The translations under genes and the position numbers were made by a program. Below are positions 1 through 40,582 of a stretch of DNA of 40,582 nucleotides, in pieces. Location of the stretch: assembly GCA_903881515.1 (NCBI GenBank), contig CAIRTN010000021.1:1-40582 (forward strand), given 5' to 3'. Below the pieces are notes generated by a model. The model was not told where the DNA came from and searched no databases. It worked only from the letters and a program-made list of their open reading frames with translations. The DNA is from an uncultured Rhodospirillales bacterium. Lineage in GTDB: Bacteria > Pseudomonadota > Alphaproteobacteria > Acetobacterales > Acetobacteraceae. The stretch's first letter is position 1, and the number at the start of each line of letters is the position of its first letter.

Positions 1-569
1 GCCTCTGCCGTCAGATCGGCATCGCGCAGACAGGCTGGCAGCGCGTCGGGCAGTTGGGTGCCGAGGGCGCCGCTGAAAAACACCGGCCCCTCCGGCGTCG
101 GGACGGTGGCGACCCAGCCGTCAGGGAGCACCGGGTCGATCTCGTCGGTGCCGGCGCGATGCACCAGCAGGCAGGCTAGATCGCGCTTTGCCGCCAGGAA
201 TGCCAGCGAGGTAGCCAGGCGCGTACCCATAACGCCGTGCAGCACCGCACGGCCGATGCCCAGAGTGCGGGCATCCGCCGTGACAAGATCGAGCGCCGGC
301 GGGCCGCATTCGAACAGGCACTTGCCGCCTGCCTCGGTGCGATGCGTGCCGCCGGCATCACGCCGCCAGGCCGGCGTGGCGCGCGCCGCGCTGGCGCGGA
401 TCGCCGCTTCGCCAAGGCGAAGCAGCGTCAGTGCCGCGCCATGCACCGCCTCGGTCCATGCCAGCATCGTCACTGCGCGTTCGGCGACGCCGTAGGGATA
501 CCCCAGCGCCCGCAGCGTCCAGGTGCCCTCTCGGACGATTTCCGACATGGCGACACGGACGTTGCTCAC
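1..569 (-). CDS. Uncharacterised protein, partial (runs off left edge); possibly DUF3726-like
   Basis: Open minus-strand frame from GTG at 569 (VSNVRVAMSEIVREGTWTLRALGYPYGVAERAVTMLAWTEAVHG...), not in the ORF track because it uses GTG and has no stop in the window. GTGA overlap with the TGA (568-566) of the upstream gene. DUF3726 resemblance is from memory only. Confidence 0.55.
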   Translation of the reverse strand, partial: MSNVRVAMSEIVREGTWTLRALGYPYGVAERAVTMLAWTEAVHGAALTLLRLGEAAIRASAARATPAWRRDAGGTHRTEAGGKCLFECGPPALDLVTADARTLGIGRAVLHGVMGTRLATSLAFLAAKRDLACLLVHRAGTDEIDPVLPDGWVATVPTPEGPVFFSGALGTQLPDALPACLRDADLTAE

Positions 570-2326
570 GACGCGGCCTCCACCAAAGCCGGCTGCCGGG
601 GCAAGGCCCAGTCATCGTCGGTGCCCTCGGCGATCTCCGACGGCAGGCGCATGCCCTGGAAGAACACGCCACGGACGTAGCGGATCGACAGCGGATTGCC
701 GCATTCGATGCCCAGGCTGGCGAGGAAAAAACGGATGAGCTGCGAGGGCAGGAAATCCGCGTCGATCAGGTTGCCGCGGATTTCCGCATAGGGCAGTCCT
801 GCGAGGCACTGCACCCGGGCAACAGCATGGGCGATATCAGGCTGCTCGGCGATCAGGGCTGCAATCTGGGTGGTGTCCTCATGCGCGGCCAGCAGCGCGG
901 CCAGCCGCTGGAACAGTCCGACATGGTCGATGAAGGATTCGAACTCCTCATGCGGGTCCATGCCACGATCGCCGCGACGCTGTTCGCCGTTATCGGCGGA
1001 ATGGTACCAGAAATGCCGCCGCCGGTCGTAAAGGTCGCGCCTGATGCGCAGCGCCCAGTCGTAGCGGCTGCGCAGCAAACCGCGCAGTTCGCCCACCGTC
1101 ATCTCCGGCTTTACGTCGCGCGGCAGCAGGCCGCCGATCGGCAGATAGTCGGCGGCGGCGTCGGCGAAATCGGGATACAGCTCGATCAGCAGCGCATTGA
1201 ACTGTTCTGCGGTTTCGGCGTCGAGCTCGGCAGCGGCCCGGTCAGCGAGACGACCCCAGGGCTGGTCGGTCGGTGCCGCGATTACCCAACCCTGAAGGCG
1301 GGCAAGATTCGCAACGATCACCGGGTGCGGCACGATAAACTCCTCGTTCGGCACCTCGATGGAATTGTAGTAATCGATCGCGCGGTCCAGCAGTTCCAGC
1401 ATGCGGCCGGTCTGAGTGCCGATCGGCTGCATCCGGGCATAGCCGAGCGAGACCTCGCGCACCACCATCCAGGCCGCCACCCAATGCGGCCAGCGTTGCA
1501 GCGCCACGCACATGCCCTGGCCCGAGGAATTGCCAACGCCGATATAGCGCGCGAGTTCGGCGGAAAGCCGGGCGGCGTTCGGAGACCGCGCGGCAGCGAT
1601 GGCGTTGACCAGATCGATCGAAACCTGGCGCACCAGCAGCAGGCCGAAATGGTCGGCGAAAAACGGATGCGCCAACGGATGCCCTGCCGGGTAGCCCTCG
1701 ACCGACATCGTGCCGAAGCGGCCGCTGCCGAGATAGCCGCCATTGCGCAGCAGATAACCGGCGCCGCTGCCGATGATTGCGGGGTCCGGCTGATGCCCGG
1801 CAGCCAGGCTGTCGACCACATGATCGAAAAAACGCACCGAGCGGTTGGCGGGCGTCCAGCCGACGACATCGCCGGTGGTGCGCATATTATCGGCGTCGCG
1901 CGTCTCCAGCATGGCGAACTCGACCGCAATGCGTGCGTCATCGGGTTGCCCGAGGAAGATGGCGCCAAGCATGTCGCGATAGGCACCGTCGGAGCGGCGG
2001 CCAACCTTTTCAACCCCGTCCCAGCGGAACAGCCGGGCGATGTAGGTCATGCGGTGGGCGCCCATGGTGATGTCATAGATGCCGCGCGCCTCGCCCTCGG
2101 CGTCGCAGTCGAAGCTGCGCGCCTCGATGCGCCAGCGATCGCGGATCATGTGGCGGGCGAGCACGCGGGCGAAGCTGACGCGGGTGGATTTCATCGCGCT
2201 GAGCGCGGCCGGCGTCATGCAGTCCGCTTCCGGGCGCATCCAGGGTGCCAGCCGCGCGGGGCCGTCAGGGCCGAGAAAGCGAACGGCGACGTCGCGGAGA
2301 AAATCGGGCAGCGCGGGCATTGTCAT
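566..2326 (-). CDS. Conserved-looking hypothetical protein, about 586 aa
   Basis: ORF 566..2365; likely start MTMPALPDFLRD at 2326, just overlapping/adjacent to the preceding AKR stop (2330-2328). No family recognised. Confidence 0.75.
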   Translation of the reverse strand: MTMPALPDFLRDVAVRFLGPDGPARLAPWMRPEADCMTPAALSAMKSTRVSFARVLARHMIRDRWRIEARSFDCDAEGEARGIYDITMGAHRMTYIARLFRWDGVEKVGRRSDGAYRDMLGAIFLGQPDDARIAVEFAMLETRDADNMRTTGDVVGWTPANRSVRFFDHVVDSLAAGHQPDPAIIGSGAGYLLRNGGYLGSGRFGTMSVEGYPAGHPLAHPFFADHFGLLLVRQVSIDLVNAIAAARSPNAARLSAELARYIGVGNSSGQGMCVALQRWPHWVAAWMVVREVSLGYARMQPIGTQTGRMLELLDRAIDYYNSIEVPNEEFIVPHPVIVANLARLQGWVIAAPTDQPWGRLADRAAAELDAETAEQFNALLIELYPDFADAAADYLPIGGLLPRDVKPEMTVGELRGLLRSRYDWALRIRRDLYDRRRHFWYHSADNGEQRRGDRGMDPHEEFESFIDHVGLFQRLAALLAAHEDTTQIAALIAEQPDIAHAVARVQCLAGLPYAEIRGNLIDADFLPSQLIRFFLASLGIECGNPLSIRYVRGVFFQGMRLPSEIAEGTDDDWALPRQPALVEAAS

Positions 2327-2327
2327 G

Positions 2328-3302
2328 TCAGCTCCGGTGCGGACGCGGCAGGTAGGGCGATTCAAGCGCAGAGCATTCTTCAGCAGTCAGGCGGATATCG
2401 AGTGCGGCAACCGCCTGGTCGACCTGTTCGAGCCGTGTCGCACCAATGATCGGCGAGGTGATACCTGGGCGCGACAGCACCCAGGCCAACGCGATCTGCG
2501 CCGGTGTAACCCCTCGCGCGACCGCCACCGCCGTCACTGCGTCGACGACCGTCTCGTCGGAGGCGCGACCATAGAGTTTGTAGGTAAAATCGTCGGTTTT
2601 CGCGCGTTCGGTCCGGCTGCCCTCCTCCCGGCGGCCGCGGCCGCACAGAAAGCCTCGTGCCATCGGGCTGTAGGGGATCAGCCCGATCCCCTCGGCGCGG
2701 CAATACGGCAACAATTCGCGCTCGTCCTCGCGCCACAGCAGGTTGTAGTGATTTTGCACCGAGACGAAGCGGCTACGCTGATGGGTCGCGGCATGTGCCT
2801 GCGCGGAGGCAAACTGCCAGAACGGCATGTCGGTAATGCCGACATAGAGCACCTTGCCGGAGCGGATCAGCGCGTCGTAAGCGTCCATCATCTCGGCGAG
2901 GTCGGTCGCCGGGTCCCAGATATGGGTCTGGTAGATATCGATATGATCGGTGCGCAAGCGGCGCAGTGAGGCATCGACAGCGGCGAACAGGTGCTTGCGC
3001 GAATAACCGCGGTCATTCGCCCCTTTGCCCATCGGGTTGCCTGCCTTGGTGGCGATCACCAGCGCGTCGCGCGAACCGGCCTCGGCCACCAGCGTGCCGA
3101 CGATCTCCTCGCTGAGACCGTTCGAGTAGTAGTCGCAGGTGTCGATCACGCTGATCCCCGCATCGAGCGCGCGACGGAAGATCGCTCGCGCATCATCGAG
3201 CGCGAGCACCCAGGAACGCCAGGTCGTATCGCCAAAGCCCATCGCGCCGAGCGAGAGACGGGAAACGCGCAGGCTGGAGCGGCCGAGCCGGAGATGCTGC
3301 AT
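2328..3302 (-). CDS. Aldo/keto reductase
   Basis: MQHLRLGRSSLRVSRLSLGAMGFG; D..Y (DTCDYYSNG), K (ATKAGNP), H (YQTHIWD) and C-terminal LAWVLSRPGITSPIIGATRLEQV typical of AKRs. Upstream 26 aa of the ORF judged non-coding. Confidence 0.93.
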   Translation of the reverse strand: MQHLRLGRSSLRVSRLSLGAMGFGDTTWRSWVLALDDARAIFRRALDAGISVIDTCDYYSNGLSEEIVGTLVAEAGSRDALVIATKAGNPMGKGANDRGYSRKHLFAAVDASLRRLRTDHIDIYQTHIWDPATDLAEMMDAYDALIRSGKVLYVGITDMPFWQFASAQAHAATHQRSRFVSVQNHYNLLWREDERELLPYCRAEGIGLIPYSPMARGFLCGRGRREEGSRTERAKTDDFTYKLYGRASDETVVDAVTAVAVARGVTPAQIALAWVLSRPGITSPIIGATRLEQVDQAVAALDIRLTAEECSALESPYLPRPHRS

Positions 3303-3312
3303 GGCGATGTCC

Positions 3313-3897
3313 TTAGCCACCCGCTGCCATTTCCGCGGCGTCGAGATAGCGATCCCCGATCCGCGGATGCAGCCGGCCACCGGTGGAGCCGCCCAGCACG
3401 ATGACGATCTCGTCCGGCGCCGGCGCGTCGGAGATGGCGAATTGCAGCGAGATGAAATGCGAGCGGGTGCCGCCGTCGATCTTGTGCGTCATAGGCACCA
3501 CGATCGAACCGCCCGGTGCAATGCGCGTGTTGGTGAAGCTGAGGAAATTCTTGCCCTCGGCTGCCTCGCGGTAAAGGTTGCCGAAGCGCAGCGTGTGGAT
3601 CAGCCCCGCGCCATGCTCGATCTCGCCCGATGTGCCCACCAGGGCCGCCTTGCCACAGGCCTGGATGTTACCTGGTCCGCCGGCCTCCGCGATGATCAGC
3701 GCGCTGAGATGCCGCGCGAGCCCGGGCGCGATGGCCAGGATTTCCGGCCGCAGGTTTTCGACAAAGCCGCGTCCGGCCCATGGATTTTCGATCACCACCG
3801 CCGCGGCGATCATGCGCACCGGCTGTGCGCCCACGCGCCCGCCCTCGATGCGGATATCCTCGACGTAGCGAACGGTCTTGCGAATCTTGGCGTCCAT
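3313..3897 (-). CDS. Amino acid synthesis (AA_synth / DUF1185) family protein
   Basis: 194 aa; IRKTVRYVEDIRIEGG...ENPWAGRGFVEDL-like...GGPGNIQACGKAALVGTSGEIEHGAGLIHTLRFGN; matches my recollection of this family. Confidence 0.8.
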   Translation of the reverse strand: MDAKIRKTVRYVEDIRIEGGRVGAQPVRMIAAAVVIENPWAGRGFVENLRPEILAIAPGLARHLSALIIAEAGGPGNIQACGKAALVGTSGEIEHGAGLIHTLRFGNLYREAAEGKNFLSFTNTRIAPGGSIVVPMTHKIDGGTRSHFISLQFAISDAPAPDEIVIVLGGSTGGRLHPRIGDRYLDAAEMAAGG

Positions 3898-3912
3898 TTC
3901 CAGGTCCTCTCT

Positions 3913-4599
3913 TTATGTTCCGGCGGCGAGCAGCATCGCGATGGCGGCGTCGCGCGCATTGCGCAGATGCCGCACGCAGGCCGCGTGTGCCGCGTCAGGG
4001 TCGCGGGTGCGCAAGGCCTCGGCGATGGCATGCATTTCACCCAGGCTGGTCTCGGTGCGCCCGGTGTTGGACAGCGAGGTCGCGCGCAGGATGGCGACGC
4101 GTGCGCGCAACTGCAGCGCCATGTCATGCAGCACCGGGTTGCCGCCGCCCAACATCAGCGCATCATAGAACCGCGCTTTGGCCAGCAGCGTGGCGGCGCG
4201 ATTATCCTCGGCGGTGGCCAGATCAAGCGCCACAAGCGCCTGGTCCAGGCGATCCTGATCGGCAGTGGTCGCGGTGGTGGCGAAATTGCGGCAGGCCAGA
4301 CCCTCGACCGCCTCGCGTGCCTCGTAGACCTGCGCCGCTTCCGTCGCGCTCAGCCGGGCGACGGAAGGGCCGCGCGCGGTGGTGGCGCGCACCAGCCCCT
4401 CGGTCTCCAGGCTGCGCAGGGCTTCACGCACCAGGGTGCGGCTGACGCCAAGGCGTGCGCAGAGGTCGCGCTCAACCAGACGCTCACCGGGCGCGAACCG
4501 CCCCTCGACGATGGCACGGCGCAGCGTGGTCAGCGTCTGGCCGCGCAGCGTGGTGGTCGGCCGCGAGACCCGCAGCGAGGCCGTGCGCGCCGCCGCCAT
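3913..4599 (-). CDS. GntR-family transcriptional regulator, FCD/FadR subfamily
   Basis: N-terminal wHTH (LRRAIVEGRFAPGERLVERDLCARLGVSRTLVREALRSLETEGLV) plus alpha-helical FCD C-terminus. Start overlaps SBP stop by 1 nt (TGATG). Confidence 0.92.
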   Translation of the reverse strand: MAAARTASLRVSRPTTTLRGQTLTTLRRAIVEGRFAPGERLVERDLCARLGVSRTLVREALRSLETEGLVRATTARGPSVARLSATEAAQVYEAREAVEGLACRNFATTATTADQDRLDQALVALDLATAEDNRAATLLAKARFYDALMLGGGNPVLHDMALQLRARVAILRATSLSNTGRTETSLGEMHAIAEALRTRDPDAAHAACVRHLRNARDAAIAMLLAAGT

Positions 4600-6149
4600 C
4601 AGGCCGCTTTCCAGACGCTGCGGAAGCGGGGGATCTGATCGGGAATCCAGACGAAATCACGCACCTTGTCGACCATGGCGGCATATTCCGCGCCGAAGAT
4701 CAGCGGCGCCACCGGCAGATCGGCCACGATCAGCCGCTGCGCATCGGAGTACAGCCGCTTGCGCAGATCGACGTCGTACGTCGCGCGCGCGGTGTCCAGC
4801 AGCCGGTCAACCTCCGGGTTCTGATATTTCGTGGTGTTCGCGAAACCCTTGCTGTGGAACAGGATATACATCAGCCCGTCCGGGTCTGGCCGCTGCACCC
4901 AGCGCGTCGGCGTCAGATTCGTGGTGCCATCCACCACGCGGCCATACCATTCGCTGGCACCGACGGTCTGCAGCGTGACCTTGATGCCGGCCTCGGCCAG
5001 TTGTTCCTGCAGCAACTGGTTGAGCTGCTGAAAGGCGGCCACCTGTGGCGTCGACAGCACGAAACTGAACCCGTTCGGATAGCCGGCCTCGGTCAGCAGC
5101 GCGCGGGCCCGTGCCGGGTCATGCGCCGGCGCCTTGATCGAGGGATCGTTCCACCACAGCCCCTCCGGGGTCGGGCCATCCGAAACCGTGCCCTTGCCGC
5201 GCATGACGATGTCGTTCAGCCGCTGCCGATCGATGGCGTGGGCGAAAGCCTGCCGCAGCTTCGCGTTGTCGAATGGTGGCGTGTTGACGTGCCATTGCAG
5301 AAAATACCAGCGCCCTAGCGTGATCGGCTTCAGCGCGATGCCCGGCTTGCCGTCGATGACGCGGATATCCTGCGGCGAAAGCTCCATCACCACGTCCAAC
5401 TCGCCAGTCAGCAACCGCTGCGTGCCAACAACAGCGCCGGCGAGATCGCGAAACACCACGCTGTCCAGATAGGGCAGCCCCGCCTCCCAATAGGCCGGAT
5501 TGCGCTCCAGCGTCAGCGCGCTGCCGCGCACCCAGGACTTCCACAGGAACGCGCCGGTGCCGACCGGGGCGTTGGCGAAGTCCTTGCCCAGCTTCTCATA
5601 GGCGGTGGGCGACACCATGAAGCCGGCCCGCTCGCCCAGCAGGCTGAACAGGCCGGGATACGGCTCCTTCAGGTTGAACACGACGGTGAGCTTGCCCGTC
5701 GCCTCCACCGCCGCGATCACCGGGGCCAGCAACTCGCGCTGTGGCGAGGCTGTTGCCGGGTCGAGCCGTTTGTCGATGTTCCATTTTACCACGGCGGCGT
5801 CGAACGGGGTGCCGTCCTGGAAGTTGATGCCTGGATGCAGCTGGAACGTAACCGATTTTCCATCGGGCGAAACGTTCCAACTATCGGCAAGCTCTGGCTG
5901 GATCGAGAAATCGGGGCCGTATTTCACCAACGTGTTGAACACCAGGTAGAGCACCTGGCGCTCGCTGAACTGCACAGAGTAGATCGGATCGAAGGTGCGG
6001 GCATCGTTGTTGATGCCGACATTCAGCGCGCCGCCTTTGCGGGGTGACCCCGTCTGAGCGCGTGCCGTGCCGGCCAGCCCGAGCGCCGTGGCACCGGCGA
6101 GCACGCTACGACGGGGGAGCGAGGGTTGGGGCATCGTGGCCTCCTTCAT
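4599..6149 (-). CDS. ABC transporter substrate-binding protein, family 5 (peptide/nickel type)
   Basis: Tat/Sec-like leader (MPQPSLPRRSVLAGATALGLAGTARAQ), NNDARTFDPIYSVQFSER...LHPGINFQDGTPFDAAVVKWN; SBP_bac_5 signatures. Confidence 0.94.
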   Translation of the reverse strand: MKEATMPQPSLPRRSVLAGATALGLAGTARAQTGSPRKGGALNVGINNDARTFDPIYSVQFSERQVLYLVFNTLVKYGPDFSIQPELADSWNVSPDGKSVTFQLHPGINFQDGTPFDAAVVKWNIDKRLDPATASPQRELLAPVIAAVEATGKLTVVFNLKEPYPGLFSLLGERAGFMVSPTAYEKLGKDFANAPVGTGAFLWKSWVRGSALTLERNPAYWEAGLPYLDSVVFRDLAGAVVGTQRLLTGELDVVMELSPQDIRVIDGKPGIALKPITLGRWYFLQWHVNTPPFDNAKLRQAFAHAIDRQRLNDIVMRGKGTVSDGPTPEGLWWNDPSIKAPAHDPARARALLTEAGYPNGFSFVLSTPQVAAFQQLNQLLQEQLAEAGIKVTLQTVGASEWYGRVVDGTTNLTPTRWVQRPDPDGLMYILFHSKGFANTTKYQNPEVDRLLDTARATYDVDLRKRLYSDAQRLIVADLPVAPLIFGAEYAAMVDKVRDFVWIPDQIPRFRSVWKAA

Positions 6150-6931
6150 TTGAACGACGTTCCGACGACGTAGAACCCCATCACCGTCAGCGTCACCGCG
6201 GCGCCGGGTGCCAGGCTCATGAATGGATTGATCGAGAGATAGTCGAATCCGCTGCGCACCATGCCGCCCCAGTCGGGCATCGGTGGCGGCAAGCCGAGTC
6301 CGAGAAAGCTGAGGCTGGCCGAGGTGAAAATCGCCACCGAGACGCTGACGGCGAATTGCGCGGCGATCACGCGCAGGATGTTCGGCAGCACATGCCGCCG
6401 GATGATCCAGCCATGGCTGCCGCCGACCGCGCGCGCCGCCTCGACAAACAGCGCCTCACGCACCGCCAGCGCCTGGCCACGCACCAGCCGCGCCACCGGC
6501 GGCCACATCACGAAGCCAAGCACCAGCACCAGATTGCGCAACGTCGCGCCGACCATCGCGGTGATGATCAGCGCGAGGATCAGGCCGGGCAGGGCGATGA
6601 ACAGATCGATCACGCCGACCACCAGCAGGTCGATCCGCCCGCGCATATAGCCGCCGGCCAGCCCGATCGGCACACCGATCAGCATCGCCACGCAAGCCGC
6701 GCCGAAGCCGATCAGCAACGAGGGCTGCGCGCCATGCATCACCCGGCTGAAGATGTCGCGGCCCAGATCGTCGGTTCCGAACAGATTGGCCAGGCTCGGC
6801 AGGTCCAGCATATCCACGCCGGAGCGGTTGGGGTCGGCCGGCGCAAGCAAGGGGGCGAACACCGCGAGCAGCACCGCCACCGCGATCACCGTGCAGCCGA
6901 ACGCCCGCTGAAGGGAGGGATGCCGCATCAT
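6146..6931 (-). CDS. ABC transporter permease, DppC-like
   Basis: 261 aa; LFGTDDLGRDIFSRVMHGAQPSLLIG and EAARAVGGSHGWIIRRHVLPN EAA-type loop; 4-nt overlaps with neighbours. Confidence 0.93.
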   Translation of the reverse strand: MMRHPSLQRAFGCTVIAVAVLLAVFAPLLAPADPNRSGVDMLDLPSLANLFGTDDLGRDIFSRVMHGAQPSLLIGFGAACVAMLIGVPIGLAGGYMRGRIDLLVVGVIDLFIALPGLILALIITAMVGATLRNLVLVLGFVMWPPVARLVRGQALAVREALFVEAARAVGGSHGWIIRRHVLPNILRVIAAQFAVSVSVAIFTSASLSFLGLGLPPPMPDWGGMVRSGFDYLSINPFMSLAPGAAVTLTVMGFYVVGTSFK

Positions 6932-7866
6932 TCGTGACGGATCTGTGGGTTGGCTAGGCTGTAGGCGATATCCGCCAGCAGGTTCATCGTCACCACGCCA
7001 ACGACGATCATCACCCCGACGGCGAGCATTACGGGAAAATCATGCCCGGCGATGGCGGAAACAAACAGCCGCCCGGTCCCCGGCATGGAAAAAATCGTCT
7101 CGGTCACCACGGCCCCGCCGGTCAATTGCCCGAGCGAAATGCCGACAAAAGTAATCACCGGCAGGATGGCATTCGGCATCGCATGGCGAAACGCCACGCG
7201 CCACTCGCCCAGCCCCTTTGCGCGGGCGACCCGCATGAACATGCGCTCGCAAACATCGCGGTACTCTGCGCGGTAGACGATGCTGAACACCCCGAAATAA
7301 TAGGCCGACAGCGTCAGCACCGGCAGCAGGATGTGCTGTAAATGGCTGAGCGCACCCTCCGACCACGACACCCAGCCCGTCGAGGGCAGCCAGCCGAGGC
7401 CAACGGAGAATGCCAGGATCAGCGAGATGCCGATCATGAAATTCGGCACCGTGACCCCGATCAGGATCGCCGCCGTACTGGCCGCACCCACTAGCCGGCG
7501 CGCCACCGGTGCGGTGCTGCTGCCGACCGCAAGGACCACCGCCAGCAGGATCGAGAACACGGTGAGTTCCAGCGTCACCGGCACGCAATCGGCGATCGCG
7601 GCGGCCACGCTTTGGCGAGTGATAAAGGAGCGGCCGAAATCGCCTTGCAAGGCGTGTCCGATCCAGGTGCCGAATTGCTCGATCGGCGGTCGGTCAAAGC
7701 CATATTGCGTATTCAACGCCGCGACCGCGGCGGGACTGGCATCCTCGCCGAGCATCATGGCGGCAGGGGAGCCGAGCAATGTCGTGACGCTGAAAAACAG
7801 CAGGGCGGAGATGGCGAGCACATTCACCGCCATCATCGCCAACCGGGTCAGAATCAGCCGTCCCAT
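6928..7866 (-). CDS. ABC transporter permease, DppB-like
   Basis: 312 aa; ISLILAFSVGLGWLPSTGW, RVARAKGLGEWRVAFRHAMPNAILPVITFVG, ETIFSMPGTGRLFVSAI. Confidence 0.94.
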   Translation of the reverse strand: MGRLILTRLAMMAVNVLAISALLFFSVTTLLGSPAAMMLGEDASPAAVAALNTQYGFDRPPIEQFGTWIGHALQGDFGRSFITRQSVAAAIADCVPVTLELTVFSILLAVVLAVGSSTAPVARRLVGAASTAAILIGVTVPNFMIGISLILAFSVGLGWLPSTGWVSWSEGALSHLQHILLPVLTLSAYYFGVFSIVYRAEYRDVCERMFMRVARAKGLGEWRVAFRHAMPNAILPVITFVGISLGQLTGGAVVTETIFSMPGTGRLFVSAIAGHDFPVMLAVGVMIVVGVVTMNLLADIAYSLANPQIRHE

Positions 7867-7953
7867 CGACCATCATCGGACGTGGGAACACGAAGCGACA
7901 AACAGCTGGATGACGTCTGGAAGATGGTGCCCCCGCCCGCTCTTATTGTATTA

Positions 7954-7963
7954 TGGTATACCA
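7954..7963. promoter_or_regulatory. Candidate GntR/FCD operator (TGGTATACCA)
   Basis: Perfect 10-bp palindrome in an AT-rich stretch (TATTGTATTATGGTATACCAAATAC) between divergent start codons at 7866 (-) and ~8020 (+). Confidence 0.55.
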
Positions 7964-8019
7964 AATACCGCATGACGCTGTAAAGTTGCATCGACCGAAT
8001 TCAGGGGGATTTGCCGTCG

Positions 8020-8835
8020 ATGACGCCGTCCACAAATGTTGCTGAGCACGAGTTGCAGCGCGGCGCCGGTCGCCCGGCCCTATTTTATCGCGTCTCCGGC
8101 GAGGGGCGACCGGTGTTGCTGATCCACGGCGTCGGCGCCGATGGCGGCAGTTGGACTCCGATTGCCGCAGCACTCGCCGGCAGCTTTCGCGTGCTGTGGC
8201 CGGACCTGCGCGGGCACGGCCGCTCCGGCCCGATCCGCGATCCGATCACGCTCGACTCCTTTGTTGAAGACGTCCTCGACGTGATGGACGCCGAAGGCGT
8301 GGGGTGCGCCGACGTGGTCGGTTTTTCCCTCGGCGGCATGATCGCGCAGGCCTTGGCGCTCGATCACCCCGCGCGCGTGGATCGCCTGGTGATCGTCAGT
8401 GCCGTGGCCGGGCGCACCGAGGATGAGCGCGCCCGCGTCCGCAGCCGGCTGGAGATTCTGCGCAACGCAGGCATCGGCGCGATCACCGGCGCGGCACAGG
8501 ACCGCTGGTTCTCCGATGCGTTTCTCGCAGCCCACCCCGAGCGCGTGGCCGAGCGTATGGCCCAGCTGAAGGCGAATGACCCTGAATCCTACAAGGCCGC
8601 CTACACGGTATTTTCCACCAGCGATCTGGGCGACCGGCTGCACGGCATCGCGCACCCGACACTCGTCGTCACCGGCGAGCACGACATCGGCTCCAACACG
8701 CGCATGGCTCGCTTCATGCGCGACCAGATCGCCGGCGCGCAGTTGGAAATCCTGCCCGGCCTGAAGCACAGCGTTCTGGTCGAGGCGCCCCAGCGAATTG
8801 CCGAGCTGACAGAAATCTTTCTGTGCCGATCCTGA
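8020..8835 (+). CDS. Alpha/beta hydrolase (3-oxoadipate enol-lactonase-like)
   Basis: ORF from TTG 8011; ATG at 8020 with AGGGGG upstream. LLIHGVGADGGSW, nucleophile elbow GFSLGG, LPGLKHSVLVEAP. Confidence 0.9.
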   Translation: MTPSTNVAEHELQRGAGRPALFYRVSGEGRPVLLIHGVGADGGSWTPIAAALAGSFRVLWPDLRGHGRSGPIRDPITLDSFVEDVLDVMDAEGVGCADVVGFSLGGMIAQALALDHPARVDRLVIVSAVAGRTEDERARVRSRLEILRNAGIGAITGAAQDRWFSDAFLAAHPERVAERMAQLKANDPESYKAAYTVFSTSDLGDRLHGIAHPTLVVTGEHDIGSNTRMARFMRDQIAGAQLEILPGLKHSVLVEAPQRIAELTEIFLCRS

Positions 8836-8855
8836 CATAGCCAAACCCAATGAGC

Positions 8856-8880
8856 CGGCGGTGCCAGATTGACACCGCCG
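8856..8880. terminator. Inverted repeat CGGCGGTGccagattgaCACCGCCG (terminator or operator)
   Basis: 8-bp perfect arms, continuing as CA/TG after one mismatch; 20 bp after hydrolase stop and ~70 bp before the SBP start. No U tract. Confidence 0.4.
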
Positions 8881-8950
8881 CGGCATCGGCATCAAATTGA
8901 CGTATCAACTCGCTACAAGCCGGACCAACCGGCAAATCGGGAGGAATGCC

Positions 8951-9922
8951 ATGAAGACCGCGCTGACCAGGTGCATTGCGCTGGGGTTTGCTGCGCTGCT
9001 GTTTGCGGCCGGGACCAGTCTGGCCGCCGATCCGAAGCCGCTGAAGCTGACGCTGATCGAAGCCACACCGGCGTTTCACAGCCTGCCGGTGTTCGCGCTG
9101 AAGCAGAGTGCGAAAGACTACAACCTCGAGGTTGAGAACCTGCAGATCGAGGGCGGCGGCGAGGCCGGGGTGATCTTCGCCGGCGGACAGGCCGACGTGA
9201 TGATGTCGGGCTTCGACAAGCCGGTGGCATTCGCCGCCCAAGGCTTCGTCGATGTGAAGGTGTTCGGCGCGATCCTGAAATCGATGAACTGGTCGCTGGT
9301 GGCGCCGGTGAAGTCGTCGATTAAGACTGTTGCCGACCTGAAGGGCAAATCGATCGGGATTTCCGGCGCCGGTTCGTCGTCGGACATGCTGATGCGCTGG
9401 GCGCTGCGCAAGGCGGGGCTGGACCCGGATCGCGACGTGACGCTGATCGCGCTGGGATCGGTGGCCAATCTGTATTCCGGGGTAGAGAACGGACGTGTCG
9501 ATGCCGCGGTGCTGGTGCGCCCGTTTCTGACCAAGGCGATCGATGCCGGGATCGTGCGCGTGGTGGGGGATTGGGAGGCTTTGCCCTACCCCAACCTGGT
9601 CTCCATCGCGCGGTCAAAGGATTTGGCCGCCACGCCTGAGAAGTTTCAGCGCTTCCAGGCCGCGCTGCGCGATATCCTCAAGCGCTTTCAGAATGACCGG
9701 CCGTTTGCCCTGCGCATGGCGAAGCTGGCCTATCCGAACGACACTGAGGCGAGCCTGAACGCGCAGCTTGATTTCGCGCTGAAGGTCTACTGGGCGCCAG
9801 TGAATGGCGATCTCGACCGCGACCTCTACGACAAGGCGGTGGATATCCTGGTGACCTCGCGCACGGTGACGGCCGAGAAGATGCCAGGTTTCGACAAGCT
9901 GATCGTCCGGCTGCCGGATTAG
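8951..9922 (+). CDS. ABC transporter substrate-binding protein, NitT/TauT type
   Basis: Signal peptide MKTALTRCIALGFAALLFAAGTSLAAD after GGGAGGAAT; LKGKSIGISGAGSSSDMLMRWALRKAGLDPDRDVTLI. Confidence 0.9.
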   Translation: MKTALTRCIALGFAALLFAAGTSLAADPKPLKLTLIEATPAFHSLPVFALKQSAKDYNLEVENLQIEGGGEAGVIFAGGQADVMMSGFDKPVAFAAQGFVDVKVFGAILKSMNWSLVAPVKSSIKTVADLKGKSIGISGAGSSSDMLMRWALRKAGLDPDRDVTLIALGSVANLYSGVENGRVDAAVLVRPFLTKAIDAGIVRVVGDWEALPYPNLVSIARSKDLAATPEKFQRFQAALRDILKRFQNDRPFALRMAKLAYPNDTEASLNAQLDFALKVYWAPVNGDLDRDLYDKAVDILVTSRTVTAEKMPGFDKLIVRLPD

Positions 9923-9923
9923 C

Positions 9924-10724
9924 GTGATGCTGTCGCCTGAGATCGCCATCGCGGGGGTTTCGCTCAGATTCGCGCCTCCCGGCGGCGAAGTGCGGTCGCA
10001 CCTGGCGCTGTCGGACGTGTCGTTCACGGTGAAGCCCGGCGAGTTCGTCGCAATCATCGGCCCGAGTGGCTGCGGCAAGAGCACGCTGCTGCGCCTTGTC
10101 GCCGGCTTGCTGGGGGTGACCGAGGGCGATGTGCGGGTCGGCGGCACCAAGGTGGAACGGGTGCCGGGCGGCATCGGCTTCCTGTTCCAGTCCGATGCGC
10201 TGCTGCCGTGGAAGACCGCGCTGGAAAACGTGGTGATGGGTGCCACGCTGGCCGGGCGCGACCGGGCGGAGGCGTTGGACAAGGCGCGGTTCCTGCTCGG
10301 TGAGATCGGGCTCGCGAAATCCGCCGACAAATACCCCTCCGAACTCTCCGGCGGCATGCGTAAACGCGTCGCGTTGGCGCGGACGATGGCGTACGAACCG
10401 CGGGTGTTCCTGCTCGATGAACCCTTCTCGGCGCTGGATGCGCAGACGAGGATTCATGTCGGCAACCGATTCCTGAAGATCCTGGAAACGTTGGGGCAGA
10501 CCGTTATCGTGGTGACGCACGATATCGACGAGGCGATCGCGATGGCTGACCGCGTGCTGGTGATGACCGCCTCGCCCGGCCGCATCGCGCGGGCGTTCGA
10601 TGTCGGCCTGCCCCGCCCGCGCGACTATTACGGCACCCGTTTCGAACCTGGCTTCCGCGATCTGCAGGAAGGGATCTGGGACATCCTGCGCCGCGAGATG
10701 GAAGGGGTGCTGGCGCGTGACTGA
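9924..10724 (+). CDS. ABC transporter ATP-binding protein, SsuB/TauB-like
   Basis: Walker A GPSGCGKST, signature LSGGMRKR, Walker B VFLLDEPFSALD. Start GTG 9924 or ATG 9927. Confidence 0.94.
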   Translation: MMLSPEIAIAGVSLRFAPPGGEVRSHLALSDVSFTVKPGEFVAIIGPSGCGKSTLLRLVAGLLGVTEGDVRVGGTKVERVPGGIGFLFQSDALLPWKTALENVVMGATLAGRDRAEALDKARFLLGEIGLAKSADKYPSELSGGMRKRVALARTMAYEPRVFLLDEPFSALDAQTRIHVGNRFLKILETLGQTVIVVTHDIDEAIAMADRVLVMTASPGRIARAFDVGLPRPRDYYGTRFEPGFRDLQEGIWDILRREMEGVLARD

Positions 10725-11547
10725 GGGCAAGGGCGAGGAGGAATATGACCGGCGCCGCGCGGCTGCGGTGCGGCGCAAGCGGATGCTGTTCTATGGCGAC
10801 CGGATTGTCGCCTGCGTGCTGCCGCTGATCGGCTGGCAGTTGCTGTCGGATAACTGGGTCGGCGGCAAATGGATCAGCTCACCGCTGGGCGTGGCCGAGC
10901 GGCTGGTCTCGATGGCCGAGGATGGCAGCCTGCAGATGCACACCTGGCAGACCCTGCAGGAAGCGTTGCTGGGCCTCGCGCTGGGGATGCTGCTGGGGGT
11001 GGTGATCGGAGTGGTGCTGGGTCTGTCGCGCCGGCTGTCCGATGCGATCGATCCGATCATCATGGGCTTCTACAGCCTGCCGCGGGTGTCGCTGGCGCCG
11101 CTGTTCATTATCTGGCTGGGCATCGGGCTGCTGGCGAAGGTGGCGCTGGTGGCGTCGGTGGTGCTGTTCGTGGTCCTGTTCAATGTGCGCGAAGGCATGC
11201 GCACGATCGACCGTGATATCATCGAGGCGTTTCGCAGCATGAACGCGTCGCGCGCGGCGATGCTGCGCCACGTGGTGATTCCTTCGCTGGTGCCGTGGAT
11301 TTTCGCCTCGGTGCGGATCGGGATCGGCATGGCGATGATCGGCGCGGTGGTGGCCGAACTGATCGGTTCCTCGCGCGGCCTCGGCTGGTACGTGATGCGT
11401 TCGACCGGCACCTACGACATGACCGGATCGATCACCGCGCTGGTGGTGCTGATGATCCTGGCGATGATTTTCAACTGGATGCTCTCGGTGGTCGAGGCGC
11501 GGGCGCTGCGCTGGCGGCGCCATTCGGATGTGGGGCTTGGCGGATGA
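10717..11547 (+). CDS. ABC transporter permease, SsuC/TauC-like
   Basis: In-frame GTG 10717 overlaps the ATPase stop; PRVSLAPLFIIWLGIGLLAK and EAFRSMNASRAAMLRHVVIPSLVPWIFASVRIG. Confidence 0.9.
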   Translation: MTEGKGEEEYDRRRAAAVRRKRMLFYGDRIVACVLPLIGWQLLSDNWVGGKWISSPLGVAERLVSMAEDGSLQMHTWQTLQEALLGLALGMLLGVVIGVVLGLSRRLSDAIDPIIMGFYSLPRVSLAPLFIIWLGIGLLAKVALVASVVLFVVLFNVREGMRTIDRDIIEAFRSMNASRAAMLRHVVIPSLVPWIFASVRIGIGMAMIGAVVAELIGSSRGLGWYVMRSTGTYDMTGSITALVVLMILAMIFNWMLSVVEARALRWRRHSDVGLGG

Positions 11548-12959
11548 CACCTCGGACTCTGGTCGACAAAATCTGGGACAATCACGTGATCCGCCGGCTG
11601 CAGAGCGGGGCGGACCTGCTGCATGTCGACCGCCATCTGGTGCATGAGATGACCAGCCACCGCGCGTTCGACAGCCTGCGCAAGCGCGGCATCGGCGTGC
11701 AGAGCCCGGACCTGACCTTCGCCGCGGTGGACCATATCGTGGCCACCCTGCCGGGGCGGGGCGAGGCGACCAATCCGGCCGGGCTGCCGTTCATCCGCAT
11801 GTGGCGGCAGAACTGCGAGGAGTTCGGCATTACCCGCTTCGACATCGGCGATCCGCGGCAGGGTATCGTGCATGTGGTGGGCCCGGAACTGGGCATCGAC
11901 CTGCCGGGCTGTACTCTCGTATGCGGCGACAGCCATACCGCCAGCAATGGCGGGCTGGGGGCCTTGGCCTGGGGCATCGGCTCATCGGAAGTCGAGCACG
12001 TGCTGGCGACGCAGACCATCGTGCAGACCCGGCCAAAGCGGATGCGGATCTGGTTCGAAGGCGCGCTGGGCGCCGGCGTCTCGGCCAAGGACATGATCCT
12101 GTACGTGATCGGAAAGCTGGGGACGGCTGCCGGTGTTGGCTACGCGGTGGAATATGCCGGGCCGGCGATCCAGGCGCTGCCGGTCGAGTCGCGGCTGACG
12201 ATCTGCAATATGTCGATCGAACTGGGCGCGCGGGCGGGGCTGATCGCACCGGACGAGGTGACCTTCGCCTGGCTGAAGGGGCGCGAATTCGCGCCGAAGG
12301 GCCGGGCGTGGGATGCGGCCGTTGCGGACTGGCGAGATCTGCACAGCGACGATGGTGCGGTGTTCGACCGGGAGGTGACGATCGACTGCACGCAGATCGC
12401 GCCGCAGGTGACCTGGGGCACCTCGCCTCAGGATGTGGTGGGTATCGGCGAAAACGTGCCCGATCCGGCGGCGATCGACGATCCCGTGCGCCGCGCGGCG
12501 GTAGAGCGGGCGATCGGTTATATCGGGGTGACGGCCGGCCGGCCGCTGGATGGCACGCCGATCGATTACGCCTTCATCGGCTCCTGCACCAATGGCCGCT
12601 TCTCCGACCTGGTGGCCGCCGCCGAGGTGGCGCGGGGCCGCAAGGTGGCGCCCGGCGTGATCGCGCTGGTGGTACCGGGCTCGATGCAGGTGCGGCAGGC
12701 AGCGATCGACGCTGGGCTGGACAAGGTTTTTCTCGACGCCGGGTTCGAATGGCGCGAGGCGGGGTGCTCAATGTGCGTCGCCGGCAATGGCGATTTCATC
12801 CCGCCGGGCAAGCGCTGCATCGCGACATCGAACCGCAATTTCGAAAGCCGGCAGGGGCCGGGCAGCCGCACGCATCTGGCCAGCCCGGCGAGCGTCGCCG
12901 CGGCGGCGGTGAGCGGGCGGATCGTCGATGTCCGGACCTTTTCCGGCAGCAAATCCTGA
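11544..12959 (+). CDS. 3-isopropylmalate dehydratase large-subunit-like hydro-lyase (LeuC family)
   Basis: ATGA overlap at 11544; 4Fe-4S ligands FIGSCTNGR and GCSMCVAGNGD; GDSHTASNGGLGALAWGIGSSE. Confidence 0.93.
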   Translation: MTPRTLVDKIWDNHVIRRLQSGADLLHVDRHLVHEMTSHRAFDSLRKRGIGVQSPDLTFAAVDHIVATLPGRGEATNPAGLPFIRMWRQNCEEFGITRFDIGDPRQGIVHVVGPELGIDLPGCTLVCGDSHTASNGGLGALAWGIGSSEVEHVLATQTIVQTRPKRMRIWFEGALGAGVSAKDMILYVIGKLGTAAGVGYAVEYAGPAIQALPVESRLTICNMSIELGARAGLIAPDEVTFAWLKGREFAPKGRAWDAAVADWRDLHSDDGAVFDREVTIDCTQIAPQVTWGTSPQDVVGIGENVPDPAAIDDPVRRAAVERAIGYIGVTAGRPLDGTPIDYAFIGSCTNGRFSDLVAAAEVARGRKVAPGVIALVVPGSMQVRQAAIDAGLDKVFLDAGFEWREAGCSMCVAGNGDFIPPGKRCIATSNRNFESRQGPGSRTHLASPASVAAAAVSGRIVDVRTFSGSKS

Positions 12960-12966
12960 GGCGGAT

Positions 12967-13593
12967 ATGGACAAGTTCACCACACTGACCGGCACGGCGG
13001 CGGTGATGCCGCTGGAAAACATCAACACCGACGCGATCATCCCGGTGACCTGGATCGTCAATTACGGGCGGGACCTGGGCGAAGGCCTGTTCGGCGTCTG
13101 GCGCTATCACGCTGACGGCACCGAGCGGACGGAGTTCGTGCTGAATCAGGCGCCGTATCGCGACGCGTGCATCCTGGTGGGCGGGCGCAATTTCGGCTGC
13201 GGCAGTTCGCGCGAGGAAGCGGTGTGGGCGCTGCTGGGCTTTGGCATCCGCTGTGTGATCGCGCCGAGCTTTGGCGATATTTTCTATGAGAATTCCTTCA
13301 AGAACGCGCTGCTGCCGATCCGCATGGCGCAGGAGGATATCGACGTGCTGATGCGCGATCCGGCGTTTGTCGCCGGGGCAAAGCTGGTGGTGGATCTGGA
13401 GACCTGCCGGGTGAGTGTGCCGGGCGGGTCGAATGGGATTGCGTTCGACATCGATCCGGCGCGCCGCGAAGCGTTGTTGCAGGGCTTCGATCACATCGAC
13501 CTCACCCGCCAGCATGTGGACGAGATCGCCGCGTTCCAGGCGGCGGACAAAGCGCGGCGGCCATGGGTGCATGCGCCGGGAAAGGGAGAATAG
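12967..13593 (+). CDS. 3-isopropylmalate dehydratase small-subunit-like protein (LeuD family)
   Basis: MPLENINTDAIIPV, GGRNFGCGSSREEAVWALLGFGIRCVIAPSFGDIFYENSFKNALLP. Confidence 0.93.
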   Translation: MDKFTTLTGTAAVMPLENINTDAIIPVTWIVNYGRDLGEGLFGVWRYHADGTERTEFVLNQAPYRDACILVGGRNFGCGSSREEAVWALLGFGIRCVIAPSFGDIFYENSFKNALLPIRMAQEDIDVLMRDPAFVAGAKLVVDLETCRVSVPGGSNGIAFDIDPARREALLQGFDHIDLTRQHVDEIAAFQAADKARRPWVHAPGKGE

Positions 13594-13597
13594 AGCG

Positions 13598-14455
13598 ATG
13601 GCATCGACATTGCGCAGCCTGGTGAAGCTGGACCGGCCGCTGATCACGCCACTGGCGCATGACGCGCTGACGGCGCGGATGATCCAGCGCGCGGGGTTCC
13701 AGGCGATGGGGATCGGCGGCTCCTCGATGCTGGCCGCCCGTTACGGCTTGCCGGATATCGGCCTGGCGGCGCTGGGCGAGATGGCGGCGGGGATCGCGGA
13801 CATCGTGGCGGCGACCGACCTGCCGGTGATGGTGGATGGCGATGACGGCTATGGCGACGTGAAGGCCGTGGCGCGGATGGTCGAGGTGTTCATGCGCCTG
13901 GGCGTCAGCGGCATCGTGCTGGAAGACCAGATGCGCGGCGAGAAGCAGCCCGGCGATGCTGGGGCGATCGGCGTGGTCGATACCGCGACCATGGTGGACA
14001 AAGTGCGTGTCGCGGTCTCGACCTGTGCGGGGACGGAGCTGACCATCGTTGCCCGCTGCGATGCTTACAAGCTTGAGGGCTTGGACGGCGCGATGCGGCG
14101 GGCGGAGGCGTATTTCGCGGCGGGGGCGCATGCGCTGTTTGTGCCCGGGATGCAGGACCGCGCCGATTTCGCCACGCTGGGCGCGCGGTTCCGCGGCGCG
14201 CATCTGGTGGCCGGGGCGTTCGAGGGGCGGGAGACCTGGCTGCATCCCGACGAGTTCTTTGCCATGGGGTTCCGCCAGATCGTGTTCCCCACCCTGCTGA
14301 TGACCCGCGTGGCGCGGGCGCTGGATACAGCGCTGGCCGATTTCCGCCGCCATGTCGACGGGGTGGCGCCGATGCCGGCGCTGGAGGGTTTTGCCGACGC
14401 GCAGGAGGCGCTGCGGCAGGCAGTGCAGTTCGATAAATGGGCCGCGATCAAATGA
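13598..14455 (+). CDS. Isocitrate lyase / PEP mutase superfamily protein
   Basis: GIGGSSMLAARYGLPDIGLAALGEMA, PVMVDGDDGYGDVKAVARMVE, GIVLEDQMRGEKQPGD, TIVARCDAYKLEGLDGAMRRAEAYFAAGAHALFVPG. Confidence 0.92.
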   Translation: MASTLRSLVKLDRPLITPLAHDALTARMIQRAGFQAMGIGGSSMLAARYGLPDIGLAALGEMAAGIADIVAATDLPVMVDGDDGYGDVKAVARMVEVFMRLGVSGIVLEDQMRGEKQPGDAGAIGVVDTATMVDKVRVAVSTCAGTELTIVARCDAYKLEGLDGAMRRAEAYFAAGAHALFVPGMQDRADFATLGARFRGAHLVAGAFEGRETWLHPDEFFAMGFRQIVFPTLLMTRVARALDTALADFRRHVDGVAPMPALEGFADAQEALRQAVQFDKWAAIK

Positions 14456-14484
14456 ACGCGGCGTTGCTGTGAAGGTCCACGACG

Positions 14485-15453
14485 ATGCAGATGAGTCATG
14501 AGCGCCTGAAGAAAGCCTATCGCGACATGGTGACGATCCGCCTGTTCGAAGAACGGGTGCAGGTGGAATTCACCAAGGGGGCAATCCCCGGTTTTGTGCA
14601 TCTCTATGCCGGACAGGAAGCCTCGGCGGTGGGGGTCTGTCTGGATCTCCGCCCGGAAGACAACATCGCCAGCACCCATCGCGGCCACGGCCATTGCATC
14701 GCCAAGGGCTGCGACATCAACGGCATGATGGCGGAACTGTTCGGGCGCAGCACCGGGCTGTGCGGCGGCAAAGGCGGATCGATGCATATCGCCGACATGA
14801 ATGTCGGCATGCTCGGCGCTAACGGCATCGTGGGTGGCGGGCCGCCCTTGGTGGTCGGGGCGGCGCTGACGGCGAAGACGCTGGGGACCGATAATGTCGC
14901 GGTGTGCTTTACCGGCGATGGCGGGTCGAACCAGGGCACCACGTTCGAGGCGATGAACATGGCCGTCGTGCTGAAAGTGCCGGCGATATTCATCTTCGAA
15001 AACAACGGCTATGGCGAGGCGACCGGGCATAGCTATGCCGCAGGCAATACCGATATCGCGGGGCGTGCGGGTGGCTTCGGGTTGCCGGCGGTGACGGTGG
15101 ACGGCGACAATTTCTTCGCCGTCCATGCAGCCGCCAGCGAGGCGATCGCGCGGGCGCGGGCGGGGGGCGGGCCGAGCGTGATCGAGGTCTCCACCGTGCG
15201 GTTCTTCGGCCATCACTCCGGCGACGCGCAGTTGTATCGCGGCAAGGACGAGGTGGCGCGGCTGCGCGAGGAGCGTGACTGCCTGAAGGTGTTCCGCAAA
15301 TCGGTGACTGAAGCGGCGTTGCTGTCGGCCGATGAGCTGAATGCGATCGATGCCGAGGTGGCGCAGGCGGTGGAGGATGCCGTCGAGGCGGCGCGGGCCG
15401 CGCCGCTGCCGGTTGCCGGCGATTTGCTGACCGACGTTTACGGCACCTACTAA
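14485..15453 (+). CDS. Thiamine-diphosphate-dependent dehydrogenase E1 component, alpha subunit (acetoin/pyruvate dehydrogenase-like)
   Basis: GDGGSNQGTTFEAMNMAVVLKVPAIFIFENNGYGEATG ThDP motif; CGGKGGSMHIAD. Confidence 0.94.
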   Translation: MQMSHERLKKAYRDMVTIRLFEERVQVEFTKGAIPGFVHLYAGQEASAVGVCLDLRPEDNIASTHRGHGHCIAKGCDINGMMAELFGRSTGLCGGKGGSMHIADMNVGMLGANGIVGGGPPLVVGAALTAKTLGTDNVAVCFTGDGGSNQGTTFEAMNMAVVLKVPAIFIFENNGYGEATGHSYAAGNTDIAGRAGGFGLPAVTVDGDNFFAVHAAASEAIARARAGGGPSVIEVSTVRFFGHHSGDAQLYRGKDEVARLREERDCLKVFRKSVTEAALLSADELNAIDAEVAQAVEDAVEAARAAPLPVAGDLLTDVYGTY

Positions 15454-15465
15454 GGACAGACTCAG

Positions 15466-16479
15466 ATGGCACTGAAAACCACGCGGCAGGCGATCAATGA
15501 GGCGCTGGCGATGGAGATGCGGCGGGACAAGCGCGTTGTCGTCATCGGGGAAGATGTTTCGGGCGGAGCGGGGACGGATGGATCGCGCGATGCCTATGGC
15601 GGTGTGCTGGGGGTGACGCGCGGGTTGCTGGGCGAGTTCGGCGACAGCCGGGTGATCGATACGCCGATCACCGAATCCGCGATCATGGGGGCGGCCGCCG
15701 GCGCGGCAGCGACCGGATTGCGGCCGGTGGCCGAGCTGATGTTCTGCGACTTCCTCGGTGTGTGTTTCGACCAGTTGCTGAACCAGGCGGCGAAGTTCCG
15801 CTACATGTTCGGCGGCAAGGTGAAGACGCCGCTGGTGGTGCGCACGATGATCGGGGCGGGACGCGGGGCCGCGGCGCAGCATTCGCAGAGCCTGTATCAG
15901 ATGTTCACCGCGGTGCCCGGGTTGAAGGTGGTGGTGCCTTCCAACGCCTATGACGCCAAGGGGCTGTTGATCGAGGCGATCCGCGATGATGATCCGGTGA
16001 TCTTCTGCGAGCATAAGCTGGTCTATGACCTGAAATCCGAAGTACCTGATGAGGCGTATCGGATTCCGTTTGGCGAGGCGAACATCGTGCGCGACGGCGA
16101 GGATGTAACCATCGTCGCGCTGTCGCGCATGGTGCATTTCTCCGCCGAGGCGGCCGATGTGCTGGCGAAGGAGGGGATCGATTGCGAGATCATCGATCCG
16201 CGCACCACCTCGCCGCTGGATGCCGACACGATCGCCGAGAGCGTGGAGCGCACCGGGCGGCTGGTGATTGTCGATGAGAGCACGCCGCGCTGCGGGGTGG
16301 CGGGGGATATCGCGGCGATCATCGGGGAGCGGTGCTTTCGGGACCTGAAGGCGCCGATCCGGCGGGTGACGGCGCCGCATACGCCGGTGCCGTTCTCGCC
16401 GGTGCTGGAGAAGCTTTACATCCCCGATGCGCTGCGCATTGCCGAGGCGGTGCGGCAGACTGTGGCTTACGCGCGATGA
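15466..16479 (+). CDS. Dehydrogenase E1 component, beta subunit (acetoin/pyruvate dehydrogenase-like)
   Basis: MALKTTRQAINEALAMEMRRDKRVVVIGEDV, DTPITESAIMGAAAGAAATGLRPVAELMF, C-terminal transketolase domain. Confidence 0.94.
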   Translation: MALKTTRQAINEALAMEMRRDKRVVVIGEDVSGGAGTDGSRDAYGGVLGVTRGLLGEFGDSRVIDTPITESAIMGAAAGAAATGLRPVAELMFCDFLGVCFDQLLNQAAKFRYMFGGKVKTPLVVRTMIGAGRGAAAQHSQSLYQMFTAVPGLKVVVPSNAYDAKGLLIEAIRDDDPVIFCEHKLVYDLKSEVPDEAYRIPFGEANIVRDGEDVTIVALSRMVHFSAEAADVLAKEGIDCEIIDPRTTSPLDADTIAESVERTGRLVIVDESTPRCGVAGDIAAIIGERCFRDLKAPIRRVTAPHTPVPFSPVLEKLYIPDALRIAEAVRQTVAYAR

Positions 16480-17585
16480 GTGCCGATCTTGTCGCGGTCA
16501 CTATGCCGCGCTGGGGGCTGACGATGACCGAGGGCAAGGTCGTCGGCTGGCTGAAGGCCGAGGGCGACGCGGTGGAGGCCGGCGACGAGTTGCTGGAGAT
16601 CGAGACCAGCAAGATCACCAGCGTCTCCGAGGCCACGGCATCGGGGGTGCTGCGCCGGATCGTGGCGAAGGACGGGATGACGCTGCCGGTGGGTGCGTTG
16701 CTGGCGGTGATCGGGCCGGCGGAGGCGGAGGTGGATGCCTTCATCGGCGGCTTCGAGGTGATCGCCGCGGAGGAAGAGGCGGAGGACACCGGGCCGGTGC
16801 TGCGGGAGATCGAGGCCGGCGGGCAGCGGATCCGGGTGGCGGAGGCCGGCGAGGGCGGCGTGCCGGTGGTGCTGATCCATGGCTTCGGGGCGGATCTGGG
16901 CAGTTGGATGTTCAACCAGCCGGTGTTGGCGCAGAAGCGGCGGGTGATCGCGCTGGATCTGCCGGGGCATGGGGCGTCGGGCAAGGAACTGGGTGGGGCG
17001 GATGATGCCGCGCTCAGTGGGGTTGTGGTGGCGGTGCTGGCGGAGTTGGGCGTGAGCCGGGCGCATCTGGTGGGGCATTCGCTGGGCGGCGGGATTGCGG
17101 CGGCGGTCGCGATCCGGCATCCGGGGCTGGCGGCGTCGCTGACGTTGATTGCGCCGGTGGGGCTGGGGGCGGAGATCAACGTCGGGTTCATCGACGGGTT
17201 CCTGCGGGCGCAGCGGCGCAAGGAGGTGGCCGAGGTGCTGACGCTGCTGGTGCGTGACCCCGAACTGATCGGGCGGTCGATGGTTGAAGACGTGCTGCGG
17301 TTCAAGCGGCTGGACAATGTGGGCGAGGCCTTGGCGGCGATTGCCGCGGCCTGGTTCGCCGACGGGCGGCAGACGGTGGCGTTGGGCGAGGCGATTTCCG
17401 GGCTGGGGATTCCGGTGCAGGTGATCTGGGGGGCGCATGACCGGATCATTCCCGCGGCGCAGGCCGAGACATTGCGCGGACAGGCGACGGTTAACGTGCT
17501 CGGCCTGTCGGGCCATGTGCCGCATATGGAGCAGTCCGGCGAGGTGAACCGGTTGATCGAGCGCTTTATTGGCTTGCCCGGCTGA
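16476..17585 (+). CDS. Lipoyl domain - alpha/beta hydrolase fusion (AcoC-like E2 of acetoin dehydrogenase type)
   Basis: ATGA overlap at 16476; lipoyl domain PRWGLTMTEGKVVGWLKAEGDAVEAGDELLEIETSKITS then hydrolase VVLIHGFGADLGSW...VGHSLGGGIA. Confidence 0.9.
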   Translation: MSADLVAVTMPRWGLTMTEGKVVGWLKAEGDAVEAGDELLEIETSKITSVSEATASGVLRRIVAKDGMTLPVGALLAVIGPAEAEVDAFIGGFEVIAAEEEAEDTGPVLREIEAGGQRIRVAEAGEGGVPVVLIHGFGADLGSWMFNQPVLAQKRRVIALDLPGHGASGKELGGADDAALSGVVVAVLAELGVSRAHLVGHSLGGGIAAAVAIRHPGLAASLTLIAPVGLGAEINVGFIDGFLRAQRRKEVAEVLTLLVRDPELIGRSMVEDVLRFKRLDNVGEALAAIAAAWFADGRQTVALGEAISGLGIPVQVIWGAHDRIIPAAQAETLRGQATVNVLGLSGHVPHMEQSGEVNRLIERFIGLPG

Positions 17586-17629
17586 CGGGAGCGTGAAAGC
17601 GTAGCTGTTTCGCGGTTAGGAGAACGTGC

Positions 17630-19186
17630 ATGGCATTCCCGGTTTCCCGCCGACCTCTGCTGGCCGCGGCCGGCGCTTCGTTGTTCGCACGCCCGGTGCT
17701 GGCGCAGGGGGCGCGACGGATCGTTACGGCCAACAACTCGCCGTATGACACGCTGGACCCGCATACCGTGTTCGATATCGGGCGGATCGCGACGCGGCTG
17801 AATATGTATGACTGCCTGGTGCGTTGGGTGGATAATCCGCCGAAGCTGGTCATGTGGCTGGCGGAGAAGGTGGATATCTCGCCCGACGGGCTGGTGTACA
17901 CGTTCAAGCTGCGGCCGGGGGCGCTGTTTCATGATGGCAGCCCGATTACCGCCGAGGATGTGGTGTTCTCGATGGAACGCATCCTGGAGATCAAGAAGGG
18001 CGGTTACGCGCTGTTCAAGGGCGTGATCGATCCTGGCCGGACCAAGGCGATCGATGCGGCGACGGTGCAGTTCACGCTGAATGCGCCGTTCGCGGTGTTC
18101 CTGTCGGTGCTGGCGGAGCTTTGGATCGTCAACAGCAAGCTGGTTCGGGCGAACGACAAGTCCGCCGATCTCGGGGCGGCGTGGCTGACGAAGAACGAGG
18201 CGGGGTCGGGCGGGTTCAAGTTGCGGCGGTATGATCCGGCGGTGGGGTTCCAGGCGGACCGGTTCGCGCAGCATGTGATGGGATGGGGGCCGGCGCCGGT
18301 GGAGCAGATCGAGTTCCGCTCGATCCTGGAGACCACGGGGCGGGTGCTGGGGATGCTGAAGGGTGATTTCCAGTGCACCGACGGGTACCTGCCGCTGGAC
18401 CAGATCAAGCAGTTGCGCGAGGGGCCGAATATCCGCATCGATGAGGCGGAGTCGATCCGCACGATGTATTTCATCCTGCACAACGCCCGGGCGCCGCTGA
18501 ACGATGTGAACCTGCGCAAGGCGTTGAGCTATGCGTTCGATTATGCCGCGTTCAACGAGCAGATCCTGGGCGGCACGGTGGCGCGCAATCCGGGGATCAT
18601 TCCCAACACGCTGTGGGGGGCGCCGAAGGATCTGAAGGGCTACAGCTACGACCTGGCCAAGGCGAAGGAGCACCTGGCCATGGTGAAGGGGCCGATGCGG
18701 CCGTTGACCGTGGGCGTGCTGGCCGGGTTCGGGCAGAGCGAGCAGGCGGCGATCCTGTTGCAGAACGGGGCGGCGAAGGTTGGCATCGAGCTGAAGCTGA
18801 TCAGCGAGCCGTGGTCGGTGATCCAGAACAAGTACAACGACCCCGACCGCACCCACGATATCATTCCGCTGTGGCGCAGCGCCTATTTCGCCGATCCGCA
18901 TAACTGGACCGGGGTGATTTACAACAGCCGCAATATCGGTTCGGGCAATGCCAGCTATTTCCGCAATGCGCGGTTCGATGAGTTGACCGACAAGGCGTTG
19001 CTGATCACCGACCAGGAGGCGCGGCGGCCGTTGTATGAGGAGGCGTCGCGGATTCTGGTGGAGGAGGCGGCGGGGATCTATGTTTACAACACCAAGTGGT
19101 TCGGGCCGTTCACCAAGAATGTGCAGGGCGTGCGGTTCTGCCCGATTGGCGATGCGCAGGATATGCGTTGGATGAGCGTGGGTTAG
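17630..19186 (+). CDS. ABC transporter substrate-binding protein, family 5
   Basis: MAFPVSRRPLLAAAGASLFARPVLAQ leader; SPYDTLDPHTVFDIGRIATRLNMYDCLVRW; no permease or ATPase adjacent. Confidence 0.93.
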   Translation: MAFPVSRRPLLAAAGASLFARPVLAQGARRIVTANNSPYDTLDPHTVFDIGRIATRLNMYDCLVRWVDNPPKLVMWLAEKVDISPDGLVYTFKLRPGALFHDGSPITAEDVVFSMERILEIKKGGYALFKGVIDPGRTKAIDAATVQFTLNAPFAVFLSVLAELWIVNSKLVRANDKSADLGAAWLTKNEAGSGGFKLRRYDPAVGFQADRFAQHVMGWGPAPVEQIEFRSILETTGRVLGMLKGDFQCTDGYLPLDQIKQLREGPNIRIDEAESIRTMYFILHNARAPLNDVNLRKALSYAFDYAAFNEQILGGTVARNPGIIPNTLWGAPKDLKGYSYDLAKAKEHLAMVKGPMRPLTVGVLAGFGQSEQAAILLQNGAAKVGIELKLISEPWSVIQNKYNDPDRTHDIIPLWRSAYFADPHNWTGVIYNSRNIGSGNASYFRNARFDELTDKALLITDQEARRPLYEEASRILVEEAAGIYVYNTKWFGPFTKNVQGVRFCPIGDAQDMRWMSVG

Positions 19187-19234
19187 GTGATTTAGTTGCG
19201 GTTTAGCAACAAATAGGACGCACGTTTCCCGCAA

Positions 19235-19252
19235 CGGCAAAAGCCGATTTTT
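19235..19252 (+). terminator. Possible weak rho-independent terminator CGGC-AAAA-GCCG-ATTTTT
   Basis: Short stem with T-run about 50 bp after the SBP stop. Confidence 0.35.
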
Positions 19253-19343
19253 GCGAAAAGCCGGTCTGTCGCCGGTCGCGCCGATGCGCGGGCGCGGCGG
19301 GGTGGCTGGGGCGTAGGAGGGGGCGGGGCTGCGCGCGGGTTCG

Positions 19344-19360
19344 CAGTGCAGCTTGCACTG
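19344..19360. repeat. Perfect hairpin CAGTGCA-gct-TGCACTG
   Basis: 7-bp arms, 3-nt loop within the G-rich intergenic segment. Confidence 0.5.
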
Positions 19361-19781
19361 TTGGGTGCGGGGCGCACGGGGGGTGTGGCGGCGGGCGCGC
19401 GGGCGCGGTTGTGCCGGCAGAGTCCGGGCGTGGGTTGGCGCGGGGGCCGGAATGGGTTCGGGCAGCGGCGGGAGTTCGCCGTTGCGCCAGGCGGTGAACA
19501 GTGCGTTCAGGCTTTCGAACAATTGGCGGAGCGCGAGCCAGATCAGGATGGTTTCGGACACAGCTCCGCCGGCGTGCCGCACACGGGCGACGAGGGTTTT
19601 GAGGTGGCCAGACGCGATGGGGGCCAGGGGCATTGTAGCCATAAATGTGATTATGTCTAACTGATGTGCCGATGGCAAGCGGAAAATGCGGGTGGCAGTA
19701 GAAATTTTTCTAAGGCCCTGGCGCGTGACATCGCGGCCGGGTTCGGATTACCTGTGAGGCGCAGCCTGTGGGGGAAAGCGC

Positions 19782-20552
19782 GTGACCAACATCTTCTCAC
19801 TCGACGGCAGGGTGGCCCTGGTGACCGGCGCGTCGCGCGGGCTGGGCCGGGCCATGGCGCTGGCGCTGGCCGGCTGCGGCGCCCATGTCGTCGTCAACGG
19901 CCGCAACCCGGCGGGTATCGAGACAACGCGGGCGGCCATCGTCGCGGCGGGCGGGGCTGCGACGGCGATGGCGTTCGACACGACTGACATCCCGGCCGCC
20001 GATGCGGCGATCGACCGCATCGAGAGCGAGCTCGGCCACCTCGACATCCTGGTCAACAATGCCGGCTACGGCAACGCCAAGACGGCGAGCGAGGCGACCA
20101 ACCCGGAATGGAACGAGATTATCGAGGTCGATCTCAATGCCTGCTTCCGCCTGGCGAAACGCGCTTCGGTGGGCATGATCCGGCGCGGCTGGGGGCGGAT
20201 TATCAACATCTCCTCGATCAACGCGCATATCGCGCGCGAGGCGAACGCCAATTACTGCGCCGCCAAGGCCGGTCTGGAGGGCCTGACCCGCGCGCTCGCT
20301 GTCGAATGGGGGCCCAAGGGCGTGACGGTGAACGCGATCGCGCCCGGCTACATGCTGACCCCCGACAACATGGATACGCCGCTGCGCGCCGACCCGGAAC
20401 AGCACGAACGGTTCGCGCAGCGCACCGCGCTCCGGCGCTGGGGCCAGGCCGAGGAACTCGACGGTGCCGTGGTCTACCTTGCCAGCAACGCCTCGGCTTA
20501 CTGCACCGGGCATGTGCTGATCGTTGACGGCGGGATGAGCGTGAAGATCTGA
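19782..20552 (+). CDS. Short-chain dehydrogenase/reductase (SDR)
   Basis: GTG start; TGASRGLGRAMALAL, NNAGYG, ISSINAH, YCAAKAGLEGLTRALAVEWGPKGVTVNAIAPGY. Confidence 0.95.
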   Translation: MTNIFSLDGRVALVTGASRGLGRAMALALAGCGAHVVVNGRNPAGIETTRAAIVAAGGAATAMAFDTTDIPAADAAIDRIESELGHLDILVNNAGYGNAKTASEATNPEWNEIIEVDLNACFRLAKRASVGMIRRGWGRIINISSINAHIAREANANYCAAKAGLEGLTRALAVEWGPKGVTVNAIAPGYMLTPDNMDTPLRADPEQHERFAQRTALRRWGQAEELDGAVVYLASNASAYCTGHVLIVDGGMSVKI

Positions 20553-20655
20553 CGCGGCCGCCGGCAGGTTTTGCCGCGCCGCGCACGATCGATGCTGGCC
20601 AGCGGGCGCAATATGCGCTGATCTGTCGGTGCCACGTTGCAATGTGAGGTTTCCG

Positions 20656-22218
20656 ATGGTCTTGCGCAGGCTCGGACTCGTGCTGGCAGTCGCCCTGGCC
20701 GCAGCCCCGGCGGAGGCTCAGGATCTCGCCATCGGATTGGGAACCGCGGTCACCTCGATCGATCCGCATTTCCACAACCTCAACTCAAACATCAAGATTT
20801 CCGTGCATATCTTCGACCGCCTGGTCGATCAGGATGCGCAGCAGGTGCCGGTGCCGGCCCTTGCCACGTCGTGGAAAGCGATCGACGACACCATCTGGGA
20901 GTTCAAGCTGCGCCCTGGTGTGCGGTTCCACGACGGTGTGCCGTTCGGGCCGGAGGATGTGGCGGCGACGCTGCGCCGGGTGCCGTGGGTGCCGAACAGC
21001 CCGAACTCGTTCGTGACCTACACCCGTGCGATTACCGAGACGGTGATCGTCGATCCGACCACGGTGCGGTTTCGCACCGCCACGCCGTATCCGCTGCTGC
21101 CAGTCGACCTCGCCTCGGTAAACATCACATCACGCCGCCAGGAACAGGCGAGCACGGCGGATTTCAACAGCGGCGCCGCCGCCATCGGCACCGGGCCGTT
21201 CCGCTTCGTGGAATATCTGCCGGGCGACCGGATCAACCTCGTCCGCAATGACGATTGGTGGGGCGGGCGGGTGCCCTGGCAGAAGGTCAGCCTGCGCATC
21301 ATTACGTCCCACCCGTCGCGGGTTGCGGCGTTGCTGGCCGGCGACGTGCAGGCGATCGACGACGTGCCGCCGTCGGACGTCGGCAAGCTGGCAGCCGACC
21401 CGGGTGTGAGCGTGGTGCGCGGGCGGTCGAACTCGGTGCTGTTTCTGCACATGGACCAGTTCCGCGACCAGGCGCCGTTCGTTACCGACAAATCCGGCGC
21501 GCCGCTGGCGCACAACCCGTTCAAGGACCGGCGGGTGCGCCAGGCGATCTCCAAGGCGATCAACCGGCAGGCGCTGGTCGAGCGGATAATGGAGGGTGCC
21601 GCGGTGCCGGCCGCGAGCCTGCTGGCGGAGGGATTTTTCGGCTCCAGCGCGAAGCTGAAACCGGATGCCTATGACCCCGACGGCGCGCGCCGGCTGCTGG
21701 CCGAGGCGGGTTATCCCAACGGTTTCGCCGTTACCCTGCACGGGCCGATCGGGCGCTACGTCAACGATAATCTGGTGGCGCAGGCCGTGGCGCCGATGCT
21801 GGTGCGCGTCGGGATCGACACCAAGGTGGTGGTGCAGCCCTGGGCGCCGTTCATCGCCGCGGCGGGCGCGCCGGGCTATGCCTATAGCTTCATGCTGATC
21901 GGCAATTCGGCGACAACCGGCGAGGCCTCGTTCGGGCTGCGGGTGCAGTTCGCCACGGTGGATGTGGCCAAGGGCATGGGCGGGTCGAACCGCGCGCGCT
22001 ATTCCAACCCGTTGATCGACCAGTTGATCGACCGCGCGATGGCGACGATCGACGATACGCGGCGGGAGTCGCTGCTGCAGGAGATCTCGGAGGTTGCGAT
22101 GGCGGATCAGGCGGTGGTGCCGCTGTTTCACCAGGACAACATCTTCGCCACCCGCCGGGGTCTGGCCTTTCGCGCGCGGGCGGATGGGTTAATGCCGGCC
22201 TACGAGATCCGGCCCTGA
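20656..22218 (+). CDS. ABC transporter substrate-binding protein, family 5
   Basis: Signal peptide MVLRRLGLVLAVALAAAPAEAQ; LGTAVTSIDPHFHNLNSNIKISVHIFDRLVDQD; FKLRPGVRFHDGVPFGPEDVAATLRR. Confidence 0.94.
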   Translation: MVLRRLGLVLAVALAAAPAEAQDLAIGLGTAVTSIDPHFHNLNSNIKISVHIFDRLVDQDAQQVPVPALATSWKAIDDTIWEFKLRPGVRFHDGVPFGPEDVAATLRRVPWVPNSPNSFVTYTRAITETVIVDPTTVRFRTATPYPLLPVDLASVNITSRRQEQASTADFNSGAAAIGTGPFRFVEYLPGDRINLVRNDDWWGGRVPWQKVSLRIITSHPSRVAALLAGDVQAIDDVPPSDVGKLAADPGVSVVRGRSNSVLFLHMDQFRDQAPFVTDKSGAPLAHNPFKDRRVRQAISKAINRQALVERIMEGAAVPAASLLAEGFFGSSAKLKPDAYDPDGARRLLAEAGYPNGFAVTLHGPIGRYVNDNLVAQAVAPMLVRVGIDTKVVVQPWAPFIAAAGAPGYAYSFMLIGNSATTGEASFGLRVQFATVDVAKGMGGSNRARYSNPLIDQLIDRAMATIDDTRRESLLQEISEVAMADQAVVPLFHQDNIFATRRGLAFRARADGLMPAYEIRP

Positions 22219-22284
22219 CGGGTTGCCGTGTCACGCACATGAAACGCATCCCGTGTCGCAGCGGGCATCACGGAGGTTCGACGC

Positions 22285-23079
22285 ATGGATTTGAAGCTTG
22301 CCGGGCGGGTTGTGGTCATCACCGGGGCGAGCCGCGGCATTGGGCTGGCGACAGCTTCGTGTTTCGCCGAAGAGGGCTGCCACCTCGTGCTGTCCGCACG
22401 CAGCGAGGCCGGTCTGCAAGCGGCGGCGGCGGGGCTCGGCAAGGCGGTTTCCGTGACCACGGTGGTTGCGGATGTGACCGACGCCGGACAGGCGGAGGCT
22501 TTGGTCGATGCGGCGGTGCGGGCGCATGGCGGCATCGATGTGCTGGTGAACAATGTCGGCGGCGGCGGCGGCGGACGGCGCATCGCCGACAGCACGGATG
22601 AGCAGTGGCGCAGCGCGCTGGACCTGAATGTGGTGCAGACCGTGCGGATGATGCGGCTGGCCGCGCCGCATATGGCCGGGCGGGCGCATGCGGCGGTGGT
22701 GAATGTGGCGTCGATCTCCGGCTGGACGCCGCAACTGGCGAGCAGCGGGCAGTACGGCGCGGCCAAGGCGGCGCTGATCTTCAATACCGAGTTGTGGGCG
22801 TTGGACCTGAACGGCCAGGGCATCCGGGTCAACACGGTGTCGCCGGGCTCGATCCTGATCGAGGGCAATGGCTGGGACCGGTACCGGCAGACGGAGCCCG
22901 CTTGGTATGACGCCTATGTCGATGGCGGGTTCCCGATGGGGCGGCTCGGGACCGGCGAGGAGGTGGCTGATGTGATCGTGTTCCTCGCCTCGCCGCGGGC
23001 GCACTGGATCAACGGCCGCAACATTCCCGTCGATGGGCTGGAGCAGCCCTTCCCTGCCCCCGGGCGGCGGCCGTACTGA
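22285..23079 (+). CDS. Short-chain dehydrogenase/reductase (SDR)
   Basis: ITGASRGIGLATASCFAEEG, NNVGGGGGG, VASISGW, YGAAKAALIFNTELWALDLNGQGIRVNTVSPGS. Confidence 0.95.
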   Translation: MDLKLAGRVVVITGASRGIGLATASCFAEEGCHLVLSARSEAGLQAAAAGLGKAVSVTTVVADVTDAGQAEALVDAAVRAHGGIDVLVNNVGGGGGGRRIADSTDEQWRSALDLNVVQTVRMMRLAAPHMAGRAHAAVVNVASISGWTPQLASSGQYGAAKAALIFNTELWALDLNGQGIRVNTVSPGSILIEGNGWDRYRQTEPAWYDAYVDGGFPMGRLGTGEEVADVIVFLASPRAHWINGRNIPVDGLEQPFPAPGRRPY

Positions 23080-23132
23080 CGGGCCGCGAACGGTTCCAGC
23101 AGGCTGCTGAAAAACCAGCGCGCGCAGTGGGA

Positions 23133-23233
23133 GCAAGCGAAGGAAGGAAATTTTTTGCTTCTTTTTTATAAAAAAGAAGGTTCTTTCTTGTTCTTTTTTG
23201 AAAAAAAGAATCAAAAAACTTCTCTTCGCTTGC
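23133..23233. repeat. Nested AT-rich inverted repeat between convergent genes (bidirectional terminator or repetitive element)
   Basis: GCAAGCGAAG (23133-23142) pairs with CTTCGCTTGC (23224-23233). Inside are hairpins CTTCTTTTTT-AT-AAAAAAGAAG (23158-23179) and TTCTTTTTT-GA-AAAAAAGAA (23191-23210). Confidence 0.85.
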
Positions 23234-23277
23234 GCCGCGCTCTACCGGGCTGACCGGTTCGCGTTTTTAGCTCCCTG

Positions 23278-24477
23278 CTAGGTATCGCGCAGGCGCGGCA
23301 GGAACCAGGCGAGCAAGCCGATCGCCGGCAGGAAAGCGCAGATGTTATACACCGTCTCGATGCCGTATTGGTCGGCAAGCCCGCCGAGCATCGCGGCGGC
23401 GATGCCGCCCAGCCCGAATGTCAGGCCGTAGAAGAAGCCGCCGACCAGGCCGACCCGCCCGGGCATCAGCTCCATCGCGTAGAGCATGATCGCCGCGAAC
23501 GAGCTGGCCATGATCAGGTTGATCACGATCGTCAGCACGCCGGTCCAGAACAGGTTGGCGAACGGGAGCATCAAAGAGAACGGCAGCGCGCCGAGGATTG
23601 AAAACCACAGGATGCGGGCACGGCCGATCCGATCGCCGAGGATGCCGCCCGCGAGCGCGCCCACGGCGGATGATGCCAGGAACAGGAACAGCATCAGCTG
23701 TGAATTCTGCACCGAGACATGGAACTTGCCGATGAGGAAGAAGGTGTAGAACGAGGTGAAGCTGGCGGAATACGCGTTCTTCGAAAACAGCAGCACGATG
23801 AGGATGAGGAAGGGGATCACCACTTTGGCCGTCGGGCGATCGGCGCCGGCGGGCATCGCGCTGGCCGCGGCCGGCTTTTTGCGCACCGGCGCAAGCGCAG
23901 CATAGCGGCCGGCGATCCAGACCATCAGCATCATCGCCAGCAGGGCGGCGATGGAGAACCAACCAAGGCTGCGCTGCCCCAGCGGCACGACGATGAAGGC
24001 CGCGAGCAGCGGGCCCATCGCGCCGCCGGCCTGACCACCGACCTGGAAGATGCCCTGGGCCAGGCCCTGGCGTCCGCCGGACGCATTGCGCGCCATGCGC
24101 GTGGCCTCGGGGTGAAAGATCGACGAGCCGAGCCCGACGCAGGCCGCGGCGATCAGCAACAGCCCGTAGCTGCTTGCAAATGCCAGGCCGATCAGGCCGA
24201 CCAGGCTGCAGCCCATGCCGACGATCATCGAGTAGGGCATGGGATGCTTGTCGGTATAATAGCCGACCGCGGGTTGCAGCAGCGAGGCGGAGATCTGGAA
24301 TGCGAGGGTGATCAGGCCGATCTGACCATAGTCGAGCTGATAGGCCGACTTGATGATCGGGTAGACGGCGGGGATCAGCGACTGGATCATGTCATTGAGC
24401 AGATGGGTGACGCTGAGTGCCACCAGAACCGGGATCGCGGCCTGCCGCGTGCCGGCAGCCAAAACGCCATTGCTCAT
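23278..24477 (-). CDS. MFS transporter, fosmidomycin-resistance (Fsr)-like
   Basis: Start at MSNGVLAAGTRQAAIPVLVALSVTHLLNDMIQSLIPAVYPIIK; VGYYTDKHPMPYSMIVGMGCSLVGLIGLA...GLGSSIFHPEATRMAR. Confidence 0.9.
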   Translation of the reverse strand: MSNGVLAAGTRQAAIPVLVALSVTHLLNDMIQSLIPAVYPIIKSAYQLDYGQIGLITLAFQISASLLQPAVGYYTDKHPMPYSMIVGMGCSLVGLIGLAFASSYGLLLIAAACVGLGSSIFHPEATRMARNASGGRQGLAQGIFQVGGQAGGAMGPLLAAFIVVPLGQRSLGWFSIAALLAMMLMVWIAGRYAALAPVRKKPAAASAMPAGADRPTAKVVIPFLILIVLLFSKNAYSASFTSFYTFFLIGKFHVSVQNSQLMLFLFLASSAVGALAGGILGDRIGRARILWFSILGALPFSLMLPFANLFWTGVLTIVINLIMASSFAAIMLYAMELMPGRVGLVGGFFYGLTFGLGGIAAAMLGGLADQYGIETVYNICAFLPAIGLLAWFLPRLRDT

Positions 24478-24924
24478 CACTTCGACTCCCGCTTCGTCAC
24501 CAACGCCATGCATCAGGCCCGACATCGCCGAGACGTTTGCGCGACCTGCTACGCCGCTCTTAGCCGCCCCGCGCAGCGCGCACCAGTGCGGCGCAGCGGG
24601 AAGAGCGTGACCAGCGTCAGCAGCCGGAAGGCGCCGTGTCCGCTCGGCACCGTTAACCCGGAAGTCCCGGTCAGCCGGGCATGCACCTTCTTGGGGGGAC
24701 AGGCAACTGACGATCACAGCATACGACTTTGGCAATCTGGCGATGATCGAGAGGACCTCAATAGAGCCGACCAGGGTGGTCGCCTGACGCCGATCGGCCG
24801 CTCGATCCGTTGATTTCATGAACGACGCTGGGGTGACGCCGGCCTGCCTGCCGGAAACAGAGCCGTGTTCGGGATCGTTGGGTTGCGGATCGCCGGACAG
24901 ATCCCGCGCTGCGCTGGAGACAGC

Positions 24925-25851
24925 TTATCCCAGCGATTTCTGCCGGGACCCGTTCGTCCCAACGATTTGGACGATCTGACGCCGGGCCCATTCCAGCGCA
25001 GGGTCGACGTGGCGGCGTTCATGCCAAGCGAGCAGGACGGAGAAGCGCGGCGGATCAATCGGCAGGGGCTGGATCTCCAGCAGCCCGGCGAAATCGGCCG
25101 CCAGACGCCGCGGCAGAACTGAGACCAGATCGGTTTGCAGCAACAGTTGGGGGGCGAGGAGAAACGACGGCAGCGATGTCGCGACGTTCCTTGCCCGGCC
25201 GAGCCTGGTCAACGCTTCATCGGTCGCGCCATGGAAGCCGCCGCCGTCTGGCGAGACCAGCACATGGGCCTGTGCGCAGAACCAGTCGAGATCTGGCTTC
25301 ACGCCAGGTTTCAGCAGTCCGTGGCGGTGAACGAGGACGAAATCCTCGTCGAACAGGACGATGTGGCGTGCATCGGGGGGTGTCAGCCGGCGAGAGGCGA
25401 GGAGAAAATCAATCCGGTCCTCGTCGAGATCAGACCAGGCTGTGGCGGTGTTGAACGGCAGCATGGCCAGTTTCGCCAGCGGCGCGTGTTCGGTCAGTTC
25501 GGCCATGAACGGCAGCATCACCAGGTGATGCAGCAGATCGCTCGCCGAGACGCGGAACACCCGGTCGCTGGTGGGCGGATCGAACGCGGTGCCGATCCGC
25601 AGCAGATCCCCCAGTGCGGCGATGCGGGTTCGCAGCGGGGCCTGAAGCTCCAGGGCGCGGGCGGTCAGCACCATCTGGCGGCCGGAGGGCACGAGGAGTT
25701 TGTCGCCGAACAGCGCCCGCAGCCGGGCGAGCTGGGCGGACATCGCTGGCTGACTGAGGCCGACCCGCACGGCGGCTTTGCTCACCGAACGCGCAGTGAG
25801 CAGGGCGTCGAGCGAGGCGAGCAAGGGAAGATCGGCGGCCTTGATATCCAT
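24925..25851 (-). CDS. LysR-family transcriptional regulator
   Basis: LLASLDALLTARSVSKAAVRVGLSQPAMSAQLARLRALFGDKLLVPSGRQMVLTARA. Start either 25869 (MKYIHC) or 25851 (MDIKAADL). Confidence 0.94.
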   Translation of the reverse strand: MDIKAADLPLLASLDALLTARSVSKAAVRVGLSQPAMSAQLARLRALFGDKLLVPSGRQMVLTARALELQAPLRTRIAALGDLLRIGTAFDPPTSDRVFRVSASDLLHHLVMLPFMAELTEHAPLAKLAMLPFNTATAWSDLDEDRIDFLLASRRLTPPDARHIVLFDEDFVLVHRHGLLKPGVKPDLDWFCAQAHVLVSPDGGGFHGATDEALTRLGRARNVATSLPSFLLAPQLLLQTDLVSVLPRRLAADFAGLLEIQPLPIDPPRFSVLLAWHERRHVDPALEWARRQIVQIVGTNGSRQKSLG

Positions 25852-25874
25852 GCAATGGATATATTTCATATCAA
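25841..25874. promoter_or_regulatory. Overlapping palindromes in LysR/MFS divergent region
   Basis: ATATCCAT-gca-ATGGATAT (25844-25862) nested in TTGATAT...ATATCAA (25841-25847 / 25868-25874). Confidence 0.55.
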
Positions 25875-25935
25875 CAATCGATTGGAAGAATTTCGTGGCA
25901 TGGCCCAGTTTCCCCTCACCGCATCGGAGGTGGCC

Positions 25936-27102
25936 ATGATGTCTGAACGTTCGCTCTCCCCGCTCGCCCTGCCGTCGCTCGCGGCGGGGTATTTCACGCT
26001 CGGCGTCGGTTCACTGGCAGTGGTCGGGCTCATCGACCCGATCGCCGCGGAATTCACCGCAAGCCGTGCGGCAGTGGCGCAGCTGGTGACGGCATTTGCG
26101 CTGACCTACGCCGTTGCGGCACCGCTGTTGCAGACGGTTATCGGCGGTTGGGATCGGCGGTGGGCGATCCTGTTGGGGCTGGGGCTGATCGCGGTGGCCG
26201 CCGCGGCCGGGGCGCTGACGGACAGCTTCGCCATCCTGGCCGCCAGCCGGCTGGTGATGGCCATTGGCGCGGCGATGGTGGGGCCGATGGCGTCTTCACT
26301 CGCCGCCTCCGTGGTGCCGGACGCGCAGCGCGGGGCGGCATTGGGCAAGGTGTTCGCCGGGATGACGATGGCCACCGTGCTCGGCGTGCCACTCGCCGGC
26401 TGGCTGGGCGGGATTGTGGGATGGCGCGGGGTGATCTGGGCGGTCGCGGCGATGGCGGTGCTGACGGCGGTCGCGGTCTGGCAGAGCGTGCCCTCGGGTT
26501 CGGTGGGGATGCGGTCGGGCATGGCGGCGCTGAAGGGCGTGTTGCTTAACCGCGTCCTGACCCCGGCGATTGGCGTGACATTGTTTCAGATGGCATCGCA
26601 ATTTGCCATTTACGCACTGATTGCGGCCTATCTGATGTCGGAACAGGGCGTGCCGGCGGCGATGGTACCGGTGGCGTTGGCGGTCTACGGCGTGGGGGGC
26701 GTGCTGGGGAATTCGGTGGCGACCATGCTGCTGGCCCGGATCGCGGCCGAGCGGCTGATCCTGGGCAGTCTGGTGGGGATGCTGATGATCTACCTCGCCC
26801 TTGGCATGCTGCATCTGGGACCAATCGTTGCGCTGTCGCTGCTGGGGCTGTGGGCGGTGGTGGGCATGCTGATGATGGCCCCGCAGCAGGCGCGGCTGGT
26901 GATGCTGGCGCCGGAACAGCGCAACCTGCTGCTCGCCCTGAATGCATCGGCGCTCTACCTCGGCATGGGCGGTGGGTCGGTGGTGGCGGGGGCTTTGTTC
27001 AGCCATTTCGGCGGGGCGGGCTTGCCGTATGCGGCAGCGGTGATCGCGATGCTGGCGATTGGCAGCTTTGTGGCTTCTGAGCGCCGGCAAGGCGCCAACT
27101 GA
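25936..27102 (+). CDS. MFS transporter (AraJ/sugar-efflux-like)
   Basis: GGAGG at 25926-25930 precedes ATG 25936/25939; 12-TM hydrophobic pattern: FTASRAAVAQLVTAFALTYAVAAPLLQTVIGGWDRRWAILLGLGLIA. The 5' 800 bp of ORF 25135..27102 is antisense to LysR and rejected. Confidence 0.92.
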   Translation: MMSERSLSPLALPSLAAGYFTLGVGSLAVVGLIDPIAAEFTASRAAVAQLVTAFALTYAVAAPLLQTVIGGWDRRWAILLGLGLIAVAAAAGALTDSFAILAASRLVMAIGAAMVGPMASSLAASVVPDAQRGAALGKVFAGMTMATVLGVPLAGWLGGIVGWRGVIWAVAAMAVLTAVAVWQSVPSGSVGMRSGMAALKGVLLNRVLTPAIGVTLFQMASQFAIYALIAAYLMSEQGVPAAMVPVALAVYGVGGVLGNSVATMLLARIAAERLILGSLVGMLMIYLALGMLHLGPIVALSLLGLWAVVGMLMMAPQQARLVMLAPEQRNLLLALNASALYLGMGGGSVVAGALFSHFGGAGLPYAAAVIAMLAIGSFVASERRQGAN

Positions 27103-27129
27103 ATTTACCTCAAACACAGGAGAACTGAG

Positions 27130-27276
27130 ATGTCGGACGCAACGAAGCTTGCGGTGGTTGTCGGCTACGGTCCGGGTGTGGGTGCGGCAGTGGCCGCACG
27201 GTTGGTGCCCTACCGGTCACCACGGTGCCGATCTTGCGCCGACGTACCAACAGACCTTCCGGACCAGTTTACGTAG
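27130..27276 (+). pseudogene. 5' fragment of an SDR gene, truncated
   Basis: CAGGAGAACTGAG then ATG; MSDATKLAVVVGYGPGVGAAVAARL resembles an SDR Rossmann start, then diverges (~27210) and stops at 27274-27276. Confidence 0.6.
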
Positions 27277-27438
27277 CGCGTGCCGGACCGCGCCCGAAGG
27301 CAGTGAACCCGTCAGGATACTTTCCGACACCAAGCGCTTGACGTGCAGATCGAGCGGCACTGGCCGTGCCGGGTCAGTTTGGCCGTTCTTGCCCGGTTCG
27401 CTCTTGACAGGCGGGCATGAGTTATCGGCTCAATTCCA

Positions 27439-27461
27439 TCTAGATTATTGAAAATTCTAGA
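27439..27461. promoter_or_regulatory. Possible operator TCTAGA-N11-TCTAGA upstream of peptidase operon
   Basis: Two TCTAGA half-sites ending 10 bp before the ATG at 27472, in a locally AT-rich segment. Confidence 0.35.
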
Positions 27462-27471
27462 CCGCTGACAA

Positions 27472-28773
27472 ATGCTCCATAGCCCTCCCCTGCCAGACCC
27501 GATTGCCCAGGCCGTCCGTCATATCGCGGATGGAGTCGAGGCCAGCGTCGCCATGCTGGCGCGGATGATCGCCATCGACACATCCTTCCCACCTGGAACT
27601 GGCTACCCCGAATTTGCCACGCTCATGGAAGCCCTGGTCGAAGATCTGGGCATGCAGACGCGCCGGGTCGTGGTGCCGGAGGCGTTGTGGCAGGTGCCGC
27701 GTGGCCCCGCGCGCGGCGAACGCACCAACCTTATCGCAGCGCGGCGTACCGGCAAACCGGCGCTTGGGCTGTATTTCCACACTGACACCGTGCCGCCGGC
27801 GGCTGGATGGACCCGCGATCCGTTCACCCTGGCGCGCGAGGGGGAGCGGCTGATCGGGCTTGGCGCGGCGGACATGAAGGGCGACATCGCCGCCGTTCTG
27901 CTGGCGTTGCGCGCGGCGGATGCCTGCGGCGTGGCACTCGCATACGACCCCGTGCTGCTGTTCTGCACCGATGAGGAGGGCGGTCTTTATCCCGGCGTGC
28001 GCTACCTCGCCGAGTTGGGGTTGATCGAAGGCCATGTGCTCAATTTCAACGGCACGGCGGCGGCGCGGATCTGGGCGGGCTGCTTCGGGTTGTTCAACCT
28101 GCAGGTCAGGCTGAGCGGCGGCAGCGGCCACGCCGGCGATGCATCGGCGATCAACGCCATCGAAGCCGCGTTGCCGATCATGACCGCGCTGACCACGCTC
28201 AAGCCAGTCGTCGCCGCACGCCGTTCCGTGCTAACGGGCATCGATGGCGATCCCCTCGCCGCAAGGCTCGCCATCGTAGCTGCGCAGGGTGGCACCAGCG
28301 GCGGACAGGTTCCGGCGCAGTTCGACATCCTGGTCAACCGTCGCTACGCCCCTGAGGAGGACTTCGCCACCGCGCGCGCCGAGATCGAGAGCGCGATCCG
28401 CGCCGCGGTGCCGCACGGCCTCGGGATTGAGATTGACCTGGTCGGCCACCTTGCGCCGACCGCCGACCCCACCGGCCCGCATTGGCCACGCTGGCAGGCG
28501 GCACTGTCGCTCGGCTTCGGGTATCGGCCCGAAGATTTCCGCGCGTGGGGCGCATCCAGTTGTTCCGACTTCGGTTGGGTGCAGCGTGCAACCGGCAAGA
28601 GTGAAGTGCTGCTCACCGGGCTGGGCCGCCCCCACAACAACGTCCATTCGCCTGACGAATTCACAACGACCCGTGATATCGTCGCGATGGCGCAAAGCGT
28701 GCTTGCCTATCTCGCCGCCGATTTCGCCCCTGGGATGCTACCGGCGCCCGACCGCCCGGCTGCTCAACGCTGA
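27472..28773 (+). CDS. M20-family metallopeptidase (ArgE/DapE-like)
   Basis: HTDTVPPAAGWTRDPFTLAREGERLIGLGAADMKGDIAAVLLAL, CTDEEGGLYPG; terminal HNNVHSPDEF. Confidence 0.92.
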   Translation: MLHSPPLPDPIAQAVRHIADGVEASVAMLARMIAIDTSFPPGTGYPEFATLMEALVEDLGMQTRRVVVPEALWQVPRGPARGERTNLIAARRTGKPALGLYFHTDTVPPAAGWTRDPFTLAREGERLIGLGAADMKGDIAAVLLALRAADACGVALAYDPVLLFCTDEEGGLYPGVRYLAELGLIEGHVLNFNGTAAARIWAGCFGLFNLQVRLSGGSGHAGDASAINAIEAALPIMTALTTLKPVVAARRSVLTGIDGDPLAARLAIVAAQGGTSGGQVPAQFDILVNRRYAPEEDFATARAEIESAIRAAVPHGLGIEIDLVGHLAPTADPTGPHWPRWQAALSLGFGYRPEDFRAWGASSCSDFGWVQRATGKSEVLLTGLGRPHNNVHSPDEFTTTRDIVAMAQSVLAYLAADFAPGMLPAPDRPAAQR

Positions 28774-28785
28774 AAGAACCTGTCC

Positions 28786-30333
28786 ATGCCAGCATTTTCC
28801 CGTCGCCTCTTGCTCGCCGGTACTGCCGGGGCACTCACCCTGCCGATCGGCAAACAGCCACTCGCCGCCCCGCGCCGCGGCGGCACGCTACGGATGTCGG
28901 TCGACCAGGCCGCCAGCGTCATCCATCCGTTGCGGACTCGGGTAAACCCCGAATACCTCGTCAGCGAGCTGCTCTACAGCAACCTCACCCGCCTCAAGGC
29001 CGACATGACCGCCGAGCCGGACCTCGCGCTGTCCTGGCGCGCCAATGCCGAGTTGACGGAATGGACCTTCGTGCTGCGCGAGGGCGTGGTGTTCCATGAC
29101 GGCTCGCCGTTCACCTCGGCCGACGTCGCCGCAACGTTCAAGGCGATCCTCGATCCGAAGGTCGGCTCCCCCGGCCGCACCAATGTCGGTCCGATCGCCG
29201 ATGTTCTTACCCCCGATACGCGCACGGTGGTGTTCAAGCTCTCCGCACCCTACGCTGACCTCCCCGTCGCCGTCGCCTACACCAACGCCCGCATCATTCC
29301 CGCCGCCATCGCCAGCGGCAACCTTGACCGGCTGGCTCGCGAGGCGATCGGCACCGGCCCCTTTAAGCTGGTATCCTACGAGCCGGACCGGCGCATCGTC
29401 GTCGCGCGCAATGAGCGATACTACGACCCCGCACGCCCCAATCTCGACCGTATCGAGATCATGGTGTTCCCAGACCCGACCTCCGAAGCCTCGGCGCTGA
29501 TCTCGGGCGATACTGACCTGATGATGAATGCCGCGCAGGGCGAGTTCCCTCGCCTTTCCTCGGCCTCGGGCGTCACCGGCCTGCGCACCCCGTCTGGCCA
29601 GTTCCTCAATGTCAACATGGGCTGCGACGTTGCCCCGTTCAACGACGTGCGGGTGCGCCGCGCCTTGGCGCTGACCATCGACCGCGCCGCGATGGCCGGT
29701 TTCGTCGCCCAGGGCTTCGGCACGCCCGGCAACGATTCCGCGCTCAACGCCGCCTATCATTTCTATCAGGACCAGCCGCTGAAGAAGCTCGATATCGCCC
29801 AGGCCAAACGCCTGCTGGCCGAGGCCGGGCACCCCAACGGCCTCGATGTGACTATGATCGCCTCGGACACCCCAAGCACCCGCTCGCAGCTTGCCGTCGC
29901 GATCCGCGAGATGGCCAAGCCGGCAGGTTTCCGCATCACCGTGCAGACCATGCCGCACGCGACCTACCTCGATCAGGTCTGGAAGAAGGGCAATTTCTAC
30001 GTCGGCTTCTACAACATGCAGGCCACGGCAGATGCGATCTTCTCTCTGCTCTACACCTCCAACGCCGCCTGGAATGAAACCCGTTGGAACAACACTGCCT
30101 TCGACAAGCTTGTCGGCGAGGCCCGCGTGACCACCGACGAAGCCAGGCGCCGCGAACTCTACGGCAAGGCACAGGTGTTGATGAACGAGGAAGTCCCCTC
30201 GGTGATCCCCTGTTTCTTCGACCTGCTGGCCGCACGCCGCAACTATGTGCAGGGCTACGCACTGCATCCGCGCGGTGCGGTATTCCGCCTCGACGAAGCC
30301 TGGCTCGACGAAGGGGCCCCGAAGCGGGGCTGA
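28786..30333 (+). CDS. ABC transporter substrate-binding protein, family 5
   Basis: MPAFSRRLLLAGTAGALTLPIGKQPLAAPRRGGTLRMSVDQAASVIHPLRTRVNPEYLVSELLYSNLTRL. Confidence 0.94.
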   Translation: MPAFSRRLLLAGTAGALTLPIGKQPLAAPRRGGTLRMSVDQAASVIHPLRTRVNPEYLVSELLYSNLTRLKADMTAEPDLALSWRANAELTEWTFVLREGVVFHDGSPFTSADVAATFKAILDPKVGSPGRTNVGPIADVLTPDTRTVVFKLSAPYADLPVAVAYTNARIIPAAIASGNLDRLAREAIGTGPFKLVSYEPDRRIVVARNERYYDPARPNLDRIEIMVFPDPTSEASALISGDTDLMMNAAQGEFPRLSSASGVTGLRTPSGQFLNVNMGCDVAPFNDVRVRRALALTIDRAAMAGFVAQGFGTPGNDSALNAAYHFYQDQPLKKLDIAQAKRLLAEAGHPNGLDVTMIASDTPSTRSQLAVAIREMAKPAGFRITVQTMPHATYLDQVWKKGNFYVGFYNMQATADAIFSLLYTSNAAWNETRWNNTAFDKLVGEARVTTDEARRRELYGKAQVLMNEEVPSVIPCFFDLLAARRNYVQGYALHPRGAVFRLDEAWLDEGAPKRG

Positions 30334-30339
30334 CCGGCG

Positions 30340-31287
30340 ATGCCGGCACGCTGGCTGATCCGGCGGCTGTTGCTGGTCAGCTACACCGTGCTGGTGGTCT
30401 CGCTGCTGGTTTTCGGCATCACCCAGGTGCTGCCGGCCGACGCGGCGGTGGCCCTGCTGGGCGAGAACGCGACGCCCGAGGCATTGGCGGCGATCCGCCT
30501 GCGTCTCGGGCTGAACGACCCGGCGTGGCTACAATACCTGCACTGGCTCGGCGCGGCCTTAGGTGGCGATTTCGGCACCTCGATGCGTACCGGCCAATCG
30601 GTGGCGCCGATGATGCTGGTGGCCCTCTCGCGCTCGCTACTGCTGGCCGGTTTCGCGCTGGTGCTGATGCTCTGCATCGCGGTGCCGCTTGGAATTTGGG
30701 CGGCGCTGCGCCAGGGCAAGGCGGCGGACATGGTGTCGGGCATGATCTCGTATGTCGGGGTCTCGCTGCCCGAATTCGTCACCGCCACGCTGCTGGTGAT
30801 CTGCTTTGCCGACCGGCTGCAATGGCTGCCAGCAACTGGCTACATCCCGCCCGGGGAGGACTTCGCGGGTTCGATGATCCGGCTGGTCCTGCCGGTGGTC
30901 ACCGTCTCGCTGATGATGATCGCGCATGTCGCGCGGATGGTGCGCTCGGAAATGATCGACGTGCTGCACACCGACTATATCCGCGCCGCCCGGCTCAAGG
31001 GCCTCTCCGGCCAACGCGTGCTGCTGCGCCATGCCCTGCCGAACGCGCTGCTGCCGGTGATCACCATCGTGGCGCTTGATGTCGGCTATCTGCTCGGGGG
31101 GATCATCGTGGTGGAGGAAATCTTCGCCATTCCCGGCATCGGCCGCCAGTTGATTATCGCCATCAACACGCGCGATCTGCCGGCGATCCAGGCGGGGGCG
31201 ATGATCATGGCGCTGACCTACGCCGTGGCGAACACCATCGCCGACATGGCCTACGCCGCTCTCGACCGGCGGATCCGCTATGAGTGA
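30340..31287 (+). CDS. ABC transporter permease, DppB-like
   Basis: MPARWLIRRLLLVSYTVLVVSLLVFGITQVLPADAA; DYIRAARLKGLSGQRVLLRHALPNALLPVITIVALD. Confidence 0.95.
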   Translation: MPARWLIRRLLLVSYTVLVVSLLVFGITQVLPADAAVALLGENATPEALAAIRLRLGLNDPAWLQYLHWLGAALGGDFGTSMRTGQSVAPMMLVALSRSLLLAGFALVLMLCIAVPLGIWAALRQGKAADMVSGMISYVGVSLPEFVTATLLVICFADRLQWLPATGYIPPGEDFAGSMIRLVLPVVTVSLMMIAHVARMVRSEMIDVLHTDYIRAARLKGLSGQRVLLRHALPNALLPVITIVALDVGYLLGGIIVVEEIFAIPGIGRQLIIAINTRDLPAIQAGAMIMALTYAVANTIADMAYAALDRRIRYE

Positions 31288-32113
31288 CAACCTGTTGCGC
31301 CGCCTGTGGCGCACGAAGCAGGGCCGCATCGGAGCCATTGTCCTGGGGCTTGCGGCGCTGCTCTGCCTGTTCGGCCCAAACCTGGCGCCGCAGAACCCCG
31401 AGGCGATCGACTTCCTCGGCCGCTTCCGTCCGCCCGGCGCACAGAACTGGCTTGGCGCCGACCAGTTGGGTCGCGACGTGCTGAGCCGGTTGATGACCGG
31501 TGCGCGGTCCACCATCCCTCTGGCTTTGCTCGCCACCCTGCTCGGCACACTGGCGGGGGCCGTGATCGGCACACTGTCAGCATATCTCGGCGGGCGCTGG
31601 GACGAGGCGATCATGCGCAGCATCGACGCTGTGATGGCCGTGCCTGGCCTGCTGCTCGCCTTGCTTCTGGTCAGTAGCCTGGGCAAGGGCAGCCTGAACG
31701 CCGCTTTGGCGATTGCCATCGCCTTCACGCCGGGTATGGCGCGGGTGACGCGGTCCGTGGCGCTCAGCGTACGGGCGCAGGACTATGTCAAAGCCGCCAT
31801 CGCGCGTGGTGAACGTGGCAGCTTCATCGTGCTGCGCGAGATGCTGCCGAATGTGATTGGGCCCGTGGTCGTCGAGACGACGATCCGCGTCGCCTTCGCG
31901 GTGATGCTGTTCGCAACACTGTCCTTCCTGGGCCTTGGCGCTCAGCCGCCAGCGTCGGAGTGGGGCCTGATGGTCGCCGAGGCCCGCCGCTTCGTGCACC
32001 AGGCGCCCTGGATCATCCTCGCGCCAGCGATCGCCATCGGCATCACCGCGATTGGTTTCAACCTGCTCGGTGACGGCCTGCGCGATGCGCTGAACCCGCG
32101 GGACGAGCGATGA
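31280..32113 (+). CDS. ABC transporter permease, DppC-like
   Basis: NWLGADQLGRDVLSRLMTGARSTIPLAL; start overlaps previous gene. Confidence 0.95.
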   Translation: MSDNLLRRLWRTKQGRIGAIVLGLAALLCLFGPNLAPQNPEAIDFLGRFRPPGAQNWLGADQLGRDVLSRLMTGARSTIPLALLATLLGTLAGAVIGTLSAYLGGRWDEAIMRSIDAVMAVPGLLLALLLVSSLGKGSLNAALAIAIAFTPGMARVTRSVALSVRAQDYVKAAIARGERGSFIVLREMLPNVIGPVVVETTIRVAFAVMLFATLSFLGLGAQPPASEWGLMVAEARRFVHQAPWIILAPAIAIGITAIGFNLLGDGLRDALNPRDER

Positions 32114-33672
32114 GCGCGGTGCTGACGGTCGAAAATTACACTCTCGACTATCGCACAGGTTGGGGCTTGCGCCGTGCACTCGATGCCGTGTCGCTGTCGA
32201 TCGCGCCGGGCGAGGTGCTGGGGCTGGTCGGTGAGTCCGGCTCCGGCAAGTCCTCGCTGGCGTGGGCGATCACCCGCTCGCTGCCCACCAACGCGATGGA
32301 GGCCGGCGCGTTGCGGCTTGGCGCCGAGGACCTTCGAACCGCCTCGCCGCAACAACTCGGTGCCATCCGCGGCCGGCGGATCGGCATGGTATTCCAGGAC
32401 CCCTCAACGTCGCTGAACCCGACGATTCGGCTTGGCGAGCAGGTGATCGAGGTGCTGATGCGCCATCGCGGCCTCGACCGGACGGCAGCGTCTGCGGCGG
32501 CCGAAGCGGCGTTGGCCGATGTCGAATTGCGCGACCCCGCTGCCCTGATGCGGCGCTTCCCCCACGAGGCCAGCGGCGGCGAGAAGCAGCGCGTGGTGAT
32601 CGCCACGGTATTCGCCTGTGATCCCGAACTCATTCTGTTCGACGAACCGACCACCGCGCTCGACGTCATCACCGGCGCGCGCATTCTGGACCTGTTCGGG
32701 CGGCTGCGCGCCCGCACCGGGGTGGCGGCGCTGTATATCTCGCACGATCTCGGCCTGGTCTCGCGCGTGGCCGACCGCGTGGCCGTGCTCGAGCGTGGCG
32801 TGGTGGTCGAACAGGGCGTTCCAGCCGACGTGTTCCGCACGCCCGCGCACTCCTACACGCGCGTGCTGGTCGCCGCCGTGCCTCGCCCCGGCCATCGGCT
32901 GGTCGAAGACACGCCGCCGGCTACCACGCTGCTGACTGCGACGTCGATCAGCGTCCGCTATGCACGCAAGCGCCTGTTCCGGCCCGCGCCGCCGGCGGCC
33001 ACCCATGCAGTCGATTTCGATATACGGCGCGGCGAAATCTTCGGCATCGTCGGCGAGTCCGGCTCCGGAAAATCTTCGCTGGCCCGCGCGCTGACCGGCC
33101 TCGCCCCATTTACCGGCGCGATCGATCTCGATGGACGCCGCATCGCCGCGATGGACCGGCCCTACCGCCGCGCTGTGCAGATTGTGTTCCAGCATCCCGA
33201 TGCCTCGCTGAACCCGCGCATGCGCATCGCCGACATCCTGTCCCGGCCACTGCGCCTGTACGGCGGTGACAGTGCCGAGGTGCCGCGCGTGCTCGAAGAG
33301 GTCCGCCTTCCAGCCTCCTATGCCAGCAAATTCCCGCACCAACTCTCAGGCGGCGAGAAACAACGCGTCGCCATCGCCCGCGCGTTTGCCGCCAAGCCGG
33401 CTTTGGTGATCTGCGATGAGATCACCGCGGCGCTAGACGTGTCGGTACAGGCGCAGGTCATCGAGTTGCTGCTGGCGCTACGCCGGGCGCACGGCACGGC
33501 CTACCTGTTCATCACCCACGACCTCAACCTCGTACGCCAGATCGCGCACCGTATCGCGGTGATGCAGGAAGGCGTCATCGTCGAAACCCGCGACGCCGCT
33601 GATCTCGCATCGCCGGATGCACATCCCTACACCGCAGCGTTGCTTGCCGCCTCGCCTGCCCCCATCGGCTGA
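32110..33672 (+). CDS. ABC transporter ATP-binding protein with two fused NBDs (DppD-DppF fusion)
   Basis: Two Walker A (GESGSGKSSLAWA, GESGSGKSSLARA), two signatures (ASGGEKQR, LSGGEKQR), two Walker B (LILFDEPTTALD, LVICDEITAALD). Confidence 0.95.
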   Translation: MSAVLTVENYTLDYRTGWGLRRALDAVSLSIAPGEVLGLVGESGSGKSSLAWAITRSLPTNAMEAGALRLGAEDLRTASPQQLGAIRGRRIGMVFQDPSTSLNPTIRLGEQVIEVLMRHRGLDRTAASAAAEAALADVELRDPAALMRRFPHEASGGEKQRVVIATVFACDPELILFDEPTTALDVITGARILDLFGRLRARTGVAALYISHDLGLVSRVADRVAVLERGVVVEQGVPADVFRTPAHSYTRVLVAAVPRPGHRLVEDTPPATTLLTATSISVRYARKRLFRPAPPAATHAVDFDIRRGEIFGIVGESGSGKSSLARALTGLAPFTGAIDLDGRRIAAMDRPYRRAVQIVFQHPDASLNPRMRIADILSRPLRLYGGDSAEVPRVLEEVRLPASYASKFPHQLSGGEKQRVAIARAFAAKPALVICDEITAALDVSVQAQVIELLLALRRAHGTAYLFITHDLNLVRQIAHRIAVMQEGVIVETRDAADLASPDAHPYTAALLAASPAPIG

Positions 33673-33688
33673 TCCAGGAACCCATGCC

Positions 33689-34906
33689 ATGACCCCCCAA
33701 GACCTCCTTGCCGCAATCGACGACCAGGACTGCCTGAACATTCTCGCCGGCATGGCGCGGCATAAAAGCTACAGCCAGACCGAGGGCGAAAAGGTGTTGG
33801 TCGCCGAGATGGGGCGGCAGATGCGCGAACTGGGCCTGGAAACCGAACTCACCCCGGTGCCGGGCGATCGGGTCAACGCAGTTGGCCGTTGGCGCGGCAC
33901 TGGCGGCGGCAAGAGCCTGCTGTTCAACGGCCATGTCGACACCAATCCGGTGACAGAGGGTTGGACGGTCGATCCCTGGGGCGGCAAGGTCGACGACAAG
34001 TTCATCTACGGCATCGGCGTCTCCAACATGAAAGCCGGCGACGCGGCCTATCTCTGCGCTGTCAAGACGCTGATCCGCGCCGGCGTGAAGCTGAAGGGTG
34101 ACGTGATCCTGACCTTCGTTGTCGGCGAATTGCAGGGCGGCGTCGGCACCCGCGCACTTATGGAACAAGGGCTGCGCGCCGATTATTTCGTCAACAGCGA
34201 ACCGACTGACCTTGCCGCGATGACGATGCACGCGGCCGCCTTCACCTTCCTCATCGAACTGATCGGCGACACCAGACATCTCTCCAAGCGCGAGGAAGCG
34301 ATCGACGCCATCACCGCAGCGGTCGACATCATCCCGCGCCTGAACGCGATGACCTTCTCGGGCGCGTTGTCGCCCGACCATCTGCGGATCAACCGCTGCC
34401 ATGTCGGCGTAGTGCATGGTGCACTCGGCAGGGAACTGCACGAATGGCGCGCGCCGCAGGTCGCCGATTTCGTCCGCATCAAGGGCTCCGGCCGATACGC
34501 GCCGGGCCAGACGCAGGAGGGCGCGATGGCCGACATGCGGCGCGAACTCGATGCGCTGGAGGCCCGTTTCCCCGGACTGCGCGCCACGCTCGAAGCGGAA
34601 AGCGTGACCGGCCATCGCCCGATGCCGGCCTTCGAGGTGCGTCGCGACAGTCCTATCGTTAGCGCGATCAACCGGGCGTATTTCGCCGTCCGCGGCACAG
34701 CGCAACCGACCGGGGCGATCACGCCGCCGGGCTTTTACGGCACCGATGCTGGGCACATGTACCGCATCGGCGGGATGGAAGGCATCGTCTGCGGCCCCGG
34801 TGGGCGCTACAACACGATGCCGGACGAGCGGGTCGATATCCCCGACTTCCTCGACATGGTGCGGATCTACCTGCTGACCATCATCGAGATCTGCGAACTG
34901 GCCTGA
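33689..34906 (+). CDS. M20-family peptidase/deacylase homologue with altered metal-site motifs
   Basis: LFNGHVDTNPVTEGWTVDPWGGKVDDKFIYGIGVSNMKAGDAAYL; VVGELQGGVGTRAL; CGPGGRYNTMPDERVDI. ATG at 33689 in frame. Confidence 0.88.
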   Translation: MTPQDLLAAIDDQDCLNILAGMARHKSYSQTEGEKVLVAEMGRQMRELGLETELTPVPGDRVNAVGRWRGTGGGKSLLFNGHVDTNPVTEGWTVDPWGGKVDDKFIYGIGVSNMKAGDAAYLCAVKTLIRAGVKLKGDVILTFVVGELQGGVGTRALMEQGLRADYFVNSEPTDLAAMTMHAAAFTFLIELIGDTRHLSKREEAIDAITAAVDIIPRLNAMTFSGALSPDHLRINRCHVGVVHGALGRELHEWRAPQVADFVRIKGSGRYAPGQTQEGAMADMRRELDALEARFPGLRATLEAESVTGHRPMPAFEVRRDSPIVSAINRAYFAVRGTAQPTGAITPPGFYGTDAGHMYRIGGMEGIVCGPGGRYNTMPDERVDIPDFLDMVRIYLLTIIEICELA

Positions 34907-35509
34907 CAATCCGTCACAGGCTTCGGCCTTGTAGGTAAACAGCGTGTTGATCACACGCGGGCCGGAAAGCAGTGTGGAAGAGACCTGCCCGACGCAGACG
35001 GTGGCCGCGACCCTGCCTCGATATTTAGCCGGTGCAAGCGGTTTAGAGCTATGCCGGCGAGGGTCTGACCGCAAAAAGGAAATTCCGGCGCAGCGCTGAC
35101 CTGTGATTGATAAGTGCCTGGCAAGCTCCGGAAACTCCGATGAGTTGAAGGCGCGAACAGGCTTATTCCCAGGATTTGCATGATCGCGCGCCTTGTGCGG
35201 ACAGGAGCGCCCATCACGTCGGTCAACGTTGCGGATAAACGAGTGTGTTTGAGTTGGGCCGGCGTCTTGGGCGACGGTGGACATTTGGTTGGGCACGGCG
35301 TTGATGGTCGTTGCCGTGGGTTAACCGGCGGCTGTGAATGGCCGCAGAAATGCCAAGCAGATCACAAGATTAACGCGCCGATCGGCGGGCTAACTTGTTG
35401 ACCAAAAATAGTTCTCAGGAGGCAAGGGACAGCGCTGATTTACATTCGCCGTCAAGGAAAGCGTGCTTTCTGTCAAGGCATTCCTGGGCTGAACGGAGCT
35501 GCTTTACCG

Positions 35510-36103
35510 TCAGGTCGCATGGTGCCCTAGCAGCACCGCCATGTACAAGGGAAACAGTTCACGTCGCCGCTCCCGGCTCTCCTTCATCGCCAAAGCATAG
35601 TAGCCGATCTGGTGGTAGTAGGTCACACGCGCTCGGATCATCGCCTCGTCGGCGCTGTAGCCCATCTCCAGCAGGATCGTTTCAAACAACTGCATGCGCC
35701 GCTGGTCGATTTCCGCCACGCGGCGGGCGACCGGGCGGGAACTCCGGGCCCAGTCGCGCACGGCCGAATCGAAGGCCGGATCGAACCGCGTCTCCTCAAG
35801 CCACAGTCTGGCCATCGCTTCGTACCGCCCGGCGGCACTGATCCCTGTGGCGGTCGCAACCTCCTCGAACGGCGCGGTGTTCTCTGCCTCCCAGTGTTCC
35901 AGAAGCGACGTCAGCAGCGCCGCGCGACTGGTGAAATGCCAGTAGAAACTGCCGCGGGAGATATTCATCTGCGTGGCAATCAAATCGACCTTCACGGCCT
36001 GGATCCCGCCCTTAACCAGCACGGCGCGCGCGCTGCGGACCCAGTCCACAGGCGTCAATTTTTCCACCGTTGGGCGGGCTGCTATCGCCTGGTCACCGTC
36101 CAA
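35510..36103 (-). CDS. TetR-family transcriptional regulator
   Basis: ARAVLVKGGIQAVKVDLIATQMNISRGSFYWHFTSRAALLTSLLEHWE HTH. Confidence 0.93.
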   Translation of the reverse strand: MDGDQAIAARPTVEKLTPVDWVRSARAVLVKGGIQAVKVDLIATQMNISRGSFYWHFTSRAALLTSLLEHWEAENTAPFEEVATATGISAAGRYEAMARLWLEETRFDPAFDSAVRDWARSSRPVARRVAEIDQRRMQLFETILLEMGYSADEAMIRARVTYYHQIGYYALAMKESRERRRELFPLYMAVLLGHHAT

Positions 36104-36170
36104 ACCTGCACTCCATCATGATTCGCGCCGTGGCGAGCATTCCACCATTGACGGCGTCGGTGCAATTGCG

Positions 36171-36194
36171 TGACCATACACTACTGTACGGTCA
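36171..36194. promoter_or_regulatory. Candidate TetR operator TGACCATACA-CTAC-TGTACGGTCA
   Basis: 24-bp imperfect palindrome (10-bp arms, one mismatch) roughly midway between divergent starts 36103 (-) and 36273 (+). Confidence 0.65.
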
Positions 36195-36272
36195 GCGCCT
36201 TGCGCCAATTGTGCCAGGTAAGAACCGTATCGTGGAGGAAGCAACACCGATCTGGCGAACCGGAGAACAGCC

Positions 36273-37511
36273 ATGACCCGGATACTGTTCAAGAATGCCA
36301 ATGTCTTTGATGGCATCACGCCGCATCTCCTGCCCGGCCATGACGTGCTGGTCGAGGACGGATTGATCCGCGAAGTCTCTGCCACGGCGATCACCTCGGC
36401 TGCTGAAACAGTCGTCGATGTCGCCGGCCGCACATTGATGCCGGGGCTGATCGATTTGCATGTCCACATTTGGGCAGTGGACATGAACGTGACCACGATC
36501 ACCCATTTGCCCACCGAATACATCGCGCTGTTCGCTGCCGGCACCTTGCAGAAAAGTCTCGATCGGGGCTTCACCACCCTCCGTGATGCCGGCGGCACCG
36601 ATCTTGGCTACGCGCGCGCCATCGAACGGGGATTCATAAAGGCCCCCCGCTTCTATCACTCAGGCCGCTACATCTCTCAGACCGGCGGGCATGGCGATTT
36701 CCGCTCGATCTTCGAGCAGTCCTACACCGATTGCATTTGCTGCCCCGCTCCGCATGCCCGATTCACGGCGATTGCCGACGGCGCGGATTCCGTGCGCAAG
36801 GCAGTGCGTGAGGAATTCCGTCGCGGTGCCCGCCAGGTGAAGTTGATGTGTTCAGGCGGTGTCGCCAGCCCCACCGATCCGGTCGACAAGCTGCAATTCA
36901 CCGATGCCGAGATCCTCGCCGCGGTCGAGGAGGCGGATGTCCGCGGCCTCTACATTTTCGCCCACTGCCATCCCGACATCGCAATCCGCCGCGCCGCAGA
37001 GCTTGGCGTGCGCTGCATCGAGCACGCCTCGATGATCACGCCCGCTACCGCGCGTTTCCTGGCCAAAAAGGGCACCTACGTTGTGCCGACGCTCGCCGTG
37101 GTGAAAGCCTTCAATGACGATGGCGAAAAATTCGGGCTTCCCGCCTTTAGCCGGCAGAAGCTCGCGGGCATGTACGAAGCGATGCTGAACGGCCTCGGGT
37201 ATATGAAGGAGGCCGGCGTGAAGATGGGCTTTGGCACCGATCTTCTGGCCCAGCACCAGGATCGGCAATGCATCGAATTCGCCATCCGGGCCCAGGTGCT
37301 GCCCGCCTATGACATCCTGGTCTCGGCCACCTCGATGGCGGCCGAAATTCTGATGGAGGAAGGTCGCCTCGGCGTTATCGCACCCGGCGCGCACGCTGAC
37401 ATCCTGGTGGTGGACGGTGATCCCCTGCGCGATGTCACAATCCTGGGTCACGACGGCGCGACGTTCCCAGTGATCATGAAGGCCGGAGAGTTCCACAAAC
37501 GCACGATCTGA
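36273..37511 (+). CDS. Amidohydrolase family protein (Xaa-Pro/acyl-amino-acid hydrolase type)
   Basis: GRTLMPGLIDLHVHIWA, QVKLMCSGGVASPTDP, FAHCHPDIAIRRAAELGVRCIEHAS, GFGTDLL, GAHADILVVDGDPLRDV. Confidence 0.93.
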   Translation: MTRILFKNANVFDGITPHLLPGHDVLVEDGLIREVSATAITSAAETVVDVAGRTLMPGLIDLHVHIWAVDMNVTTITHLPTEYIALFAAGTLQKSLDRGFTTLRDAGGTDLGYARAIERGFIKAPRFYHSGRYISQTGGHGDFRSIFEQSYTDCICCPAPHARFTAIADGADSVRKAVREEFRRGARQVKLMCSGGVASPTDPVDKLQFTDAEILAAVEEADVRGLYIFAHCHPDIAIRRAAELGVRCIEHASMITPATARFLAKKGTYVVPTLAVVKAFNDDGEKFGLPAFSRQKLAGMYEAMLNGLGYMKEAGVKMGFGTDLLAQHQDRQCIEFAIRAQVLPAYDILVSATSMAAEILMEEGRLGVIAPGAHADILVVDGDPLRDVTILGHDGATFPVIMKAGEFHKRTI

Positions 37512-37540
37512 TGTGCAGATCGTCATCGGAGGAAACCAGA

Positions 37541-39127
37541 ATGCGTTCTGCCGCAAGAGCCATTCAGTTGTTGCTGATCTGTATGGTCGCTGGTCTTCAG
37601 CCGGCCTCCGCTCAACAGGTCACCATCGCTACCCTCGCTGATCCGACGCTCGATCCACATTTCGTCTATATCAGCAACAACGTCGCGTTCTGGCGCCATT
37701 TCACCACCACGCTGACGATGCACGACGATGCCAAGGGAACGGTACCGAACCTCGCCGCCGCGTGGACAGCCCCGGACGACCACACTTGGGACATTCAGCT
37801 TCGCACGGACGCAAAGTTCCGTGACGGCACGCCGATCTCTGCCGATGATGTCGTCTTCTCGCTCGGCCGTGTCGGCTCGATTCCCGGCAACCCAAGCCCT
37901 TACACGCCCAGCATGCAGGCGATCGTCGGCTTCGAGGCGCTTAGCCCGACGACCGTGCGCATCCACACCAGCCTGCCCGCGCCGGATACACCCGGCAACC
38001 TGATGCAGATAGGCATTGTCTCGCGGCGCGCCGTTGAGGGCAAGACGACCGGCGATATCAACGCTCGCACTGCCTTGCTGGAAAGCGGTCCGTTCATCGT
38101 TGAGAGCTTCAAGCAGGGCGACCGCGCGGTGCTGCGCCGCAATCCCGCCTATTTCGGCGAGGCGCCGCGTTGGGAGCAGGTGACCATCCGCTTCATATCC
38201 AACGACGCATCGCGCCTAGCCGCGTTGCTGGCAGGCGATGTTGACTTCGCCGATGTCCTTCCCGCGAACGATATTCCCAAGATCCGTGCCAATCCGAAGT
38301 TTGCGGTGTGGGATGGCCCGTCTAACCGATTCATGGTGCTCCTGATCAACTTCCGGCCCGACGCGGTTCCGGACATTACCGATGCCGACGGTAAGCCGCT
38401 CCCGGTCAATCCGCTGCTCGATCTGCGGGTACGTCAGGCGCTGTCCAAGGCGATTGACCGCCAGGTTCTGGTGGAGCGCGTGATGGACGGTGCCGGCGTA
38501 CCGTCCATCCAATATGCCATTCCCGGCATGGTCGGATACGATCCTAACCTTGTTGCCGGGCCCGCCGATCTGCCTGGCGTGAAGGCACTGCTGACCGCGG
38601 CCGGTTATCCCAATGGGTTCGGACTGTCGGTCAACTGTTCAAACAACCGCTACCCCAACGACCACAAGGTTTGCCAGGCGGTCGCGCAGATGCTGACGCG
38701 TGCCGGCTTCCGCGCCAAGGTCGAAACCATGCCGGTGGCCATGCTGATTCCGATGATCCGCGGGGCGGGCGAGGCTCCGAGCAAGATCTCGCTCGGTATG
38801 CTGGGCCTTGGCACCGTCGGGGTATTCCCCGGTGGCCTCGCCACGATGGTCCATTCCAATTCGCCGGCGGTTGGCCGCGGCGGCTTCAATCTCGGACGCT
38901 ACAACAATCCCGTAATTGACCGTCGCATCGACGAGGCGATCGCCACGCTCGATCCGGTTCTGCGCGAGCAGCGCACGCGCTCATTGATGGGAGATTCAGT
39001 CGCGGATGTGCCGATCCTGCCGCTGTTCTTCCTCAAGGTGCTTACAGCCGGGCGGGCCGACCTGACCTACACCACCAACACCTACGAGGAGACCCTGGCC
39101 TGGAACCTGAAGCCGCTTGCCAAGTAG
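37541..39127 (+). CDS. ABC transporter substrate-binding protein, family 5
   Basis: CGGAGGA RBS; signal peptide MRSAARAIQLLLICMVAGLQPASAQ; DPTLDPHFVYISNNVAFWRHFTTTLTMHDD; DAKFRDGTPISADDVVFSLGRV. Confidence 0.93.
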   Translation: MRSAARAIQLLLICMVAGLQPASAQQVTIATLADPTLDPHFVYISNNVAFWRHFTTTLTMHDDAKGTVPNLAAAWTAPDDHTWDIQLRTDAKFRDGTPISADDVVFSLGRVGSIPGNPSPYTPSMQAIVGFEALSPTTVRIHTSLPAPDTPGNLMQIGIVSRRAVEGKTTGDINARTALLESGPFIVESFKQGDRAVLRRNPAYFGEAPRWEQVTIRFISNDASRLAALLAGDVDFADVLPANDIPKIRANPKFAVWDGPSNRFMVLLINFRPDAVPDITDADGKPLPVNPLLDLRVRQALSKAIDRQVLVERVMDGAGVPSIQYAIPGMVGYDPNLVAGPADLPGVKALLTAAGYPNGFGLSVNCSNNRYPNDHKVCQAVAQMLTRAGFRAKVETMPVAMLIPMIRGAGEAPSKISLGMLGLGTVGVFPGGLATMVHSNSPAVGRGGFNLGRYNNPVIDRRIDEAIATLDPVLREQRTRSLMGDSVADVPILPLFFLKVLTAGRADLTYTTNTYEETLAWNLKPLAK

Positions 39128-39164
39128 GGCAAACAATCGGTCAGGACGGAAGGGAGCAAGACCA

Positions 39165-40421
39165 ATGGCGATCACGATATTCAGTAATACCGCGCTATTT
39201 GACGGCGTCTCGCCGGAGCGTCGGGAAGGGCAGCACGTCGTCGTTGAGGACGGCGTCATCCGCGAAGTGACAGACAGACCGGTCATACTTGAGGGCGCCG
39301 AGACCATCGATCTCTCCGGGCGCACCCTGATGCCCGGGCTGATTGATGCCCATATTCATGCCTATTTCCCGGACGTCGATCCGCGGCGCGGCGACCAGAT
39401 GCCGATCACGATGGTGGCGCACCGGGCTCGCGTGATGCTCGAGGCCTCGCTGCAGCGCGGCTTCACCTCGGTGCGCGATACCGGCGGCGGCGATCACGGC
39501 CTGTTCCTGGCCATTGAGCGCGGCTGGGTCCGCGGGCCACGCCTGTTCTATTGCGGGTCCGCCCTGAGCCAGACCGGCGGACATGGCGATATGCGCCGGC
39601 CGTTCGACCCGGAACTGTGCACCTGTGGCCTAGCTTGGTCCCGCCCCCGCGGTTATCGCGGCCATCTGACGTGCACCGTGGACGGTGTCGAGCCGCTGCG
39701 CGAGGCGGTACGCGAGGAATTCCGAAAGGGTGCCCATTTTATTAAAATCATGGGCTCCGGTGGCGTGGCCAGCACAGGCGACTCACTCACCCACGCGCAG
39801 TATTCGCCCGAGGAAATTCGCGCCGTCGTGGACGAGGTCGAGCGGCACGGCAGCTATGTCACCGCCCATGTCCATCCCGACGGAGCCCTGCGCCGCTGCA
39901 TCGAGCTTGGCGTCCACTGCATCGAGCACGGCACGATGCTGTCGGATGACACGGCGGCCCTCGCCGCCGCGCGCGACGTCTCCATTGTGCCAACCTTGGC
40001 CGTGATCGAGGCATTGCGGCTCCATGGGCCGCGGTTGGGCTTTCCAGCGGAATCGATGCGCAAGCTTGCCGAGGTCCAGCCCACCGCAGTTGCCGGTGTC
40101 GAGCGGATGAAGCGCGCCGGCGTCCGGATTGGCTTCGGCACCGACCTGATCGGCGAGCTCGACCGCCACCAGTGCATCGAGTTCACCTTGCGCAGCGAAG
40201 TGATGACGCCGTTCGAAATCCTTCGCTCCGCCACCAGCATCAATGCCGAGATCATTCGCCAAGGCAACTGGATTGGCCGCGTGGCGGAAGGGTATGCGGC
40301 CGACCTGATCGTGGTTGACGGTGACCCGCTGCGCGACATCGCGTTGCTAGCCGCGGATGGCAGCAAGGTGCCGCTGGTGATGAAGGGTGGCTTGGTGCTG
40401 AAGCGTGAGGCGATGCACTGA
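39165..40421 (+). CDS. Amidohydrolase family protein (paralogue of 36273..37511)
   Basis: GRTLMPGLIDAHIHAYF, FIKIMGSGGVASTGDS, TAHVHPDGALRRCIELGVHCIEHGT, GFGTDLIGELD, AADLIVVDGDPLRDI. Confidence 0.93.
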   Translation: MAITIFSNTALFDGVSPERREGQHVVVEDGVIREVTDRPVILEGAETIDLSGRTLMPGLIDAHIHAYFPDVDPRRGDQMPITMVAHRARVMLEASLQRGFTSVRDTGGGDHGLFLAIERGWVRGPRLFYCGSALSQTGGHGDMRRPFDPELCTCGLAWSRPRGYRGHLTCTVDGVEPLREAVREEFRKGAHFIKIMGSGGVASTGDSLTHAQYSPEEIRAVVDEVERHGSYVTAHVHPDGALRRCIELGVHCIEHGTMLSDDTAALAAARDVSIVPTLAVIEALRLHGPRLGFPAESMRKLAEVQPTAVAGVERMKRAGVRIGFGTDLIGELDRHQCIEFTLRSEVMTPFEILRSATSINAEIIRQGNWIGRVAEGYAADLIVVDGDPLRDIALLAADGSKVPLVMKGGLVLKREAMH

Positions 40422-40438
40422 CCGAAGGAGCTGGCAGT

Positions 40439-40564
40439 ATGCAACAAAGATCAACCCTCGGTTCGTATCAGGGTTATTCGCAACCGGTCGCCAACGGCTA
40501 CGTGGGGGATGTCCCGGAGAATGTTGAAAAAGGGAGAGCGGCGTTGCTCGCCTTGAGCCGGTAG
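40439..40564 (+). pseudogene. Interrupted N-terminus of a CocE/NonD-type hydrolase (41-codon ORF)
   Basis: AAGGAG RBS at 40425-40430; MQQRSTLGSYQGYSQPVANGYV resembles the N-terminus of CocE/NonD hydrolases, then GDVPENVEKGRAALLALSR* is unrelated. Confidence 0.45.
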
Positions 40565-40582
40565 GCTCGGGGTGTCGAATCC

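Follow-up and report, generated by a model that had tools for sequence, protein, structure and literature searches.

M20b, encoded by the last gene of a six-gene peptidase and importer operon in the window (the 40,582-nucleotide stretch of DNA analysed here), is an M20-fold hydrolase with half of the family's metal site. Its sequence makes it probable that M20b is an active single-metal C-N hydrolase that cleaves an amide, or an aromatic or amidine amine, in an imported compound. The presumed substrate is most likely a small peptide-like or N-acyl compound taken up by the adjacent ABC importer. The nearest characterised relative appears to be 5-nitroanthranilic acid aminohydrolase (5NAA-A), an M20 protein with the same pattern of ligand loss.

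M20b is an intact and conserved gene

The M20b open reading frame (33689..34906, forward strand) encodes 405 residues and contains no internal stops. An earlier in-frame ATG at 33617 lies within the preceding ATPase gene, and the starts of the orthologues match 33689. The Pfam Peptidase_M20 model matches the protein at 7e-27 with 95.1 bits against a curated cut-off of 24.6, which assigns M20b to the family at the level of the fold; the Pfam M20_dimer model gave no match at 1e-3. AlphaFold predicts an M20 fold (pLDDT 80.7, pTM 0.82) whose Foldseek matches are M20 enzymes, with pLDDT below 50 in the active-site loops 87-94, 348-350 and 375-378. M20b falls far short of the NCBIfam cut-offs, scoring 145.5 against the 217.6 of TIGR01910 and lower still against the ArgE and DapE models. 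Current annotations call M20b-type proteins generic M20 hydrolases or, in Neorhizobium, acetylornithine deacetylase, and these assignments are very probably wrong for the family. A literature search on the M20b operon, on ddpX together with M20 genes and on M20 ligand loss found nothing about the M20b family; a paper on the Hil operon proved to have no relation to the M20b operon.

The motifs GHVDT, GVSNMKAGD, GELQGG (within VVGELQGG) and GGRYNTMPDE are all present in the reading frame, as the original prediction stated. It had called for a family alignment of the three altered motifs, and 54 orthologues that are 65-87% identical were aligned, 53 of them complete at the C-terminal tail. SNMKAGD or SNMKSGD is found in 54/54 sequences, as is GELQGG. 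The GGRYNTMPDE tail is present in 51 of the 53 complete rows, and the remaining two read YNTMPNE and FNTMPDE. The altered motifs are jointly conserved, co-occurring in essentially all 54 orthologues. The same residue pattern occurs in copies from Pantoea, Sodalis, Variovorax, Paracoccus, and Agrobacterium and Rhizobium plasmids. H82, D84, E147, E171, D353 and the lid His are invariant. Nine pairwise comparisons gave dN of 0.09-0.24 against dS of 0.65-0.97, indicative of purifying selection. The 54 orthologues and the substitution rates rule out a pseudogene or sequencing artefact, and on these sequence comparisons chance or decay is excluded as the origin of the residue pattern.

M20b retains the Zn1 half of the metal site

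M20b was aligned with E. coli ArgE (7rsf) and a DapE-like protein (7uoi) to assign its ligand positions. ArgE binds Zn1 through H80, E169 and D112, and Zn2 through D112, E145 and H355 (PMC11270798). H82 of M20b aligns with ArgE H80 and lies in the retained HxD motif (H82-V83-D84-T85, codons 33932..33943, forward strand, as are all codons given here). N113 (34025..34027), Asn in 54/54 orthologues, takes the place of the metal-bridging D112. E147 and L148 (34127..34132) align with E144 and E145, so the base is retained and a Zn2 ligand has become Leu. E171 (34199..34201), in a SEPT motif, is the counterpart of E169. T376, within the G371-E380 GGRYNTMPDE segment (34799..34828), occupies the position expected for the Zn2 ligand H355 in the alignment to 7uoi.

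Both of the Zn2-only ligands are therefore gone and the bridging Asp is replaced by Asn, leaving His82 and Glu171 of the five residues that define the di-zinc site of ArgE and DapE. M20b resembles these enzymes (7rsf, 8uw6, 7uoi) in its M20 fold, Zn1 His and Glu, catalytic Glu and lid His, and differs from them in the bridging Asp, the second Glu of the EE pair and the C-terminal His. The substitutions behind the predicted altered metal site are thus real, but the alteration extends to only half of it, since E171, E147 of the GEL motif and the lid His H197 are retained. Mono-zinc and di-zinc crystals of ArgE alike contain Zn1, and the occupancy of Zn2 is lower (PMC11270798), which makes the Zn1 half the chemically sensible one to keep.

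These residues are consistent with a mechanism with one divalent metal at the position of ArgE Zn1, where H82, E171 and probably N113, through its amide oxygen, would bind it. E147 would deprotonate a metal-bound water, and the resulting hydroxide would attack the substrate. H197 contributed by the lid domain of the partner subunit would stabilise the transition state. R254 and Y374, which are conserved in M20b and in the H-type proteins described below, may bind a carboxylate of the substrate or fill the space left by the second metal. We infer the mononuclearity of M20b, its metal contacts, its substrate class and every catalytic step from the sequence.

M20b groups with 5NAA-A

5NAA-A (NaaA) is a metal-dependent enzyme of Bradyrhizobium sp. 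JS329 that binds a single labile metal at each site. Its structures (5k8m-p) include Mn- and Zn-bound forms according to the entry titles. A profile of the M20b family searched against the PDB matched 7uoi first and 5NAA-A second (5k8p/5k8m, 7e-18), the latter across the first domain only. 5NAA-A chains were also among the top Foldseek matches of the M20b model, with TM up to about 0.79 and approximately 20% identity in the structural alignment. Like M20b, 5NAA-A has the M20 fold, the His of HxDT, Asn at the bridging position, a Glu base followed by a replaced Glu (GEI versus GEL), the Glu equivalent to ArgE E169 and no C-terminal His; its homologues carry the same set. M20b has each of the residue states used to recognise a 5NAA-A-like protein, namely the Asn bridge, the Glu base and the loss of the second Glu and the ligand His.

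A maximum likelihood tree of 55 M20 sequences was calculated after deletion of the ligand columns; it included 17 M20b, 2 H-type and 7 5NAA-A-like sequences. These three groups form one clade (support 100/98) apart from the sampled di-metal M20 enzymes, in a tree with long branches and modest sampling of the remaining M20 family. M20b and the H-type proteins are sisters (97/91), and the M20b branch lies outside the 5NAA-A group. The two H-type proteins, from alphaproteobacterial genomes, are about 32-36% identical to M20b and share with it GEL, GRY, PDER and the loss of the second-site ligands, but their bridging residue is His, not Asn (VHMKSA/VHMKAA). Both carry GELRGG. The top PDB match of the H-type protein is 5NAA-A (1.3e-20). 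The profile match, the common ligand pattern and the common clade are three lines of evidence for 5NAA-A being the closest characterised relative of M20b. The tree suggests that the second metal site was lost once, at the base of this clade, before the proteins diversified.

The relationship raises the question of whether M20b performs a reaction outside peptidase chemistry. Published accounts of 5NAA-A describe an SNAr-type hydrolysis by a metal hydroxide (PMC11903332; PMC9814641), and M20b could likewise remove the amino group hydrolytically from an aromatic or heteroaromatic ring through nucleophilic aromatic substitution. The shared clade and ligand pattern speak for this reading, which we regard as unlikely. 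A phylum-wide search with one 5NAA-A-like protein (L104) returned a single weak locus. 5NAA-A-like plasmid genes occur in Paraburkholderia, Acinetobacter baumannii and Kozakia next to LLM flavin oxidoreductase and isochorismatase-like hydrolase genes, with a flavin reductase in 2/3. These are probably clusters for the catabolism of ring compounds, the substrates that the clade as a whole probably handles. The neighbourhood of M20b is unlike that of 5NAA-A: it lies beside an oligopeptide-type importer and peptidases (M20a, M24, DdpX) and not beside genes for ring degradation. The active sites also differ. GEI is followed by an insertion in 5NAA-A, which has no lid His and carries R289, whereas M20b reads GELQGGV without the insertion, keeps H197 and has Gln257 at the R289 position, and in these features it does not match 5NAA-A. 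R254 was considered as the counterpart of R289 and rejected, because R289 aligns with Gln257, and R254 with a Lys of 5NAA-A.

M20b might alternatively still bind two metals if the second-site ligands came from shifted residues such as D118, N375 or Y374. In favour of this, D118 is invariant (17/17, and also in the orthologue alignment) where canonical M20 proteins have hydrophobic residues. However, Leu and Thr stand in place of the two Zn2-only ligands, and most relatives that share this loss carry Asn, Met, Leu or Val at position 118, so the loss of ligands does not track a compensating Asp. We consider a two-metal M20b improbable. A characterised di-zinc homologue with shifted ligands, which would have spoken against the original prediction, was not found; 5NAA-A has the same changes as M20b, and D118 stays a candidate for a shifted ligand.

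A single-metal M20b or one that catalyses a different reaction, two of the options first put forward, is supported by the loss of one site's ligands, the retention of the other site and the base, and the proximity of 5NAA-A. The third option, a non-catalytic protein, is disfavoured by the invariant H82, D84, E147, E171, D353 and lid His and by the constant presence of this enzyme in the operon.

M20b belongs to a transporter operon with a second altered M20 protein

The operon is a tight run of six forward-strand genes with gaps of at most 16 bp and two overlapping gene pairs. M20a (27472..28773) is followed by a family 5 ABC transporter substrate-binding protein (28786..30333; Pfam SBP_bac_5, 8e-81), an OppB/DppB-type permease (30340..31287), an OppC/DppC-type permease (31280..32113) and a fused OppD-OppF type ATPase with two ABC domains (32110..33672). 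M20b is last, 16 bp past the ATPase. A LysR regulator (24925..25869) and a TetR regulator (35510..36103) lie nearby on the reverse strand, unlike most annotated copies elsewhere, which have a divergent GntR gene. A downstream module (36273..40421) consists of a family 5 binding protein between two amidohydrolases, both nearest to the Xaa-Pro dipeptidase model NF051886 and under its cut-off.

M20a (433 residues) keeps HTDT, D134, E168, E169 and H392. The Glu of the EPT motif, equivalent to ArgE E169, is Asn193 (HVLNFNGT versus YVLSFEPT in carboxypeptidase G2), and no nearby acid substitutes for it. The FNG motif is found in every listed M20a orthologue, in six further plasmid-borne copies and in four additional genomes (readable in 4/5). 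M20a was therefore discarded as a canonical control. It had been taken for the canonical member beside one rewired M20, but both proteins lack ligands: M20a is missing a Zn1 ligand and M20b the Zn2 ligands.

The operon occurs in Alpha-, Beta- and Gammaproteobacteria and is often plasmid-borne. Across 53 loci of the genome collection, OppDF directly precedes M20b in all but two (L004, L053), and M20a is present in most loci with enough flanking sequence. In L004, M20a and M20b are adjacent with the transporter genes absent between them. M20a was not found in four Paracoccaceae loci (L042-L045), one of which (L045) has an M24 gene of the creatinase/prolidase type in its position, and neither M20a nor M24 is annotated in the Variovorax cluster. 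The Agrobacterium vitis and Rhizobium CC-CFT758 clusters add M24. In Pantoea and Sodalis, M24 and the D-Ala-D-Ala dipeptidase DdpX follow M20b; no DdpX was detected in the window or elsewhere among the annotated loci. The E. coli ddp operon, which combines this dipeptidase with an importer, resembles the Pantoea and Sodalis clusters in DdpX and in the transporter type. To our knowledge it contains no such M20 pair. In 385 sampled genomes M20b was found in 9 and M20a in 6, all 6 among the 9 (Fisher p about 2e-11 over the 385 genomes, with kinship ignored). The loci without M20a rule out an obligate M20a-M20b pair. The constant core is the transporter plus M20b; M20a is dispensable and the other peptidases vary. 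This arrangement favours M20b as an enzyme acting on the imported compound and makes a dead partner of M20a less likely. The assortment of accompanying peptidases, DdpX among them, suggests that the substrate is peptide-like and may contain unusual or D-residues.

M20a and M20b could also be enzymes that each preserve a different half of the ancestral two-metal site and work on one unusual, peptide-like imported compound, either one after the other or in a complex, M20b then carrying out with its single metal a reaction not known among peptidases; we consider this quite unlikely. Least probable is that M20b lacks catalytic activity and serves as a partner or regulator, for instance of M20a in a heterodimer whose half-sites complement each other: the two proteins lack different ligands, are near neighbours in most loci, including the one without the transporter, and occur together in 6/6 sampled genomes with M20a, but M20b is found without M20a in Variovorax, the Paracoccaceae loci and 3/9 sampled genomes, its catalytic-type residues are invariant, and the metal sites of M20 dimers reside in separate catalytic domains, so half-sites cannot share ligands.

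Discussion

M20b is read here as a probable single-metal hydrolase of an imported compound. As judged from the aligned residues, its ligand loss has a precedent in 5NAA-A. A further M20 group, with one member in the same genome (L058, contig C335) and others elsewhere (L088-L092, L121), has HGDVV, AVSKSD without the bridging Asp and AGFS without the EPT Glu, a metal site rewired differently from that of M20b. The clade of M20b, H-type and 5NAA-A proteins is a natural test of the role of the second metal in M20 enzymes. The wide distribution of the operon among plant-associated bacteria and plasmids makes it conceivable that its substrate is a nutrient of ecological relevance.
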